Shown here piece after piece: positions 1 to 64,000 of a stretch of DNA of 64,000 bases. The translations under genes were made by a program, and so were the position numbers. The stretch is from Bacteriovoracaceae bacterium (GTDB lineage Bacteria > Bdellovibrionota > Bacteriovoracia > Bacteriovoracales > Bacteriovoracaceae). The notes beneath the pieces were generated by a model. It worked only from the letters and a program-made list of their open reading frames with translations. It had not been told where the DNA came from and made no database searches. The stretch lies in assembly GCA_016786485.1 (NCBI GenBank), contig JAEUWD010000045.1, positions 1 through 64,000 of the forward strand. The letters run 5' to 3'. How positions within the stretch are numbered: position 1 is the stretch's first letter; each line of letters begins with the position of its first letter.

Positions 1-2
1 AA

Positions 3-923
3 AACTCGCAAGGCCAAGGGCAAATTATTGCACTTAATCCTAATGATCGAGTTCAACAAATTACCGCCTTGGTTTCTGGTCGTGTAGAAAAGTGGTTTGC
101 AGAAGATGGTGCTGAAATAAGTAAAGGGGATCCAATTGTAGAGATTGTTGATAATGATCCTAATTTTCAGGAACGATTAAAAACTGAAAGAGATGCTCAG
201 TTGTCGAAATATAATGCTGTAAAAATAGCAGCTGAAACAGCATTAAAGAATTACAAGCGTCAGAAGGATTTGTTGTCAGAAGGACTCACATCACAAGTCA
301 AAGTAGAGAAGGCGCAAATTACTTACAAAAAACTTTTATCAGAAGAAGCAACGGCGGCAGCTTCACTGGCAAAAGCAGAAGTTAATTTTGCCCGACAACA
401 AAGCCAGCTGATTTTGGCGCCAAGTGATGGCACAGTTTTACGAGTAAAGGCCGGTGGTGGCAATATGTTGGTTAGTGAAGGTCAAGAAATAGCAACGTTT
501 GTACCAACACAAGCAGAATTAGTCGCTGAGATCTATATTGATGGTAATGATATACCTCTTGTATATCCTGGAAGAAATGTGCGTTTACAATTTGAGGGTT
601 GGCCAGCGGTACAATTTAGTGGATGGCCATCGGTGGCGATTGGTACTTTTCCCGGTACTATTCATGCGGTCGATATGGCATCGGCCATCAATGGAAAATT
701 CCGTGTGCTTATAAAGCCAACAACGGATGGTCGTAAATGGCCAAGTGCTACCTTTTTACGACAGGGAACGAGAGTTTTTGCTTGGATATTACTCGACGAA
801 GTAAAACTTGGTTACGAACTATGGCGTAAGTTCAATGGTTTCCCGTTATCAGCAACACAACTATATTTAGACGAAATCGAATATAAAAATGTAAAAGGTA
901 AAAAGAAAAAGAAAGATAAATGA
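3..923 (+). CDS. HlyD-family periplasmic adaptor of a type I-like exporter (5' end outside window)
   Basis: Membrane-fusion protein that would link an inner-membrane transporter to the outer-membrane channel encoded next. The open frame runs in from the left edge without a stop, so the N-terminus and its membrane anchor are missing; a TTG at 69 is internal. Visible are the first half of the barrel-sandwich (lipoyl-like) domain (GRVEKWF...GDPIVEI), a long helical hairpin (about window codons 50-125) and the second lipoyl half (LILAPSDGTVLRV). A Trp/Gly-rich stretch (GWPAVQFSGWPS) follows; from memory it recurs in one HlyD subgroup. The tail is a Lys run (KGKKKKKDK). The stop overlaps the next ATG by 4 bp (ATGA), so the adaptor and channel are probably translationally coupled. 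The ABC or other pump partner is expected upstream. The substrate cannot be read from this piece. Confidence 0.88.
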   Translation, partial: NSQGQGQIIALNPNDRVQQITALVSGRVEKWFAEDGAEISKGDPIVEIVDNDPNFQERLKTERDAQLSKYNAVKIAAETALKNYKRQKDLLSEGLTSQVKVEKAQITYKKLLSEEATAAASLAKAEVNFARQQSQLILAPSDGTVLRVKAGGGNMLVSEGQEIATFVPTQAELVAEIYIDGNDIPLVYPGRNVRLQFEGWPAVQFSGWPSVAIGTFPGTIHAVDMASAINGKFRVLIKPTTDGRKWPSATFLRQGTRVFAWILLDEVKLGYELWRKFNGFPLSATQLYLDEIEYKNVKGKKKKKDK

Positions 924-2293
924 TTTTTTTGATAATGGTGTTTTTTACAAATCTTTGGGCCAGCCCACATGCGATTTCAGAATCAAAAGTAGTTGATTCT
1001 GCGCTTAAAAATTTTCCTGTGGTTTTGAATGCATTTCAAAATGTTGTTCAATTTGAAAATATCTATCGCAAATCCTATGGTGAATTTGATTTAAAGGTAA
1101 TTGGTGAATCCAACTCATACTTAGATGGCTTTTATACTGGAGATGCTTATAAAGTTTATGTCGAAAAAGAACTAGAGTTTATTAATGCAAAACTTTATTC
1201 CGGCGTAAAAAAATCTAACGGTGCTTTTCCTGATTATGAAGGCAAATTAAAAGCATCACAAGCCGGAGAGCCATTTGTAGGTCTTAATTTTTCGTTGCTG
1301 CGAAATATCTTCATTGATGAAGACCGGTTGAATATTTTGAATTCTAAAATTGATCTGGAATCATCTGTAATTGAATTATCTAAAGTAAAACTAGAAGTGA
1401 CTTTTGCTGCGACAGAAGCATATTGGCAATTCGTGAACGCAAAAGAGCGTTATAAAATTGCACATAAAAATCTGGATATTGCCATGGAGCGCATGACTCA
1501 GCTTAAAAGAAGAATAAGCAAAGGTGATTTAGCAGAAATTTATGCAGTCGAGAATGAGCAGTATATCTTAAAAAGAAAAAATCAGTTACTCGAGGAATTA
1601 AAAAATTTGGTCGAAAAAACTTATGTGCTATCGCTATTTTACCGTGATGAAGAAGCTAAACCGATCGTTTTACTAGAACAAGAAGTGAGCTATGAAAATA
1701 TTGAAATGAAACTTTATGATCAAAATCAGTTGGATGAAATGTTTCAACGTGTTAATAATGAAAATCCCGATCTGAAACTCGCCGGAAACAAGTTGTTACA
1801 AGTTGCCAATGAAATCAAACTAGCAGAAAGTAATTATTGGCCTGAGCTCAATCTTAGAGTTGAAAACATAAGTAATCGCTATATATCGACAGGACCTCAA
1901 GATGAAAATGAAACCAGAGTACTCTTGAACCTGGAAATCCCGCTTGAATACAACAAAATAAAAGGTGATTACCGTGCCAAAAAAGCAAAAGAACGTATCT
2001 ATAATTATGAACTTAAATTTAAAGGTGAAACATTAAACGCGAAGGCCAGAACCATTTCAAAGAAAATGGAATATACTTTTGAAAAATACAACAACGCTGA
2101 GAGCGAAATTCAACTGGCACAAAAACTGATACAAGCAGAGCAAAAGAAATTCCAGCTAGGTGATAGCGATTTTTTCGTCTTAAATATACGTGAGCAAAAC
2201 TGGTTTGAAGCTCAGGAAAAAAAATTATCAGCTCAACTTGAGTTTTTTATCTTAAGGGCCGAGCTACGTAAGTTAGCGGCGGTAGAATATTAA
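920..2293 (+). CDS. TolC-like outer-membrane efflux channel
   Basis: Outer-membrane factor that forms the exit duct for the HlyD-type exporter. The 457-residue length and the duplicated pattern of long amphipathic helices around beta segments match the TolC family (for example VTFAATEAYWQFVNAKERYK in the first repeat and a matching helix from about 375 to 445). A short signal peptide opens the protein (hydrophobic residues 2-12, then ASPHA). The start ATG lies in the stop of the adaptor gene (ATGA, 920-923), so its position is well supported. The 3' end shares the palindromic TTAA at 2290-2293 with the convergent gene, so the two stops overlap and there is no room for a terminator. It is more likely a dedicated exporter channel than a general TolC, judged from the operon alone. 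Confidence 0.85.
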   Translation: MIFLIMVFFTNLWASPHAISESKVVDSALKNFPVVLNAFQNVVQFENIYRKSYGEFDLKVIGESNSYLDGFYTGDAYKVYVEKELEFINAKLYSGVKKSNGAFPDYEGKLKASQAGEPFVGLNFSLLRNIFIDEDRLNILNSKIDLESSVIELSKVKLEVTFAATEAYWQFVNAKERYKIAHKNLDIAMERMTQLKRRISKGDLAEIYAVENEQYILKRKNQLLEELKNLVEKTYVLSLFYRDEEAKPIVLLEQEVSYENIEMKLYDQNQLDEMFQRVNNENPDLKLAGNKLLQVANEIKLAESNYWPELNLRVENISNRYISTGPQDENETRVLLNLEIPLEYNKIKGDYRAKKAKERIYNYELKFKGETLNAKARTISKKMEYTFEKYNNAESEIQLAQKLIQAEQKKFQLGDSDFFVLNIREQNWFEAQEKKLSAQLEFFILRAELRKLAAVEY

Positions 2294-3639
2294 AACTTTT
2301 GTTCTTTCATGTAAGCACCAAATTTATTCATAACGAAACGATGAAATGGGGCTTGGGTATAGATGTAAATGAACCATGGCAAGGAAGGCGTAAAGTCATT
2401 GATAGAGGATAAAATAATTTGAAGTGACTCAATTTTTCTAAATTCCAACCATCCTGCATTTTGCGCGCCATTGAGTAACCCCCCTGTCACATGAAATTTA
2501 ACACGATTCACATCTGCCTCAGCAGGAATATATTCCAATATAAGAAGAGGTTTACTTATAAAAGCAATTCGAAAATAAATTTTATTATCTTCTTGGACCA
2601 CTTTCATAATTCTTTTTAAGAACACTGGTAACCATTCCAAATATAAGTTGGCGGTAGTCTTAACTGAAATAGAATCGTTAATCTGAAACCTTTGAATTGA
2701 ACGAACGGTATTGCCGTGAAAAACTTTTGTTTTAGTTGAAGCCGGGGTGGTATTCGATATTTTTTGAAGCATCTGTTTAAATGAGCGGTATTGGATAAGA
2801 TGACTTATTTCTTCAGGGCAAGAAAGTTGTGGTAAATCACAAACTAAACTATCAATCAATGGCGAGACCAATTCATAGGATGTTTTACCAAACAAACTAA
2901 CCCATCTTTTAGAAAAACCTGTTGCATTGATAGGTGTTGGAATAAGAGGTTTGGATTTATTAAATCTGGCACAAGCTTGATAAATGAGATCTTTATAAGT
3001 AATACTCTCTCCATTCACGACATTAATCGTCTTGTCGAAAAACTTTTGATTCGCGATTGCATATGAGAGCACTGCAATTAAATCATCAATGTAAACGGCT
3101 TGAGTTTTTGATTTGGTCCATGAGGGTAAGAGCATCAGCGGTAAACTATTGACTAAGTTACGCAGTATTTCGAAGGAAGAACCTCCATCTCCGACAATCA
3201 TTCCGGCCCTCAAAATTGTCGTTGGCAATTTTGTATCCCTAAATACTTCCTCTACTTCTCTACGACTTTCTAAGTGTTGTGAAATTTTACCGTCAGGAAC
3301 TAAGCCACCGAGATAGATAATTTGTTTTACATTATTTTTAAGGCAAGCTGTTGCAAAATTATCTGCTAAAATCAGATCAGTATCATGAAAGTCACCTTGG
3401 AAAAGTCGGGAAGATGGAAGCATTGAGTGTACGAGATAAATAGCAATATCAGTGTTTTTCAAAGCTTCAGTGGTACTTTGGAGTGAAAAAAGATCCGTCT
3501 GGTAAAACTCCAGATTGTCATTCTTATTTAAATTTTTAGCTGAGTTACGACTTAGAGCTTTGATATGGATATTGGTCGGTAATTTTTCGATTAACCTTTT
3601 CCCAATAAACCCACTAGCTCCTGCTATTGTAACTTTCAT
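2290..3639 (-). CDS. NAD(P)-binding SDR-type protein with C-terminal DUF2867 domain
   Basis: Likely NAD(P)-dependent oxidoreductase or epimerase-like protein of the YbjT type; the substrate is unknown. The Rossmann motif GASGFIG lies at residues 7-13. The NmrA/SDR-like fold continues to about residue 290 (IYLVHSM, IYLGGLVP, RAGMIVGDGGSS), and a DUF2867-like C-terminal half follows (TANLYLEWLPVFLKRIM, FHVTGGLL, WLEFRK). The frame stays open 28 codons further upstream, but that stretch overlaps prfC and precedes the Rossmann start, so ATG at 3639 is chosen (449 residues). This puts the start two bases after the prfC stop, so the pair is one operon. No link to release-factor function is implied. 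Confidence 0.72.
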   Translation of the reverse strand: MKVTIAGASGFIGKRLIEKLPTNIHIKALSRNSAKNLNKNDNLEFYQTDLFSLQSTTEALKNTDIAIYLVHSMLPSSRLFQGDFHDTDLILADNFATACLKNNVKQIIYLGGLVPDGKISQHLESRREVEEVFRDTKLPTTILRAGMIVGDGGSSFEILRNLVNSLPLMLLPSWTKSKTQAVYIDDLIAVLSYAIANQKFFDKTINVVNGESITYKDLIYQACARFNKSKPLIPTPINATGFSKRWVSLFGKTSYELVSPLIDSLVCDLPQLSCPEEISHLIQYRSFKQMLQKISNTTPASTKTKVFHGNTVRSIQRFQINDSISVKTTANLYLEWLPVFLKRIMKVVQEDNKIYFRIAFISKPLLILEYIPAEADVNRVKFHVTGGLLNGAQNAGWLEFRKIESLQIILSSINDFTPSLPWFIYIYTQAPFHRFVMNKFGAYMKEQKF

Positions 3640-3641
3640 AT

Positions 3642-5246
3642 TTAGTGATGTTTTTCGATATAGTCTGAATTCATGTAAAAACTGACATCCGGATTTTTTT
3701 CCATCGCCAGTTTGAGATCCCACTCAGTACGAACGGCAAAGCAAAGACGATTTTTCCCGTCGATCATGATATAACTTGAATATGCATCTCGGAATTTTTC
3801 TTCTACCTTTTTATCTGTGAATTTTAGCCAACGGACGCCTACGAAAGGCGCTGGCTCGTAAGTCGCGTGGACATTGTATTCATCTTCTAAACGAAATTTA
3901 ACGACGTCGAACTGAAGTGCTCCAACCGCGCCTAACATTTTCTCATTATTCGAAGTTCGAACGAATAATTGAGTGGCGCCTTCTTCAGAAAGTTGCTGTA
4001 AACCTTTTTCCATGTGCTTAGCTTTCATTGGATCTTTGAGAATCGGTTTCATGAAAATTTCTGGCGCAAAAGATGGAATCCCAGTGTACTGAATTTTTTC
4101 ACCTTCAGTAAAAGTATCACCAATTTGAAATTTTCCGGTGTCGTGCAAGCCGATAATGTCACCCGGAAAAGCTTCTTCGACAATATCACGATCACGTGCC
4201 TGAAAAATAAGCGGCGTTGCAATTTTCATTTCTTTTTCTGAACGCACATGGAAAATTTTCGCATTACGCGTGAATTTTCCCGAGCACACGCGCATGAAAG
4301 CGACACGGTCACGGTGCTTCTTATCCATATTGGCTTGAATCTTGAAAACGAAACCCGTGAATTTATCTTCAGTGGGTTCAATTATGCGCTCTTCTGCATT
4401 CATGTCATAAGGAGGTAACTTCGCTTTTCGTGCTCTTGGTGTTGGAGCATTGGCCTCAAACATATCCAGAACTTCTTTAACACCGAAATTGCGAAGGGCA
4501 GAACCAAAAAAGACTGGCGTCTGAATGCCAGCTAAATATTCATCCATTTTTAATGTTGGTAGCAATGAGTCCACCATTTCTAGATCAGCTTGTAATTTTT
4601 CTTTTAAAACTGGTCCAATAAAATTAACGACGTCTGGGTGATCAAGATCACTGGCATCCATTTCAAATGGCTCAAGCGGATTTTCACTGTCTTTGAAAGA
4701 ACGAATTTTTTTTGTTACTAAATCGTAAACACCACGGAAATCAAGTCCGTGTCCAATTGGCCAAGTCATTGGCACACATTGGATATTAAGAATTTTTTCA
4801 ATATTATCTAAAAGTTCAAATGGATCAAGTGAGTCTCGATCAAACTTATTCATAAAAGTGATAATGGGCGTATCACGTAGGCGACAAACCTCCATCAGTT
4901 TAATGGTTTGGGTCTCAACCCCTTTGGCCGAGTCGATCATCATCAGAACGCTTTCCACTGCTGTAAGCGTACGATAAGTATCTTCGGAGAAATCCTTGTG
5001 ACCAGGAGTATCCAAGAGGTGCATAGCACGGTTGCAATATTCAAAACTCATAACCGAAGAGGTAATCGAAATCCCTCTTTGTTGCTCGAGTTCCATCCAG
5101 TCAGACTTGGCAAAATTACCCGACTTTGATTTGACCATCCCGTCTTGTGAACGGACGACGCCACCAAACCACAAGAGTTTTTCGGTAACGGTTGTTTTAC
5201 CGGCATCGGGGTGGGAAATAATGGCGAAGGTGCAACGCTTTTTCAT
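3642..5246 (-). CDS. prfC: Peptide chain release factor 3
   Basis: Class II release-factor GTPase that removes RF1/RF2 from the ribosome after peptide release. GTPase motifs are intact: P-loop around SHPDAGKTT (11-19), G3 DTPGH (79-83) and G4 NKFD (133-136). A domain II barrel and an EF-G-like domain follow, ending near residue 534, the usual RF3 length. The switch region carries the family pattern ELEQQRGISITSS. It heads a two-gene minus-strand operon with the SDR/DUF2867 gene, and its promoter must lie in the 5247-5370 gap shared with the divergent toxin-antitoxin pair. All catalytic elements look normal. Confidence 0.96.
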   Translation of the reverse strand: MKKRCTFAIISHPDAGKTTVTEKLLWFGGVVRSQDGMVKSKSGNFAKSDWMELEQQRGISITSSVMSFEYCNRAMHLLDTPGHKDFSEDTYRTLTAVESVLMMIDSAKGVETQTIKLMEVCRLRDTPIITFMNKFDRDSLDPFELLDNIEKILNIQCVPMTWPIGHGLDFRGVYDLVTKKIRSFKDSENPLEPFEMDASDLDHPDVVNFIGPVLKEKLQADLEMVDSLLPTLKMDEYLAGIQTPVFFGSALRNFGVKEVLDMFEANAPTPRARKAKLPPYDMNAEERIIEPTEDKFTGFVFKIQANMDKKHRDRVAFMRVCSGKFTRNAKIFHVRSEKEMKIATPLIFQARDRDIVEEAFPGDIIGLHDTGKFQIGDTFTEGEKIQYTGIPSFAPEIFMKPILKDPMKAKHMEKGLQQLSEEGATQLFVRTSNNEKMLGAVGALQFDVVKFRLEDEYNVHATYEPAPFVGVRWLKFTDKKVEEKFRDAYSSYIMIDGKNRLCFAVRTEWDLKLAMEKNPDVSFYMNSDYIEKHH

Positions 5247-5331
5247 AAGTGGAATAACTCGTTTTCTAAGTCGTCTAAATCTTTGAGTTTTTTATCACTC
5301 TTGGTATGGATTAGAAAGTGCAATTCATTGT

Positions 5332-5351
5332 ATGTACAAATGTACGTACAT
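5332..5351. promoter_or_regulatory. Palindromic operator before the toxin-antitoxin pair
   Basis: A perfect 12-bp palindrome, ATGTACGTACAT, lies at 5340-5351, with an extra direct half-site ATGTAC at 5332-5337, 8 bp away. Ribbon-helix-helix antitoxins typically bind closely spaced short half-sites over their own promoter, so this is a plausible autoregulatory operator for the downstream pair. An extended -10-like TGCTAAAAT (5353-5361) abuts it, but it would place the transcript start on the toxin Shine-Dalgarno, so the exact promoter is unresolved. Confidence 0.55.
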
Positions 5352-5374
5352 GTGCTAAAATGAAGGAGGGTAAT

Positions 5375-5647
5375 TTGGTTTGGTGTGTTTATGATGCTCA
5401 CAAAGATCAAGTTCTTCGTTCTCAAAAAGGACGTTTAGTTACATTCGATGAGTGTATTGTGGAAATTGAGAAAGGTGATGTTCATCTTTTTAAAAGAGGA
5501 AGTCACCAGCATCATATGTGTTTTCTCGTTGTGGTTAGCGGGTATCCCATTGTGGTGCCCTTTATACAAAGGAGAAACATTGTTCAGCTGATAACTTTGT
5601 TTCCAGATAGGAGATTGAAATGGATAAGAGTAAAGACAAATTCTTAA
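5375..5647 (+). CDS. BrnT-like (COG2929-like) toxin, first gene of a TA pair
   Basis: Small basic protein of 90 residues whose layout resembles BrnT/RelE-fold toxins: an N-terminal YDAHKDQVL segment, a helix with FDECIVEIEKGDV, a strand GYPIVVPFIQ and a terminal strand ITLFPDRRL. In characterised BrnT proteins this fold is a ribonuclease that stops translation; activity here is inferred. TTG 5375 is chosen because a consensus AAGGAGG lies at 5363-5369, five bases upstream. The in-frame ATG at 5360 has no ribosome site of its own and would put that sequence inside the coding region. The 3' end overlaps the antitoxin gene by 28 bp, typical of TA modules with the toxin first. Confidence 0.62.
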   Translation: MVWCVYDAHKDQVLRSQKGRLVTFDECIVEIEKGDVHLFKRGSHQHHMCFLVVVSGYPIVVPFIQRRNIVQLITLFPDRRLKWIRVKTNS

Positions 5648-5859
5648 GAGATTATGCAAAAAAAATGGGTTATGAGATTGATGATGTCGAAACCGCTCGC
5701 TTCAAGTCTTTATTAAGCAAAACAAGTGTCACTATACGTTTGCCTGAGGAGCTTAAAGCCGAAATTGAGGCCCGTGCACAAGAACTCAATATTCCTTATC
5801 AACGTTTGATGAAGGATTATTTGATTGAAGGCTTAAAGCGGGACAAAAAGATTTCGTAA
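5620..5859 (+). CDS. CopG/BrnA-like ribbon-helix-helix antitoxin
   Basis: A 79-residue protein with a C-terminal ribbon-helix-helix fold: strand SVTIRLP, helix EELKAEIEARAQEL, turn NIPYQRL and helix MKDYLIEGLKRD. Its partner arrangement matches BrnA/CopG antitoxins, which neutralise the toxin and repress the operon. The N-terminal 35 residues would then be the toxin-contact segment. AGGAG lies about seven bases before ATG 5620, giving the antitoxin its own strong translation start within the end of the toxin gene. The likely target is the palindrome at 5340-5351. Nothing after it looks like part of the same unit. Confidence 0.72.
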   Translation: MDKSKDKFLRDYAKKMGYEIDDVETARFKSLLSKTSVTIRLPEELKAEIEARAQELNIPYQRLMKDYLIEGLKRDKKIS

Positions 5860-5953
5860 TCGGAAAGATTTTCTTCAATCTTAAAAAAGTTGTGTAGTTT
5901 TAGATAGTTATTTTTTTGTAAAATAATTAAATTTTGCACAGAAGATCTAGAAG

Positions 5954-6373
5954 ATGGGAAAATTTAAAATGAAATTTAATAAGACATTAGAGAATAAGTG
6001 CATTCAAATGTGGGTGAAATTATATATTTATTTTTCGGTGTTATGGTACCCAATCTGGGGAATGTTTCGGCACGAATATACTAAAGGTGAGATCTGCATT
6101 GAGCCAACTATTTTGCTCATTTTATTAGGTTGTGTTGTGAATATTGGATTTTGTTTGTTGCACACAACTTTTGCTTATAGATATAAAAAAACTACAATTT
6201 TATTATTAATACTCGGATTACCAATTCATTCTTTGATGCTCCTTGATATTCAAAATAATCCATTTCTTTATTTAAATTTTGACCAATGGGATAATGTAAA
6301 GCTAGTTTTGATTTGTTTGGCTTTGATAATGACAATTCTCATGTCAATTATTTTAGGAGCACATAAAAAATGA
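5954..6373 (+). CDS. Small membrane protein, about four transmembrane helices, unknown function
   Basis: No family is recognised. The 139 residues hold four hydrophobic stretches: about 21-37 (VKLYIYFSVLWYPIWGM), 53-72 (ILLILLGCVVNIGFCLLHTT), 79-98 and 114-134. The loops are short and the tail is basic (GAHKK). Its stop overlaps the start of the next gene by 4 bp (ATGA at 6370), so the two are coupled. Base composition is even more AT-rich than the flanks. An in-frame ATG at 5969 is an alternative start. By position it could be an immunity or membrane-anchoring partner of the DUF6973-like protein, but that rests on context only. Confidence 0.6.
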   Translation: MGKFKMKFNKTLENKCIQMWVKLYIYFSVLWYPIWGMFRHEYTKGEICIEPTILLILLGCVVNIGFCLLHTTFAYRYKKTTILLLILGLPIHSLMLLDIQNNPFLYLNFDQWDNVKLVLICLALIMTILMSIILGAHKK

Positions 6374-7023
6374 AATTAGGAAGAATCGGAATTAAAGTTT
6401 GGGATTTAAGATTTGATGCACGTGATGAGTTATATCTCATGATTGATAAACACTATAAAAAGTTACCAAGAAATTCAGATGGAACAATCAAGGATGAGCA
6501 TCCAAGTTATAATGACAACGATATAGATGCTTTAAGACATTCTTATGTGAGTGCGGTTTATGTTCTTGAGTTTTCTGAGAACACTGCAGAGTTTCTTGGA
6601 CGTCTTCAGGAGGGATTAGACCCTCGTGAAGAAGAAATAAAATCGTTCAATATGGACTTATGGAATAATGCTCTTGGGAGACAATATGGCAAAAAGCATA
6701 AACGTGGCGAAGATTTGTTTTTTGCTTTATTGAAAGCTTTAAAAAATGGAGAGCTTATTATAACTCCTCAAGATTCTCGAAAATATAAAGGTGCTAAAGC
6801 GATTAAGCGCTTGCCGAAATCATTAGTGATAAAAATTCAAGAGAATATAACAGGCGCTAATATCGAGTTTTTTGATGTCCGTAATAAAATTGTCATGAAT
6901 AAAGAAGAATTCATTACTGCTATTAAAGTCGGTAATTATCCTGGTTATGCTATTAAAAAACATGTATCGGGTGATTACCCATATTCCACAAGAGATCGTT
7001 TCAGTTTTAATAATTTAGGGTAA
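6370..7023 (+). CDS. DUF6973-like protein, candidate toxin or hydrolase domain
   Basis: A 217-residue protein with no signal peptide. The central block DALRHSYVSAVYVLEF...MDLWNNALGRQYG (about residues 57-118) resembles the DUF6973 pattern of an RH-x-x dipeptide helix followed by MDL-NN-GR. From memory, that domain often sits at the C-termini of large polymorphic-toxin-like proteins. The following ALLKALKNGELIITPQDSRKY also fits. The last 75 residues are basic and unrecognised. AGGAG lies about 10 bases before ATG 6370, and the gene overlaps the membrane-protein gene by 4 bp. The His/Asp/Asn residues in the block could form an active site; no enzymatic activity can be claimed. If the family call is wrong, it is an orphan basic protein. 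Confidence 0.5.
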   Translation: MKLGRIGIKVWDLRFDARDELYLMIDKHYKKLPRNSDGTIKDEHPSYNDNDIDALRHSYVSAVYVLEFSENTAEFLGRLQEGLDPREEEIKSFNMDLWNNALGRQYGKKHKRGEDLFFALLKALKNGELIITPQDSRKYKGAKAIKRLPKSLVIKIQENITGANIEFFDVRNKIVMNKEEFITAIKVGNYPGYAIKKHVSGDYPYSTRDRFSFNNLG

Positions 7024-7033
7024 GATAGAATCT

Positions 7034-7915
7034 ATGAAAGATATGGTTTCTAAATATGACACAAACTACGAACTGATTGATAGCGGTATGGGGCGGAAAT
7101 TTGAACGCATAGCCGGTGTTATGGTTGAACGTCCAAGTCCACAGGCGATTTGGAAACCACTTAAAGAAAGCGATTGGAAACAAGCGACGTCAGTTTGTAG
7201 TCGTACGAAAGACGGTGGCGGTTTTTGGGAACATAAGAAAAAGCTGCCCGAGCCTCTGATTTTTGAACAACAAATTCTCGATAAAAAATTATCTTTTCTC
7301 TTAAAATTTACGTCATTTGGTCATTGCGGTCTTTTCTTTGAGCAGTTACCGATTTGGGAGCAAATTGCCAAGAACGTAACAAAACAAAAAGAACTACTTA
7401 AGCGTCCGCCCAAATTTCTTAATCTGTTTGGTTATACTGGAGCGGCTTCACTAGTGGCGGCAGCTTTTGGTGCCGAAGTCGTTCACGTCGACAGTGCTAA
7501 AAGTGTTCTGGAGTGGGGTAGGAAATCGCAGGGCCTTTCTAAATTAGATTCAGCTAAGGTGCAATGGGTGCACGAAGATGCGCTGAAATTTATGCAATTT
7601 TCGGCTAAGAAAGGAAAAACCTTCGATGGTATTCTACTTGATCCTCCCAGCTGGGGTCATGGAGTTAAAAAAGAAAAATGGGAATTTGAAAAAAATCTGA
7701 GCGATATGATGGAAAGTGTTTATCAAACGCTCGAAAAAAATAATAGTTTTGTTATCATGACTTCTCACACTCACGGTGTGCAGGCGCAAGCGCTCAAAAA
7801 TCTCTTCGGGAAATTTTCTTTCAGTGAAGAAGCCTGCGGCGACCTTGGTGTCGCTCACAAAAATGATTCTCGTATCCTACCCGCTGGTATGTACTATACA
7901 GGCAGTAAACTCTAA
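7034..7915 (+). CDS. Class I SAM-dependent methyltransferase (COG1092-like)
   Basis: Probable RNA methyltransferase of the RlmI/RlmK-related group. Motifs are clear: SAM-binding LNLFGYTGAASLVAAAFGAEV (about 128-148), acidic VDSAK (around 152-156) and catalytic-loop-like LLDPPSWGHG (about 205-214). An N-terminal RPSPQAIW segment also occurs in this group. At 293 residues it lacks the PUA domain of RlmI, so the position it methylates, or whether the substrate is rRNA at all, is not settled. No Shine-Dalgarno is visible before ATG 7034. Its stop shares CTAA (7912-7915) with the convergent gcvP stop. Confidence 0.75.
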   Translation: MKDMVSKYDTNYELIDSGMGRKFERIAGVMVERPSPQAIWKPLKESDWKQATSVCSRTKDGGGFWEHKKKLPEPLIFEQQILDKKLSFLLKFTSFGHCGLFFEQLPIWEQIAKNVTKQKELLKRPPKFLNLFGYTGAASLVAAAFGAEVVHVDSAKSVLEWGRKSQGLSKLDSAKVQWVHEDALKFMQFSAKKGKTFDGILLDPPSWGHGVKKEKWEFEKNLSDMMESVYQTLEKNNSFVIMTSHTHGVQAQALKNLFGKFSFSEEACGDLGVAHKNDSRILPAGMYYTGSKL

Positions 7916-10884
7916 GCTTGGTGCGCTTTTAAAATTTCTTGCGTTAATTTATGTAATCCCAATGTGCGTAAACTTTTCGTTTCTTTACGATCAACTAAAA
8001 TTTCTGGAAGAATTTTATTAATCTTTTCTGATACGACGATATCACGATTGGCCGCCACTTCATCCACCCGATCAATTGGCGTGAAATGCGGAACCGTTTG
8101 TAGAATACTTGGTTTCTCCACAATTAATTTATGGATAGTTTCAACCACTTCAACAAATTCATCTAATTCTTTTTTGCTGAAACTTTCAGTCGGCTCAATC
8201 ATCAAACCAAACTGCTCTGGAAAAGCGACTGTTGGAGCATGGAAACCAAAATCCAAAAAGAGTTTTCCGATACGTGCAATGATATTTGCCTTAGGAACGC
8301 CACCTTCCTTCTCAATCTTCGCAAAAGTTTCTGGCGTAAGAGTTAAAATGAATTCATGCATACGTGCAGTTGCATCTGCTGATTTTGGTAACGTTGGATA
8401 GGTATTTGCGAGCTTCTTAAGTAAGTAGCGAGCGCTTAAAACAGCGACTGCTGACATCCGCTTAACACCTTCTGGTCCTAGTGCGCGAAGGTAAGTATAG
8501 GCACGAACTTTGTGAGCGAAGTTACCGTGATGACGGTGAAATTCTCCCACTGACTTAGCGGCTTTTTTCAGTTCAAATTGACCGTTATTCTTTACGACAT
8601 TATAACCTGGTAAATAATCGAGAAGTTTATCGCTGACTGCTACAATAGCGTCGCCTGGACCGCCGCCGCCGTGAGGAATGGTCCAAGTCTTATGAAGGTT
8701 ATTATGAACAGCATCGACGCCGAGTTTATTGAGATCAACCCAACCCGCAATGGCGTTCATGTTCGCGCCGTCCATATAAACTAAGCCACCTTCCGAATGG
8801 ATAAGGTCAGCTATCAATTTAAAATTACTTTCAAAAATTCCGGCCGTATTTGGATTAGTTACCATCATCCCGGCGATACGACCGCGATATTCATTAAGGG
8901 TTTTTTTAACTTGTTCAATATTCATGCGACCTGATTCATCAGCATCAATCAGGGCAATCGTTTCATATCCGGCCATCGTCGCAGTCGCTGGATTGGTTCC
9001 ATGGGCACTACGTGGAATGATCATGACGTCACGATTTTCTTTTCTATCAGCGTGATAAGCTTGGAACATTTTGAGTCCCACTAACTCGCCTTGTGCTCCT
9101 GCTACTGGCTGAGTCGTAAGTCCTGGCAGACCCGTAATTTCCTTAAACATTTCTTGCAGACCATACATTAACTCCAATGCGCCTTGTGAATCTTCAGCAG
9201 GTGATTGCGGATGTAAATCCGTGAAGCCTTGAAAGCCAGCAGCGAAATCGTTGATGTAAGGATTATACTTCATGGTACAAGACCCCAGCGGGTAGAGACC
9301 GTCATCAGGACTTAAGTTTTGTTTGCCGAGATTTTGATAATACTTCACCACTTCAGCCTCTGGGAGTTGTGGGAAAGATAATTTATCTTGGCGTAAATAA
9401 TTTTTTGGAATTTCTGGAATAACCAGCGATGCATCACCCGCGCTAAATTCTGATTTTAAGAAAGTGTAAAGCGCGTTGATATCATTATCCGTTTGTCTAT
9501 CGCTTAAGGAAATGAGTAACAGATTTTCCTTAAAATGATTTCTCTTCGAAACATCAACACCTATTTGTAATCCAGCTTTTTGCGCTTTTTTCATAAGAGG
9601 CGCCACCGCTTGATCAAGTTTTAGTGTGACTTCATTATAAAATGCTGTTTTGGGAAATTTAAGTTCAATGCCCTTGAGAGTTAAAATTTTCTGCAAAGTT
9701 TTCAGTGTATTTTCACGGGCGATAGTGGCGGCTTTTTCTAAACCTGCCGCGCCTTTGGTTAATAAACAAGCACCCGCTAAACTCGCAACAAAAGCTTGGT
9801 TCGAACAAATATTGCTGGTAGCTTTCTCACGACGAATATGTTGCTCACGTGTTGAAAGAATAATAGCTTTGCACTCACGACCTTTTAAGTCTTTCGCTTT
9901 ACCTACAAAGCGTCCTGCTGTGGCACGAATCGATTTCGTATCAGCTTGATTAAAGCGAATGCCGAAAATGCCTAGACCTGGACCGCCGAAGTTGGGTCCT
10001 AGTGCGAGATGTTGTCCTTCGCCCACGATAATATCACAACCTTGTTTTTGTGAACCAAAGTGAACCGGCGCTTTAAGCGCGTTATTCGCAAGTAGCATCG
10101 GATTAACAATCGCAATAGATTTAATTTTATTTTGGGTACAGAAATCAGTCAGCGCATCCACATCTTCTAAATTTCCGAAGTTATTTACTTGAGGAAAAGC
10201 AAAAGCGGAAATAGCACCTTCTGACTCTAGAATTTTTTCTAGTGCCTTGCGATCGAGAGTTCCTGTTGTGTGATCAACCGGAGCAAAAACTAATTGCATT
10301 TCGGTATGGGCCGCATGAGTTTTTAAAACTTCTAAGTCATTTGGATAGAGATTTTCTGCCACGATCACTTTAGTCGAAACAGCATTTAAGCGAAGGGCAC
10401 AGTTAAATGCTTCGAACAAACAAGTTGCGCGATCATAAAGTGAAGAGTTAATCGCTTCAAAGCCAGTAATCTCAGCTAAAAGTGATTGATAAATCCAAAG
10501 TGTTTGTAGGGTTCCTTGGGAACGCTCAGGCTGATAAGGCGTGTAGGCGGTGGTTAAACCACGGATGCTACAAATATCATTCACGATACTGGCCGTTTTA
10601 AATTGCGGTAGACCGTCACCGATAAACGATGGGCCTAAACGATTTTTTTGCGAAAGATTAAAAACATGCTGTGCTAAATCTTGATAAGGTAATTCAGCTG
10701 GTAAATCCAAGTTTTTCTTATGCTTAATATTTTCTGGCAAATCACTAAAAAGATCATCTAACGATTTTGCCCCAACTTCCGTTAACATTGCCTGAATTTC
10801 GGTTTCGGTCGCCATAATATAGTGACGAGCTTTTTCACGTGGTAATTGATCTGGGTTATACGGAAAATTTGGTAATTTCGACAT
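7912..10884 (-). CDS. gcvP: Glycine dehydrogenase (decarboxylating), P-protein, single-chain
   Basis: PLP-dependent P-protein of the glycine cleavage system: it decarboxylates glycine and passes the aminomethyl group to the lipoyl arm of GcvH. The protein is one chain of 990 residues containing both halves that are separate in some bacteria. The N-terminal half shows YTPYQPERSQGTLQTLWIYQ, and the C-terminal half carries the PLP lysine in NLHKT just before HGGGGPGD (near residue 730). The family norm is about 950-960, with a few extra residues scattered through. gcvT and gcvH are not adjacent. The 70-bp gap upstream is too short for a glycine riboswitch. Confidence 0.96.
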   Translation of the reverse strand: MSKLPNFPYNPDQLPREKARHYIMATETEIQAMLTEVGAKSLDDLFSDLPENIKHKKNLDLPAELPYQDLAQHVFNLSQKNRLGPSFIGDGLPQFKTASIVNDICSIRGLTTAYTPYQPERSQGTLQTLWIYQSLLAEITGFEAINSSLYDRATCLFEAFNCALRLNAVSTKVIVAENLYPNDLEVLKTHAAHTEMQLVFAPVDHTTGTLDRKALEKILESEGAISAFAFPQVNNFGNLEDVDALTDFCTQNKIKSIAIVNPMLLANNALKAPVHFGSQKQGCDIIVGEGQHLALGPNFGGPGLGIFGIRFNQADTKSIRATAGRFVGKAKDLKGRECKAIILSTREQHIRREKATSNICSNQAFVASLAGACLLTKGAAGLEKAATIARENTLKTLQKILTLKGIELKFPKTAFYNEVTLKLDQAVAPLMKKAQKAGLQIGVDVSKRNHFKENLLLISLSDRQTDNDINALYTFLKSEFSAGDASLVIPEIPKNYLRQDKLSFPQLPEAEVVKYYQNLGKQNLSPDDGLYPLGSCTMKYNPYINDFAAGFQGFTDLHPQSPAEDSQGALELMYGLQEMFKEITGLPGLTTQPVAGAQGELVGLKMFQAYHADRKENRDVMIIPRSAHGTNPATATMAGYETIALIDADESGRMNIEQVKKTLNEYRGRIAGMMVTNPNTAGIFESNFKLIADLIHSEGGLVYMDGANMNAIAGWVDLNKLGVDAVHNNLHKTWTIPHGGGGPGDAIVAVSDKLLDYLPGYNVVKNNGQFELKKAAKSVGEFHRHHGNFAHKVRAYTYLRALGPEGVKRMSAVAVLSARYLLKKLANTYPTLPKSADATARMHEFILTLTPETFAKIEKEGGVPKANIIARIGKLFLDFGFHAPTVAFPEQFGLMIEPTESFSKKELDEFVEVVETIHKLIVEKPSILQTVPHFTPIDRVDEVAANRDIVVSEKINKILPEILVDRKETKSLRTLGLHKLTQEILKAHQA

Positions 10885-10954
10885 GGATTACACCTTTTTT
10901 GAATGTCATTGCTGAGAATAAAGTTTTATCATAAGAATTCGTGGGGAGGCCACT

Positions 10955-11659
10955 TTGATTTTTAAACACGAAGGGACTAAATATCCGTTTGAACAATGGC
11001 TTGCTATTTTCGGTGAAGAGAATAATTATCTAGCACCCTTCGTATCGAATGTGAGTGATGATTTTAGTTTCGAAATCATTGACGAGAAACTTTGTTTAGG
11101 GCGCAAAGATTTTAAACCATTTCGCCTTGAGCCAGAAAAATTACTAAACTATCACCGAAATTTTTTTAAAGGGCATTCGATTCTCAAAGAACCGCTGGCA
11201 AAGGCGGTGGGTATTAAGAAAGTTAGCGAAGCTCCGAAGGTTATCGACCTTACTTGCGGTACTATGAGCGATAGCATGTTATTTGTTAGCTTTGGTTGTG
11301 AAGTGATGGCCTTTGAACGTAACCCGATTTTTGCGGCATTGATTACAGATGCGCTAAAGCATTCTTCCGTCGAACATTTTCAATTTCATTTTGGCCAATA
11401 CTCAGGCGGGGAGTCGGGTGTGTTGTATTTTGATCCCATGTACTCTCATCCCAATGCTAAAACAGCACCGAAAAAGGAAATGGCGCTACTGCGAGAAATT
11501 ATTAGTGAAGATAGGGACGCTCAAAGCTTTATTAGTCAGTTTTTAGGTAAGCAGCGAATTGTTATCAAGCGTCCGATTAAAGCAGAACCTTTACTGGCCA
11601 AACCACATCATGCGATCAGTGGTAAATCCACTCGTTACGACGTTTATCTTCCTGCATAG
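10955..11659 (+). CDS. rsmJ: 16S rRNA (guanine(1516)-N2)-methyltransferase, RsmJ
   Basis: SAM-dependent enzyme modifying 16S rRNA. RsmJ hallmarks are present: PLAKAVGIK, the SAM site VIDLTCGTMSDSMLFVSFGCEV (residues about 93-115), FERNPIFAAL, YFDPMYSHPNAK (catalytic DPM-type motif) and a terminal KRP...GKSTRYDVY. The length of 234 is slightly below E. coli RsmJ (250). TTG 10955 is used as start because GGGGAGG lies at 10943-10949, five bases upstream, and no ATG or GTG precedes the conserved core. It is divergent from gcvP with 70 bp between, and monocistronic by spacing. Confidence 0.85.
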   Translation: MIFKHEGTKYPFEQWLAIFGEENNYLAPFVSNVSDDFSFEIIDEKLCLGRKDFKPFRLEPEKLLNYHRNFFKGHSILKEPLAKAVGIKKVSEAPKVIDLTCGTMSDSMLFVSFGCEVMAFERNPIFAALITDALKHSSVEHFQFHFGQYSGGESGVLYFDPMYSHPNAKTAPKKEMALLREIISEDRDAQSFISQFLGKQRIVIKRPIKAEPLLAKPHHAISGKSTRYDVYLPA

Positions 11660-11784
11660 AATGGCGCTACAATAGGAATGTAAGAGAATGTTTGAATTTG
11701 ATCTGATATAAAATCAATAATTTAAGTCGTCACCCTAAACAGTGCTCATTGTTTTTCACCTCGCGTCGCGATAAAGCTACTTTC

Positions 11785-12702
11785 ATGAAGCTCGTCTTTA
11801 TTTTTTATCTATCTATCAACTTCAGTTTGGCCTGTGACCACTTTTTTAAGCTGCCTTCGGCCATTAAATGGGACAAGCGAATTGATGAATTTTGTCCGGT
11901 CACTCATCAATATAAGCTTTCTAGCTGTTGGGCCAATGTGAGTGCTGAGCTTTATACAAACTATTTTAGGCGAGTAGGTTTGTTAAAAGTGGATGAATAT
12001 TTGGCCTATGGTTATTACTACGGTCAGTTAATGAAGGCCAAGGTCTCAGGTTTGCATGTGGCCCGGGGGGATGAATTTGGTGGAACTTTAATCGATTTTG
12101 AATCTCTTTTGGAAAAATATGGAATTGTGACACAAAAAGATTATCAAAATGTTTTAACTGATGGGTCTGAACTCAACTTTAAACGAGAAATGGAGCATGA
12201 AACTTTCATGCGTGAGCTGAATACGACCCATGAAAAAGCGGCAGTCGTAGAAAACTTTTTTGGTTTATCTCATGTCATTGGTCGTCCCGTAGATTTAAGA
12301 TTGATGCCACGATTTGTTTATTATCATAATATAGTGTCGAATGAGTTGGCAGCGGACTCATTCAAAGCTGAAGAACGAACCTATGAAATGCTTCGCAAGC
12401 ATATCGACGCGGGCATACCGATTTATACTTCATGGAAGATGTCTGAGACCTTGGATAAAACCATGAATACCTTTGCTAATGTCGGAATTTCCTTTCCTTG
12501 GGTTAAAGCTGATGCGACTAATCTCCATGCTATGCTCATTGTGGGTTACCAGCTGGATGACAAGGGTGCAGTTAAAAATCTGCTGATTAAAAATTCTCGG
12601 GGTCGTAAATACGGCGAAAACGGTTTTACGGTCATGAGTCAACGAGCAATAGCAAAATACCTAAATGGTCTCTACTTTCTTGATGTAAACAACTCATTTT
12701 AA
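11785..12702 (+). CDS. Secreted papain-like (C1A-type) cysteine peptidase
   Basis: Probable exported cysteine peptidase of 305 residues. The catalytic triad is readable: Cys48 in SSCWANVSAEL, His248 in LHAMLIVGYQ and Asn270 in LLIKNSRG, followed by GENGF as in papain relatives. Residues 1-16 form a signal peptide (MKLVFIFYLSINFSLA) ending before Cys17, so signal peptidase I or, less likely, lipoprotein processing is possible. ATG 11785 is chosen over the in-frame TTG at 11749 because it starts the signal peptide directly. The inserted region between Cys48 and His248 is long, and no clear propeptide separates signal and catalytic core. Targets may include prey or host proteins; this is inference. 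Confidence 0.78.
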   Translation: MKLVFIFYLSINFSLACDHFFKLPSAIKWDKRIDEFCPVTHQYKLSSCWANVSAELYTNYFRRVGLLKVDEYLAYGYYYGQLMKAKVSGLHVARGDEFGGTLIDFESLLEKYGIVTQKDYQNVLTDGSELNFKREMEHETFMRELNTTHEKAAVVENFFGLSHVIGRPVDLRLMPRFVYYHNIVSNELAADSFKAEERTYEMLRKHIDAGIPIYTSWKMSETLDKTMNTFANVGISFPWVKADATNLHAMLIVGYQLDDKGAVKNLLIKNSRGRKYGENGFTVMSQRAIAKYLNGLYFLDVNNSF

Positions 12703-12761
12703 CTCGCCAAATCTATTAGGGTTATGTATAAAATCCTCTTATAAAAATCGAGGAGTATAAA

Positions 12762-13031
12762 ATGAAAAAATTCTTATTAGCAGCTTTATTTTTAGTAAGT
12801 TTACCAGTCTTAGCTCAAGAGTCAGAATTTGAGCGAGGCTTTAATGAAGGTAAAAAAAGTTGTGCTTCACCTAAAGAAGCTTGGGTATGTACTCTTGAAT
12901 GTGGTTATGGCGCCCCTTATAATATGGGGACAGGCGAAACTAAAGCGGCTGCTATCTTGAAGATTAATTATGAATGTCTGCAATTTGCAGTTGCACAAGA
13001 TGGTCCAAAGCCTAATTGTATTCAGCTATAG
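12762..13031 (+). CDS. Small secreted cysteine-containing protein, unknown function
   Basis: 89 residues with a clean signal peptide (MKKFLLAALFLVSLPVLA, cleavage before QE). The mature domain has five cysteines (CASPKEAWVCTLECGYG plus two later), suggesting disulfides in the periplasm or outside. The AWVC-LEC-G pattern may be a small fold seen in other predatory or environmental proteobacteria, but I cannot name it. A good ribosome site, GAGGAG, lies about eight bases before ATG 12762. It stands alone between the peptidase and the kinase gene. Confidence 0.72.
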   Translation: MKKFLLAALFLVSLPVLAQESEFERGFNEGKKSCASPKEAWVCTLECGYGAPYNMGTGETKAAAILKINYECLQFAVAQDGPKPNCIQL

Positions 13032-13064
13032 ATACACGTAAGACAAAAAGGCTCTAGGCAAATT

Positions 13065-14063
13065 ATGAAAAAATATCATGTATATGGAATGGGAAATGCA
13101 CTGGTTGATTTAGAATATCACGTGGATATCGATTTTTTTCATTCGAATAATATCGCGAAAGGTTTAATGACTTTAATTGAAGAAGAACGTCATTACGAAC
13201 TTTTCCGAACGTTAGGTTTGGCCCAAGCTGAAAAAATGGCTTGTGGTGGTTCAGCCGCCAATTCCATTATTGCTGTCGCTCAACTTGGTGGTAAAAGTTT
13301 TTATTCATGTAAAGTCGCCAACGATAGCTTTGGGAAGTTTTATCTCAAAGATATACTTAAAAATGCTGTTGAAACTAATCTAGAAGAAAAGACTCTCGAC
13401 GACGGTCAGACAGGTAAATGTATTGTCATGGTAACACCTGACGCTGATAGAACAATGAATACATACTTAGGTGTCACCAGCAATTTTAGTTCAGAACAAC
13501 TCGATCTCGATGCTTTAAAGAATTCACAATACCTTTATGTGGAAGGTTATCTTGTCACTTCACCTTCGGGTCGCGAGGCCATGATCAAGGCCAAGAAATA
13601 TGCTCAAGAAAATGGCGTACGAGTTTCTTTAACGCTTTCAGATCCAGGAATCGTGGCCGGATTCAAAAAATATTTTAAAGAAATTATTGGTTCAGGTGTG
13701 GATTTGATTTTTTGTAATGAATCAGAAGCAATCAGTTTCACTGAAACCAAAAGTCTGGAAGAAGCTCGTGAAGCGATGAAAAAATATGCTAAAACTTTTG
13801 CTATCACTCAAGGCGCAGAAGGTGCGACTTTATATGATGGTAAAAACTTTTTACAAGTAGAACCATTTGCGATCAAAGCGGTTGATACTTTAGGTGCCGG
13901 CGATATGTTCGCGGGAGCTTTCTTGTATGCACTCACTCACGGACATAGCTTTGCGGACTCAGGGCGCTTAGCAAGTTTGGCCTCTTCTAGTGTGGTTGGC
14001 CAATTTGGTCCACGTTTAGATGCTCAGCAATTAGTTGCAGTTAAGAAAAAAATTTTTAAATAA
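13065..14063 (+). CDS. PfkB-family carbohydrate kinase, adenosine-kinase-like
   Basis: ATP-dependent sugar or nucleoside kinase of the ribokinase fold. The N-terminal substrate motif GGSAANSI (near residue 62) and the C-terminal PfkB signature DTLGAGDMFAGAFL (near 272, with GAGD forming the anion hole and the catalytic Asp) are intact. The block TPDADRTMNTYLGVT and the EGYL motif resemble adenosine kinases rather than fructokinases, so nucleoside salvage is the preferred role. That would suit an organism living on prey nucleotides, but this is inference. It lies 9 bp before asnS and is probably cotranscribed with it. Confidence 0.8.
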   Translation: MKKYHVYGMGNALVDLEYHVDIDFFHSNNIAKGLMTLIEEERHYELFRTLGLAQAEKMACGGSAANSIIAVAQLGGKSFYSCKVANDSFGKFYLKDILKNAVETNLEEKTLDDGQTGKCIVMVTPDADRTMNTYLGVTSNFSSEQLDLDALKNSQYLYVEGYLVTSPSGREAMIKAKKYAQENGVRVSLTLSDPGIVAGFKKYFKEIIGSGVDLIFCNESEAISFTETKSLEEAREAMKKYAKTFAITQGAEGATLYDGKNFLQVEPFAIKAVDTLGAGDMFAGAFLYALTHGHSFADSGRLASLASSSVVGQFGPRLDAQQLVAVKKKIFK

Positions 14064-14072
14064 GGTGTTCAC

Positions 14073-15467
14073 ATGTCACGTCGTTTTCAATTAAAGGAAA
14101 TTTTCAGCAAAGAGATTAAAGATACCGAAGGCTGTGTGAAGGGCTGGGTAAAATCAGTTCGTACAGCTAAGTGGGGAGCTTTCGTTGTTATTAATGATGG
14201 AAGTGCTCAAAAAGATTTACAGTGCGTTGTTGACGCAACTCTTGCTAATTTTGAAACGACCGTTAAACAATTAACGATTGGTTGCAGTGTTTCGGTCACG
14301 GGTAAATTGGTTGAATCGCAAGGGAAAGTGAAATCAATTGAAATGCAAACGACACAAATTGAACTTATTGGTAATGTGATGGAAGATTATCCGCTTCAGA
14401 AAAAGGCCACTTCGCTTGAGTTCTTACGCGAAGTTGCTCACCTTCGTTCGCGAACAAATACTTTTGGTGCTGTTTTCAGAATTCGTCACCATTTAGCTTT
14501 TGCAACTCATAAGTTCTTTCATGACCGCGGTTTTTTCTATTTGCATACTCCAATTATTACATCTTCAGACTGTGAAGGGGCAGGGGAAATGTTTCGAGTT
14601 TCGACTCTCGATTTAAAGAACCCACCACTGAATGATAAAAAACAAATCGATTTTACTAAAGATTATTTTGCGCGTGAAACTTTTTTAAACGTTTCGGGTC
14701 AGTTGGAAGCGGAAACTTATGCGCTTGGCATGGGAGCTGTTTATACTTTCGGCCCAACATTCCGTAGTGAAAACTCAAACACCGCTCGTCACCTTTCTGA
14801 ATTCTGGATGGTGGAACCAGAAGTAGCGTTCAATGATTTGGATGATAACGCTCAACTGGCGACTGATTATTTAAAATATTTAATTTCGTATGCGATGGAA
14901 CATTGTCCGGAAGAGATGGCATTTCTCCACGGTAATTACTCACCAGATCTGGGTAAAACTTTAATGCATGTGCTTGAATCGCCATTTGAAAAAATCACTT
15001 ATACCAACGCGGTTGAGATCATCAAAAAATCTAATAAGAAATTTGAATATGGCACAGTTGAGTGGGGGAAAGACCTACAAACGGAACATGAGCGTTTCTT
15101 AGCGGAAGAACATTTCAAGCGCCCAGTTATCGTTACAGATTATCCAAAAGCGATTAAAGCTTTTTATATGAAACAAGGCCAAGACGGAAAAACCGTACGT
15201 GCCATGGACGTTCTTGTTCCAGGTGTCGGCGAAATTATCGGCGGTTCTCAACGTGAAGATGATTTAGAAAAATTAAAAACCCGCATGAAAGAGATGCATT
15301 TACCGGAAGAAAATTACTGGTGGTATTTGGATCTTCGTCGTTTTGGTTCAGTTCCTCACGCTGGTTTTGGTCTCGGATTCGAGAGAGCGGTTATGTATAT
15401 TACGGGTATGACAAATATTCGTGATGTTATTGCGTTCCCACGTTTCCCAAGAAACGCAGAGTTCTAG
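14073..15467 (+). CDS. asnS: Asparaginyl-tRNA synthetase
   Basis: Class IIb synthetase charging tRNA-Asn. An N-terminal OB-fold anticodon-binding domain (residues about 1-115, VKGWVKSVRTAKWGAF) precedes the catalytic core. Motif 2 is seen in FRSENSNTARHLSEFWMVEPE, and motif 3 in GFGLGFERAVMYITGM; the terminal IRDVIAFPRFP is typical. The length of 464 equals the E. coli enzyme closely. AAGGTG precedes ATG 14073. The presence of AsnS means Asn-tRNA need not be made only through GatCAB. The 3' end shares the palindromic CTAG stop at 15464-15467 with the flagellin gene on the other strand. Confidence 0.96.
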   Translation: MSRRFQLKEIFSKEIKDTEGCVKGWVKSVRTAKWGAFVVINDGSAQKDLQCVVDATLANFETTVKQLTIGCSVSVTGKLVESQGKVKSIEMQTTQIELIGNVMEDYPLQKKATSLEFLREVAHLRSRTNTFGAVFRIRHHLAFATHKFFHDRGFFYLHTPIITSSDCEGAGEMFRVSTLDLKNPPLNDKKQIDFTKDYFARETFLNVSGQLEAETYALGMGAVYTFGPTFRSENSNTARHLSEFWMVEPEVAFNDLDDNAQLATDYLKYLISYAMEHCPEEMAFLHGNYSPDLGKTLMHVLESPFEKITYTNAVEIIKKSNKKFEYGTVEWGKDLQTEHERFLAEEHFKRPVIVTDYPKAIKAFYMKQGQDGKTVRAMDVLVPGVGEIIGGSQREDDLEKLKTRMKEMHLPEENYWWYLDLRRFGSVPHAGFGLGFERAVMYITGMTNIRDVIAFPRFPRNAEF

Positions 15468-16294
15468 TCAATCAATTTGAGCACGGTCTGACCATTATAG
15501 TTTGCTGTCTTGAGAACATCAGTCGCAGCTTCTTGCTTAATTTTTTCCGAAACTTGTTTGCTGGTAGCAATAGCATAATCTTCATCTTGAATGCGGCTCT
15601 TAGCGGTTGAAAGATTTTCATCACTCACAGAAAGATTTTGAATGGCAGATTGAAAGCGCGATTGGTAAGCGCCTAACTTGGCACGGCTGCTGCCGATTTC
15701 TTTAAGAGCATAATCTAATTTTTCTAAACTGAATTGTGCCTGCAGCTGACTATCAACTCGCACATCATAGATTCCTAGTGCGTGAGTTGATTGATCAAGA
15801 TCAGATGAATCAATCGAAATACGGTTGTCGAGACCATTGCGAGAATCGACTTGAATTTCAAAATTCTGCTGGTCGCCGGTGAGCAGGACGTTGCCATTCC
15901 ATTTAGTAGATTGGGCGATACGATTAATTTCATTTTTTAATTGTTGGACTTCCAGATCCAAATACTCGCGCTCTTCGACACCAATCGTATCAGAAGCGGC
16001 ATTGATGCTTAACTCGCGCATACGTGTGACCATGCTACCAAGTTCATTCATCGCGCCTTCAGCGACTTGGACAATACTAATAGCATCGTTGGAGTTTCTC
16101 ATGGCCTGACGTTTACCACGCAGGTCGGCGTTCATGACAGTGGAAATAGAAAGCCCTGCCGCATCGTCAGCAGCTGTGACAATTCGTGAACCTGAGGCCA
16201 ATTTCGAGCTATTGTGAGTGAGCTCGCTATTGGTCCGATTCAACTGGCGCTGGGCCAGCAAACTTGGAACGTTGGTTGCGATACGCCCCGACAA
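15464..16294 (-). CDS. fliC: Flagellin (short, D0/D1 only)
   Basis: Filament subunit. Both conserved ends are present: N-terminal IATNVPSLLAQRQLNRTNSEL with SSKLASGSRIVTAADDAAGLSIS, and C-terminal RAKLGAYQSRFQSAIQNL to the end LKTANYNGQTVLKLID. At 276 residues the variable D2/D3 domains are absent, as in Bdellovibrio-type filaments. The start is TTG 16294, supported by AAGGAG six bases upstream (16301-16306 read on the minus strand) and by the conserved N-terminus. The leader carries a hairpin whose 5' arm can also pair with the ribosome site (see findings). No sigma-28 promoter is recognised. No other flagellar gene lies nearby, so it is probably one of several flagellin copies. Confidence 0.95.
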   Translation of the reverse strand: MSGRIATNVPSLLAQRQLNRTNSELTHNSSKLASGSRIVTAADDAAGLSISTVMNADLRGKRQAMRNSNDAISIVQVAEGAMNELGSMVTRMRELSINAASDTIGVEEREYLDLEVQQLKNEINRIAQSTKWNGNVLLTGDQQNFEIQVDSRNGLDNRISIDSSDLDQSTHALGIYDVRVDSQLQAQFSLEKLDYALKEIGSSRAKLGAYQSRFQSAIQNLSVSDENLSTAKSRIQDEDYAIATSKQVSEKIKQEAATDVLKTANYNGQTVLKLID

Positions 16295-16312
16295 CGTTTA
16301 CTCCTTAACTTC

Positions 16313-16331
16313 CCTTAAGCCCATCTTAAGG
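16313..16331 (-). promoter_or_regulatory. Leader hairpin upstream of flagellin
   Basis: Perfect inverted repeat CCTTAAG-N5-CTTAAGG in the flagellin 5' leader, 19-37 bases before the TTG start. The ribosome site itself is contained in GTTAAGGAG, so the upstream arm CCTTAA could pair either with its partner arm or with the ribosome site. This is visible in the sequence; regulation by it is inferred. Confidence 0.45.
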
Positions 16332-16507
16332 TGGCCTACTAATATTTCTGAATAGTTAGCCGGCACACTATGACCTAGAACTTTTCGGCAAAATTTTCCT
16401 GGTACCTGAGAAGTGCTGTAAGTCATTGAAATCAATAGATTTTATTGTAAGTAAAAATTGAAAAAACTTATCCTAACCAAGCTTTAAGCATCGTTTAAAA
16501 TAGTGAA

Positions 16508-17227
16508 ATGAGATATCTCGGGTGCCTTTTTATAGTCTTATTTTTCTTAACTAGTGCTTATGCCGCAAAAACTCCATCACGTTTGCGTTTCGAATTCAAC
16601 TTTGGAACCTCCAACATGGACTATGTCGAGAACCAGACGGCGCCGGCGTTTGTGGATCAAGATTTCAAAGAAAAATCTTCGTGGAGTGAATTTGCGCTTC
16701 AATATTATTTGCTGCCACCATACTTCGATATAACCGCGAGTGCGCAATATACCGGTGGAAATATTTCTGAACCGAAGCTTAAAGGGGATCAGATCGAAAT
16801 ATTAACCGGTCAAGCGACACTAGGTTGGGTGCTTCCACAATTCAGCGAATTTTATCAATTGAAATTAAACCTAGAGCGATTTTATATGACGACCTTTACG
16901 GAAGATAATGATTTTGGATTCAGAAATTTAGTCGGCTGGCAAGTCTACCCAACTTTAGAATGGCTCACGTTTGGTTCCGATGCTTTCATGCAAATAAGCA
17001 CTTTTTTTAAAGTTCCACTCTGGACCGATACGGGAAATCGTCGTGAGTTGACTGCGGGTTTAAAATTTCGGATTCCTTTCGGTCAGCGACGTGGCTTTCC
17101 GGCCTATGCTTATCAGACGGCGATTATTTTAAAAGTTTTCTATACCGACTTACGAGTTCAATACGAGAATGATACGGGTGAGGTTGAGATCAAGCAATCA
17201 GGTGCCTCGATCGGATTTAACTGGTAG
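16508..17227 (+). CDS. Outer-membrane beta-barrel protein, unknown function
   Basis: 239 residues with signal peptide MRYLGCLFIVLFFLTSAYA. The remainder alternates amphipathic strands rich in Tyr/Phe/Trp (for example FALQYYLLPPYFDITASAQYT and TAGLKFRIPFGQR) and ends in a terminal aromatic strand (SGASIGFNW), as required for barrel insertion. Eight to ten strands would fit the length. No domain name is recognised. A TAAAAT box at 16496-16501 lies exactly seven bases before the ATG and no Shine-Dalgarno is visible, so the mRNA may be leaderless, although no good -35 is found. Confidence 0.72.
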   Translation: MRYLGCLFIVLFFLTSAYAAKTPSRLRFEFNFGTSNMDYVENQTAPAFVDQDFKEKSSWSEFALQYYLLPPYFDITASAQYTGGNISEPKLKGDQIEILTGQATLGWVLPQFSEFYQLKLNLERFYMTTFTEDNDFGFRNLVGWQVYPTLEWLTFGSDAFMQISTFFKVPLWTDTGNRRELTAGLKFRIPFGQRRGFPAYAYQTAIILKVFYTDLRVQYENDTGEVEIKQSGASIGFNW

Positions 17228-17255
17228 CGTTATCGGACACGTAATTTTTACACTG

Positions 17256-17283
17256 AGACAGTCGTACGATTCTAACACTGTCT
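17256..17283. repeat. Inverted repeat downstream of the barrel gene
   Basis: AGACAGT (17256-17262) and ACTGTCT (17277-17283) form a 7-bp stem with a 14-base loop, 29 bases after the stop of the barrel gene. No T-run follows, so it is not a standard intrinsic terminator. It lies in the same 246-bp intergenic region as the stronger repeat at 17374-17418. Confidence 0.4.
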
Positions 17284-17373
17284 TACCACATCAAAAGAAA
17301 CTTCAAAGATAGAAGCAATCTATTAAAGTGGTTAGCTCAAGAGAGTATATGAGATGGTGAGAGTTTTTGATTA

Positions 17374-17418
17374 GGCTTCAAGATCTTGTAAACCGCTAAG
17401 ACGGGAGATCTTGAAGCC
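17374..17418. repeat. 13-bp perfect inverted repeat in intergenic region
   Basis: GGCTTCAAGATCT (17374-17386) and AGATCTTGAAGCC (17406-17418) pair perfectly over 13 bp with a 19-base loop. A stem this long is stable in RNA from either strand. There is no strong T-run on the plus side (CGCCTTTCATTACTTTTCTC follows). It could be an RNA element in the leader of the 17474 gene, a small RNA, or a two-way termination signal. Confidence 0.6.
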
Positions 17419-17473
17419 GCCTTTCATTACTTTTCTCTAGTAACTCCAGAATTCCATTGTTAACCTTTTTACG

Positions 17474-17878
17474 ATGATCTTTTTGTTTTTATTCTTATTC
17501 CTTTCATCGCCACGGCCGGTATTTGCTCAGGTCGAAAAAAATATTAAGAACACATCCATTGATTTGATGGAAAATGCCGAAGAAGTTCAGCTTAAATTGC
17601 TACTCAAAGAAATTGTAACGCTTTTTAGTATTAGTAAAGATATCGATATTAAGATTAAGAATTCGGCGCAGGCGATTGAGTATGAAGTGGTTTATTCGCC
17701 CGAGGACCAAAAAGAACTCACGCTCTTAAGTGGTATTCGACAAAGAATGATCCGTGAGCTTTTTAACGAACTTTCTATTGCGGTTCAAAAACAATATGCC
17801 GAAAAAAATAAACGCCGATTTCGGTACGAGGACCGCAAGATCCTACTTGTGACTTTCCATAATCGTGGGAATCACTAA
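17474..17878 (+). CDS. Secreted protein of unknown function, partner of the next gene
   Basis: 134 residues with a signal peptide (MIFLFLFLFLSSPRPVFA, cleavage before QV). The mature part is highly charged and helical (LLKEIVTLFSISKDIDIKIK; RQRMIRELFNELSIAVQKQYAEKNKRRFRYEDRK), with no cysteines and no domain I recognise. The stop overlaps the next ATG by one base (TAATG at 17876-17880), so both proteins are made together and probably act together in the envelope. The long inverted repeat just upstream could lie in its mRNA leader. Confidence 0.65.
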   Translation: MIFLFLFLFLSSPRPVFAQVEKNIKNTSIDLMENAEEVQLKLLLKEIVTLFSISKDIDIKIKNSAQAIEYEVVYSPEDQKELTLLSGIRQRMIRELFNELSIAVQKQYAEKNKRRFRYEDRKILLVTFHNRGNH

Positions 17879-19872
17879 TGTTAGTTCTACTGTATTTGTT
17901 TTGGTGTTCGCTTGAAATTTTTGCACAAGAAACACCGGATGTTTTTTTGAATCAATCTGATGATGAAAGTTTTTATGTCATGAAAGATGGTAGCGATGAG
18001 CGCCGTTTCAGAAAATTTATTAAAGAACTGGGCGCTACCGCCAGTCTGAGTTTACAAGAAGTCAATATCGCTGGAAACGTGAGCCTATTATCGCTCAGTC
18101 GTTTTACTTTAGGTTTGATTTTAGAAAATGGCATCGTGGGTAAAGAAACACTTCACCATGATGTGGATAAAATTTATTCTCTTCTTCAGCGTACGGCCAC
18201 TGATTATACATTTAATGAATGGAGTCAATTTGTCTTTGGAGTTAAGGCCGCGGCGCCTGTCAGTGTTCCGCTAACAGATGCATCTAAAGACTTAAGCTTA
18301 GTCGCTAAAGTTGAAGTAGGCTCAAGGAAAGAGTATGAGTTTGTGACGGATGCCAATGTCTTAGCGGCTCAATCAGTGACATTATTACCAGCGGTATGGG
18401 GGCATGCTCGCCGTAGTTATTCTGCTGTAAAAAAAATTAATCTCTCAAGTGATCCGGCGAATTTGATTGAACGTTATAGCCAAGGCACAGAAATTAAGCG
18501 CACACGACAACACTTTTTCTTAACTGAATTAGGCTTGAATTATAACTATTCTGCCCTTGGTTTAAACGCGTCTTATTTTCTCATTACGAAGTTCTATGGT
18601 CAGAGTACCTTTAAAATTTTGGGAGATCCTGAACGCAAATTGGTGAAGCTTACGATTGAAGAACAAAAAATGCGAGGCTCAGGGCAAGCCGCTTCAGCAG
18701 CGGTGGAATTTCTCCTGTTTAAAGTCTGGTTTGTGGATGCAAAATTAAATATCAAAATGGTTTCGGCGACTCGAGAAAAGACCAAAGGTCAGAATACAAA
18801 GTTAGAGTATGTTTATGATCTTGCCTATCCGCAGGCGAGAAAAGCGCTCAAACGGGCCATCAATGGTGATCTTTCTGATACAACTTTACTCAGCATTACT
18901 CGTGCCGAAGAAGAGCACTATCAAGGTATTTTAACTAATGAAGATAATCGTCAGGAGCTTGAAAATCTGATTATTCGTAAACGTTTTGGCTTTAGTATTA
19001 ATGAAAGTTATGAACGTTTGCTTACCAGCGCTGTTAAACGTCGAAAGCTTTTAGGTAGTTTTCTTTATGACGAAAATATTGAAATTTTAGGCCAGACCAA
19101 GTTACGCAGTCAGAATTTCTACCAAGAGAAAAAAATCTCGGATATTTATTCAACTTATCGTGAAATTACTCGAAACGCTTTTTGGCGCGCGCGCGAACGT
19201 TATAATCAAATTAATCAAAGCCAGATTGAACTTGTGACAAAATTAGGAGTGAAAAGCGACTTAGGTTTAGAAGAAAAAAAATCACTTAAACTAAGTTATC
19301 ATTTTGAAATCCAAATTAAAAATAATTCCAATTATCTTAGAAAGAAAATTCTACGTTCGATTGAAAATATTATTAATATGAATCAAGAAATCCAAGAGCC
19401 GAGTAAAAGATATTTTATTAACGAATACTGTGAACCGAATAAACTGATGGTTAAACTAAATGGTGAAATTCCTGCGAGCTTTTTCAATACACTTTTGAAG
19501 TTGAGTGATAAAGATTATTGGACTTATTTAGGTCTGATGTTGGGAATAGACCCACCGGAGTCCATTGCTGATAAAAGCACACGTCAGCAAGTGACGTATG
19601 AACTTTTTGTAGATGATAGTGCGAGTGCCAAACAACTGCGTACCTTTAAGCGCAAATTCATTAAACCGATGAATGAAATTAAATCGCATAAAGAAACTCA
19701 TCTACAAGCCGAGGCCATTCGTGATCTTTATCGTATCAATCAAAATGATACTTTTTTAATTGAATACCTATTGTTTCTCACGACTAACATGTCAAAAACA
19801 GAAAACTTCGAAAAAATGCGGACACAAATCAGCTTGAATTCAGAAACCTGTCAATTTGATTGGGATCTTTAG
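17878..19872 (+). CDS. Large secreted or periplasmic protein of unknown function
   Basis: 664 residues beginning with a signal sequence (MLVLLYLFWCSLEIFA, cleavage before QE). The body mixes predicted beta segments (LGLNYNYSALGLNASYFLITKFYGQ) with long helical, basic stretches; Cys is nearly absent until NEYCEPNK and the final SETCQFDWDL. No catalytic motif or repeat is recognised. The one-base overlap with the preceding gene argues for a two-component envelope system. Its stop shares TTAG (19869-19872) with convergent sbcC. It resembles the lineage-restricted secreted proteins common in predatory bacteria, an impression rather than a homology claim. Confidence 0.68.
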   Translation: MLVLLYLFWCSLEIFAQETPDVFLNQSDDESFYVMKDGSDERRFRKFIKELGATASLSLQEVNIAGNVSLLSLSRFTLGLILENGIVGKETLHHDVDKIYSLLQRTATDYTFNEWSQFVFGVKAAAPVSVPLTDASKDLSLVAKVEVGSRKEYEFVTDANVLAAQSVTLLPAVWGHARRSYSAVKKINLSSDPANLIERYSQGTEIKRTRQHFFLTELGLNYNYSALGLNASYFLITKFYGQSTFKILGDPERKLVKLTIEEQKMRGSGQAASAAVEFLLFKVWFVDAKLNIKMVSATREKTKGQNTKLEYVYDLAYPQARKALKRAINGDLSDTTLLSITRAEEEHYQGILTNEDNRQELENLIIRKRFGFSINESYERLLTSAVKRRKLLGSFLYDENIEILGQTKLRSQNFYQEKKISDIYSTYREITRNAFWRARERYNQINQSQIELVTKLGVKSDLGLEEKKSLKLSYHFEIQIKNNSNYLRKKILRSIENIINMNQEIQEPSKRYFINEYCEPNKLMVKLNGEIPASFFNTLLKLSDKDYWTYLGLMLGIDPPESIADKSTRQQVTYELFVDDSASAKQLRTFKRKFIKPMNEIKSHKETHLQAEAIRDLYRINQNDTFLIEYLLFLTTNMSKTENFEKMRTQISLNSETCQFDWDL

Positions 19873-22800
19873 TAATTGTAATGGGTTTCAATACGTGATT
19901 GACCCGACGAGGATTTAATCAAATTGAGATTAATTGGGATACGATCTGTAAGGTGTTTCACGTGAGAGATAATACCAATATATTTACCACGGGTTTGAAT
20001 TTGTGTCAGGATTTCAATCACTTCTTCGATTGAATCTCGGTCAAGAGTTCCGAAACCTTCATCAATAAAGAAAGAATCTATTTCGGTTTGACCGCGTGTC
20101 AGTTCGGATAGGGCGAGCGCCATCGCTAAACTCACCATAAAAGTTTCACCACCTGACAGAGTTGAAACCTTTCGCTCCATCGCACCGTTAAGTTTGTCTA
20201 AAACGAAAAAGTCTGGAGACTGATTCTTCTTAGTGACGTGACGAATTTCATAACGACCAGAACATAAGTGTTGTAACTCAAGATTTGTTTGTAGAATGAG
20301 TTGCTCTTCAATTAAGGACAGAACATAATTTCTAAATTCATCGCGGCCAATAATTTCAGAGATATTATAAAAACGAACCAGTTCATCTTTAATCGAACTG
20401 ATTTCTTTGTTCACTTGATCAAATCTTTCTTTTTTCTTTAAACACTCAGCTTGAATAATCTTGTATTCGGTTAACTTGTTTTTTAGTTCAGAAAATTCAT
20501 TGGCCAAACTTTCATATGTTTCTTTAATTGCTTTATCGAGCATTTCAAAAAGTTTTTGATCGTAATTTAAATTTTGTACGTTACCTAGGTTGCGATAAAT
20601 TTTACTCAAAGTTTCACGATTTTGAAGCGAATAGAAAGTGAGTTGCTCTGGACCCATTTGTAGTTGAGATTTGTTTTCAGCAATATAGTTAAAAAGTTGA
20701 ACTAAAGAAATTTCAATCGAAGCATTTTGATCCATCATGGTGGTAAACTTTGATTCATTTTCTTTGAGCCCAAGATTGAGCTGATTGTATTCGTTTTCAA
20801 TAGTTCGCAGACCGGCCAATTGTTTTTTGCTATTTTCTTCGAGTGTCGCCAAGTAACGTTCGGGATCTGTTGTTCCGAGTTTGGCTTTAAGCGTGGCTTC
20901 AATGTCTTGTTGTAGCTGCTTCGCTTCTTCAATCTGTTGGGCCTTCTGACTTAGTTCTGCTAATTGAGCATCGATTAGAATATGTACACGGTTCAAATTT
21001 TCTTTCGTAAATAAAATATTTCCATCCAAAGCGACGATCTTATTTAAGATATCTTTTTGCTCATGATAGAAATTAAAAATTTCAGTGATCTGGTTCATCT
21101 CTTGTGTTTTGCCGGATAATAAGAGGTTAAGATGGTTACGTGATTGCATCAGTTCGGTATCAATATTTTCTTTATTAACCTGCATTTGTTCATAATCAAA
21201 TTCTATTTGCTGTACTTTAAGCGTTAATTCATCAATTTCTTTACGTGTTTGTTGATAACTCTCGTTTTGAATAATGAGTTGATGATCAAGTTGTTGCAAT
21301 GACGTCAATTCCTGGCCAAGCTGTTTATTTTTTTCGTTTAAAGTCACTTGCAGGCGAGTGAGTTCGGCGAGGTCCGTGGTATCTGACAATTGTCGTTGTT
21401 CTAGTTCACGTCGCTGCTGATTTTCAATATATTCCATTTGTTTTTTGCTAGTTTCGATTGCGATAAGCATATTCTGCTTTTTGGCAGTGAAAATTTTCAA
21501 GTTATCAGTTTCAGCTTTTAATTTTTCATTTAAAAGATTGAAATCAGTTTGCTCCTGATTACCAAGTGTGGTCGGAATATCTTTAGAATGACAAACCGGA
21601 CATACCTCATCAATTAAGGCCTTAGCGTGGCAGAGTTGAATGGCCTTGGTTAATTCATAATTTTTAAGCTCACTTTGAATAAGCTGTAGGCCGGTATGGG
21701 CGAGTTCAATCTCTTTTTCGTATTGTTGAAAAGCAGTCTGTGATTCTTGTGATTGCTGCTTGAGGGTACTGACTTTGAGCTGATTATCATTTAAAAGCGT
21801 TACAGCGGCGTTATAAATACTGAGAGTATGTCGTGTTTGTTCGAGTTCAAGTTGAATATTCTGTTTACGTTGCGTGATATTTTTTAATTGGATTTCGAAA
21901 TAACCTTCAGGCAATTCTTTGAGTCCATGGGCTTGAATTAAGCTGGCCAATCGTCCTTTGACTGTACCGAGCTTTTGACAATGTTCTAAAAGGGTATTTT
22001 TACATAAACTCAACTGAGATTTAATATTTTGCAATTGCTGATGCAGATTTTGTAATTTGTTGATCAATGTTTCGATTTCAATTTTGTTAGTATCATTTAA
22101 ACGAAGAACGTACTTGGCGCTTAATTGTTCTTTCTTGACGGCGAATTCTCTTTGCGATTGTTCGATGTCGGCCAGGTCTTTTTTGGTAATCTGAATTTGG
22201 CGTGTGATTTTTTCTTTGTCGATATTCAAATGATTGATTTTATCTTTGAGTGAATGAAGTTGTAGTTTATTTTTAATACATTCAGTTAACCAAACTTTTT
22301 TACTGCTTAGTTCCTGATTGGCTTGCTGATGAGCTTCTTGTTGTAAATTAAGTTCAACGCGCTTCTTATTAAGTGAAGAATGTAATTCATTGATTTCACC
22401 TTTCACTTTTTCCAAAATGCTGTTGTTTTGTTGAATTTTTTGCGTATAGCTTAGGATTTCACGGAAATCATTTTTGGTTTTTTCAAATTTTTTCAAATAC
22501 GCCTGGTGATAAGGTAATTGCTCATCTAAAAAAGTAATTTTTTGATTAATCTGTGCAAACTCTTCAACGCTTGCGTAATCTAAACCGTCCAGGACTGATT
22601 TTAAATTCTCTGATTTGTTTTCTCGAACCGTAATATTATCTCTTAGTTGTTTTCCTAAAACAGAAAGAAGATCACTTTGATAAAGCTTTTCAAGAATTTC
22701 TTTTCGATCTTTAAAATTCGCCGTTAAAAATTTAGCAAATTCGCCTTGATTCAAAATAACCGTTTTAGAAAATTGATTAAAGTCGAGTTTTAGAATTTCT

Positions 22801-23186
22801 TCAGCATTTTTTTCTAAAAAGAGGTATTCACTGCCTTGTTTTTCAAAAAGCTCACGTTTGATTTTTGGAAGCTTTAAGGCCTCACCATTTTTTTTACGAA
22901 CTTTACCTTCCCAGAGCGCTTTGTACTGCTTGCCGTAATGTTCAAACTCTAAACTGACTCGACCGGATTCGTGCCCCAGGCTAACCATGTCGATTTGTGT
23001 GACGTTTGATTTGTAATGCTCACCATAGAGCGCAAGGCTTAAACAATTTAAGAGTGTTGACTTGCCTGAACCCGTAGGACCGGTGATGGCAATCAAGTTA
23101 GAATCTTGGAAAATCTGGTTAAAATCAAGCTCGTGTTCACCGACGAGCGAGGCCATATTTTCTATGGTGAGTTTATTCAACTTCAT
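19869..23186 (-). CDS. sbcC: Exonuclease SbcC, SMC-like ATPase subunit
   Basis: ATPase partner of SbcD in the Mre11-Rad50-type nuclease that cuts DNA hairpins and protein-blocked ends. Walker A GPTGSGKST sits at residues 34-42, the ABC signature near STLSGGETFMVSLA, and Walker B as FFIDEGFGTLD close to the C-terminus. Between them are two long coiled coils separated by the zinc hook CPVC (residues 529-532). The length of 1105 is typical. The start overlaps sbcD by 14 bp, giving tight coupling. As usual for coiled coils, other frames show spurious open frames, which are ignored. Confidence 0.95.
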   Translation of the reverse strand: MKLNKLTIENMASLVGEHELDFNQIFQDSNLIAITGPTGSGKSTLLNCLSLALYGEHYKSNVTQIDMVSLGHESGRVSLEFEHYGKQYKALWEGKVRKKNGEALKLPKIKRELFEKQGSEYLFLEKNAEEILKLDFNQFSKTVILNQGEFAKFLTANFKDRKEILEKLYQSDLLSVLGKQLRDNITVRENKSENLKSVLDGLDYASVEEFAQINQKITFLDEQLPYHQAYLKKFEKTKNDFREILSYTQKIQQNNSILEKVKGEINELHSSLNKKRVELNLQQEAHQQANQELSSKKVWLTECIKNKLQLHSLKDKINHLNIDKEKITRQIQITKKDLADIEQSQREFAVKKEQLSAKYVLRLNDTNKIEIETLINKLQNLHQQLQNIKSQLSLCKNTLLEHCQKLGTVKGRLASLIQAHGLKELPEGYFEIQLKNITQRKQNIQLELEQTRHTLSIYNAAVTLLNDNQLKVSTLKQQSQESQTAFQQYEKEIELAHTGLQLIQSELKNYELTKAIQLCHAKALIDEVCPVCHSKDIPTTLGNQEQTDFNLLNEKLKAETDNLKIFTAKKQNMLIAIETSKKQMEYIENQQRRELEQRQLSDTTDLAELTRLQVTLNEKNKQLGQELTSLQQLDHQLIIQNESYQQTRKEIDELTLKVQQIEFDYEQMQVNKENIDTELMQSRNHLNLLLSGKTQEMNQITEIFNFYHEQKDILNKIVALDGNILFTKENLNRVHILIDAQLAELSQKAQQIEEAKQLQQDIEATLKAKLGTTDPERYLATLEENSKKQLAGLRTIENEYNQLNLGLKENESKFTTMMDQNASIEISLVQLFNYIAENKSQLQMGPEQLTFYSLQNRETLSKIYRNLGNVQNLNYDQKLFEMLDKAIKETYESLANEFSELKNKLTEYKIIQAECLKKKERFDQVNKEISSIKDELVRFYNISEIIGRDEFRNYVLSLIEEQLILQTNLELQHLCSGRYEIRHVTKKNQSPDFFVLDKLNGAMERKVSTLSGGETFMVSLAMALALSELTRGQTEIDSFFIDEGFGTLDRDSIEEVIEILTQIQTRGKYIGIISHVKHLTDRIPINLNLIKSSSGQSRIETHYNY

Positions 23187-24375
23187 GTTTACTCACCTCA
23201 GCTTGATGGATCAAACGATTAAAGTCTTGCACTAGCTCCGTAGGAATTTGTTCAGTCTCTGGAAATTTTGTTAAGTAATATTGTTCAAACAATTCCATGA
23301 TACTTAATTTTTTAGTTTGAATCTTTCGTGCCTTTTGTTCGGTTTGATGCAGTTCAGTGCTATAACTTAAAAGCTCAATGGGTTGCCCTTTTAGCTTCTC
23401 GCGTATGTAGTCGGCCATGCCGGACTTGGGAGATTTAAGAAAAAGTTCTACTTCTAAGTAATTCGTTAATGTGTAGCTGGTTTCAGTCATCTCTTTCATT
23501 AGGTTTTTCAGATCACGGTCCAAAGTTTCTTCGGTCGTTTTTAATTGATAGAGTCTTCGGTGCTGTGGGATGGCGTGAAAACTTTGAGTAACAGTTTCAC
23601 CAATGACAATTTCTGATAAAAATTTCTGATGGGATTCAGAAAAACGCATGGATATCGGCGAGCCAGGATAAATACTAAGTGGTTCGCGATCAATAATTTG
23701 TTTCTTATGAATATGTCCTAACGCCAAATAGTCATAATAATTTTGGTACAACGAACGCGGAATCGAATTGAGTCCAGACAGTCCTACCACTTGTTCGGAA
23801 CCTGAATATTCAAATTGTCCAAAGAGATGATGGGCCATCAAAATGCGGTAATCACTTTGAGGAGCGGCTTGAATAGAACTATGGAAGAACATTTCTAAAG
23901 CTTTGGTTGTTTCACCATCACTTAATTCTGAAGCTTGCGTCCATTGGTAAAGATCGTGGCTTCTAAAATACGGTAAACAAGAAATGAGAAGCGTTTTATT
24001 TTTAATTTTAATCACTTGATGATGGCGACTAAGGTCGCGATGAATCTGTCCGACGAGGGTCACTTGTTTATTGGTAATTAACGAAATCGGAGCTTCAAGG
24101 AAATGTCCTGAATCGTGATTGCCGGCAATGACTAAAATATGGCAAGCGCTACTGGCCGTCACAGAGGCCAAGAAATCATAAAAAGCTTTGAGTGCTGCAA
24201 CTGGCGGCAGGGGAGTATCAAAAATATCGCCGCTGATTAAGAGTAAATCGGTTTGTTCATTTTGAATTTTATTTTTTAGCCAATGCAAAAAAAGCACTTG
24301 TTCACTTAAGCGTTCATTTTGGAAAAGTTTTTTGCCAAGGTGCCAATCTGCTGTGTGCAGAATCTTAATCAACAT
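23173..24375 (-). CDS. sbcD: Exonuclease SbcD, Mre11-like nuclease subunit
   Basis: Metal-dependent phosphoesterase of the SbcCD complex. Metal-binding motifs appear in order: HTADWHLGK (residue 7 on), SGDIFDTPLPP (about 47), AGNHDSG (about 84), HHLFGQFEYSG and the terminal LGHIHKKQ. The C-terminal capping region follows, to residue 400. It starts 22 bases after the ricT stop and overlaps sbcC by 14 bp, so it belongs to the operon tmk-holB-ricT-sbcD-sbcC. Confidence 0.95.
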   Translation of the reverse strand: MLIKILHTADWHLGKKLFQNERLSEQVLFLHWLKNKIQNEQTDLLLISGDIFDTPLPPVAALKAFYDFLASVTASSACHILVIAGNHDSGHFLEAPISLITNKQVTLVGQIHRDLSRHHQVIKIKNKTLLISCLPYFRSHDLYQWTQASELSDGETTKALEMFFHSSIQAAPQSDYRILMAHHLFGQFEYSGSEQVVGLSGLNSIPRSLYQNYYDYLALGHIHKKQIIDREPLSIYPGSPISMRFSESHQKFLSEIVIGETVTQSFHAIPQHRRLYQLKTTEETLDRDLKNLMKEMTETSYTLTNYLEVELFLKSPKSGMADYIREKLKGQPIELLSYSTELHQTEQKARKIQTKKLSIMELFEQYYLTKFPETEQIPTELVQDFNRLIHQAEVSKHEVE

Positions 24376-24397
24376 TTATACGTCTCTCGTGTGTGTG

Positions 24398-25852
24398 TTA
24401 AGAACGTGGTTTGTTGTTATTATGTCTGTTTTGCTGCTGCGGTTGTTGCTGCTGCTTAAATCCCTGTTGTTGGTTTCGCTTATCACCGCCACCTCCACCG
24501 TGCTTTTGTTGATGCTGGTGATTTGGCTTATGGTGCTGTTTATTTTGGTTATGATTGTGTTGTGGTTTGTTGTTATTGTGTCTATTTTGATGCTGCTGAG
24601 GTGCTGGTGCTAAATCCTCATCATCATCCATGTCTTCTTCTTCAAGTGCTTCTTCACTGCTTGGGCCACTGAAACTAAATTCAGCTTCTTTGGTGACTTC
24701 AGTAAATTTGGTGTTACTCGATTTTTGTTGTTGGTAATTTTTCTTAAGTTCTTCGTAATTATCTGAAAAAGTTTCTTCACCAAAAAGTTGTGTGAAGATT
24801 TCTTGTGCCTTAGTCTCTGAGGTTTTTTTAATTTCTTGAATCTCAGCTTCAAACGCTTTGGTTTTCTGTGATTCATAATCACTCAAGCCTACGACTTGCG
24901 AAGTTTCATTTGAAATATGTTCAAAAAATTCTGGGAACTTATAAGTTTCATCTGCCAATTTATCCAGGAGATTAATGCTGTAGCGGCGAATGGTCCCTCG
25001 GTCAGTGAGCACATCAAATTGCTCACTTAAAAGATGCAATCTTTCCACACGACCTTTGTCTCCATTTTTCAGGAAAACATAATCACCTTCGATTGGAAGT
25101 TTGTCGCGTTTATGTTCATAAACTTCATCTTCGTATTGTAAACAACACTTGAGCTGTCCACAAACGCCATTGAGTTTTCCATAAGTCAGTGTGAGGTTTT
25201 GGTTCTTCGCCATTTTAATATTGACGTGACCATATTGATTTAAGAATGAAGAACAACAAAGCTGGCGACCACAAGGGCCGATACCACCAACCGCAGCGGC
25301 ACGATCGCGTACCGAGATTTGGCGTAATTCAATTCTAAGTTTAAGTGCAGTGACTAAGTCTTTAACCAGATTTCTAAAATCCACACGCGCAGGGGCAGTG
25401 AAGTAGAAAACAACTTTTTTCCCAAACTGAGTGAACTCAACGTGAGTTAAATTCATATCCAGTTTATGTGTGGTGATCAAATTACCACAAATCGTTTCAT
25501 ATTCTTTTTCTTTTTTGTAATGCTCATGCTGCTTGCTGATATCTTCTTCGTTAGCAACTTTGTTAATACTTTTAATCGGTAGCATCGATTTATCAAAGGC
25601 CATTTCATACGGAAAAGAATTCACGTAACCTACGGCCATACCGCGATCACTCATGGCCATCACTTGCTGGCCGTAAGTTAATTTCTTTTTTCCAATGAGA
25701 AAAGGGTAGGAACGGTTGTGGCCAGGAAAGCGCACGCGCACAAAACGTAATATTTGTCCGTCTTTAAAGCGCGATTCTTCTTCATGCTCAGGTTCATAAC
25801 CAGGTGCAACAACGTCACCATCGTCATCATAATTTGATATATTTTCACTCAT
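24398..25852 (-). CDS. ricT: RicT/PSP1-domain protein with Gln/Asn/His-rich tail
   Basis: PSP1 (YaaT/RicT) family protein. In Bacillus subtilis, RicT with RicA and RicF binds iron-sulfur clusters and promotes RNase Y activity. The core at about residues 40-320 has the family cysteine pattern GPCGRQLCC...GVCGQLKCC (near 205-250). Distinctive here is a C-terminal tail of about 70 residues made almost only of Q, N, H, K, P and G, with a nine-residue repeat QNRHNNNKP occurring twice. Such tails are prion-like or RNA-binding in other proteins. ATG 25852 (MSENIS) is preferred; ATG 25864 (MEKT) is possible, and the frame stays open to 25897. The tmk-holB-ricT order is also known from Firmicutes, but ricA and ricF are not seen. 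Confidence 0.82.
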   Translation of the reverse strand: MSENISNYDDDGDVVAPGYEPEHEEESRFKDGQILRFVRVRFPGHNRSYPFLIGKKKLTYGQQVMAMSDRGMAVGYVNSFPYEMAFDKSMLPIKSINKVANEEDISKQHEHYKKEKEYETICGNLITTHKLDMNLTHVEFTQFGKKVVFYFTAPARVDFRNLVKDLVTALKLRIELRQISVRDRAAAVGGIGPCGRQLCCSSFLNQYGHVNIKMAKNQNLTLTYGKLNGVCGQLKCCLQYEDEVYEHKRDKLPIEGDYVFLKNGDKGRVERLHLLSEQFDVLTDRGTIRRYSINLLDKLADETYKFPEFFEHISNETSQVVGLSDYESQKTKAFEAEIQEIKKTSETKAQEIFTQLFGEETFSDNYEELKKNYQQQKSSNTKFTEVTKEAEFSFSGPSSEEALEEEDMDDDEDLAPAPQQHQNRHNNNKPQHNHNQNKQHHKPNHQHQQKHGGGGGDKRNQQQGFKQQQQPQQQNRHNNNKPRS

Positions 25853-25946
25853 TGTTTTTTCCATTTTTGTAAGCGTCACCACTTTTCGGCAGCGCAATTT
25901 TTATCATCTAACTAGTGACAGTCTTAGTCAATGTTTAGAGCACAAT

Positions 25947-26693
25947 TTATAGCGAAGTTGTTGCGGTCTTGGTGGGTGCCAAGTGAGTGTGTAAAAACTC
26001 ATAAGTTTGTGCCAATCTTTCGGTGCTGGAATTGTGAAAAGTCATCGATTCAGCTTGCCACTGAAGCAGTTTGGTCAGCTCTAAATAATACTTATAATCA
26101 GCTAAATCAAAACTCATGAGTGACGAGTATAGTTTTTCTTCCTCGTCATCATCCTGAAACTTCTCAATAAACTCGCTTAAGCTGATAGGCTTTTGAAAAA
26201 GTTCCTTCAGTTGGCTTAAATTATGCTCGTTTGTGACTTGCTGAGTAAATTTAAAACGAAATTTGAGCATGCGCGACTCAACCGTCGGTAATAATTTTTT
26301 CCCGTAAGGATTCAGCACGATGAGACTCAGAAAAGCTTGAGGCTCTTCGAGTAGTTTAAGCAGCTTATTTTGGCCCAGTTCGGTCAATTTATGCGCATCT
26401 TCAATCACGATAAATTTATGGGGAAGTTGCATCGGTTTACTTTCTTGAAAATAAAAAAGTTCCGTTAATTCTTCCATTTGATAATTCTTATTTTGGGTCG
26501 ATAAAAAACTGATATCAAAACAATTTTCGAGACTCAGTTTGGGATTGGTTTGTTGAATATATGTGGTGAGTAAGTCTTTGATCCAAATTTTTAAATTCTC
26601 TTCTGAAGTCGATTCAATTTGTGTCAAATGATAGCAAGGTGCAAACTTTTTTGACTGCCATTTTGAGAGAAAAAGTTGCTTTAAATTAACCAC
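25947..26693 (-). CDS. holB: DNA polymerase III delta-prime-like subunit
   Basis: Clamp-loader subunit homologue of 248 residues. The AAA+ core is recognisable from VIEDAHKLTELGQNKLLKLLEEP, followed by the sensor-like ESRMLKFRF, where the usual SRC motif reads SRM. The P-loop is missing, as is common for delta-prime, and the C-terminal collar domain is short or absent. GTG 26693 is chosen: GGGAGA lies six bases upstream, and the frame open to 26807 would run deep into tmk. With this start the overlap with tmk is 8 bp. The neighbourhood (tmk before, ricT after) supports the call more than sequence similarity alone. Confidence 0.75.
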   Translation of the reverse strand: MVNLKQLFLSKWQSKKFAPCYHLTQIESTSEENLKIWIKDLLTTYIQQTNPKLSLENCFDISFLSTQNKNYQMEELTELFYFQESKPMQLPHKFIVIEDAHKLTELGQNKLLKLLEEPQAFLSLIVLNPYGKKLLPTVESRMLKFRFKFTQQVTNEHNLSQLKELFQKPISLSEFIEKFQDDDEEEKLYSSLMSFDLADYKYYLELTKLLQWQAESMTFHNSSTERLAQTYEFLHTHLAPTKTATTSL

Positions 26694-27354
26694 AAAAATT
26701 CTCCCATATTTGATTGATACTAGCGGTGACTTCGGCTTGTGATTTTTCGCCATTAATACGTTTAACACGCTCTGGAAAGGTTTCACAAACATCATCATAA
26801 CCAGCAATTAATTTTTGGTAAAAATCTTTGGGTTTTGATTCAAAATAATCTTTTTCTCGTCCGCGTTTTAATTGGCGGGCCATGGAAGCTTCTAAGGAAA
26901 TCGCCAAATAAAAAGTCAGATGAGGGAGATTATTCAAAGGAGTGACATCATGTAATTTTAAAATAGTTTGCGCACCTAAACCGCCCGCATAACCTTGGTA
27001 GGCCAGTGTGCTGTCGACATAGCGGTCGAGAATCACGACATGTTTTGGTTTTTGCAGCCAGGGCATGACGACTTCATTTAAAAGTTGCGCCCGTGAGGCC
27101 AAGAAAAGGTAAGTTTGGGCCAAAGCTGATATTTCATTTTTACCATCGAGCATGACTTGGCGCAGCTTTTCTCCAAACTCTGTCCCGCCTGGTTCACGCA
27201 GAACCAGGACTTGAAAACCTAAAGACTTTAAATGGGTCTCAAATAATTTTATTTGGGTTGATTTACCTGAACCTTCAATTCCTTCGAACGAAATAAAGTA
27301 AGAATTTTTGGTTTTAGGCGCGCTTAAGCTACCTAGTTCGAGGCTTTTCTTCAT
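26686..27354 (-). CDS. tmk: Thymidylate kinase
   Basis: Phosphorylates dTMP to dTDP. The P-loop GIEGSGKST lies at residues 25-33. The DR(Y/F) motif appears as ILDRYVDSTLAYQGYAGGLG, and a basic LID follows (RQLKRGREKDYFE). REPGGTEFGEKLR supplies the substrate-binding arginine loop. The length of 222 is normal, with about ten extra N-terminal residues. It is the first gene of a compact minus-strand operon with holB (8-bp overlap), ricT, sbcD and sbcC. A separate minus-strand gene ends 25 bases upstream. Confidence 0.95.
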   Translation of the reverse strand: MKKSLELGSLSAPKTKNSYFISFEGIEGSGKSTQIKLFETHLKSLGFQVLVLREPGGTEFGEKLRQVMLDGKNEISALAQTYLFLASRAQLLNEVVMPWLQKPKHVVILDRYVDSTLAYQGYAGGLGAQTILKLHDVTPLNNLPHLTFYLAISLEASMARQLKRGREKDYFESKPKDFYQKLIAGYDDVCETFPERVKRINGEKSQAEVTASINQIWENFCG

Positions 27355-27379
27355 GGGATCTAATTAACATGGGATCAGT

Positions 27380-28675
27380 CTAAAAGTCACCGACTTCTTG
27401 TGCTTCTTCTCCAGGTGAATCTGCATCAAGTTGGTTTTGCTCTTTACGGATTTCTTCGACTAATTCTTGGCCTTCAGTCGCTTCTTGTTGAGTCAATTTT
27501 TCTTCGTTATGTTGCTCAATTTCTGGTTGAGCTTCTTCAATCCGCTCTTCAAAAGGGTAATCATCAGTCGCGCCTGGCTGTTCAGCTGGCTCACGCGCTT
27601 GATAGTTTTGATGTGTTTGTTGAATAGTGGAAGCTTTTTGGAATGATTCGCGTAAGCGTTTTTGTCTTTCCAGATCCGAGTTTGGATTTGGTGTTCCTTG
27701 ATTGGCCGGCATGCGAGTCGCCGCTGGGTTGGTGACTGCATTTTCACGTAATTCTGGTAATGGAATAACTGTTTTTACTTCTGAAGTTTTCTCCATTACA
27801 TCTGCGGTCTTTTCAGGTGAAGCAAATTTAAAATTTCCACCAGATAAAATCAGTAGTAACACCACAATTGCACCACTGGTCGCGTAAATGACTTTTTTTC
27901 TATCAAGTTTTGCTTCTGCCACCATCGCTTCTGGTAGAGGAGGTGGGGTAATACTTGGATTCAGATCATCTAATGTTGGTAATTCTTCTTTAGTATATTT
28001 GGGACCTTTGCCAACTTTTGGCCCGACCAAAGTACTATCGATTGGTGGTGGAACTTGTGCTGTAGCACCATCGTCTTCGTGCAAGTTTTGGTCACTGCCC
28101 TTAAACGCTAGACCGATAACCGCGTCAGCTTCGTCTTGTTGATTTTGGTGACGCTTCGAATTTAAAAAATCTTTGGCGGCGCTATCAGCTTTGGCAAAAA
28201 TTCCAGCTTCGGGTAATTGCGGTAGTGACTTCGCACCTAAACGTCGATTAAGTTGCGGATGATCGTAAAGACGCTTCCAAGTTTTCTCACTATCGTCTGA
28301 AAATAAGTCGGTATAATAAACATGATTTTTGGCAATTAAGGACTGAACTTCTTCGATTTTATAAGGGCCCGCTTTTTGACCTTTAACTAAAATAAAAAGA
28401 CCATCAGGTGGCACTTGTACCGGACCTATGCGGCGACCAAGACGAGGATGTTCAAAAATGGCTTTCCATTCTTTTTCTTCGGCATTACAAGCCTCAATGG
28501 ACTCCATGAGAACGGCATTTTTAAAGATATAATCTTTTAAAACGGACTCTTGAAATGGGCCATGCACCACCTCATTATTTCGCAAAAACCATAGCATCGT
28601 ATCAGAAATTTTCTGATACTTGATTTGTTCATCAGTCAGTGCGCTTAAGGTAATTTCAAAAGTTGAATTGGGCAT
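27380..28675 (-). CDS. Membrane protein with two GYF_2-like (DUF4339) domains
   Basis: 431 residues. Two N-terminal modules of about 45 residues follow the GYF_2 pattern: WFLRNNEVVHGPF...EKEWKAIFEHP (about 29-77) and LFILVKGQKAGPY...KTWKRLYDHP (about 92-140). An acidic, Pro-rich linker leads to one transmembrane helix (VIYATSGAIVVLLLILSG, about 262-279), and the rest is a Gln/Glu-rich, probably coiled or disordered, exported segment. GYF-type domains bind proline-rich peptides, so a cytoplasmic scaffold joined to a periplasmic tail is plausible. ATG 28675 is chosen: AGGAG lies seven bases upstream, and the frame open to 28726 overlaps the divergent sufE promoter. No enzymatic function is suggested. 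Confidence 0.68.
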   Translation of the reverse strand: MPNSTFEITLSALTDEQIKYQKISDTMLWFLRNNEVVHGPFQESVLKDYIFKNAVLMESIEACNAEEKEWKAIFEHPRLGRRIGPVQVPPDGLFILVKGQKAGPYKIEEVQSLIAKNHVYYTDLFSDDSEKTWKRLYDHPQLNRRLGAKSLPQLPEAGIFAKADSAAKDFLNSKRHQNQQDEADAVIGLAFKGSDQNLHEDDGATAQVPPPIDSTLVGPKVGKGPKYTKEELPTLDDLNPSITPPPLPEAMVAEAKLDRKKVIYATSGAIVVLLLILSGGNFKFASPEKTADVMEKTSEVKTVIPLPELRENAVTNPAATRMPANQGTPNPNSDLERQKRLRESFQKASTIQQTHQNYQAREPAEQPGATDDYPFEERIEEAQPEIEQHNEEKLTQQEATEGQELVEEIRKEQNQLDADSPGEEAQEVGDF

Positions 28676-28730
28676 CCAAGTCTCCTGAATAAATTTTCGA
28701 CTTATAAGCAAAATTTCTTGAGGCAAGGCT

Positions 28731-28759
28731 TTGCCGAGGTAGGTTTTGCCTGCTATATA
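28731..28759 (+). promoter_or_regulatory. Sigma-70-type promoter of the sufE operon
   Basis: -35 TTGCCG (28731-28736), 17-base spacer, and extended -10 TGC-TATATA (28751-28759). Transcription would begin near 28766, just before the AAGGAA ribosome site and ATG 28778. The first bases overlap a small inverted repeat GGCAA/TTGCC (28722-28735). Confidence 0.6.
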
Positions 28760-28777
28760 AGAGAGCGAAGGAATTAT

Positions 28778-29206
28778 ATGAACTTAGAGCAGCGAATTGA
28801 GAGTATTAAGCAGCGTTTTTCACGCCACGGTCAGTGGGAAGATCGCTATCGTGAAATTATTGAACTGGGTAAAGAGCAGCCAGAGATGGCAGAAGCAGAC
28901 AAAATTGATCGGTATAAAGTCAAAGGTTGTCAGTCACAAGTTTGGTTGAAACCTGAATTTGTACAGGATAAGGTAAATTTTCAAGCCGATTCAGATGCGC
29001 TTTTAGTGAAAGGAATCGTGAGTATTTTAGTCATGATTTATAGCGGTGCAACGGCGGATGAAATCATTAAACACGAGCCAACTTTTTTAAAAGAATTAGG
29101 TATCGCAGAACACTTATCGATGAATCGTTCCAATGGACTTTCATCTATGCTAAAACAAATCAAAATGTACGCCATGGCGGCCAAAGCTTTGGCCAATCGA
29201 GGTTAA
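28778..29206 (+). CDS. sufE: SufE-like cysteine desulfurase sulfur acceptor
   Basis: Accepts persulfide sulfur from SufS/CsdA for iron-sulfur cluster assembly. The active cysteine is Cys51 in KVKGCQSQVW, the family signature, and the fold continues with the typical VKGIVSILVMIYSG. The length of 142 equals the family norm. ATG 28778 is selected because AAGGAA precedes it and the upstream in-frame extension runs through the promoter. It is the first gene of a plus-strand operon; hemB begins one base after its stop. The desulfurase itself is not in this window. Confidence 0.92.
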   Translation: MNLEQRIESIKQRFSRHGQWEDRYREIIELGKEQPEMAEADKIDRYKVKGCQSQVWLKPEFVQDKVNFQADSDALLVKGIVSILVMIYSGATADEIIKHEPTFLKELGIAEHLSMNRSNGLSSMLKQIKMYAMAAKALANRG

Positions 29207-29207
29207 T

Positions 29208-30188
29208 ATGTTAATTAGACCGCGACGAACCCGCACCAATCAGGCCATTCGATCATTAGTTTCTGAATCACGGGTGACAGTTGATGATTTGATTCAACCG
29301 TTGTTTGTGATGGAAGGGAAAAGTGTTAAAACACCGATTAAATCCATGCCAGGACAATATCGTTTTAGCTTGGATTATCTTTTAGAAGAAATTCAAACTT
29401 TAAAGAACTTAGGCATTAAGGCCATCAGTTTATTTCCTGTCATAGATGAAAAATTCAAAACGACTGACGCACGTGAAGCTTATAATCCGAATGGTCTCAA
29501 TCAACGCGCGGTGAAAGCGATCAAAGATCGTTTTCCTGAAATGTTGGTTATGACCGATATCGCGCTTGATCCTTACAATCGCGATGGTCATGATGGTTTA
29601 GTGGATGCCAAGTCTGGCAAAATTTTAAATGATCAAACGTTAGAAGTTCTCAATCAAATGGCATTGGTGCAAGCCCAAGCTGGCAGTGATATTTTAGGTC
29701 CATCGGACATGATGGATGGACGAGTTTTAAGTCTTCGTCAAACACTTGAGTCCAATAGTTTTCAAGATGTGATGATTATGAGTTATAGCGCCAAATACGC
29801 ATCGGCTTTTTATGGCCCTTTCCGTGAAGCCCTCGATTCTGCGCCGAAATCAGGGGATAAAAAAACTTATCAAATGGATTTTTCAAATGCGCGCGAAGCT
29901 GTGCGTGAAGCGCTTCTCGATCAAGAGGAAGGCGCGGATATTTTAATGGTGAAACCAGGTCTTTCTTATCTCGATGTGGTGTACCAATGTAAGCAGGCGA
30001 GCCACCTTCCGATTGCCGTTTATAACGTGAGTGGTGAATACGCCATGGTGATGGCCGCGGCAGAAAAAGGTTGGGTGGATGCGGATAAAATTATGTTGGA
30101 AACACTAACCGCCTTTAAACGCGCGGGCGCCGACATTATCCTGACTTACTTCGCTAAGGCCATGGCCGAACGGTTACACAGACTGTAA
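29208..30188 (+). CDS. hemB: Delta-aminolevulinic acid dehydratase (porphobilinogen synthase)
   Basis: Condenses two 5-aminolevulinate molecules to porphobilinogen in heme synthesis. Both Schiff-base lysines are present: Lys196 in MSYSAKYASAFYGPFR and Lys249 in MVKPGLSYLDV. The metal region at 117-130 reads DIALDPYNRDGHDG, with aspartates in place of the three zinc cysteines, so this is the zinc-independent, magnesium-using form. The length of 326 is normal. It follows sufE by one base and precedes a heptosyltransferase gene by ten, in one operon. Confidence 0.96.
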   Translation: MLIRPRRTRTNQAIRSLVSESRVTVDDLIQPLFVMEGKSVKTPIKSMPGQYRFSLDYLLEEIQTLKNLGIKAISLFPVIDEKFKTTDAREAYNPNGLNQRAVKAIKDRFPEMLVMTDIALDPYNRDGHDGLVDAKSGKILNDQTLEVLNQMALVQAQAGSDILGPSDMMDGRVLSLRQTLESNSFQDVMIMSYSAKYASAFYGPFREALDSAPKSGDKKTYQMDFSNAREAVREALLDQEEGADILMVKPGLSYLDVVYQCKQASHLPIAVYNVSGEYAMVMAAAEKGWVDADKIMLETLTAFKRAGADIILTYFAKAMAERLHRL

Positions 30189-30198
30189 GCTTTAAGGC

Positions 30199-31308
30199 AT
30201 GTCTTCAATTCGAATTCTTATCATCCGGTTATCCAGCATGGGAGATGTTATTTTACAAACATCTCTGGTGGAATTACTAAAAGAGCAACACGGTGATAAA
30301 GTTGAAGTGACTTTTTTGACCTCAAAAGAATTTGAGTCGCTCCTGACCGGTCATCCGCACATCAATCAGGTTTTAACTTTTGATCGCAAAATGCAAAAAA
30401 CGAAGGCGTTGATTGAAATTGTAAACTCAGAACACAAAAAGAAAAATTTTGATCTTATTATTGATCTCCACAATACCTTACGCTCAACTATTATCCGCTG
30501 GCGCTTTTTTTATATTCCAAGCTTAGCGGTAGATAAGCGTCGATTGGAGCGAATCTTAATTACTAAATTCAAAATCAATTTGCTCAAACCTTTTCATGGG
30601 AAAGCGCAAGTTCAGTTGGAGCGCATTCTTTTTGATTTTTCTGGCATTTTGCATTTGAATTATCATCGTCATCGTTTGAGTAGTTATATTGATCGTGAGG
30701 TGAATTATGCTAATCCGGATGAAGCTCCGATTTCGAGTACTGCTTATTCCTACACTAAAAAAGATGTGATTTATAACCCCGAACAAAAATGGCAAAAAAA
30801 ACAATACATTTGTTTGCTTCCTTCATCGGCCCATGCCAATAAACGTTGGCCTGAAGAGCATTTTATTTCGTTCACTAAAATTTTTCTCAATTCGAGTGAA
30901 GGTAAAAATAAAAAAGTACTGATTCTAGCAGGCAAAGAAGATACTTTCTGTCGTGCTTTCGATGTTTTGGAAAAAGAATTTCCGGACCGAGTTTATAATT
31001 TGCAAGGTAAATGCAATCTTTTGGAATCATCGCTGCTTACCCGTGATGCTTTATTTTGTGTGGGTAATGACACAGGTTTAGTCCATGTAGCGGAGAGTTT
31101 TTCAACTCCATCAGTCGTGTTGTTTGGGCCAACCACGGAAGATTTCGGATTTTATCCTCACTTGAAAAATTCCAAAACCATTTCACTTCAGATGTGGTGC
31201 CGACCGTGTTCGACCACGGGAAAAAATAAATGTTTCCGTAAAGAGCGCTATTGTATGACTCATATTACACCTCAAGCGGTGATGGATGAGGTTAAAGAGT
31301 TATGTTAA
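30199..31308 (+). CDS. Glycosyltransferase family 9 (heptosyltransferase-like)
   Basis: Probable lipopolysaccharide core heptosyltransferase. The N-terminus IRLSSMGDVILQTSLVELLK and the C-terminal donor site LFCVGNDTGLVHVAESFSTPSVVLFGPTT are diagnostic for the WaaC/WaaF/RfaF group. A cysteine-bearing block WCRPCSTTGKNKC...RYCM follows; similar CxxC-rich ends occur in WaaF-type enzymes. The length is 369. The 3' end overlaps the next gene by 7 bp, linking it to the Kdo-transferase-like gene and supporting a role in inner-core assembly at the cytoplasmic face. Whether it adds heptose I or II is not resolvable. Confidence 0.85.
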   Translation: MSSIRILIIRLSSMGDVILQTSLVELLKEQHGDKVEVTFLTSKEFESLLTGHPHINQVLTFDRKMQKTKALIEIVNSEHKKKNFDLIIDLHNTLRSTIIRWRFFYIPSLAVDKRRLERILITKFKINLLKPFHGKAQVQLERILFDFSGILHLNYHRHRLSSYIDREVNYANPDEAPISSTAYSYTKKDVIYNPEQKWQKKQYICLLPSSAHANKRWPEEHFISFTKIFLNSSEGKNKKVLILAGKEDTFCRAFDVLEKEFPDRVYNLQGKCNLLESSLLTRDALFCVGNDTGLVHVAESFSTPSVVLFGPTTEDFGFYPHLKNSKTISLQMWCRPCSTTGKNKCFRKERYCMTHITPQAVMDEVKELC

Positions 31309-32624
31309 CCAAAATCGTCATCAGTTTTTTCTTATTGTTATATTTTTTATTAAGAATTATTTTGTCTCCATTCATCTTTGTCGCCAATTTCGTTGTTCCT
31401 TTCTTTAAAAAGCGCCAAGCTTTCGAACGTAAAAATCTTACGACCGATGCAGCTCGTAGTTTTCGTTTAGATGGGCAAGTGGCGGATGTTCAATTTGAAG
31501 TTTCGAGTGAAGGCGAGTTGGAACAAGTGCGTCCGTTGTTAACCGATCTTTTACTCAATAAAGCGAAAGTCGAAGTGGTGTATTTTTCTGAGAGTTTGGA
31601 AAATGCTATCACACGTTTAATCACACAATATCCAGAAAATTTGCGCGTACTACGCTTTCCCATTTTGACTTTATCTCCTTGGCGACGGGCACTTAATCAT
31701 ACCCGTTGGTCGAGTGCCAAAACGCTAGTGCTTTGTCGTTATGACTTCTTTCCAGAACTGATTTTTTACGGCATGTTCATGGCGAAACGTTTTGTCTTGG
31801 CCTCGGCCACCGTTCGTTCGACTCGAACTTTCAATCCACGTGTTTATTTATTTTCATTATTCGATCTTATTATTGCTCCACTAAGTCTTGAAACAAAGAT
31901 GTTACAAGAATTTGCACCGAGTGCAGAAATTATGAATCTGGATTTTCGTGTGTTGCAAGTGCAGGGACGTTTGAAAGTTGCAGGGGAGGCTTTAAAAAAA
32001 CGTATTCCTCTTTTTACTGAACTTAAAAATTTACTGTCGCAATATCCGATGCAGAACCGTTTAATGCTCGGAAGTTTCTGGCCCCATGAAGCGGCGTTGT
32101 TTACGCCTGAGCTGCAAAAAGAAATTCAAAGCAAACAGCTACTCGTGATGATTTGCCCGCATCGTTTAGATGCAGAGGCGATGAGTGAACTGTATGCGAC
32201 TCTGAAAAAGATAATAAATACGCAGATTCCTGTGGTTGAAATCACCGAGAAATCTCAAGTATCGGCTGCCCAGATGAGTGGTGCGATTTTGATTCTTAAT
32301 ATGAAAGGGGTGCTGGTGGAAATGTACACGGAGTTTGGCCATGCCTATGTGGGCGGTGGATTTGGACGTTCCGTGCATTCGGTTTTAGAGCCGTATCTGG
32401 CAGGTTGTCTGGTGTATTGTGGACCAAAAAATCATCGTTCAACTGAATTTACGCTCATCCAAGAGACTTCACCCGAGCTCATTTGTCAGTTAGATGACTT
32501 AGGTGAATTATATGATAGGATGAAAAAGAAATCCTACGTTCAAAAGAACCTAGCACGAGAAAATTTGCAGCTGCGTATGTCGGTTCAGTATTCTCAGATG
32601 CAGGAAAATACTTGGTGGAAATAA
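31302..32624 (+). CDS. Kdo transferase-like glycosyltransferase (WaaA/KdtA-type)
   Basis: Probable 3-deoxy-D-manno-octulosonic acid transferase acting on lipid A. An N-terminal membrane anchor (ISFFLLLYFLLRIILSPFIFVANFVV, residues 6-31) precedes a GT-B fold. VSSEGELEQVRPLL occupies the place of the KdtA SVGE segment with its catalytic Glu. The C-terminal HAYVGGGFGRSVHSVLEPYLAGCLVYCGPK matches the nucleotide-sugar site pattern GGxxxxxxHNxLEP. The length of 440 fits the family. The core middle is divergent, so confidence is moderate. It sits between the heptosyltransferase (7-bp overlap) and an unknown gene (one-base gap). Confidence 0.68.
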   Translation: MLTKIVISFFLLLYFLLRIILSPFIFVANFVVPFFKKRQAFERKNLTTDAARSFRLDGQVADVQFEVSSEGELEQVRPLLTDLLLNKAKVEVVYFSESLENAITRLITQYPENLRVLRFPILTLSPWRRALNHTRWSSAKTLVLCRYDFFPELIFYGMFMAKRFVLASATVRSTRTFNPRVYLFSLFDLIIAPLSLETKMLQEFAPSAEIMNLDFRVLQVQGRLKVAGEALKKRIPLFTELKNLLSQYPMQNRLMLGSFWPHEAALFTPELQKEIQSKQLLVMICPHRLDAEAMSELYATLKKIINTQIPVVEITEKSQVSAAQMSGAILILNMKGVLVEMYTEFGHAYVGGGFGRSVHSVLEPYLAGCLVYCGPKNHRSTEFTLIQETSPELICQLDDLGELYDRMKKKSYVQKNLARENLQLRMSVQYSQMQENTWWK

Positions 32625-32625
32625 G

Positions 32626-34014
32626 ATGTTAAAAAGTCATTTTGATACGGTCGTTATTGGAAAAAATTATCTTTCATTCATTCTTTCGCTTTTACATATG
32701 CGTTCAAACTCTTCATTCCTTATGATTGATGATGAACGCGTGAAGTTTGGAGAAAATTGGCAAACGCAATTTGGCGAAATGGAAAAACAAACATTGGAAC
32801 TGATTGGCCATGAATTTAATATTCAGCCACTAAAGCAAATTCAAGCTTATCTTCAACCAACCAGTTTTTCACTCTCGCTGAATCAGACTATTATCGAATT
32901 AGGAAATGGTGCTTTTGAAAATTTAAGAGAGATTGCGCGAAAAATTCCTGACTGTTTTTCGAAAAATATTTTAGGTTTATTCGAAGACAAAAACCACAAA
33001 GAGTTTAATCGTCAGTTTGAACTATCACTGACGCAACTAACCCGAACAGTTTTTAATTTGAAGAACCTCAGTTATTTTGAAGAAAGTCATTTGGATAAAT
33101 CGGTTTCGTCTTTACTTAAAATGGTTTTAACTGATTTTTTAAATCACTATCATGAAAAATCAGAAAACTCACAGCAGCTTTTAACTAAACAATTTATTTT
33201 TGCTCTTCAGGGAAAATTTCAATCGATCTTTTCAGATAATTTAAGTGATCTTGAGTTGAAATATTTAATTCTTCAAGTGCTTTCACCTCGTTATGTTTTA
33301 AATGAAGCGAAATTAGTGGAAGATCTACAAGCGCTTTACATCAGTCAGAACGGTCTGATTAAAAAAACGACCATTCAGTATTGGCAGTTTTATCAAAAGA
33401 AATTATCCAGTGTCCTGCTTTCAAGTTATGAAGGTGTTATTCACACCGATAAAACTTTTTATATTGGAAATCTTTTTCCAGGTGTTCCATTTGATCTGAA
33501 TTCTAAGCAGAAAATGTATACCAATATGAAAATACTGGTGAAGTACCCTCGTAATCTTTTTGATTATTATAAAGGTCGCAAGATTCTTTTCTTACAAAAT
33601 GATCGGATTGGTTCAGACTATCCACTTTGGGAAGCTGATTTTATCGATGAGAAGACGTGCTTAGTAAGTTATCTCTATTTAATGGAGGCGGGAACTAAAC
33701 CAGAATTCTTCTTTGATTTGGCAAGTAACGATATTGCTCAAAGCTTTTCGAGACTTTTTGTGGACTTTACCTCAGAAAAAATTCAAGACACTCTGGTACT
33801 TCAGTCCGGGCTTGAGCTCTGGTCAGAATCCTTTAAATATAATGGGAAAACCGGCAAGCATGCGGTTAAATCTAGCTTTTTTGGCCATCGGGATATCCAT
33901 ATTAAACAGAACGCCAACGGTGAAGAGATAAAAGAATTCCAGTATTGGGGCCAGCACCAGTTCAATGCTTTGGGCTTTTTTAGCTTTCTTATCGACCTTA
34001 AAAATTCAATTTAG
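32626..34014 (+). CDS. Unknown protein with degenerate Rossmann-like N-terminus
   Basis: 462 residues, no recognised family. The N-terminus (FDTVVIGKNYLSFILSLLHMR, then FLMIDDERV about 15 residues on) looks like a flavoprotein or amine-oxidase dinucleotide fold, but the GxGxxG is reduced to GKNYLS, so FAD binding is doubtful. No signal peptide or membrane helix is visible. It starts one base after the Kdo-transferase-like gene and ends the operon, suggesting an envelope or lipid role. It could be an inactive flavoprotein used as a structural or regulatory partner. Confidence 0.6.
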   Translation: MLKSHFDTVVIGKNYLSFILSLLHMRSNSSFLMIDDERVKFGENWQTQFGEMEKQTLELIGHEFNIQPLKQIQAYLQPTSFSLSLNQTIIELGNGAFENLREIARKIPDCFSKNILGLFEDKNHKEFNRQFELSLTQLTRTVFNLKNLSYFEESHLDKSVSSLLKMVLTDFLNHYHEKSENSQQLLTKQFIFALQGKFQSIFSDNLSDLELKYLILQVLSPRYVLNEAKLVEDLQALYISQNGLIKKTTIQYWQFYQKKLSSVLLSSYEGVIHTDKTFYIGNLFPGVPFDLNSKQKMYTNMKILVKYPRNLFDYYKGRKILFLQNDRIGSDYPLWEADFIDEKTCLVSYLYLMEAGTKPEFFFDLASNDIAQSFSRLFVDFTSEKIQDTLVLQSGLELWSESFKYNGKTGKHAVKSSFFGHRDIHIKQNANGEEIKEFQYWGQHQFNALGFFSFLIDLKNSI

Positions 34015-34072
34015 AAATTTGTCACTCTTTACCAGCTAGATTATTAGACGCTTTGCTTTTACCATAATATCT

Positions 34073-34285
34073 ATGGAAACGAGAAAGTGGCGCAATTTGG
34101 GACAGACTTCGGTGGAATATATCCTCCTTTTGGTCGTTGTGACCCTGATTGCGATACCTATCTTAACGCGAATAAGAGATGAGTTAGCGGGCCAAGACGG
34201 TCTAGCGGCGAACCTTATTGACGGTTTAGATGCCTCGTTTGCAGGAGTTAACGGCCAATACCGCATATATAAGGTCCCACGCTAG
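34073..34285 (+). CDS. Flp/Tad-type prepilin-like small protein
   Basis: 70 residues with a class III signal: a short basic leader (METRKWRNLG), then QTSVEYILLLVVVTLIAIPILT. The processing site follows the Flp rule GXXXXEY exactly, with Glu at +5 and Tyr at +6 of the mature protein, and the hydrophobic helix starts right there. A prepilin peptidase would cleave after Gly10. The mature part of 60 residues fits Flp pilins or pseudopilins. No tad or pil assembly gene lies in the window, so it is an orphan copy acting with machinery elsewhere. No clear ribosome site precedes the ATG. Confidence 0.72.
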   Translation: METRKWRNLGQTSVEYILLLVVVTLIAIPILTRIRDELAGQDGLAANLIDGLDASFAGVNGQYRIYKVPR

Positions 34286-34333
34286 TCAGTTTTTTTCGCA
34301 CCGTGTAAAAAATTCTCTTCAAGCGACTTTTAC

Positions 34334-34362
34334 TTTAGAAAAATCCAATACTGGACTAGAAT
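34334..34362 (+). promoter_or_regulatory. Sigma-70-type promoter of the outer-membrane protein gene
   Basis: TTTAGA (34334-34339), a 17-base spacer and TAGAAT (34357-34362) match a housekeeping promoter. The start would be near 34369, leaving a leader of about 44 bases that contains GGAGG (34400-34404) ahead of ATG 34413. Confidence 0.55.
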
Positions 34363-34412
34363 TCTATGTTGTATAGCGTCATTTTGTGGCACCTATTACG
34401 GAGGGTATGCCT

Positions 34413-35570
34413 ATGTTAAAGATTAAAAATAAAAAAAGTTTAGGGATGTTGACCCTTATTACTCTTTTGACCCAAGGCTTTGCCCTGGCGGATACGGTTG
34501 TCGTTAACAGCGGTGGCAACGGTGGTATCGAGCAGACCAATGAAGCGGTTTTGCAACAACCTATCGAAAACAGTCAAATGAACATTAACGGATACGTTAA
34601 AGAACAACCTCAGGCGACTGATGCTGAGTTAGAGTACTTGAAATCTGAACTTCAAAAGCAGCAAGGTGAGTTGCAAGTTAATAAAGAAAAAGAAAAAAAA
34701 TATAAAGAGTTAACTGATACAACTGAAAAGTTAGCAGATGCGACAGAAGATTACTTGGAAGAGAAAAAGAATTCTCAGTCGACAATTGAAGCTTATAACA
34801 AGCGTATTAAGTGTTTAATGGAAGAAGGTCGTGACCCAAAAGATTGTGACGAAAGAAATTTCCGTTACCAAGATCAGGTACAAGTACAGCAAGCTGCGGT
34901 AGTAGCTCCGGCTCCTTCTCAGTCAATGACAGATGTGAAGGATCCAAGTTCAACCTACGGTAAATTTGATGTTATTCGTGTTACTCCTTATAGTGGTGTT
35001 ACAACTTATCGTTTTAATAATGTTTATATTTTAAATAACAATGTTGAATCGAGAAGTAATTTTGGTGTGAAGGCTGAATCAAACCTTGATGATCGTTGGG
35101 CCTTTGGAATCGGCGCAAACCGTACTGAAACAAATGCGATTAATGCAGTACTGAATGGTTTTGGTGTTTTCCCGATGAGTATGAACAACTATGCTTTCGA
35201 AGCATACGCAAAATTCTTCTTACTTAACTCAGGACGTTTCCGCGGTTATGTTGGTGGTGGTGCGATTTACAATAAAGCTGAATTTCAAACCAGTTACCCA
35301 ATCGGCGGCGGCCCAATGGGACCAATTATGGCACGTCCAACGATTGATTCGAACTTCGTAACAGGATCAATTGCGACTGGTGCTGATATTGCGATGACTC
35401 CATCTTGGGGTCTTAACCTAGAAATTAAGTACGCACGTGGTTTTGGTAAGAATTTTAATACACAGACTTTTATTAATAACCCAGACCAATTCTTATTAAG
35501 AGAATTTGCAAACCAGGTACAAAACTCTGACGCAATGTCTCTGAATATTGGTGCAACTTTTAACTTCTAA
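34413..35570 (+). CDS. Outer-membrane protein: periplasmic coiled coil plus beta-barrel
   Basis: 385 residues. A signal peptide (KKSLGMLTLITLLTQGFALA) is followed by a Gln/Asn-rich segment, a coiled coil at about residues 55-125 (ELEYLKSELQKQQGELQVNKEKEKK and on) and an OmpA/OmpW-type barrel with repeated aromatic strands, ending in a terminal Phe (SLNIGATFNF). ATG 34413 is preferred since GGAGG lies eight bases upstream; ATG 34407 is too close and GTG 34386 lies upstream of it. It has its own promoter and intrinsic terminator, suggesting high monocistronic expression as for a major porin-like protein. The coiled coil may form trimers or reach the peptidoglycan. Confidence 0.75.
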   Translation: MLKIKNKKSLGMLTLITLLTQGFALADTVVVNSGGNGGIEQTNEAVLQQPIENSQMNINGYVKEQPQATDAELEYLKSELQKQQGELQVNKEKEKKYKELTDTTEKLADATEDYLEEKKNSQSTIEAYNKRIKCLMEEGRDPKDCDERNFRYQDQVQVQQAAVVAPAPSQSMTDVKDPSSTYGKFDVIRVTPYSGVTTYRFNNVYILNNNVESRSNFGVKAESNLDDRWAFGIGANRTETNAINAVLNGFGVFPMSMNNYAFEAYAKFFLLNSGRFRGYVGGGAIYNKAEFQTSYPIGGGPMGPIMARPTIDSNFVTGSIATGADIAMTPSWGLNLEIKYARGFGKNFNTQTFINNPDQFLLREFANQVQNSDAMSLNIGATFNF

Positions 35571-35581
35571 AACTTGATTTC

Positions 35582-35612
35582 GCACTAAACTGGCCAAGAG
35601 CCTTTTTAGTGC
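35582..35612. repeat. 8-bp inverted repeat after the outer-membrane protein gene
   Basis: GCACTAAA (35582-35589) and TTTAGTGC (35605-35612) form a stem with a 15-base loop, 11 bases past the stop. It lies before the true terminator at 35645-35669 and may protect the 3' end of the mRNA. Confidence 0.4.
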
Positions 35613-35644
35613 TGATATAATTCTCTCCCCCTCGAGATTTAAAG

Positions 35645-35669
35645 GCTCCCTGTATAGGGAGCTTTTTTT
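35645..35669 (+). terminator. Intrinsic terminator of the outer-membrane protein gene
   Basis: GCTCCCT (35645-35651), loop GTAT, AGGGAGC (35656-35662), then seven T. AAAG before and TTTT after extend the stem. It separates the outer-membrane protein from the fatty-acid operon. Confidence 0.92.
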
Positions 35670-35748
35670 ATTTATTACTGTTCACGGAAAGTCTTTTCGT
35701 TTAAAATTGTAAAGATTTAATCAAACAATCAACCCAAGTGAGAACAGT

Positions 35749-37035
35749 ATGAGTAAAGTCTACCTTGTCGATGGAAAACGAACTCCCCAAGTTAAATCGG
35801 GCGCGGAAATAAAAGATATCGCAGCACCATTTTTAGGTCATTATCTGGTTCGCAATTTAATGGCGAAATATGATTTACCAAAAGATGCTATCGATGAAGT
35901 TATTTTTGGTAACACTGGAACGCCGGCCAAATATCCTAACGTGGGTAGAGTTATTGCTCTCGAAGCGGGTCTGGATAAAAAAACGAGTGGTTATTCAGTT
36001 CACCGAAACTGTGCTTCAGGTATGGAAGCGCTTTCACAAGCTTATATTAAAATTGCTTCTGGCCGGGATGATCTCATTTTCGCTGGTGGAGTTGAGTCGA
36101 TGTCTCAAATGCCACTGATGTATGGAAAAAAGATGACTGAGTTTTTCATGAATATGATGAAGGCCAGAACGGTAGCTGAGAAATTAAAAATTTTATCTTC
36201 CTTCCGTTTAACACACTTAAAGCCGATTATCGCTATTGAACAGGGTCTGACGGATCCTTTTTGTGGTTTAAATATGGGAGCGACAGCGGAGAAGTTAGCA
36301 CGTGAATTAAAAATCTCTCGTGAAGAACAAGATCAGTTTGCTTTATTCTCACATCAGAAAGCGGTCGCTGCTCAGAAAGCGGGAAAATTCACCGAAGAAA
36401 TTCTGCCAATTGTGTATGGAAGCAAACTGGATAAAATTTTAACTCAAGACGTAGGTCCACGAGATACTTCATCAATGGATAAGCTCGCAAAATTTGCGCC
36501 ATATTTTGAAAAACGTACAGGAACGGTGACGGTGGCCAATAGCTGTCCAATCACCGATGGTGGTTCAGCTTGTTTATTAGCGAGTGAAGAAGCGGTTAAG
36601 AAATATAAACTTGAGCCTATGGCACGCATCGTGGATTTCCATTTCCATGGTTTAGAGCCAGAAAGAATGGGAATGGGTCCTTTGCTAGCGAGTCATTACC
36701 TACTTCAAAAAACAAAATTGAAAATGGATCAAATGGATCTGTTAGAATTAAATGAAGCTTTTGCGGCACAAGCAATAGCCGTGCTTAGAGGGTTCAAGGA
36801 TAAAGCCGTTTCATCTCGTTGGGGTATTGAAAAACCACCAGGTGAAGTTGAAATGAGTAAAGTGAACGTTAATGGTGGAGCGATCGCGCTTGGTCACCCA
36901 GTTGGTTCGACAGGTTCACGTTTAATTGTGTCTTTGGCCCACGAATTGATTAAGCGTAACGGTAGATATGGTCTTGCGACTTTATGTATTGGTGGCGGTC
37001 AAGGTGGCGCGATGATCATTGAGAATTTAAAATAA
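35749..37035 (+). CDS. fadI: Acyl-CoA thiolase (FadI/FadA-type)
   Basis: Beta-ketoacyl-CoA thiolase releasing acetyl-CoA in beta-oxidation. The nucleophile is Cys88 in HRNCASGMEAL; the C-terminal GGAIALGHPVGSTGSR supplies the catalytic His, and LCIGGGQGGA the second Cys. The length of 428 is nearer FadI (436) than FadA (387), and the gene precedes a FadJ-like partner as in the fadIJ order, so that name is preferred with reserve. A biosynthetic acetoacetyl-CoA thiolase is the main alternative. It begins 79 bases past an intrinsic terminator, so its promoter lies in that gap. Confidence 0.86.
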   Translation: MSKVYLVDGKRTPQVKSGAEIKDIAAPFLGHYLVRNLMAKYDLPKDAIDEVIFGNTGTPAKYPNVGRVIALEAGLDKKTSGYSVHRNCASGMEALSQAYIKIASGRDDLIFAGGVESMSQMPLMYGKKMTEFFMNMMKARTVAEKLKILSSFRLTHLKPIIAIEQGLTDPFCGLNMGATAEKLARELKISREEQDQFALFSHQKAVAAQKAGKFTEEILPIVYGSKLDKILTQDVGPRDTSSMDKLAKFAPYFEKRTGTVTVANSCPITDGGSACLLASEEAVKKYKLEPMARIVDFHFHGLEPERMGMGPLLASHYLLQKTKLKMDQMDLLELNEAFAAQAIAVLRGFKDKAVSSRWGIEKPPGEVEMSKVNVNGGAIALGHPVGSTGSRLIVSLAHELIKRNGRYGLATLCIGGGQGGAMIIENLK

Positions 37036-37045
37036 GAGGAAGCAT

Positions 37046-39163
37046 ATGAATTACCAAAAATTTTCTTACGAAATCGTCGCCGATATTGTTTATATCGGAT
37101 TTGGTGTGAATGAAACAAAATCACTTACCACATTAGGTAAAGATACGTTGGAAGAATTAGAACGTGCTATTAAAGAAGTCGGTGTTTTAGACAAGGGAAG
37201 AAAAATTAAGGGATTAGTTTTCTTTTCACATAAGCCAGGTTGTTTTTTAGCTGGAGTGGATGTGAATCTCATCAGCGATTTAAGAAGTGAAACCGACGCG
37301 AAGAAAGGTTGTGAACGCGGCCAAAGTATTTATAGCAAAATTGAAGACTTAAAAGTTCCTACCATGGCATTGATTGATGGAATCTGTTTAGGCGGTGGTT
37401 TGGAATTAGCACTTTCTTGTAAAAAGATTGCGGTTTCTGATTCTCCTAAGACGGCGCTAGGTCTACCGGAAGTGATGTTAGGCGTATTACCAGGCTTTGG
37501 TGGAACCTACCGTTTGCCACGTAAGATTGGATTACCGAATGCGATTGATATGATCTTAACTGGAAAACAAATCCGTGCGGCGAAAGCTTACAAAATGGGT
37601 TTGGCCGATTTTATCATGCCATCAGAAAGATTATTAGAACTGGCCGATAAATATTTAAAAATTAAACCGACAGATCGAAATAAAGATCTGATGCAAAAAA
37701 TTACCGCGAACTTTGTTGGTCGCAAAGTGATTTTCCAAAAGGCACGGGAAACTGTTTTAAGTACAACCAAAGGTTTCTATCCTGCGCCACTCAGGATTTT
37801 AGAGTTGATGGATTCCGGAGCTAATCGTAATCGTGAAGCTTATATGGATATGGAAGGACAAGCTTTTGCTGAATTATCGCAAACGCCTCAATCAAAAAAT
37901 CTGCAACATATTTTCTTCATGACAGATCGTTCGAAGAAAACTGATAGCTTTGAAGAAGGACTGAAGAAAGTCACCAAAGGTGCCGTGCTTGGAGCTGGAA
38001 CGATGGGTGGTGGTATCGCTTGGTTATTCGCAGAATATAACCAGTCTCCCATCATGAAAGATATTAATTTGAGTGGTTTGGAATTAGGTTTAAAACAAGC
38101 TTCAAGTGTTTTCAGAAAAGACGTAGAAAAGAAAAAAATGACGGAAGATGAATTTGAAAGAAAAATTCGAAGCATCGAACCTACTCATAGTTATTCAGGT
38201 TTCAACGGTGTTGATTTATTAATCGAAGCCGTTGTTGAAAATATGGAAGTGAAGAAAAAAGTTTTTGCTGAAGTGGAGCAACACGTGCGCCCAGATTGTC
38301 TGTTGACCAGTAACACATCTTCGTTAAGTGTCACTGAAATGTCGAAGGCACTCAAAAATCCAGAGCGTTTTGCGGGATTACACTTCTTTAATCCAGTTAA
38401 CAAAATGCCGCTAGTTGAAATTATTAAGCATCCAGAAGTTTCCAAAGAAACTATTCAAGCTCTTTATAAATGGGTTCTGTCGGTTAAGAAAACGCCAGTT
38501 GTTGTTAACGATGGCCCAGGCTTTTTAGTTAACCGTATTTTAATGCCGTTTATTAATGAGTCAGCTTATCTGCTTGAAGAAGGTGTTAGTATTGAAGCAC
38601 TTGATCAAGCTGTTCTGAACTTTGGTATGCCAATGGGAACTTGTCGTTTGATGGATGAAGTTGGTATCGACGTTCTGGTTAAAGTTGGAAAAATTATGGA
38701 AGACGGTTTAGGCGCTCGCGCGAAGGCGAGTAAATTGTCTGCGCGTTTAACTGATGCGGGATTATTAGGTCGTAAAACATCCAAAGGTTTTTATCTCTAC
38801 GGAGATAATGGTCGTTCGACTGGAGTGAATCCACATGCTCGCGAATTGATTTCAACCAAGAGTGTGAAAATGGATGAGACAACGATTCAAATGCGTGTTT
38901 TTCTACCAATGATTAACGAAGCAGCGAATATTTTAATGGATAAAATTGTTGATAACGCTGAAGCGGTGGATCTTGGTCTTATCTACGGTATCGGTTTTCC
39001 TCCATTCCGTGGTGGATTACTGAAGTATGCGGATTCTGAAGGCTTGGACCGTATTTGTGAAGCGATCAGAGAATTTGAAGAAAAAGTGAGCAAAGATCGT
39101 TACGCTTTAAGTCCATATTTAAAAAACTTAGCTGATACACATAAAACATTTTATAGCGCTTAA
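37046..39163 (+). CDS. fadJ: Fatty-acid oxidation complex alpha subunit (hydratase/dehydrogenase)
   Basis: Bifunctional enoyl-CoA hydratase and 3-hydroxyacyl-CoA dehydrogenase. The crotonase domain (1-about 190) shows DGICLGGGLELALSCKKI and LGLPEVMLGVLPGFGGTYRLPR with the catalytic glutamates. The NAD domain starts at GAVLGAGTMGGGIAWLFAEYN (near 310). The C-terminal dehydrogenase domains include HFFNPVNKMPLVEI with the catalytic His. The length of 705 is close to FadJ (714). It follows the thiolase by 10 bases and overlaps the next ATG by one base (TAATG). The complex would allow growth on fatty acids, perhaps from prey membranes (inference). Confidence 0.93.
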   Translation: MNYQKFSYEIVADIVYIGFGVNETKSLTTLGKDTLEELERAIKEVGVLDKGRKIKGLVFFSHKPGCFLAGVDVNLISDLRSETDAKKGCERGQSIYSKIEDLKVPTMALIDGICLGGGLELALSCKKIAVSDSPKTALGLPEVMLGVLPGFGGTYRLPRKIGLPNAIDMILTGKQIRAAKAYKMGLADFIMPSERLLELADKYLKIKPTDRNKDLMQKITANFVGRKVIFQKARETVLSTTKGFYPAPLRILELMDSGANRNREAYMDMEGQAFAELSQTPQSKNLQHIFFMTDRSKKTDSFEEGLKKVTKGAVLGAGTMGGGIAWLFAEYNQSPIMKDINLSGLELGLKQASSVFRKDVEKKKMTEDEFERKIRSIEPTHSYSGFNGVDLLIEAVVENMEVKKKVFAEVEQHVRPDCLLTSNTSSLSVTEMSKALKNPERFAGLHFFNPVNKMPLVEIIKHPEVSKETIQALYKWVLSVKKTPVVVNDGPGFLVNRILMPFINESAYLLEEGVSIEALDQAVLNFGMPMGTCRLMDEVGIDVLVKVGKIMEDGLGARAKASKLSARLTDAGLLGRKTSKGFYLYGDNGRSTGVNPHARELISTKSVKMDETTIQMRVFLPMINEAANILMDKIVDNAEAVDLGLIYGIGFPPFRGGLLKYADSEGLDRICEAIREFEEKVSKDRYALSPYLKNLADTHKTFYSA

Positions 39164-40329
39164 TGTTTTATCAATTTTTTAAATATTTTTTAAATTACAT
39201 TTTCCGTGCCAAAACTCGGCAACGCCTGATCTTTATTTCGATCATTGGTTTGTTTCTATCATCGTTTGCTTTGCTCGTCATGAGCAGTGTGATGGGTGGT
39301 TTACAAAAAAAATTGATTGAACGGTCGAAAAAAGTTGAAGGAGAGTTCTTAGTTAAAATTCATGATGAAGATAGTTATGCTGCCGTAAAATTAATGGCGG
39401 AACTTTCTACGCTTGAAGTTCCTTATTTTGCTGAATATGAAATTGAATTATTACTCAAGAGTGGTAATCAAATTTCACCAACCGTATTGCATGGGCTCGA
39501 GCAATCACGCCTTCCCGATTTTATTAAAGACAAAGATTTTAAAGGCATTATTTTAGGAGCAGATCTTGGTTCAAAATTACAAATTGATTTTTATTCACAA
39601 ATGGGTTTGATTTCTCCTGCGCATACCGAAAGTTTTCTCGGTGATATTCCCCGCCAGGAATTAACCGAAGTCAGTGATTTTTTTGTGAGTGAATTAAATG
39701 AAATTGATCTGTATCACTCGTGGACTCGATTAGCACTGGTGCAAAACTTAATTCGTAAACATGCTATCAATCGTTTACGTTTTTATGATCGATCGTATTT
39801 GCCAGTTGTCGAGAAGCTGCTCAAAAAAGAATTTGGCACAGATGAAGTCACGCTGCAAACTTGGGAAGATGTACACGAAGCTTTGGTTTGGTCACTTAAT
39901 CTGGAAACGACAGTTATGCTGATTCTCTTTATCAGTATGAGTTTTTTAATCGCCATGACGATTACTTCGGGTTTTATGATCTTCTTTGATAAAGTAAAAC
40001 GCGATTTTGCCAGCTTCTGGATACTTGGTAGTTCTAATCACACGCTAATGAGGATGGCACGTAACCTTTGCAATCTCTTAAGTCTTGTGAGTTGTCTCAT
40101 TGGTGTGGCGATTGGCTTGGTTTTCTTGTGGCTAATGGATCACTATGCTCCAAACGTTATGCCGGCGGTCTTCGTTGAGCGAAAAATCCCAATCCTCATC
40201 ACATGGCAGGGGATTATCATGGCCTTTGTTATCCCTTATTGTATTTCGATGGTCTTTTCCTTCTTCTCCTTATCATTTTTCCGTAAAGAAAATTCATCGT
40301 TTTTAGAGATTATTCGCCAGGTGGGCTAA
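39163..40329 (+). CDS. LolC/LolE-like ABC transporter permease (FtsX family)
   Basis: Inner-membrane permease of 388 residues. One N-terminal helix (LIFISIIGLFLSSFALLVMSSVMGG, about 22-46) is followed by a large periplasmic domain, then three C-terminal helices (VMLILFISMSFLIAMTITSGFMIFF and two more). This is the MacB/LolCE topology. LolC/E proteins extract lipoproteins for outer-membrane delivery with the ATPase LolD. No lolD is adjacent, and the gene is joined to fadJ by a one-base overlap, which is unusual. It may work with a LolD encoded elsewhere or belong to another FtsX-like exporter. Confidence 0.68.
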   Translation: MFYQFFKYFLNYIFRAKTRQRLIFISIIGLFLSSFALLVMSSVMGGLQKKLIERSKKVEGEFLVKIHDEDSYAAVKLMAELSTLEVPYFAEYEIELLLKSGNQISPTVLHGLEQSRLPDFIKDKDFKGIILGADLGSKLQIDFYSQMGLISPAHTESFLGDIPRQELTEVSDFFVSELNEIDLYHSWTRLALVQNLIRKHAINRLRFYDRSYLPVVEKLLKKEFGTDEVTLQTWEDVHEALVWSLNLETTVMLILFISMSFLIAMTITSGFMIFFDKVKRDFASFWILGSSNHTLMRMARNLCNLLSLVSCLIGVAIGLVFLWLMDHYAPNVMPAVFVERKIPILITWQGIIMAFVIPYCISMVFSFFSLSFFRKENSSFLEIIRQVG

Positions 40330-40479
40330 GTTCTTAATTCTCCGTTGTAAAATTTTTTTCACGTGAATTCAAGTAGATATAAACCCTTATTTTTGTTCAT
40401 TATGTTGATTTTTCCTGAGTGAAGTAGTCAGGGGTGTAAACTATTCAGAAGCTTTCTAAGCCCTTAAAACAGAGGTTTT

Positions 40480-41430
40480 ATGCAGGATAAGAAGATTGGT
40501 GAGATTATTCTTCCGTCAGGCAGCGCTACGCAAGTTCGTGAGTATTTAAAGACACCCTTAAACAAAGGGAAATGTGCACTGACGACGAATCAGAACATCA
40601 ATTTCCATTGGGCCGACTATTCGCTTACCTGCGATTTGTATCGAGACCTGGTGAAGAAAGATAGTAAATTTCATCAGGCCCATAATTCGATTGTCATGAA
40701 TCTAGAAAAGTTAAAGACTGTGCCGGTGTGGGTGAAAACGATTGATAATGTTACAACACTTAGTCTCTACGATATTTATGATGCACTAGCAACTAAAGGC
40801 AAGATGTCGCGTTTCTACGTGAATAAGGCGAATAAACTCGTCATCTCATTTGCTGGTCCAAATGGTCCGTTTGAAGTGTTATCACCTTCTGAGTGTGTAA
40901 ATCTGGATCGTTATACCGATTTTATTTTTAGTTATTTACTGCAAGGTAAAATTCCAACGCGAGATTTTAGGTTACGCTGCCAAGGCAAAGTCGGTTGTTA
41001 CTACGATGTCTGTTTTAATAAACAAACTGAAATCGATGTGGAACAGATAACTTCCGACGGAATTTTATTTTCAACTAAAGATAATGAACTGAAAAATAAA
41101 CTGCTCTATAGTAAAGAAATCAAAATTCTGATGAATCTCGATTTATTTCATAAGGTTTTAAAAAAATCATTTAATGAACTTCGAAATGCTTTTTCAGATT
41201 ATCGCTTTAATCTCTTTTTCACGCGAGATTCACGTCATAGCTATCATGTTATCCCAAAGCATCTCTATTTTTATCAAGCCTATGACCATGACATGACGGG
41301 AATTACTTATATTTATTGTTACTTTCAAAATTTCAAAGGCAATAACGATGTTTTGGAAAACATTTTAAAAGAGTTTACTGATCAAATTCGAAATCAGTTA
41401 AAGGAAGAAATATTCAATAAAGCTGCGTAG
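40480..41430 (+). CDS. Unknown protein, paralog A, with PilZ-like core
   Basis: 316 residues, no signal peptide. It aligns along its length with the next gene: FHWADYSLTCDLY versus FHWSDFAEACQMY near residue 40; SFAGPNGPF versus SFVGPNGPF; FRLRCQG in both, near 160; TSDGILF versus TSDGLLF; and a C-terminal helix FTDQIRNQL versus FTNQLRDEI. The central stretch from FRLRCQG to ITSDGILFSTKD recalls a PilZ domain (basic motif, then D-x-S-x-x-G), which would bind cyclic di-GMP, but the basic motif is weak. AGAGG precedes ATG 40480. With its twin it forms a two-gene unit facing the recombinase gene. The PilZ reading is a structural guess. Confidence 0.6.
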   Translation: MQDKKIGEIILPSGSATQVREYLKTPLNKGKCALTTNQNINFHWADYSLTCDLYRDLVKKDSKFHQAHNSIVMNLEKLKTVPVWVKTIDNVTTLSLYDIYDALATKGKMSRFYVNKANKLVISFAGPNGPFEVLSPSECVNLDRYTDFIFSYLLQGKIPTRDFRLRCQGKVGCYYDVCFNKQTEIDVEQITSDGILFSTKDNELKNKLLYSKEIKILMNLDLFHKVLKKSFNELRNAFSDYRFNLFFTRDSRHSYHVIPKHLYFYQAYDHDMTGITYIYCYFQNFKGNNDVLENILKEFTDQIRNQLKEEIFNKAA

Positions 41431-41467
41431 TTTTTTATATTAACCCAAATTAACTTAGGTGGAACGT

Positions 41468-42373
41468 ATGTTGAAGTTAAGAAATTTAAGTGATTATTTT
41501 CAAGATCCTTTTAAGGCTTCTCCGGCAGCTCTAAGTGAGAACGATAATTTGTCTTTTCACTGGTCGGACTTCGCTGAAGCTTGTCAGATGTATAAGACTC
41601 ATTTGAAGAAAAACAAAAATAAATTATTTGATAAGCTCTTAGATAAGATCGAAGGCTTTAAGCGTACTAGTGTGTGGCTAAAGCATGAACATCAAATCTT
41701 TCATCTCGATCTTTATGTGATTTATGATTGTTTTGTGCAAAATCGGGCGTTACCAGGGTGTGGCCTGAATAAAATAGATTCGACTGAGGTTTCTTTCGTT
41801 GGTCCGAATGGGCCATTTAAAAAGATCAACTTGGGCGAATGCTTAAATGCTGATAGCTACTCATATTTTGTGTTTCACAAATTATTGACTGAGCAAATTC
41901 AGATGCGCAATTTCAGGTTACGCTGCCAAGGTTCGATTATTTGTTATCTTGATCCTCAACACAAGAAAGCGATGTCTTTAGATGTATTACAACTGACTTC
42001 GGATGGTCTGTTGTTTGCGTGTAAGGATGTAGAGATTGAGAAAAAATTGGCGGGCTTTCAGACGATTCGTCCGCTGATTGATCTAGGCCTCTTTAAAGAT
42101 GCGCTTAATCAGTCTTTAGACGAAGTGAAGAATCGTTTTTCGAATTTTCATAGCGATCTATTCTTTACCAAAGATAATCGATACGAATACATTATAGATC
42201 CCAAGAAATGCAAATTTTCTTATGGGTATGATAGCTATGCCAAAGGTCAATGTTATATCTATTGTCCATACGAGAACATCCAAGGTCAAAATTCACTATT
42301 GATCGAAGTTTTAAAAATGTTCACGAATCAATTACGCGATGAGATTTCGGATGTGATGAAACAAGCGGCCTAG
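41468..42373 (+). CDS. Unknown protein, paralog B of the preceding gene
   Basis: 301 residues, clearly a tandem duplicate of the preceding gene by the shared blocks FHWSDFAEACQMY, VSFVGPNGPF, FRLRCQG, LTSDGLLF and a matching C-terminal YGYDSYAKGQCYIYCPYENIQGQN. Divergence is substantial, so the duplication is old and both copies have been kept. It differs most in the N-terminal 30 residues and in linker lengths. ATG 41468 is preferred over GTG 41459 because AGGTGG sits at the right distance. The stop shares palindromic CTAG (42370-42373) with the recombinase gene. If the PilZ-like core is real, the pair could be signal-binding adaptors, perhaps acting as a heterodimer. Confidence 0.6.
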   Translation: MLKLRNLSDYFQDPFKASPAALSENDNLSFHWSDFAEACQMYKTHLKKNKNKLFDKLLDKIEGFKRTSVWLKHEHQIFHLDLYVIYDCFVQNRALPGCGLNKIDSTEVSFVGPNGPFKKINLGECLNADSYSYFVFHKLLTEQIQMRNFRLRCQGSIICYLDPQHKKAMSLDVLQLTSDGLLFACKDVEIEKKLAGFQTIRPLIDLGLFKDALNQSLDEVKNRFSNFHSDLFFTKDNRYEYIIDPKKCKFSYGYDSYAKGQCYIYCPYENIQGQNSLLIEVLKMFTNQLRDEISDVMKQAA

Positions 42374-43398
42374 GATGCGTCTTTTTTAAGATCGTCTAAT
42401 TCGCCGTAGTTAATCGCATAAGCTGGATTTTCATCCAAACCTTTACGACGCTTATCGTAGCGCTCAGTTGTGGTGATCTTTGCGTGTCCAGCGAAGATCG
42501 CCACATCACGGATTGGTGTCTTTTGTGTATCTAACAAGTGACTGATAGCGGTCGCACGACACGAGTGAGGACTCACGCGCTTATCAATGCCACATTCACG
42601 TGCGTATTTACCAATGACTCTAAAGACAGTTGAGCCATCCATCGGTTTGGTGTTTTTACCTATTTTTTGACTTTGAATGAGATAATCTTCTTGGCCTAAA
42701 TAAATGCGATAGGTCTCCATAGATTCGATGTAATAACGAATTTCCCGTGAGACTTGGTTCGGAATAGGCATATCACGTAGCTTATCGCCTTTACCGCGGA
42801 TTTTAAGCACTAGATGGCCGCGCTCACGATAGAAGTCCTTAATCTTAATATTTACCAACTCACTTCGACGTAGGCCCAACGAGAAGAGGAGCACCATCAT
42901 CAGACGGTGAGAAAGACCAATCTTTGTTTGGGTAAGTGGAGCACCAATCATGCGCAAGACTTCTTCATCGGTAAAAGCAATCGTTGGATTCTCCGTCTGT
43001 GTTTTTGGCAATTTAATTTGATCTAAAGGATTGTGGTCAAGATAACGACAGGCCATGGCCCATTTAATAAAAGAACGAATACAAACCAAACGCCGATTAA
43101 CTGTCGCTGAAGTGTATTTATTATCCATAAGATGATCACGGTAAAGGCGAAAGTGAATAGCATTAATATCTGAAGGCGAGGTGAGAACTTGGCCACCACT
43201 TTTGAGAAAATCAAAAAAGAATTGAAGGTCCTTGCTGTACGCACGCTTCGTTTGAATTGATACAAATTGTACAATGAACTCTTCAACGAATGAGCGAATA
43301 TCATTTTTCTGTTTTTTGGCCTGTTGAAATTTCTCAGCCAGGTCATGGTTGAGAGTCGTGGAAACGGCGGTCAGTGCATGGCTTTTTTTCTTCGTCAT
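42370..43398 (-). CDS. Tyrosine site-specific recombinase (XerC/XerD-like)
   Basis: 342 residues with a SAM-like N-terminal core-binding domain (TKRAYSKDLQFFFDFLK) and a full catalytic domain: Arg in SLGLRRSELVNI, Lys in IRGKGDKLRDMPIP, HxxR in SPHSCRATAISHLL, His in FAGHAKITTTERY, with Tyr in the same motif. The size is a little above XerC/D (about 300), with a basic N-terminal extension. No att-like repeats, phage genes or dif-like site are visible, so a chromosome-dimer resolvase is as likely as an integrase. ATG 43398 is used: TATAAT (43405-43410, minus strand) lies seven bases upstream and no ribosome site exists, pointing to a leaderless mRNA. The frame open to 43452 has no supported start. 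Confidence 0.85.
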   Translation of the reverse strand: MTKKKSHALTAVSTTLNHDLAEKFQQAKKQKNDIRSFVEEFIVQFVSIQTKRAYSKDLQFFFDFLKSGGQVLTSPSDINAIHFRLYRDHLMDNKYTSATVNRRLVCIRSFIKWAMACRYLDHNPLDQIKLPKTQTENPTIAFTDEEVLRMIGAPLTQTKIGLSHRLMMVLLFSLGLRRSELVNIKIKDFYRERGHLVLKIRGKGDKLRDMPIPNQVSREIRYYIESMETYRIYLGQEDYLIQSQKIGKNTKPMDGSTVFRVIGKYARECGIDKRVSPHSCRATAISHLLDTQKTPIRDVAIFAGHAKITTTERYDKRRKGLDENPAYAINYGELDDLKKDAS

Positions 43399-43404
43399 GC
43401 TTTT

Positions 43405-43433
43405 ATTATATGAAGCTTTCAAGTAGAAATTAA
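43405..43433 (-). promoter_or_regulatory. Promoter of the recombinase gene, leaderless arrangement
   Basis: On the minus strand a perfect TATAAT (43410-43405) follows a weak TTAATT -35 (43433-43428) at 17 bases. The predicted +1 is the A of ATG 43398. Confidence 0.5.
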
Positions 43434-43455
43434 GGCGGTAATATTTGGACAATGG

Positions 43456-43484
43456 TTGATTAAACTGTACAACTAAATTATAAA
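43456..43484 (+). promoter_or_regulatory. Promoter of the FAD oxidoreductase gene, leaderless arrangement
   Basis: TTGATT (43456-43461), 17-base spacer, TATAAA (43479-43484). The predicted +1 coincides with the A of ATG 43491, and no Shine-Dalgarno is present. Confidence 0.58.
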
Positions 43485-43490
43485 ATACCT

Positions 43491-44477
43491 ATGAAAACCA
43501 TAGCTCTGATTGGTGATGGGATTGCGGCCCAAGCCTTTTTATTCACGTATTATCAAGAACGACTCCATAAAGACTTCGAATTGACTCAATTTTATGCTCC
43601 CGATCGCGCGCCTGCAGTGACAGAGAGTTCAACTGCTATAGTGGCGTTACGAGGCGTAGAGCTCGGAGTTTCAGAACTAGGCGATAAAATTTTTCAAAGT
43701 TATGTGGATTTTAAAAATTTTGTCAGTCACGCAAAACCTCAAGGAGTGGAGCTGATAAAGCACTCAACTTGTTGGGCGACGGACTTTGAAAATGACCAGA
43801 AATATTCAAAACGTTTTCCGAATTTTGAAGTAAGGGGGCAGACGAAATACTATGAAGAAGAGGCTTTTCTTATTTATCCTACTCAACTTTCGGCCAGTTT
43901 AAAAAAACCTTTTACTCATCGTCGCCAAGAAGCTTTAGTTAAAAATTTGCAGTGGCAGGATAATCAATGGCAAGTCCAAACTCATGACATCGAAAAATTT
44001 GATTATGTCCTTGTGTGTGCTGGAGCGTACTCACCTTGGCTACTGAATGATGAACGAACTCAGAAAACGAAACCTGCACAAGGTAGTTTTTTAGTTTGGA
44101 AGTTGGACAAAAAACTTAGTAGTTTCGCTCTTAGTTTTGAAGAAATAAATGTTATCTATCGTGAGAAAACGCAAGAATTGATTTTAGGTTCAACCACCAT
44201 GGATAATGGTTACAGCTTTATTCCTGAGATAAATAAACTGCAAAAATTGTATCAAAAGTATGCGGATCATTTTCAGCCTGATTTTTTACCAGCGTTTGAA
44301 GCGGCCAAAATCATAACAGGTCTACGTCATAAAGGTCCAAAGCGTCTACCATATTGGGGAGCTGCGCCTATTGGACCACAAGCTTATCAAATAGATTCAT
44401 TCTATAAAAATGGTTGGAGCTTTGCTTTTAGTGCAGCTTTGGGGATAGTTAAAATTTTAAAAACTTTGGACGTTTAA
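43491..44477 (+). CDS. FAD-dependent oxidoreductase (DAO family)
   Basis: 328-residue flavoprotein of the D-amino-acid/glycine-oxidase type. The N-terminal nucleotide fold is TIALIGDGIAAQAFLF (GxGxxA form). DYVLVCAGAYSPWLL marks the second FAD contact, and GLRHKGPKRLPYWG lies near the end, resembling the substrate-loop R-P pattern of this family. Substrate unknown; it could oxidise an amine or act on a modified nucleoside as in MnmC. Transcription probably begins at the start codon. The 3' end overlaps the convergent glycosyltransferase gene by 29 bp. Confidence 0.76.
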   Translation: MKTIALIGDGIAAQAFLFTYYQERLHKDFELTQFYAPDRAPAVTESSTAIVALRGVELGVSELGDKIFQSYVDFKNFVSHAKPQGVELIKHSTCWATDFENDQKYSKRFPNFEVRGQTKYYEEEAFLIYPTQLSASLKKPFTHRRQEALVKNLQWQDNQWQVQTHDIEKFDYVLVCAGAYSPWLLNDERTQKTKPAQGSFLVWKLDKKLSSFALSFEEINVIYREKTQELILGSTTMDNGYSFIPEINKLQKLYQKYADHFQPDFLPAFEAAKIITGLRHKGPKRLPYWGAAPIGPQAYQIDSFYKNGWSFAFSAALGIVKILKTLDV

Positions 44478-45459
44478 AGAGACTGATGAGTCCGCCAAAA
44501 CCATAAGTCATATGCATAAAAAGATGCAGCATAAATGCCGTAGGGAGATAGATCATTTTTTGACTGCGTAAACAAATCAAAATCGAATAGAAAAAAACTA
44601 AAATTAAATAAACATAAATCAAATTAAACCAAGCGCTCTCTTGCATCAGTGGTAGCGAGAGACAATAAAGCAGTAATACCGTGGGCATCAAATACATCGG
44701 ATTAATATATTTGGGAAAAATACGATAACTATAAATTTGAAAACGTGCTGATTGATAACAATACTTAATCACTTCAACGAAGCCGCTAAAACGATGATTA
44801 TAAACAAAGAGATCTTGGATAAAATAAATTTTGCGTTTATTTTCCACCAGTTGGGCCAAGAGAATTTTATGTGCACCAACATCTAAACGATTATCAAAAC
44901 TCATTTTGTATTTTTGAAAGACTTCCGTTTTAAACCACAAATGATCAGGATGCAGCTCGAATTCTTTGGCCTCAGTCGTTGTTGTTTTCATGTTGTGAGC
45001 AATACCGTGCTTGATACTCTGTGGGCCCTTGGCCATTTTGGAAGTAAAAACGGCACCCACCACTTTCTCAAAGAGTTTTGCTTCAGGATGAGTAATATCA
45101 GTTCCTCCAAAAGCTTCTGGTTGATGAGCTTGAATAATTTGATTGGCACGATTTAAATAATGCTCTGGGAGTTCAACGCCCGATTTTAGAAAAACCAGAT
45201 AAGGCGTTTTCACTAACGGTGTTGCGCGGTTTTTTAATTCGCTTTGATTAACAGGTGCCGGGCCCACATCAAAAACTAAATTTAATTGCGAGCGTTCTTT
45301 CATGAATTGTTTTAAATAAGTTTCAATTGTTGCGTCTGGCCCATTCACCATCACAATTATCGAAAAATTTTTGTTCAAATTAGATGAAAGTAAGCTTTGA
45401 AGCGTTTGTTTTAAATCAATAATGCTCTTAGGAGCGAGAATAACGGCGGTGAAGTTCAT
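44449..45459 (-). CDS. Membrane-bound family 2 glycosyltransferase
   Basis: 336 residues. A GT-A domain of the GT2 type occupies about 1-220: VILAPKSIIDLKQTLQSLL, the nucleotide-binding VMVNGPDATIE and TPYLVFLKSGVELP in the place of the DxD region (the acidic pair is not obvious). Three or four hydrophobic helices follow (MYLMPTVLLLYCLSLPL, FNLIYVYLILVFFYSILICL and more) and anchor it in the membrane. It probably extends a surface polysaccharide. The start overlaps the preceding minus-strand gene by 4 bp. The altered metal motif lowers certainty about activity. Confidence 0.72.
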   Translation of the reverse strand: MNFTAVILAPKSIIDLKQTLQSLLSSNLNKNFSIIVMVNGPDATIETYLKQFMKERSQLNLVFDVGPAPVNQSELKNRATPLVKTPYLVFLKSGVELPEHYLNRANQIIQAHQPEAFGGTDITHPEAKLFEKVVGAVFTSKMAKGPQSIKHGIAHNMKTTTTEAKEFELHPDHLWFKTEVFQKYKMSFDNRLDVGAHKILLAQLVENKRKIYFIQDLFVYNHRFSGFVEVIKYCYQSARFQIYSYRIFPKYINPMYLMPTVLLLYCLSLPLMQESAWFNLIYVYLILVFFYSILICLRSQKMIYLPTAFMLHLFMHMTYGFGGLISLFKRPKFLKF

Positions 45460-45944
45460 TCCAAAGGTCCAGGTTCGGGGATAGGAGCTGTCGCAGTAGG
45501 TGGTACTACGATGGCCTCAGCTTTTTCTTCAGTCTTTGGTGTTGGTGCCTGGACTTCAACTTCAAAAACTTTTTCTTCAGGGATATCCATTTCTGGAGCT
45601 TTAACACTATAGAGTTCGAGTGGTTCATTTCTCATCACTCTACGAATGAGTTCGCGCGTGTTGATGATCTCATCACTCACACGACAAGCAAATGAAGCTG
45701 AACATTCAATCGGTTTTGAACATCGATCAACCAGTTCATTACTTTCTTGGCAAGTGCTATGAGTTGTTGGATAGGGAACATGGCCAGCAGGACATAGATC
45801 TGGCTTTGAAAGAGCATTAAAAAGTAGAGCTTGTTTCGCCTTAGCTTCTTTACCGCAGTAGATATAAGTGTGCACAAAAAGATTAATCTCAGCATGAGCA
45901 GATACGAAAAAAAACTGGAGTAAAATTAAGGTAAATTTCATCAC
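45456..45944 (-). CDS. Secreted cysteine-rich protein with acidic Pro-rich tail
   Basis: 162 residues with signal peptide MMKFTLILLQFFFVSAHA. The mature N-terminal half carries several cysteines (YIYCGKEAK, LCPAG, STCQES, DRCSKPIECSASFAC), probably disulfide-bonded. The last 60 residues are Pro/Glu/Ala-rich (EVQAPTPKTEEKAEAI, PTATAPIPEPGP) and likely unstructured. No family is recognised. The stop overlaps the glycosyltransferase start by 4 bp, so they share a transcript, and a role at the same envelope site is possible. Confidence 0.68.
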   Translation of the reverse strand: MMKFTLILLQFFFVSAHAEINLFVHTYIYCGKEAKAKQALLFNALSKPDLCPAGHVPYPTTHSTCQESNELVDRCSKPIECSASFACRVSDEIINTRELIRRVMRNEPLELYSVKAPEMDIPEEKVFEVEVQAPTPKTEEKAEAIVVPPTATAPIPEPGPLE

Positions 45945-45977
45945 TGTGCTTATCGACTTCTAGGTCTGAATCTTTAT

Positions 45978-46817
45978 CTAAAAGTAGAAGCCGTAACTAA
46001 GTAGCAATTCTGGATTATTTTGAGTTGCTTGATCGGCCAAAACGTCTTGAATATCAGGGTTTAGCGTTGAGATTTTACTGTACTGAATTGTTTTGTAACG
46101 ACCTTCGATAAACAAGAAGCTACTAGAACCTAAGGACACTTTATAACCTGCACCTACGATCAGGTTTGTACCATCAATAACCGTGTTATCTACGTTCAAA
46201 CTCGTTCCAACCATTCCAAGACCTGCAGTGAGATAGAAGCTATTGGTAAAATATCTTTGAGCAACTAAATTGAATTCAGTTCGAGTTGATTGAATTTTGG
46301 CACTAGCAGCGTTGGTAATCGCGATATCAGCTTGACCGGCAGTTGCACTAAATTCGAGTTGTAAATTCCAAGCTTGTCCGATGGATGTTCCGATTTGCCC
46401 CATGCCACCCATTTGCTGACCAAAAGTAAGTGAGCCATTTTCGTTTTTTATATCACTCGCGGCACCGGTGGTTCCAACGAGGGCGAGGTAGGTACCTTGG
46501 CGAACTTTCGCTGAAGAGCTGCGCTTTGAAACTGAGTTCACGCTTTCACGAAAAGACATACTTGGCATTGAAGATGAACCAAAATCTTGAGCAATCTGAC
46601 GTGAAACACCCACAACTTTTCCACCCGCCATACTACCTTTAACGATATAAATTTTCACTTGTTTGTTACTTACGGCAAAAATGCTACCAACTTCAGGAGT
46701 TTCATCTGATGAATCAAGTTTGATAACAACTTTATCACCTTTAACTTTGATGATTTCTGCTGCTTGAGCAGATAGCGCAAAATTAAGGCCCAAAAGAGCA
46801 CACAAAATTGTCTTCAT
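45978..46817 (-). CDS. Outer-membrane-associated protein, probable beta-barrel
   Basis: 279 residues with signal peptide MKTILCALLGLNFALSAQA. A short beta domain follows (IIKVKGDKVVIKLDSSDETPEVGSIFAV, about 22-60), then a Ser-rich linker and a C-terminal barrel of about eight strands (YLALVGTTGAASD ... LLLSYGFYF) ending in an aromatic residue. The N-terminal piece resembles small OB-like beta modules of other envelope proteins. A very strong ribosome site (GGGGGAG) precedes the ATG, so it is probably abundant. The next gene starts 33 bases after its stop on the same strand. Confidence 0.7.
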   Translation of the reverse strand: MKTILCALLGLNFALSAQAAEIIKVKGDKVVIKLDSSDETPEVGSIFAVSNKQVKIYIVKGSMAGGKVVGVSRQIAQDFGSSSMPSMSFRESVNSVSKRSSSAKVRQGTYLALVGTTGAASDIKNENGSLTFGQQMGGMGQIGTSIGQAWNLQLEFSATAGQADIAITNAASAKIQSTRTEFNLVAQRYFTNSFYLTAGLGMVGTSLNVDNTVIDGTNLIVGAGYKVSLGSSSFLFIEGRYKTIQYSKISTLNPDIQDVLADQATQNNPELLLSYGFYF

Positions 46818-46972
46818 TTTCTCCCCCGTCTATCAAAATATGTATCTACTATGTAGCAAGAACGGTGCCATTCATGGCCTTTAACTATTTGAAATTACTG
46901 GTATTTTTTGGGGTGTATGTCCGGAAAGTGTCGAATTGCTTAAATGTCAGACAGCTGGTAGTTTCACCTTTT

Positions 46973-47584
46973 ATGAAAAACCTAGAAGAAAAAATCCTGG
47001 CCCAGCTTAGATGTGGAACTTGTTTTCTGTTGCCAGAAGTTTGTCTGTGTTCCCTTATCCCAAATTTGAATTTGTCTACGAAAGTCAGCCTCATCATTCA
47101 TAAGTTGGAAATGAATCGTAGTTCAAACACCGGACGTTTAGCACTTAAGGCGCTACCTAATTCAGCGATGATTATTCGTGGTTTAAAAAACGATACACCT
47201 GATTTGTCTCAGCTTTTCGATGATGAATATGAAACGTTACTCCTTTATCCTTCTGATGATTCAATCGAGCTGACAGAAGATTTTGTGAAAGGGATAAAAA
47301 AGAAAATTCAACTGATTGTGCCGGATGGAAACTGGGGCCAAGCCAGAAAAGTTCATACTCGTCACAAAGAATTGGCCAATATTAAACGAGTGATGATTCA
47401 GCGAAAAGGTATCGATAGGCAGTATTTAAGAAAACCTCACGCCGAAAATGGCATGTCGACTCTTCAGGCGATTGCATATGCTTTAGGTATGATTGAAGGG
47501 GAAGCTGTACAGGATCAATTACTTAAGTTGTACAACGAAAAACTAACCAGAACTTTGAGACATTATCGCCGAGGGCAAAAATGA
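46973..47584 (+). CDS. DTW-domain protein, tRNA-uridine aminocarboxypropyltransferase-like
   Basis: SPOUT-related DTW family; TapT-type members make acp3U in tRNA. The zinc-binding start CGTCFLLPEVCLC (near residue 14), HKLEMNRSSNTGRLA and the catalytic-type VPDGNWGQARKV (DGNW in place of DGTW) are visible, followed by LRKPHAENGMSTLQAIAYAL. ATG 46973 gives 203 residues, the family length; the frame open to 46808 has no family match and runs across the divergent promoter region. The modified tRNA position is not deducible. Confidence 0.8.
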   Translation: MKNLEEKILAQLRCGTCFLLPEVCLCSLIPNLNLSTKVSLIIHKLEMNRSSNTGRLALKALPNSAMIIRGLKNDTPDLSQLFDDEYETLLLYPSDDSIELTEDFVKGIKKKIQLIVPDGNWGQARKVHTRHKELANIKRVMIQRKGIDRQYLRKPHAENGMSTLQAIAYALGMIEGEAVQDQLLKLYNEKLTRTLRHYRRGQK

Positions 47585-47624
47585 CTCAACTAACGGTGAA
47601 GATAGTCTTTCGATTTAGTTTAAT

Positions 47625-48665
47625 TTATTCTCGACAACGTTCCCGATCTTTTTTGTTGTAGTACATATCATCGTACTCAGTATCACATTCTTCTTGGTAA
47701 TCTTGATCGGTATCGTAGTAATCATCTTCCGATTTTGAATAATAATCATCATATTCATAGCTACTGCGGGCAAAGTCGAATGATTGATCACGATAAGTTT
47801 CCGCACAGAAGTAACGATAGTTTCTTTCAACGCTATTTAAGTTGTCTCGAGTCGCTGCACAGGAGTTGTAACCACTATAACAGGTGTTACCCCACCAATT
47901 CGTGACGACTTTGTGAGTATAGCTGTCGACCAGTTGATAGTTACAAGTTTCAATCGGACTATAGCGATGACGATATCCATTATAAACATAGTAAGGATAG
48001 TCATTATAAAGGTAATAACCATTCGAATATGAACTTGGATAAAAGATCCAATGCACATACACATAGCGTGGATAGCTGCGGTAAATGTAAACATAATAAT
48101 CATGGCAACTATTATAAGTCACATGATGATGAACCACATTTCTTTGTGGCTTATGATGACGGTTTCGGTAATCCACATGACGGTTACGAGCTGGTCGGTG
48201 ATAAGTTTGTGTTCCGTAGCTTGAACGATCTGGACGACGGTAAGTCACTGTCGTGCGAGTCGGTTCTCGGCGAGTACGTGACGATGTGTAGCTGCTATTG
48301 TTTTGTGATGGTGAAGTTGTTGTGGTTCTATCACGTCCACTAGTGCGGCTTGAATAAGTGGAATTATTGTTATTTGTTCGCGGTTGCGAGCTACGGTCGC
48401 GACTATATCCATTGTTGTTACTACTACTACTATTATTGCTGTTGGTATGCTGTCTTGGTTGATACGTCGAACGTGGCTGTGAAGAAGAAGGGCGGTGATA
48501 TCCGCCGCCACCTGAGCTCGAGCGACTGTGTCCGCCCCCTGCTGAACTTGAACGACTTGGACCTGAAGCTCCGCCAGAAGATGAAGAGCGACCTCGGCCC
48601 TGGCCATATGATTCAGCTACGAAAGCAATAAGCAAAAAAGATGAAAGTAGAAATTTCGAATGCAT
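47625..48665 (-). CDS. Secreted low-complexity Ser/Gly-, Asn- and Tyr-rich protein
   Basis: 346 residues with signal peptide MHSKFLLSSFLLIAFVAESYG. The composition changes in blocks: Ser/Gly/Arg (23-60), Asn/Ser/Thr/Arg (60-135), a basic His/Arg/Tyr block (RNRHVDYRNRHHKPQRNVVHHH), a dense Tyr block (YYVYIYRSYPRYVYVHW, then YYLYNDYPYYVYNGY), a folded-looking section with cysteines (TCYSGYNSCAAT, YFCAETY), and an acidic Asp/Glu/Tyr tail ending KDRERCRE. No family is recognised. The make-up recalls surface or matrix proteins, where Tyr-rich stretches can cross-link or adhere; this is analogy only. Open frames on other strands here come from low complexity. Confidence 0.7.
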   Translation of the reverse strand: MHSKFLLSSFLLIAFVAESYGQGRGRSSSSGGASGPSRSSSAGGGHSRSSSGGGGYHRPSSSQPRSTYQPRQHTNSNNSSSSNNNGYSRDRSSQPRTNNNNSTYSSRTSGRDRTTTTSPSQNNSSYTSSRTRREPTRTTVTYRRPDRSSYGTQTYHRPARNRHVDYRNRHHKPQRNVVHHHVTYNSCHDYYVYIYRSYPRYVYVHWIFYPSSYSNGYYLYNDYPYYVYNGYRHRYSPIETCNYQLVDSYTHKVVTNWWGNTCYSGYNSCAATRDNLNSVERNYRYFCAETYRDQSFDFARSSYEYDDYYSKSEDDYYDTDQDYQEECDTEYDDMYYNKKDRERCRE

Positions 48666-48908
48666 AACATATCCCTCAAGTTAGTTTTTCAAACGTAACC
48701 TTTTTACTAGGATAAAAGCACAAAAAAAAATTTACATTTGAGCTTTCTTACAAGTGTCAAAATGATACTTGAGAGCTAACTGACTAATATTATTTCAAAA
48801 TACAAATTAATTTGGCGCAAAAAAAGTGTAAAAAATTTATTTGAGAGTTTTCTTCTTACCGCGTGGATAGATCTTACATTTTAATATGATTTAATATTCT
48901 AGTGTCTT

Positions 48909-48934
48909 AAAAAAAAGGCCCTCTTACGAGGGCC
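48909..48934 (-). terminator. Intrinsic terminator of the VWA lipoprotein gene
   Basis: Minus-strand stem GGCCCTC-GTAA-GAGGGCC (48934-48917) followed by eight T (48916-48909), six bases past the stop at 48940. The rest of the 48666-48908 gap is AT-rich; I see no gene there, only the upstream region of the 47625-48665 gene. Confidence 0.93.
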
Positions 48935-48939
48935 ATTTA

Positions 48940-50076
48940 CTATAATTGTGTTATTGGTAAGTTGAATGAATCAGGTAGTACTTTTTCAGAAATTCTTCCA
49001 TTCGCAGGCGTCGTACCTAATGGGCAGCCGGTACCTTTGTTGTTGGCATTAAACATATATGAAATCTTTTCATTTGAACTATTGTGAATCAGTTCAAAAG
49101 TAACGGTTCCATTTCGAGTAGCAGTACAATACGCAAATTTCTTAATATTGTTAGCAAGTTTATTGAGCTTCACCGCCACTTTATCAAACTCTGCTGCTAG
49201 CATTGAACCACTTTCAGCTGCAAAGTATCCATCCGGTCCTAATTGTTTAAGAACAGAACTATTGATATCTGAAGAAGCTAAGCCAATCGTGTAGTAATTG
49301 GTTTCACTCGAGGTTTGTGAAATCACGTTTTTAGCTTGCTCTAATGTTACATAATTTGCTTCATCTGTTCCGTCAGTGAAAAGAATAACATTTCCGCGAT
49401 AGATACCGTTAGAAGGAATGACTGCTTGCTGAATAAAGTAACTTTTTAAAGATTGAGAAACCTGAGCACCTGCTATGATTGCATTGTAGAGATTCGTTGA
49501 AGAGTCAGCACAAAGTTTATCACCTTGAGGGTTGATATTAGCACCACAAACTAAGCCATCAATAACAGTGGCTACTTCGCTGTAATTCTTAAAAACATTT
49601 CTCCCCGTAGCAGTTGTAACTAAAAAGGCGTACTGGCGACCATCGAAAACGATAATCGAAACATATTGAGATTCTGATGCTAAGACTTTTTGTGCAAAGG
49701 CTTTAGCGGCAGATTTTAATTGATTAAAAACAGTTGCATCTTGAGTAATAGAGCCTGAGGTATCAAGCACTAGAATGGCAGAGGCTGCAAAGGTACCTTT
49801 GATTGAGTATAGAGCCGCTTTTGTTTCAGAACGTAGTGGCTTTTGCTCGCCACCAACAGTTTCGTATCCTGTAATATCAGCATTGGTAATTGTGAAAGGT
49901 TCATTGTTGCAATCAAAGGCTTCGAAAACAACTCCGACTTCTTGGTTGTTAGCGTTCGAGTATGCACCTCTTTGTGTTAGAGTGAGTGGGCATTTTTCAA
50001 AAGGCTTTACTTCTTTTTCAAAAAGTTCACAACCTGCTAGAGCTAAAACAACGAGCGCAAAATAAAGGTTCTTCAT
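48940..50076 (-). CDS. Lipoprotein with von Willebrand factor A domain
   Basis: 378 residues. A lipobox (LVVLALAGC, Cys at 16) directs lipid anchoring. After a domain of about 80 residues comes a VWA fold at about 95-310: the MIDAS motif DTSGS within AILVLDTSGSITQD, a supporting Thr in STNLYNA and Asp in ILFTDGTDEAN. The C-terminal 60 residues have paired cysteines (FAYCTATRNG, GTGCPLG). VWA domains bind partner proteins through the metal site, so adhesion or assembly at the outer membrane is likely. It lies 12 bases after a small secreted-protein gene and has a strong terminator. Confidence 0.85.
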   Translation of the reverse strand: MKNLYFALVVLALAGCELFEKEVKPFEKCPLTLTQRGAYSNANNQEVGVVFEAFDCNNEPFTITNADITGYETVGGEQKPLRSETKAALYSIKGTFAASAILVLDTSGSITQDATVFNQLKSAAKAFAQKVLASESQYVSIIVFDGRQYAFLVTTATGRNVFKNYSEVATVIDGLVCGANINPQGDKLCADSSTNLYNAIIAGAQVSQSLKSYFIQQAVIPSNGIYRGNVILFTDGTDEANYVTLEQAKNVISQTSSETNYYTIGLASSDINSSVLKQLGPDGYFAAESGSMLAAEFDKVAVKLNKLANNIKKFAYCTATRNGTVTFELIHNSSNEKISYMFNANNKGTGCPLGTTPANGRISEKVLPDSFNLPITQL

Positions 50077-50088
50077 ATAAATTCCTCT

Positions 50089-50430
50089 TTAAAAATTTTT
50101 AAGGTTATTAATTTTAGTGATAGCGTCCGTAAAATTTTGAGCGTTAACGTCTTTTTCAATTTCTTTCAGTGCTTCTCTTAATTCCGATGAATTTGTAATG
50201 ATTGAGTTATCAATCATTGGACGATAATTAGTGATATCTCGACGATAATTTGCAATACGAGTTTTCGAGTAGCGCATTTTATTACCATTTGTAAAAGTTG
50301 GTGACTTTAAGACTTTGATCCAATTAGCAGCATCCGTTTCGTAATTAGTAATAACATTAGTAATATCCACAGCTGCTTGAGACTGTGACAAAAAAGACAA
50401 CATAATAGCGATGAACAATAATGTTTTCAT
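50089..50430 (-). CDS. Small secreted protein upstream of the VWA lipoprotein
   Basis: 113 residues with signal peptide MKTLLFIAIMLSFLSQSQA. The mature part is helical and polar, rich in Asn/Thr/Ile (TNVITNYETDAANW, RRDITNYRPMIDNSIITN, KEIEKDVNAQNFTDAITKINNL), with no cysteine. It is the first gene of a two-gene operon with the VWA lipoprotein (12-base gap), so it may be its ligand or chaperone; that is inferred from position only. No family is recognised. Confidence 0.62.
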   Translation of the reverse strand: MKTLLFIAIMLSFLSQSQAAVDITNVITNYETDAANWIKVLKSPTFTNGNKMRYSKTRIANYRRDITNYRPMIDNSIITNSSELREALKEIEKDVNAQNFTDAITKINNLKNF

Positions 50431-50533
50431 GGGACTCCTTTTAATTAAGCGCGATGCAGTATATTTTTATTACGGCTTCGCGTCAATGGCTATGTGGAGA
50501 TTGTTTTGTTACTAAGTTATTGTTTTTACTATA

Positions 50534-52402
50534 TTAAAAATAGTACATATAGCCCAGCTGAGACTCATGATCGGTTTGATAAGAGATGTGCTCCAGGTTG
50601 AGGGCATGATTTTTCTTAAAGCTCCAACGTAAAATGTTTTTCCATAAATTGGTTTCTTTCAGTTGGCTAAAGTCATAGCGTAGATGCTGAAATTTCGTGC
50701 TTAAATTCAGGTTAAAACGTGTTTGTAGTAAAAGCCCGATTGATGGTCCAGCTCCCAGCCTAAAATGATTTTGTTCAAAATGCGGATTGTAATTAAATTC
50801 ACCTTCAAGATGAGTCATAAGATAAAACTTTTCAAGTATTGGATAAGTAAGTCCTAGACCCACTTCCGTTGTTCCGCTTAAACAATTAAAGCATTCAGCA
50901 TCTCGCAAACGTTTTACACCCAGATAAAGTTTATAGCTTGGATCAAAGAAATATTTTTCGATAGGAATAAGTGCTTCTGCATTAATAAAATCGATTTGAT
51001 GGACCAGTGGTTTACGATTTTCATACTTACGTAGAGAAAGATTTAGCATTTCTAGGTTCGACATCGGATTGCCAGTAAACTGATCGTGCACATCATGTAG
51101 CGCGAAACGATAACGAAGTTCTGTATAGTTGTTGAATATGTCAGATTTGCCAAAATTTAAATTGGCCCGACGCAATTCATGAGCATCATGGGGCTGATCA
51201 TTTTCATCTCGCGGAATTTCTTTAGGTAGCACGCGAATTTTGGTTTGGGCCAGTGCTAATAAAATTTTTGATTTTTTTGCCGTCACTTCTTTATCTTCAC
51301 TTAGAAGATCTTTGGCATTTTCATAGTCGAAATAATCGATTGCGATATCAAGTACCTTGGCCTTCTTTTCAACCCCTACGTTAGTGAGTCTTTGGTTGTC
51401 ATAATCGTTTTTCAAATAACCATCGAGAATATCTTTTTCTTCTGTCGTAAGAAGTGAAAACTTTTTTTCAAATTGCTTACGTTTGGAAGGTCGATATTTG
51501 ATACGACTGACTAAGCCAGGACTTCTGACGATGGCCTTTACGGTATCGACGGGCGTAACAAAAGTTTGCAATGAATCTGTCAGCTTTAATTCTGGTCGAA
51601 CCGTATCGAGTAGGAATAGTAAATGATATGAACAATTTTCATCAAAATAAAAATAATCAAAATAGGTATTACGCATTTCCCAAATATTTGCGACTAAGAA
51701 ATTTAATTCAGTTTGATTAAACTCCATTTCATAAATCCACAGGTCACGACTTTCATAATCATTGTATTCACGAACTTTGTAGTAATAAGGTAATGTGGCG
51801 AAACGCCCTTCGAAACCTCCAAAGATGCCTGCCACTCCATAGAGAAAGGAATTACTGGTGGTTACGACTGCCGCGTAATTAATTCCGTTGTCTAAAAGTT
51901 CGCTGCGTTCAGATTCCGAAGAAGATTCTTGTGGCGAAATCCGTAGTAACGTATGTCCGAAGGCGGAAGCTGGGCGTGAAATAAAATAAGAAGAAAAGAC
52001 CATATGAACTTTGCGTGGGTTGAGCCGTTTGAAGAAGACCGAAAATTCAGGACAATTGTTCCAAATATTATACTCAGGAATATCTTTTAAATGTTTTTTT
52101 AAAAATAAATAACGAGCGGGAAAGCGACAAGCATAAGTTTCACCACGTATGATAGTATTTTTTTTGGCGGCTTCGATATTAGCGGTGAGTTCAGCTTGCG
52201 GATCATATTTACCATCAGGTGAAACAAAAAAATCTTTTCCATCGGCCAAGGATTTTTGATCTTTGTATCGAAGTAAGTTAAGCCATTGTTGAGATTGAAC
52301 TAAGTTTTCGTCAGCGAACGCCGTGAAATTTAATAATAAAAAAAGGGGGAAGTGAAACTTCCCCCTGGTAAGAAAATAAAAAGTTATCTTAATTAGATAC
52401 AT
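50534..52402 (-). CDS. DUF4105 (Lnb-type) periplasmic protein with C-terminal barrel
   Basis: 622 residues. The DUF4105 region (about 110-300) shows MVFSSYFISRPASAFGHTLLRI, NYAAVVTTSN, FGGFEGRFATLPYYYKVREYNDYESRDLWIYE and a cysteine motif FDENCSYHLLFLLD; the family is thought to be NlpC/P60-like, with His and Cys as candidate catalytic residues. The last 180 residues read as barrel strands ending in YMYYF. The only normal start is ATG 52402, which overlaps the DUF3015 stop by 10 bp. The next 20 codons contain a perfect terminator hairpin (52338-52365), so expression may depend on readthrough. The signal peptide is odd, with two basic residues among hydrophobic ones. Confidence 0.78.
   Translation of the reverse strand: MYLIKITFYFLTRGKFHFPLFLLLNFTAFADENLVQSQQWLNLLRYKDQKSLADGKDFFVSPDGKYDPQAELTANIEAAKKNTIIRGETYACRFPARYLFLKKHLKDIPEYNIWNNCPEFSVFFKRLNPRKVHMVFSSYFISRPASAFGHTLLRISPQESSSESERSELLDNGINYAAVVTTSNSFLYGVAGIFGGFEGRFATLPYYYKVREYNDYESRDLWIYEMEFNQTELNFLVANIWEMRNTYFDYFYFDENCSYHLLFLLDTVRPELKLTDSLQTFVTPVDTVKAIVRSPGLVSRIKYRPSKRKQFEKKFSLLTTEEKDILDGYLKNDYDNQRLTNVGVEKKAKVLDIAIDYFDYENAKDLLSEDKEVTAKKSKILLALAQTKIRVLPKEIPRDENDQPHDAHELRRANLNFGKSDIFNNYTELRYRFALHDVHDQFTGNPMSNLEMLNLSLRKYENRKPLVHQIDFINAEALIPIEKYFFDPSYKLYLGVKRLRDAECFNCLSGTTEVGLGLTYPILEKFYLMTHLEGEFNYNPHFEQNHFRLGAGPSIGLLLQTRFNLNLSTKFQHLRYDFSQLKETNLWKNILRWSFKKNHALNLEHISYQTDHESQLGYMYYF
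52338..52365 (-). terminator. Intrinsic terminator inside the 5' end of the DUF4105 gene
   Basis: Minus-strand stem GGGGGAAGT-TTC-ACTTCCCCC (52365-52345) followed by seven T (52344-52338). It begins 28 bases after the DUF3015 stop, so it serves as that gene's terminator, yet it lies within codons 13-22 of the downstream reading frame. Confidence 0.9.
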
Positions 52403-52842
52403 GCCTTATTTTCTACAATAATGTTTGTGATTCTGTCATTAAGAGTCTCAGCAGAAGCTTGACCTTTAAAGATAGACTCATACTTTGATTGTAAAGTAGA
52501 ACCCATTGATTCAGTGTTAGCACATCCATATAGACTGCTTAATGAAGCAAGAGTTTCGCCGTTTCCACGAGCGATATCGTTTGCTAGAGCAACTTTGTTT
52601 GCTTCGATGAAAGAAACTTGAGCAACTTTAGTTTTGTCGTCTACTTGACACTCAGATGTACCTGAAGACATGCCAAAAGTTTGGTTACCTGATGAACCGT
52701 TGAAAGTTGCAGCAAGTACGTTCCATACTAGGCCAGATTTTTCTTTGAACATGATTGAACCAAGACCACAACCAGCTGGACCAGCTGCGAATGAAGCAGC
52801 AGAAAGTGAAAGTAGCGCAGAAACTAAAAGTAATTTTCTCAT
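52393..52842 (-). CDS. DUF3015 family secreted protein
   Basis: 149 residues with signal peptide MRKLLLVSALLSLSAASFA. The DUF3015 block is clear: AGCGLGSIMFKEKSGLVWNVLAATFNGSSGNQTFGMSSGTSEC, followed by a helical C-terminus and a final Cys. The function of the family is unknown; it is periplasmic or surface-located. ATG 52842 is chosen since AAGGAG lies six bases upstream; the frame open to 52911 adds residues before the signal peptide. The gene leads an attenuated pair with DUF4105. Confidence 0.85.
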   Translation of the reverse strand: MRKLLLVSALLSLSAASFAAGPAGCGLGSIMFKEKSGLVWNVLAATFNGSSGNQTFGMSSGTSECQVDDKTKVAQVSFIEANKVALANDIARGNGETLASLSSLYGCANTESMGSTLQSKYESIFKGQASAETLNDRITNIIVENKACI

Positions 52843-52930
52843 TGAAGACTCCTTTCTGAGAATAGAATTTTGAATAGTTAATAAGTTAACATGACCCCGT
52901 AACCGCCACAATCTTAAACTGATGCGGAAA

Positions 52931-53773
52931 TTATTTTATCTGAGATAGAAAGTGGAGAAACTTAGTTTTGTATTCGCCACTATTTTTGAAAAAGGCATCG
53001 ATGTGTTTTGAATTTTCAATTTTCCATAACCATTTTGGTTCTGAGCTTAAATGGAATATTTCTTCGCCAAACTTGTACGGCACTATCGTATCGTTCACAC
53101 CGTGAATAATTAATTTCGGCGTCTTGTCATTTGGTAAGTAACTTTGTGATTCCATCTCGTCTGAGACGAGTAAGTAGGCGAGTGGACTGAAAAGAAAAGT
53201 CAGCCAATGATTGGTCAGTTTATCAAAGGCAATGTCTTGATAGGAACTAAAAGTTGAGTCAAGCACTAGTAAAGAAATTTTATCTTTATGTTTGAAATCA
53301 ATCAAACTTCTGGCCGCAATAATTCCACCCAAGCTTTGGCCGTACACAATTATTTTTTTTGATTTACGAATCTCCGACCATTTCATACCTTCTTCCATCG
53401 CCGCGATGCCATCTAAATAAGTTCCGTTTTGATCAGGTTCACCCGCCGACTTTCCATAACCACGATAATCAAAAATAAAAAGGTCATAACCATGTTCGGT
53501 TATCCAGGCCAAATTAAAAAAGTGAGTTGAGATATTTTCAGCATTCCCATGAAAGAAAATAATCGTGCCTAAAGGTTGTTTCACTTTTTGTGCAAAAATT
53601 TTCCAAGCATGGAGTGGAGTTTGATCCTTAGATTTAAATCTAAACTCTTCGTAAATATATTTAAAATCACTTGGTTTTCGAATTTGTTCTTTATGTGGAA
53701 AATAAAAAAGGTAACTACAGCCTGAAAGACTTAAAACGAAGAGAAGAAAAAAGATTCGCTGACAAAAGTTCAT
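52931..53773 (-). CDS. Alpha/beta hydrolase lipoprotein
   Basis: 280 residues. A lipobox (LLFVLSLSGC, Cys at 19) is followed by an alpha/beta hydrolase: oxyanion HGNAEN (about 75-80), nucleophile Ser in YGQSLGG (near 145), acid in GVNDTIVPY (near 228) and His in SKHIDAFF (near 258). It resembles the YhhM/BEM46-type hydrolases (FDYRGYGKSAGEPDQ). Substrates may be esters or lipids in the envelope. Its start is 19 bases after the amidohydrolase stop, so the two probably share a transcript. Confidence 0.83.
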   Translation of the reverse strand: MNFCQRIFFLLFVLSLSGCSYLFYFPHKEQIRKPSDFKYIYEEFRFKSKDQTPLHAWKIFAQKVKQPLGTIIFFHGNAENISTHFFNLAWITEHGYDLFIFDYRGYGKSAGEPDQNGTYLDGIAAMEEGMKWSEIRKSKKIIVYGQSLGGIIAARSLIDFKHKDKISLLVLDSTFSSYQDIAFDKLTNHWLTFLFSPLAYLLVSDEMESQSYLPNDKTPKLIIHGVNDTIVPYKFGEEIFHLSSEPKWLWKIENSKHIDAFFKNSGEYKTKFLHFLSQIK

Positions 53774-53792
53774 TGATTTCTTTGCGTTTAAT

Positions 53793-55451
53793 TTAATTCA
53801 GTAATTTCCCGAGATGATAGGTTGCGATTATTTTTATTTCGCCTATCTTCATCGGTGTAACTTTAAATGGGTTTTTATCTAGTATGATAAAATCGGCGCG
53901 TTTTCCCGGTGATAAGCTACCTGCGATTTGTTCACTAAAAGTGGCATAGGCGCCACCAACAGTGTAACCCATCAGTGCTGTTTTTAAATCTAAACGTTCT
54001 CTGATTAACCACCGACTCGGAGTCTGAGCTTCCAGTGGAGTACGTGTGAGTGCGACTTCAATCCCTTCCAAAGGATTCATGGATGTCACAGACCAATCGC
54101 TACCAAACGCCATTCGTCCGCCGGCCTTAGCAACAGAACCCATCGGATAAATCCACTTGGCCCGCAATGGACCAATTAAAGGAGCAGTATATTGCGAGAT
54201 CACTTCATCATCCATCGCCCATAGAGGTGAAAAGACGGCGCTGACATCTAATTTTTTAAAACGTGACCAATCTTGAGGATGAATTAATTGTAAGTGAGAA
54301 ATTTCATGACGATGACCAAGTTTTCCATTTTTTGTTTGCGCCAACTCAATCACATCTAAAGCGGTACGAATGGCAGCATCGCCAATGGCATGGAAATGCA
54401 TTTGAAAACCTGCTTTATCGACCATGACAGCAAATTTGCGCAACTTACTTTTTGACCAAAGTATTTCGCCTGCTTCAGTGGAGCCAACATAAGGCTTAAG
54501 CAGTGCCGCTGTTTGGTCTTCGAGCACCCCATCCATATAAATTTTAACCGTGTTGATATGAATTTTTGCTGAAGAATAATTTTTTTTCCAAACTTGAAAT
54601 TTGTTGATCTGATTGAGTTCAAGCTTAGTGTCGGCATATAAACTTAAGTGAGCGGTCGCTGTTAATCCGCCTTCACGATCTAAGGCGACATAAGTTTCCA
54701 ATTCTTCTTGAGTCACATAAGCATCTTTAAAGGAAGTAATACCTGCTTCTCGCATAAAGCTCAAGGCCTTCTTGAGGCCGGCCAAACGTTGCTCAAGTGT
54801 ACGAGGAGGAATGACCGAATCTAAAAAACTTAAGGCACCTTCGTACAACATCCCAGTTAACTGACCTTGTTCATCCCGACCTAAGTGACCATCGACTGGA
54901 TCTTTAGTTTCTGGTGTTAATTTTGCCAGTTTCAGTGCAGCCGAATTTGCCCAGTAAGAATGACCATCGCCTGACATCAGCGCCATCGGGCGAGTGGTTG
55001 AAATTTTATCCAACATGTCTTTGTGAGGTTTAGCGCCATTTTCAAAAAGATAAATAGTCCAGCCGCTACCACGTAACCACAAGGTACCCGCCGGTAATTC
55101 ATCGTTGCATTTTTTTATGATCTCTAACAAGTGCTCAACATTCTCGGCATCATAAAGCATACACTCTGCATATTCGACACCACTGCCAATCGGATGAGTG
55201 TGATTGTCGTGAATACCTGGCATGACGAATTTATTTTTAAGATCAGTTTCTGATTGAAATGGACCAAAATTTCTTAGTTCATTTTCACGACCAACTGCTA
55301 GGATTTTTTCACCTTGGACAATCATCGAATCGGCCCAGGGTTTAGTTTCATCCATGGTGTAAATTTGGGCATTTTTATAAAGTTGATTATCTTGGGCAGA
55401 AACGAGGGAGGATGTGAGAGTAAGTGCTAAGACAAATGGTAGGCATCGCAT
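53793..55451 (-). CDS. Secreted metal-dependent amidohydrolase (YtcJ-like, amidohydrolase 3)
   Basis: 552 residues starting with signal peptide MRCLPFVLALTLTSSLVSA. Metal ligands appear in DNHTHP (HxH, near 80), FHAIGDAAIR (near 365), HRHEISHLQ and the terminal metal Asp in AFGSDWSVTSMNP. A composite beta domain from both ends (MIVQGEKILAVG; GKRADFIILDKNPFKV) closes the fold. This family hydrolyses various amides; no specific substrate is evident. ATG 55451 is used because it opens the signal peptide; the frame stays open to 55487. Confidence 0.86.
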   Translation of the reverse strand: MRCLPFVLALTLTSSLVSAQDNQLYKNAQIYTMDETKPWADSMIVQGEKILAVGRENELRNFGPFQSETDLKNKFVMPGIHDNHTHPIGSGVEYAECMLYDAENVEHLLEIIKKCNDELPAGTLWLRGSGWTIYLFENGAKPHKDMLDKISTTRPMALMSGDGHSYWANSAALKLAKLTPETKDPVDGHLGRDEQGQLTGMLYEGALSFLDSVIPPRTLEQRLAGLKKALSFMREAGITSFKDAYVTQEELETYVALDREGGLTATAHLSLYADTKLELNQINKFQVWKKNYSSAKIHINTVKIYMDGVLEDQTAALLKPYVGSTEAGEILWSKSKLRKFAVMVDKAGFQMHFHAIGDAAIRTALDVIELAQTKNGKLGHRHEISHLQLIHPQDWSRFKKLDVSAVFSPLWAMDDEVISQYTAPLIGPLRAKWIYPMGSVAKAGGRMAFGSDWSVTSMNPLEGIEVALTRTPLEAQTPSRWLIRERLDLKTALMGYTVGGAYATFSEQIAGSLSPGKRADFIILDKNPFKVTPMKIGEIKIIATYHLGKLLN

Positions 55452-55523
55452 ATGATGGATATTTTCAATTTCAGTCAAAAAAGTCAATTGTGCGTTAAGC
55501 TTTTGAAATTATTACTTTAAATT

Positions 55524-55600
55524 TGGTAGCTGGAGGCAGAATCGAACTGCCGACCTGCGGGATATGAATCCGCCGCTCTAACCATCTGAGCTATCCAGCC
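55524..55600 (-). tRNA. tRNA-Met(CAT), elongator type
   Basis: Complete 77-base cloverleaf with encoded CCA on the minus strand. Acceptor GGCTGGA pairs with TCCAGCT (a G-U at the end), D-arm GCTC/GAGC, anticodon loop TTCATAT with anticodon CAT, variable loop AGGTC, T-arm GGCAG/CTGCC with TTCGATT. The anticodon stem has an A-C mismatch next to the loop and lacks the three G-C pairs of initiator tRNA, and G1 pairs with U72. Elongator Met is preferred; tRNA-Ile2 (lysidine-modified CAT) is the alternative, of interest because tilS is next door. Confidence 0.92.
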
Positions 55601-55675
55601 ATAATACTGCGAACTAGACGAGTGTTTTTCAATGTGAGAGATATTAGGGCAGGGGGACAATACTGTCAATCACCT

Positions 55676-56986
55676 ATGAATGCTATGAACACCAGTTTTT
55701 TTCAATCTTTAGATCGTAAATGGGTGGCGAGCTTTGTCTCCCATGCTAAAAAATTTATAATGGCCCATGGACTCTATTCTCAGGGACAAAAAGTTTGGGT
55801 CGGGGTTTCCGGTGGGGCCGATTCGATGGCCTTAGTCGCCCTTTGTGAAATTTTAAAAAATCGAGGCTTTTTTTCCGAAGTTCATTACCTCCATATTCAC
55901 CATAATTCTCGTTTAGGACAGGACCAAGAAGAGCAGTGGTTGCAGGCGCAATTTAAAAAGCTGGGGCTTAAGCTGATGGTGAGAAAAGTTTTGTGGAAAA
56001 TCACGCCGAAGACAAATTTTGAACAAGTGGCCCGGCAAGAACGATATAAAATTTTTCAATCGGTCATGAAGGCAGGTGATATTTTTCTGCTAGGTCATCA
56101 TTTAGATGATTCTTTTGAATGGTCACTGATGCAAAAGTTACGATCATCTCATCTTAAAAGTACGCTTGGGATTCCGGTGAAACGTGGGGTTTTTAGAAGA
56201 CCTCTTTTGTGTGTTTCTCGTGCGCAAATTGAAACTTTTTTAAAGCAGTGTGGTTTGGATTATCTCAATGATCCGACCAATCAAGATTTAAAATATGAGC
56301 GCAATTATTTACGGCATCAAGTGATTCCGAAAATGAAAGAACGTCACCCGAATTATTTGAAGCATTACGTGGAGCAATCTCAAGCCTTGGCGCAAAAATT
56401 AGGTTTAACGACTCAAAAAAAAAGCTCTGACGTAAAAATCATTTCTCATCCGGATTGTACTTATTTTTTAGACGAGAGTTATAAAAATGAATTTTCTTCT
56501 TGTGAAGAAATATTACTGCAAGAAATTCATCGTTTAAGCCAAGCGAGTCGTGGGACTTTGGCCTTACAAGTAAAAAAAATTCTGATGGCGGCCAAAAATG
56601 GTAAGCACGGGCCTTTAAGTTTGAGTGGTGGCTTGGTTTGTTATCTGAGTTCCCATGTTATTTTACTCACTCGCCAGCAATTAATAGGTATGCCTAAAAA
56701 ATTTTCGTCCTTACCAGAACTCAAACCAACAACGATAAAAGAATTAAAACAGAATTTGCAGGCAAAATTAAGCCAAACGGACTCGTATCAACAATTTCCA
56801 TTTTTCGTTGCACTTACGACAAAGGCCAGTGCTCTTAAGAAAAAGAAAAAACATATCTTGTTCGAAGCGCCAAACTTGCCGCGTCAGGAAAATGAGATTT
56901 ATTATTGGCCCGCATTGGAGCTTTTAAACCGCTGGGATGATAATAAAATCCTTAAAAAGCAGCGCGTTTTGCTCGGATTTGTTTAA
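55676..56986 (+). CDS. tilS: tRNA(Ile)-lysidine synthetase
   Basis: Adds lysine to C34 of tRNA-Ile2 (CAU) so that it reads AUA. The N-type ATP-pyrophosphatase loop GVSGGADSMAL lies near residue 42, then YLHIHHNSRLGQDQEEQW and the family motifs RQERYKIF, GHHLDDSFEW and RNYLRHQVIP. The C-terminal half is divergent but of the right size (436 in total). The start is uncertain: ATG 55676 and 55685 are both possible, and no good ribosome site is present; GTG 55622 would begin 22 bases from the tRNA gene. It is divergent from tRNA-Met. Confidence 0.9.
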   Translation: MNAMNTSFFQSLDRKWVASFVSHAKKFIMAHGLYSQGQKVWVGVSGGADSMALVALCEILKNRGFFSEVHYLHIHHNSRLGQDQEEQWLQAQFKKLGLKLMVRKVLWKITPKTNFEQVARQERYKIFQSVMKAGDIFLLGHHLDDSFEWSLMQKLRSSHLKSTLGIPVKRGVFRRPLLCVSRAQIETFLKQCGLDYLNDPTNQDLKYERNYLRHQVIPKMKERHPNYLKHYVEQSQALAQKLGLTTQKKSSDVKIISHPDCTYFLDESYKNEFSSCEEILLQEIHRLSQASRGTLALQVKKILMAAKNGKHGPLSLSGGLVCYLSSHVILLTRQQLIGMPKKFSSLPELKPTTIKELKQNLQAKLSQTDSYQQFPFFVALTTKASALKKKKKHILFEAPNLPRQENEIYYWPALELLNRWDDNKILKKQRVLLGFV

Positions 56987-57039
56987 ATTCACACATTATT
57001 TACATATTTTCATTCGAGAGATGTAACTTTTTGAGGTAC

Positions 57040-57045
57040 TATAAT
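57040..57045 (+). promoter_or_regulatory. Candidate -10 box of ftsH
   Basis: A perfect TATAAT 46 bases before the ftsH ATG, without a convincing -35 at 16-18 bases. It is bordered upstream by an outward repeat TTACAT...ATGTAA (57000-57026 region). Confidence 0.35.
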
Positions 57046-57091
57046 TCAAGTGTCTGGCCATCCTTCGTTGGCCGCAAAAGGAATCAATTTC

Positions 57092-59008
57092 ATGAAACGA
57101 CAACAAAAAACATTATTACTTTGGATCGTAGTTATACTTATTATGGTTTTCGTGATGAGCGTGCTCGAGCAGAAGGCCATCCCATCAAAAACAATATCCT
57201 TCTCACAATTTAGAGAAGCAGCTGAAGCTGGCTCAATTGAAGAAGTCACTTTAAATGGTGCACTCGCTATTCAAGGAAAGTACAAGCCAACAGTTGAAAA
57301 CGGAAGCTTGTTTGAAACCAAAGGTCCAACAAGTGCTGAGAGTACAATTCAATTGCTAAATAAAGCGAACATTAAATACACTTATAAAGAAGAAGAGAAG
57401 CAAGGGTTATTATCATCAATTTTAATCAATTGGTTTCCAATGATTCTGCTTTTCATTATTTTTTATTTCTTCATTCGTCAAATTCAAGCAGGTGGTGGCA
57501 AGGCGATGAGCTTTGGTAAATCACGTGCGCGCCTTATGAATGAGAATGAAAAACGCATTACCTTCAAAGACGTAGCAGGCGTTGAAGAAGCGAAAGAAGA
57601 ACTTTCGGAAGTCGTCGATTTTTTAAAAGATCCAAGAAAATATACCAGCCTTGGCGGAAAAATTCCGAAAGGTGTTTTATTAGTAGGCCCTCCCGGGACT
57701 GGTAAGACGCTCTTGGCACGAGCTGTAGCAGGCGAGGCTGGTGTGCCTTTTTTCTCAATCTCAGGTTCTGACTTCGTGGAAATGTTTGTTGGGGTTGGTG
57801 CTTCTCGAGTACGTGACCTTTTTGAACAAGGGAAACGACAAGCTCCTTGTATCATCTTCATTGATGAGATCGATGCCGTTGGCCGTCATCGTGGTGCAGG
57901 GATGGGCGGTGGTCATGATGAACGTGAACAGACGCTTAACCAGTTACTGGTTGAGATGGATGGTTTCGAAAGTAACGAAGGTGTTATCATCGTCGCTGCT
58001 ACTAACCGTATGGATGTTTTAGATCCAGCGCTTCTACGTCCAGGTCGATTCGATCGTCGTGTAACAGTTGGCCGTCCTGACGTTCGCGGAAGACTTGCGA
58101 TTATTAAAGTTCACACTCGTAAAACGCCACTTGATAAAGATATTAATTTGGAAAATATTGCTAAAGGAACTCCTGGTTTTACAGGGGCAGATTTAGCGAA
58201 CTTAGTTAACGAAGCTGCGTTAATCGCTGCTCGTTACAATAAAAAATTAATTCAGAATATTGATTTTGAAGAAGCTAAAGATAAAGTTCTAATGGGTGTT
58301 GCTCGTAAGTCACTGATGATTTCTGATAGTGAAAAACGTGTAACGGCTTACCATGAAGCGGGACATGCTCTGGTCGGTTTGCGTCTTCCATATACAGATC
58401 CTATTCATAAAGTTTCGATCATGCCTCGTGGTGGTGCGCTTGGGGTCACTCAAACTCTTCCAAATGAAGACATGCTAAACTTAACCAAAGAACGTGCGAA
58501 TAATTTTATTTCGTTCTTAATGGGTGGTCGTGTTGCAGAAGAATTAATTTTCAATGAAATCACTAACGGTGCTTCAAATGATATTGAACGCGCGACAGAA
58601 CTTGCCCGCAATATGGTTTGTCACTGGGGTATGAGTGATTCGATGGGAACAATTAATTATGGTTCATCAAGAACTCAGCCATTCGCGGGTATGGGGCGTG
58701 AAGGTGAAAATAATTATTCACAAGATACAGCTAAAAAAATTGATCAAGAGATTTACGATATCGTGAATACCAACTATCAAATCTCACGCAAGATTTTATC
58801 AAAAGAAAAAGATATTTTGATTAAGATGGCAGAAGCTCTGATTGTGTGGGAAACCCTCGATTCTGCGCAGGTGAATGATATTGTCGCTGGCAAAGACATC
58901 GGTATTCCACAGTTCAACGATATTAAATCAAGTGAGCCAAGTACAAGTAGCTCTTCGAATTCAGATACCGGCGGCGGTCTTCCAACAGGAAAAATCGTTC
59001 CGGCCTAA
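57092..59008 (+). CDS. ftsH: ATP-dependent zinc metalloprotease FtsH
   Basis: Membrane AAA+ protease for quality control and LpxC-type regulation. Two transmembrane helices (about 8-24 and 111-129) flank a small periplasmic domain. Walker A GPPGTGKT is at 199-206, Walker B IIFIDEID at 254-261, and the [24 protein letters not shown] follows. The zinc site HEAGH is at 421-425. The length of 638 is normal, and the C-terminus is Ser/Gly-rich. ATG 57092 is preferred because AAAAGGAA lies before it; the frame open to 57050 includes non-conserved residues. folP begins two bases after the stop, the same order as in E. coli. Confidence 0.97.
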
Positions 59009-59010
59009 AA

Positions 59011-59865
59011 ATGCGCACGATCTTACAGCACAAAGTAAAAATAATGGGAGTGATTAATATCACTCCCAATTCATTTTCTGATGGTAATCAAATCAATACG
59101 ATTGATCTTTTAAGTAGACGAATACAACTATTACAAGAAAGTTGCGACGCAATTGATATTGGGGCAGAATCAACGGCACCAAAAAACTCGGTGGTAAGTT
59201 CAGAGGTCGAGTGGGCGCGTTGGGAAAAATTATTTTTACCCTTGCTAAAAAAAGATTTCTTTAAACCAGACATGGTTTTATCGATCGATACTTACCGCAC
59301 TGAAATTTTTTATAAACTGCTCAAGCATTTACGTGAAGCTGGGATTGAAAACGAAATTTGGTGGAATGATATCTCGGGTGATTTTGATGAAGCAGCTCAA
59401 GCGGCAGTAGTTTTGAAAAATGTGAAATATGTTTATTGTCTAAATTTCGCCGCTTCTCGCACTGTTGGTTCACAACACTTAAATTTTAAAGTCAGCGACG
59501 AAGAATTCATGGCGAAATGTTTAGAGGATTTATTACGCGTTTATACCATCGTACAAAAAAAAAATATTTCAGATAAAGTTATTTTTGATCCTTGCTTTGG
59601 CTTTGCGAAATCGCGTGAACAAAATTTAAAACTGATTGATGAGTGGGAGAGTGTTTCAACTAAGCTTAACCCCACTTGGTTGATTGGTTTATCTAAAAAA
59701 TCTTTTCTGCGTCCCACTCCGGAAACCCCTGATGACATTCTCGAACATATCCATTCTTTAGCGCTGGCCAAGATTTTAAAGAACTCACCGGCAGGAGAAT
59801 ATATCTTTCGCGTTCATCGTCCTGAAGTTTTGAAGCAAGTTGAAATCCATCTGGCAAAAAGCTAA
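59011..59865 (+). CDS. folP: Dihydropteroate synthase
   Basis: Joins p-aminobenzoate to the pterin in folate synthesis. The pterin-pocket motif IMGVINITPNSFSDG is near residue 12, DIGAESTAP (the DIGGEST motif with Ala) near 49, SIDTYR near 95, then WWNDISG and IFDPCFGFAKS. The C-terminal GLSKKSFLRP and RVHRPE complete the barrel. The length of 284 is normal. It starts two bases after ftsH, so the two are one operon. glmM, which often follows, is not present. Confidence 0.93.
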   Translation: MRTILQHKVKIMGVINITPNSFSDGNQINTIDLLSRRIQLLQESCDAIDIGAESTAPKNSVVSSEVEWARWEKLFLPLLKKDFFKPDMVLSIDTYRTEIFYKLLKHLREAGIENEIWWNDISGDFDEAAQAAVVLKNVKYVYCLNFAASRTVGSQHLNFKVSDEEFMAKCLEDLLRVYTIVQKKNISDKVIFDPCFGFAKSREQNLKLIDEWESVSTKLNPTWLIGLSKKSFLRPTPETPDDILEHIHSLALAKILKNSPAGEYIFRVHRPEVLKQVEIHLAKS

Positions 59866-59904
59866 CACCCTAAAAGTAAGTAAGTTTTAGTTGCGCGATT
59901 AGTC

Positions 59905-59941
59905 TGTAAAGTTTACATTTTTAGTCATGTAATAATTACAT
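59905..59941. promoter_or_regulatory. Two palindromes TGTAA-N3-TTACA before the trypsin-like gene
   Basis: Two copies of the same 13-bp dyad, TGTAA-AGT-TTACA (59905-59917) and TGTAA-TAA-TTACA (59928-59940). Their centres are 23 bp apart, about two helical turns, so dimers would bind the same face. They lie 26-62 bases before the start codon, where a repressor or activator would act. Confidence 0.6.
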
Positions 59942-59966
59942 ATCGACTATGTAAAAGGGCGCTCAT

Positions 59967-60875
59967 ATGAAACTTATCCTTCTCATCTCCCTGTTTTTAT
60001 TCAGTTTTTCTGTTTTTTCTAAACCGAAGGTTATCTATGGTGCGGACAACCGAGTCGACGCTATGAACTCATATGATAATGCCCAGCGATATTTGGCCCG
60101 TTCAACCGTGGCCATGATTCCAGCGAATGCCATTTCTCGTCATAATGCCAATTCTCTCTATGGAGTTATCAAGGGTGTGTCGCTACGCGATCGCTTAGGT
60201 ATTGATCCTATGACCGGACAAAAAGTCACACAACTTTGTAAGGATGAGCGCTTCGGTATGCAGCCAACTGCAGCCAATTGTTCGGGCTTTATGATTAGTG
60301 ATGACATGATCGCAACCGCCGGTCACTGTATGCAAAGTATGGAGATGTGCCGAGATAATTATTGGGTCTTTGATTATTTTGCTAAGGGCGAGTTTGATAC
60401 AGAAGTTATTGTTCCAGCGAGTAGTGTTTATCGGTGCGCGCGAGTTATCAAGCAAGCTTTTGACGGCGAGACTTTAAACGACTATGCCATCATTCAACTC
60501 GATCGCAAAGTGACTGATCGCCCACCGCTGAAGCTGCGCGCTTCTGGCAGTATTATGTATCAAGAAAATGTTTTTGTTATCGGATATCCAACGGGCCTTC
60601 CGGGCAAAGTGGCCGATACGGCTTGGGTCACTAATAATTATGGCGGCAAAGGAAAATATTTTGCAACCAACCTTGATACCTTCGGTGGAAATTCAGGTTC
60701 AGCTGTTTTCAACGCGAGAACTTATGAAGTGGAAGGAATTTTAGTTCGTGGAGACACGGATTATTTCTTTGATCAATCGGCTCAATGTATCCGTCCGTAT
60801 CAATGTAATCTCTTTCCAAATGATAAATGTAATATGGGTGAACACGTGACAAGAATCACGGAGATTTACAAATAG
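59967..60875 (+). CDS. Secreted trypsin-like serine protease (S1/V8-type)
   Basis: 302 residues with signal peptide MKLILLISLFLFSFSVFS. The triad is complete: His120 in IATAGHC, Asp172 in NDYAIIQLDR and Ser243 in GGNSGSAVF. Disulfide candidates include Cys121 and Cys128, and a C-terminal cluster (QCIRPYQC...DKC). The GNSGS form is typical of V8/glutamyl-endopeptidase relatives, so specificity for acidic residues is possible. A pro-region of 70-100 residues precedes the catalytic core. Two TGTAA-N3-TTACA dyads upstream suggest regulated expression. Confidence 0.88.
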   Translation: MKLILLISLFLFSFSVFSKPKVIYGADNRVDAMNSYDNAQRYLARSTVAMIPANAISRHNANSLYGVIKGVSLRDRLGIDPMTGQKVTQLCKDERFGMQPTAANCSGFMISDDMIATAGHCMQSMEMCRDNYWVFDYFAKGEFDTEVIVPASSVYRCARVIKQAFDGETLNDYAIIQLDRKVTDRPPLKLRASGSIMYQENVFVIGYPTGLPGKVADTAWVTNNYGGKGKYFATNLDTFGGNSGSAVFNARTYEVEGILVRGDTDYFFDQSAQCIRPYQCNLFPNDKCNMGEHVTRITEIYK

Positions 60876-60904
60876 TTGAGAAATTATAAATTTAACTTCA
60901 TAAT
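60876..60904 (+). promoter_or_regulatory. Promoter of the VOC-like gene, leaderless arrangement
   Basis: TTGAGA (60876-60881), 17-base spacer, CATAAT (60899-60904); five of six bases match in each box. The predicted +1 is the A of ATG 60911, and no Shine-Dalgarno is present. The -35 begins at the protease stop. Confidence 0.6.
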
Positions 60905-60910
60905 AATAGT

Positions 60911-61330
60911 ATGCAGTTAAATTTAAAAGAAATTGAGTTCGAAACAAACCACTTAGAAAACTTTGTTTCGTTTCTCACCCAAGTTTTAGATATTGAAGTA
61001 AAGATAAAAAATAATACTCACGTTTTCGAATTAAGCGGAATCAAAGTGAGAATTAAGAGCGACCAAGGATGGATAGAACGGTCACGGATGACCGCATTTA
61101 CACAATTTGATTTTCATTTTTCAGACATAAGTGATCTCGAAGATTTAAAAGATAAGCACGAATTTTTTTGTTATCGCCATGGCCTTCAATCTCAAAATAC
61201 ACAATTACAACAAGTGGGCGATCGCTACACACTCGACTTAATTGATCCTGATGGCCGCATTTGGAAAATGATTTACGAGCAACAACCAGCTGTTTCACTC
61301 ACCGAAGAATCACATCATCGCTATTCTTGA
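60911..61330 (+). CDS. VOC-fold (glyoxalase/bleomycin-resistance-like) protein
   Basis: 139 residues following the beta-alpha-beta3 pattern of the VOC superfamily: IEFETNHLENFVSFLTQVLDIEVK, strand VFELSGIKVRIK, FTQFDFHFSDISDLEDL and the terminal strand LDLIDPDGRIWKMIYEQ, in which DPDGRIW is the family ending. Metal-binding His and Glu positions are not all evident, so enzymatic activity is uncertain. Transcription probably starts at its ATG from a well-formed promoter that begins at the end of the protease gene. Confidence 0.66.
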   Translation: MQLNLKEIEFETNHLENFVSFLTQVLDIEVKIKNNTHVFELSGIKVRIKSDQGWIERSRMTAFTQFDFHFSDISDLEDLKDKHEFFCYRHGLQSQNTQLQQVGDRYTLDLIDPDGRIWKMIYEQQPAVSLTEESHHRYS

Positions 61331-61402
61331 TGAATTTTGTCGGGCTATAAAAAATTGACACATCAATTTACTTCACTGAAGATCTTTAAATAAGAGGTGT
61401 TT

Positions 61403-62737
61403 ATGAAGTTTGTTTTTGGATTATTAAGTCTGGTTATTTCTATTAACTCACAAGCCGCAGTCATCGGAATTTTAGATTCAGGTGTGGATTATAAGCACGA
61501 AAGCTTAAGCCTTTCCATGTGGGAAAATAAAGGTGAAGTTCTGAACCGCCGTGATGATGATGGTAACGGTTACCAAGATGATATTTATGGTTGGAATTTT
61601 GCGAATCAAAACCAAGAAGTGATCGATTATAAATTTTTAGGCACTTTTTCTCGTGACCCTTACAAATATTTCGAAATTCAAGGTCGCATGTTCATGGGGA
61701 CTATGACAGACGAAGATCGTGCTTGGTTACAGGCTAAACGTGTTGATAAAAAATTCATGCAAGAAATGCAATTGTTTGGAAACTTCGTGCACGGAACTCA
61801 CGTCGCTGGGATTGCGGCGGCGGGAAATATGGACGCGCAAATCATGGCGCTTAAATTGATTCCAACTCAAGCATCACCTTTTATTGAGAGAGCTGCCGGC
61901 CAGGTTACGAAATCAATGACCGATGGAAATCGTGAAAAAATTCTTAAAAGTATTCTTTCGGCTTTAGCGGGTGCTCAGTCACAAATGATGGAAGAGATTG
62001 GTTTCTACCTTTCACTTTTTCCAGTGGATATCGTAAATGGTTCGTTTGGAACCAGCTTCACTGCCATTAAACCTATTATCTCGATGGCGTATAAAGTGAT
62101 CTTTTTTAAAACGGGAACAGATGAAGAGTTGGCTCCTTATATTAACTTCTTCATAGAAGAAATGTTAAAAGGTGCCTCAGTGCTTGTGAATTATGCACCT
62201 AAAACATTGTTTGTTTTTGCTGCTGGAAACGATGGACAAAACAACGATATCTACGGAACTTCACCGGCCAATTTACGTATGGATAACGTAATTTCAGTAG
62301 CGGCAACCTTCGAAAACCAGTATCTAGCACCCTTCTCGAACTTTGGTAAAAAAGTCGATGTTGCGGCCCCTGGTATGTTAATTGAGTCAAGTATTCCAGG
62401 CAATGAATACCTAAAAGTTAGTGGAACCAGCCAGGCAGCTCCCTATGTGGCCAATGTAGCGGCCCAAATTAAGGATGCGAATCCGCAATTAGGCGCAAAA
62501 GAAATTAAGAACATCATTATGTCGACCGTGGATAAAAAATCCTGGCTTGCCGAAGCGGTATCAACTGGTGGTATAGTTAACTATAAGCGTGCCGTATTGG
62601 CCGCAGAATATGCGCAAAGCATGCCTGTTGAAGAAGCCATTATGAATGCTCTAAAACATGTTAAAGATGTGCCTCCATCAAAAAATAAAATCAAAGGAAA
62701 TTCTGAGCCTATGCGATTGTATCCGCAATTCGAATAG
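61403..62737 (+). CDS. Secreted subtilisin-like serine protease (S8)
   Basis: 444 residues with signal peptide MKFVFGLLSLVISINSQA, followed directly by the catalytic domain without an I9 propeptide. The triad is Asp25 in GILDSGVDYKHE, His130 in HGTHVAGIAAAGN and Ser343 in SGTSQAAPYVANVA (the usual GTSMAAPH is changed). The oxyanion Asn is in FAAGNDGQ. A 100-residue insertion after Asp25 contains a possible calcium loop DDDGNGYQDD (51-60). Another helical insertion spans about 160-250. AAGAGG precedes ATG 61403. Lack of a propeptide and the insertions are unusual for a secreted subtilase. Confidence 0.9.
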   Translation: MKFVFGLLSLVISINSQAAVIGILDSGVDYKHESLSLSMWENKGEVLNRRDDDGNGYQDDIYGWNFANQNQEVIDYKFLGTFSRDPYKYFEIQGRMFMGTMTDEDRAWLQAKRVDKKFMQEMQLFGNFVHGTHVAGIAAAGNMDAQIMALKLIPTQASPFIERAAGQVTKSMTDGNREKILKSILSALAGAQSQMMEEIGFYLSLFPVDIVNGSFGTSFTAIKPIISMAYKVIFFKTGTDEELAPYINFFIEEMLKGASVLVNYAPKTLFVFAAGNDGQNNDIYGTSPANLRMDNVISVAATFENQYLAPFSNFGKKVDVAAPGMLIESSIPGNEYLKVSGTSQAAPYVANVAAQIKDANPQLGAKEIKNIIMSTVDKKSWLAEAVSTGGIVNYKRAVLAAEYAQSMPVEEAIMNALKHVKDVPPSKNKIKGNSEPMRLYPQFE

Positions 62738-62766
62738 AACACGATTTTATTAAAAGGATACTCAGG

Positions 62767-63303
62767 ATGAGTAAAGTTTTATTTCTGCTTCTTTCGCTTA
62801 GTGTTTACATGAATATTGTTCAGTATTCGAAACTCAAAGCCAGCAAGAAAAAGATCGTAAAAATTCAAAATGATAAAAATAACGAGCTTCACCAAAAAGT
62901 AGCAGCATCACGCGCGCCGGCCTTTCCTCAGCAATTAGAAATAGAAGATATTTATGAAGAGTGGGAACACGAATTAGCGGTTTTTCTAAACCACTTTGAA
63001 GTGACTCGTGCCCGTTTTGCTTTTGATCAATATAAAAAGCTTAAAATTCAAATGGCGAACGAAATGGAAGTATATCTAAAGAAAATTCGCCCGAATCAAG
63101 ATCTCGAAACGGAAGAAGTGATGTATTTCAAAACCGCCGAACTTGCTTACATCGAAAAATTAACTCAAAGATACTTACGTAAGTGGCGCGAAATTATCGG
63201 TGAAGAAACTTTTCAAGAATATCTATCATTGAAGCATAAATTCAATTCACAGGTAACAAACCTGACGAGTGATAAAAAATCACCAGTTGTTGTTAATTTT
63301 TAA
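62767..63303 (+). CDS. Membrane-anchored helical protein, unknown function
   Basis: 178 residues. A hydrophobic N-terminus (VLFLLLSLSVYMNIV) is followed by basic residues (KLKASKKKIVKIQ), which suggests a signal anchor. The rest is amphipathic helix (EEWEHELAVFLNHFEVTRARFAFDQYKKLK...) without cysteines, probably a periplasmic coiled-coil adaptor. It begins 29 bases after the subtilase stop and may be cotranscribed. It abuts the convergent gene with no gap. Confidence 0.62.
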   Translation: MSKVLFLLLSLSVYMNIVQYSKLKASKKKIVKIQNDKNNELHQKVAASRAPAFPQQLEIEDIYEEWEHELAVFLNHFEVTRARFAFDQYKKLKIQMANEMEVYLKKIRPNQDLETEEVMYFKTAELAYIEKLTQRYLRKWREIIGEETFQEYLSLKHKFNSQVTNLTSDKKSPVVVNF

Positions 63304-63999
63304 TTATCTGATGGTATTAACTAGACCCGATGTAACTTCGTTATACTCTTTGTACAAACCACTACCGAAAAGAATTTGAATAGGTAAAATGAGCTGTTTT
63401 TTACCGAGCTCAATGACTTGAGATAATTTAATGGTTTCAGTGTAACTAATGCGAGGAATTCCTTCGACCCGTTTAAAAATCACCAGAAAAATTTCATCAA
63501 TATTTTGTTCAACCGTAAGAGTATTATAAAAATCCTCACTCATAAGCAAACTGACAAAGGCGCCTTGAGAAAGCCGGGATTCTTGGCTTACTGTTAATAT
63601 ATCACCGGACTCTTCTGGTTTTTGAAGACGTTTCTCCGCTTCGATCCGTGCTGCTAAATTCTGATTATCAAGCCCGCTCAGTGGATTTAAAAATTGAAAG
63701 CTTTTAATCTGTTCAGGGTAGTTAAGTACCAAATAAAGTCTTCTATCTATAACCACAAAACCTTCATAATAATCTTTCAGGTTAAGGGCGTTGCAGTATT
63801 TCTTTTCGAGATCCGATAAACATTTTTCTTTATTCAAAATATCTTCGGGTTTAAGTTCAACCACTACGGGTGCAGCTATTTTGGGTTTGGCTTGATTATT
63901 GAGTGGTGGTAATTCACGAGAAGTTTCAATCACCATATTGTCTTGAACTTCTTCTTCACGGCCATAAATAAACAGGAAATAATAAGTGACACAGATAAC
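63304..63999 (-). CDS. Membrane-anchored protein of unknown function (5' end outside window)
   Basis: The frame stays open to the right edge (codons read VICVTYYFLFIYGREEEVQDN before Met at 63936), so the start lies outside and the visible N-terminus is a transmembrane segment. The exposed part begins with a Pro-rich stretch (ELPPLNNQAKPKIAAPVVVE), then a possible cysteine pair (KCLSDLEKKYC) and a mixed alpha/beta domain (YYEGFVVIDRRLYLVLNYPE ... LSQVIELGKKQLILPIQILFG). It could be a small inner-membrane assembly protein of a secretion or pilus system; PilP-like by general layout only. Confidence 0.5.
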   Translation of the reverse strand, partial: VICVTYYFLFIYGREEEVQDNMVIETSRELPPLNNQAKPKIAAPVVVELKPEDILNKEKCLSDLEKKYCNALNLKDYYEGFVVIDRRLYLVLNYPEQIKSFQFLNPLSGLDNQNLAARIEAEKRLQKPEESGDILTVSQESRLSQGAFVSLLMSEDFYNTLTVEQNIDEIFLVIFKRVEGIPRISYTETIKLSQVIELGKKQLILPIQILFGSGLYKEYNEVTSGLVNTIR

Positions 64000-64000
64000 T

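Follow-up and report, generated by a model that had tools for sequence, protein, structure and literature searches.

In this study, a window of 64,000 nucleotides (contig JAEUWD010000045.1, positions 1 to 64,000, assembly GCA_016786485.1) was analysed. It comes from a Bacteriovoracaceae bacterium, a relative of the Bdellovibrio-like predators. On its minus strand, a gene for a DUF3015 protein overlaps with a gene for a DUF4105 protein, and a hairpin followed by a T-run is nested inside the first codons of the latter. The features are as follows.

52849 to 52855, minus strand: Shine-Dalgarno sequence AAAGGAG of the DUF3015 gene, 6 nt before ATG 52842 (pairing -8.2 kcal/mol)
52393 to 52842, minus strand: DUF3015 gene, 149 amino acids (Pfam PF11220, E-value 2.9e-38; translation)
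52395 to 52393, minus strand: stop codon of the DUF3015 gene (translation)
50534 to 52402, minus strand: DUF4105 / Lnb_N gene, 622 amino acids (PF13387, E-value 1.5e-50; PF25225, DUF7843; PF25222, DUF7840)
52393 to 52402, minus strand: 10-nt gene overlap ATGTATCTAA, with the DUF4105 start and the DUF3015 stop (sequence and translation)
52368 to 52416, minus strand: weaker helix 5′ of the putative terminator, with ATG 52402 in its internal loop (minimum-energy fold only, window sequence alone)
52344 to 52366, minus strand: putative terminator hairpin, 10 bp with a loop of 3, read as codons 13 to 20 (R-G-K-F-H-F-P-L)
52338 to 52344, minus strand: T7 run (U-tract), read as the Leu-Phe-Leu codons 20 to 22 in the signal-peptide core
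52313 to 52402, minus strand: signal-peptide coding region MYLIKITFYFLTRGKFHFPLFLLLNFTAFA (translation)

The PF11220 match was obtained with the longer ORF 52911-52393, and the DUF3015 protein looks secreted, judging from its N-terminus. No function of DUF3015 was found in a literature search. The DUF4105 gene scores 171.6 bits against PF13387, above the curated cut-off of 22.2, and its signal peptide appears by eye to be cleaved after AFA. According to excerpts of a recent report (PMC12994826), DUF4105 is Lnb, a lipoprotein N-acyltransferase of the NlpC/P60 superfamily in Bacteroides. H150 and C257 are invariant in 13 aligned sequences, including that of the window, and from the same excerpts they may be the catalytic pair of a permuted NlpC/P60 core. 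Since the genome also has a standard lnt gene (TIGR00546, 186.2 bits, cut-off 132.9), the DUF4105 copy in the window may have another substrate. The standard lnt is accompanied elsewhere in this genome by a second Lnb_N protein (G000:C29:83340-84572 and G000:C43:25798-26313). The next minus-strand gene past DUF4105 (50089-50430, 113 amino acids) codes for a protein whose N-terminus resembles a signal peptide and which matches no Pfam family.

The hairpin AGGGGGAAGT TTC ACTTCCCCCT (52366-52344, minus strand; -16.5 kcal/mol) begins 26 nt after the DUF3015 stop codon. The original prediction described a 9-bp stem and seven T residues. The nine pairs and the T7 run were found as described, while one outer A-U pair has to be added to the stem; six of the resulting 10 pairs are G-C, the loop has three residues, and the first T of the run is also base-paired within the hairpin. 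As a G+C-rich hairpin is directly followed by a U-tract, the sequence has the form predicted for an intrinsic (Rho-independent) terminator. The hairpin and the T7 run lie 3′ of the DUF3015 stop and within codons 13 to 22 of DUF4105. Thus, the same residues have the form of a terminator and are coding sequence, as had been proposed, and the proposal that the odd signal peptide results from this double use is a reasonable one, RGKFHFPL being the codon reading of the hairpin.

The 101 nt from 52430 to 52330 fold at -27.6 kcal/mol versus -13.4 (sd 2.9) for dinucleotide shuffles (z -4.9), and none of 200 shuffles matched this fold, part of the excess being due to the second, weaker helix. This helix (52416-52368, minus strand) does not compete with the terminator in the fold. 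When the window was recoded synonymously with the protein fixed and the gene's own codon usage, an equal terminator arose in 0 of 200 cases and any terminator at or below -10 kcal/mol in 4.5%; these figures come from a test restricted to loci already having a forced overlap, meaning that the in-frame start codons all precede the hairpin or fall within it and that the 60 nt after it contain none. An Rfam search of 52200-53000 found no family over the gathering cut-off; the best E-value was that of L20_leader (25.8 bits versus 58.7). Across the window there are 16 hairpin-plus-T sites at or below -12 kcal/mol, counting the best per 520-nt tile, and the DUF4105 site ranks third. A terminator-like 7-bp hairpin also lies right after a gene for a VWA-domain protein (48917-48934); it can be read on both strands, with the longer T-run on the minus strand.

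Where does translation of DUF4105 start? The frame opens with TAA GGC ATG, and the first start is therefore ATG 52402, which sits 36 nt 5′ of the hairpin and is the sole ATG, GTG or TTG of the frame ahead of it. A scan for these three codons in all frames from 52401 to 52286 found none. The claim that the only normal start lies upstream of the hairpin and overlaps with the DUF3015 stop was thus borne out, the overlap being 10 nt, and no standard start codon exists downstream of 52338 in any frame as far as 52286. The only near-start codons in the DUF4105 frame are ATT 52393 and ATA 52387, both 5′ of the hairpin. It was also considered that an error in the T-run length (an indel in the draft genome) might hide another start. 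This was rejected, because all frames from 52401 to 52286 are free of ATG, GTG and TTG, and such an indel would expose no alternative standard start in the stretch.

ATG 52402 has no Shine-Dalgarno sequence; its pairing with the anti-Shine-Dalgarno sequence is 0.2 kcal/mol versus -8.2 for the DUF3015 start. Such a sequence is also rare in the relatives described below. A Shine-Dalgarno motif was found at any feasible start in 7 of 101 DUF4105 genes and in 243 of 427 other tandem genes, although DUF4105 genes have fewer feasible starts (mean 1.26 versus 2.21), which lowers their count somewhat. With the first start only, the figure for the other tandem genes is 217/434, and 85% of 110 DUF3015 genes are preceded by a motif. 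Of the 25 DUF4105 genes with no detected DUF3015 neighbour, 14 were examined (L017, L133 and L202 are examples); among the 13 with a usable start, the motif was found at none of the chosen starts and at another start in two. Thus, its absence is a trait of the gene and not of the junction. It was dropped as a mark of the junction and is retained only as evidence of weak initiation. A scan for sigma-70-like promoters on the minus strand from 52842 to 52402 found no site, at low power. In total it found 18 sites versus 17.3 in shuffles, and it was also blank before DUF3015, so it hardly bears on whether the two genes are co-transcribed.

Is the hairpin common at this junction in other species? 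DUF4105 relatives at E-values of 1e-20 or lower were found in 104 of the 129 genomes of the family to which the window belongs. The loci of the family set are the matches listed plus 80 further places by rank, a few places at contig ends and the weaker tail being left out. DUF3015 lies directly upstream on the same strand in 125 of 138 DUF4105 matches; these matches include a split gene in two pieces (L009), and one junction occurs twice (L056 and L067), which leaves 124 unique junctions. The closest DUF4105 protein among the matches listed is about 42% identical to that of the window, so the hairpin cannot be traced from the window base by base. In a second set of named genomes (the best 80 of 206, overlapping in part with the family set), which spans Halobacteriovorax, Bacteriovorax stolpii, genomes of the Bdellovibrio group and Myxococcota, 72 of 84 DUF4105 matches are paired with DUF3015. 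In Bdellovibrio bacteriovorus kdesi (L202), DUF3015 was not detected upstream of the matched DUF4105. Within the window's own family, many loci have a terminator that overlaps with the DUF4105 start, and in several loci of the Bdellovibrio group (e.g., L188, L205 and L215) it is intergenic, ahead of the first fitting ATG.

A hairpin with a T-tract (dG of -10 or lower) follows the DUF3015 stop at 84 of 124 junctions and is absent at the other 40, whereas only 36 of 470 other tandem pairs located on the same stretches have one, the background genes having come from a simple, crude ORF picker. As the junction loci share ancestry, Fisher p-values were given no weight. In a similar scan, such a hairpin was found at 14/320 other tandem pairs with gaps of 30 nt or less, 14/113 with gaps of 31-100 nt, 12/167 with larger gaps, and at 62/402 convergent or other gene ends. 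The original prediction had asked whether relatives have the hairpin, and it was found that 113 of 124 junctions have one at dG of -12 or lower, compared with 68/470 other tandem pairs and 18/124 control stretches taken 600 nt past the junction. These strong hairpins carry a T-rich tail in 87 of 113 cases at the junction and in 25 of 68 in the other pairs. Among the named loci, those under 50% G+C have the hairpin in 40/45 cases at the junction versus 8/45 at 600 nt on, while over 60% G+C the test is uninformative (21/21 versus 17/21). One cluster comprises 15 loci, of which 11 lack a hairpin with a T-tract at dG of -10 or lower, although the stem is kept; termination therefore cannot be its sole role everywhere. 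The conserved junction hairpin probably keeps the product of the second gene low.

It was assessed whether the spacing is tuned for regulation. The median distance from the DUF3015 stop to the hairpin is +18 (at or under +27 in 58 of 69 loci), virtually that of ordinary terminators at convergent or other gene ends (+18.5). The idea was dropped, since a spacing shared with ordinary terminators does not point to tuned readthrough.

To quantify the coding overlap, the DUF4105 start was chosen solely from how far it lies from a conserved Trp motif, ignoring the hairpin. This worked for 110 of 124 loci; in the other 14, either the anchor was unusable or no start codon preceded it by 22-60 codons. 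In 43 of the 110 loci, 10 nt or more of the hairpin are coding, where synonymous recoding gives an expectation of 10.2, and the whole hairpin is coding in 31, where 4.7 are expected. By this test, a terminator is absent from 41 of the 110. Among the remaining 69 loci, 31 have the chosen start upstream of the hairpin and 16 have it within the hairpin; in the other 22 the start follows the hairpin, by no more than 10 nt in four and at a greater distance in 18. By hand count, 25 of the 48 clusters formed at 50% protein identity contain an overlap, which thus is not the oddity of a single lineage. A forced overlap as defined above exists at 42 of 124 junctions versus 13 of 470 other pairs, or 2 of 226 where the second gene looks secreted. 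At another gene pair (L107, near 9439 in the oriented sequence), a hairpin with a dG of -24.8 and a T-run holds the first start of a secreted-looking protein of 284 amino acids. Seven of 121 loci with an anchor were flagged as lacking an in-frame ATG, GTG or TTG. Three of these look like misplaced anchors, while four (L075, L121, L100 and L106) seem real and seem to reflect rare start codons or assembly errors; L075 has an ATT at -9 from the DUF3015 stop, the position of the ATG in the window.

Compensatory changes were found in clade A (nine sequences), whose ATG is located within the 3′ arm or directly next to it. Both sides changed in 6 of 12 pairs. On four of five measures none of 500 shuffles equalled the real alignment, while the fifth (the number of pair types) was reached by 64 of 500; shared ancestry alone can yield an excess on some of these measures. 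Nine of the ten printed members were aligned, L037 being left out owing to a loop insertion, and pairs were counted in this clade only. A synonymous change between the AGA and AGG codons of Arg has its counterpart in the non-coding arm. In clade C (five of eight members aligned), the only differences are G-U changes on one side of the stem and a single A-G mismatch pair. In clade B (14 of 15 members aligned), one pair has changed on both sides; covariation is scant because the stem is nearly invariant. Clade B, to which a Bacteriovorax stolpii genome belongs, keeps the stem around CAGGTCCCATG, and its T-run is often poor. The hairpin in this clade may therefore act on translation.

Terminators within operons are already known. 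The E. coli ampC attenuator doubles as the terminator of the frd operon; it resembles the present case in that a single hairpin terminates one operon and controls the gene that follows. In contrast to the hairpin described here, the ampC attenuator is part of a leader that has its own promoter, outside signal-peptide codons. In the archaeon Methanococcus maripaludis, intra-operon terminators (ioTTS) lower the expression of downstream genes, as supported by mapping, blots and mutants in the excerpts available of PMC10450193. The likeness to ioTTS is the location of a terminator inside an operon; unlike the archaeal elements, the one described here is a bacterial hairpin in the coding sequence of the next gene, recurs at one junction and is predicted from sequence (as compared with the same excerpts). 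At tR2 of E. coli, a ribosome at a stop codon less than about 27-30 nt away blocks termination by degrees, according to portions of PMC4824070. As with tR2 and the pyrBI attenuator in those portions, the distance from stop to hairpin could matter here, the 26 nt of the window being at the limit of the range over which the effect is graded and the spacers of most relatives (58 of 69 at or under +27) within or at the limit of this range. Unlike those terminators, which are intergenic or in a leader, this one has a spacing no different from ordinary terminators. Translation of DUF3015 might modulate readthrough, but such control is not claimed. The literature search, including the available portions of PMC4824070, PMC12994826, PMC7815308 and PMC10450193, found no account of the DUF3015-DUF4105 junction. 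In summary, the junction arrangement is real, recurrent and unusual, while the element is of a known kind.

The explanation I regard as probable is that a conserved intra-operon terminator lets only some of the RNA polymerases into DUF4105, resulting in much DUF3015 and little DUF4105. DUF3015 and DUF4105 would be the two genes of one operon, transcribed from the DUF3015 end, and the hairpin with its U-tract would end most transcripts past DUF3015. The polymerases that read through would yield the DUF4105 mRNA, whose start is without a Shine-Dalgarno sequence. As a consequence, DUF3015 would be abundant and DUF4105 scarce. The high DUF3015:DUF4105 ratio that had been foreseen agrees with this, as the hairpin form and the context of the start codon would predict it. 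Because the genes abut, the terminator and the DUF4105 start share bases. The Leu and Phe codons of the signal-peptide core would supply the U-tract and the codons preceding them the hairpin.

It was originally proposed that translation of DUF4105 melts the hairpin. In such a translation-controlled attenuator, a ribosome that initiates at ATG 52402, possibly by re-initiation past the DUF3015 stop, would closely trail the polymerase and block the hairpin, resulting in readthrough. The start in the window overlaps with the DUF3015 stop 36 nt before the hairpin, the chosen start lies within -20 to +3 of that stop in 22 of 110 loci, and nearby ribosomes do block terminators in the portions of PMC4824070 cited above. 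However, only 31 of the 69 terminator-bearing loci have the start ahead of the hairpin, so melting cannot be the conserved mechanism of the family. Besides, there is no Shine-Dalgarno sequence (pairing of 0.2 kcal/mol), and initiation would have to take place within the time in which the polymerase covers roughly 65 nt (a rough estimate). As an explanation of the junction I consider this quite unlikely, while in the window melting by a ribosome from ATG 52402 may occur. Were a ribosome involved, one halting at the DUF3015 stop would be an equally good candidate, as the 26-nt spacer is at the edge of the blocking distance of tR2. A translational gate is unlikely, if somewhat less so: the hairpin in readthrough or processed mRNA would bury or crowd the DUF4105 start, which would be translated only when DUF3015 ribosomes arrive. 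The 16 of 69 loci with the chosen start inside the hairpin and the Bacteriovorax stolpii clade, with its kept stem and often poor T-runs, are in line with this. However, the start in the window lies outside the hairpin, and a gate does not need the T-rich tail that strong hairpins at the junction carry more often than those of other pairs.

The over-represented tail also speaks against a hairpin for mRNA stability, which would shield the 3′ end of the DUF3015 RNA after cleavage, the unequal amounts then arising from decay and not from termination. Some junction hairpins have no T-run, and differential decay within operons is known from what is available of PMC5927463, but I consider this reading improbable. 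Finally, could the arrangement be due to chance? Low-G+C signal-peptide codons would yield T-runs and occasional hairpins: the Leu and Phe codons TTT and TTA give T-runs free, and 4.5% of the synonymous recodings of the window yield a terminator at -10 kcal/mol or better. However, the excess of coding overlap (43 observed versus 10.2 expected), the rarity of forced overlap among signal-like tandem pairs (2/226 versus 42/124 junctions) and the covariation in clade A make chance very hard to believe. The partial intra-operon terminator is thus retained as the preferred explanation.

A bolder version of the terminator explanation is conceivable but doubtful. The hairpin might be a dual device limiting an Lnb-like lipoprotein acyltransferase, in that it ends transcription and also buries or starves the start codon. 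The relatives of Bdellovibrio would then have rebuilt it from differing sequences, with signal-peptide codons serving as an arm and the U-tract, because too much of the enzyme in proportion to DUF3015 would be harmful.

A terminator whose hairpin and U-tract also serve as signal-peptide codons, and which is found in unlike sequences at one junction throughout a bacterial family, would show that a protein sequence can be constrained by an expression ratio. The arrangement further suggests a cooperation of DUF3015 and the DUF4105/Lnb-like enzyme in unequal amounts, which would provide a lead on two little-studied families.
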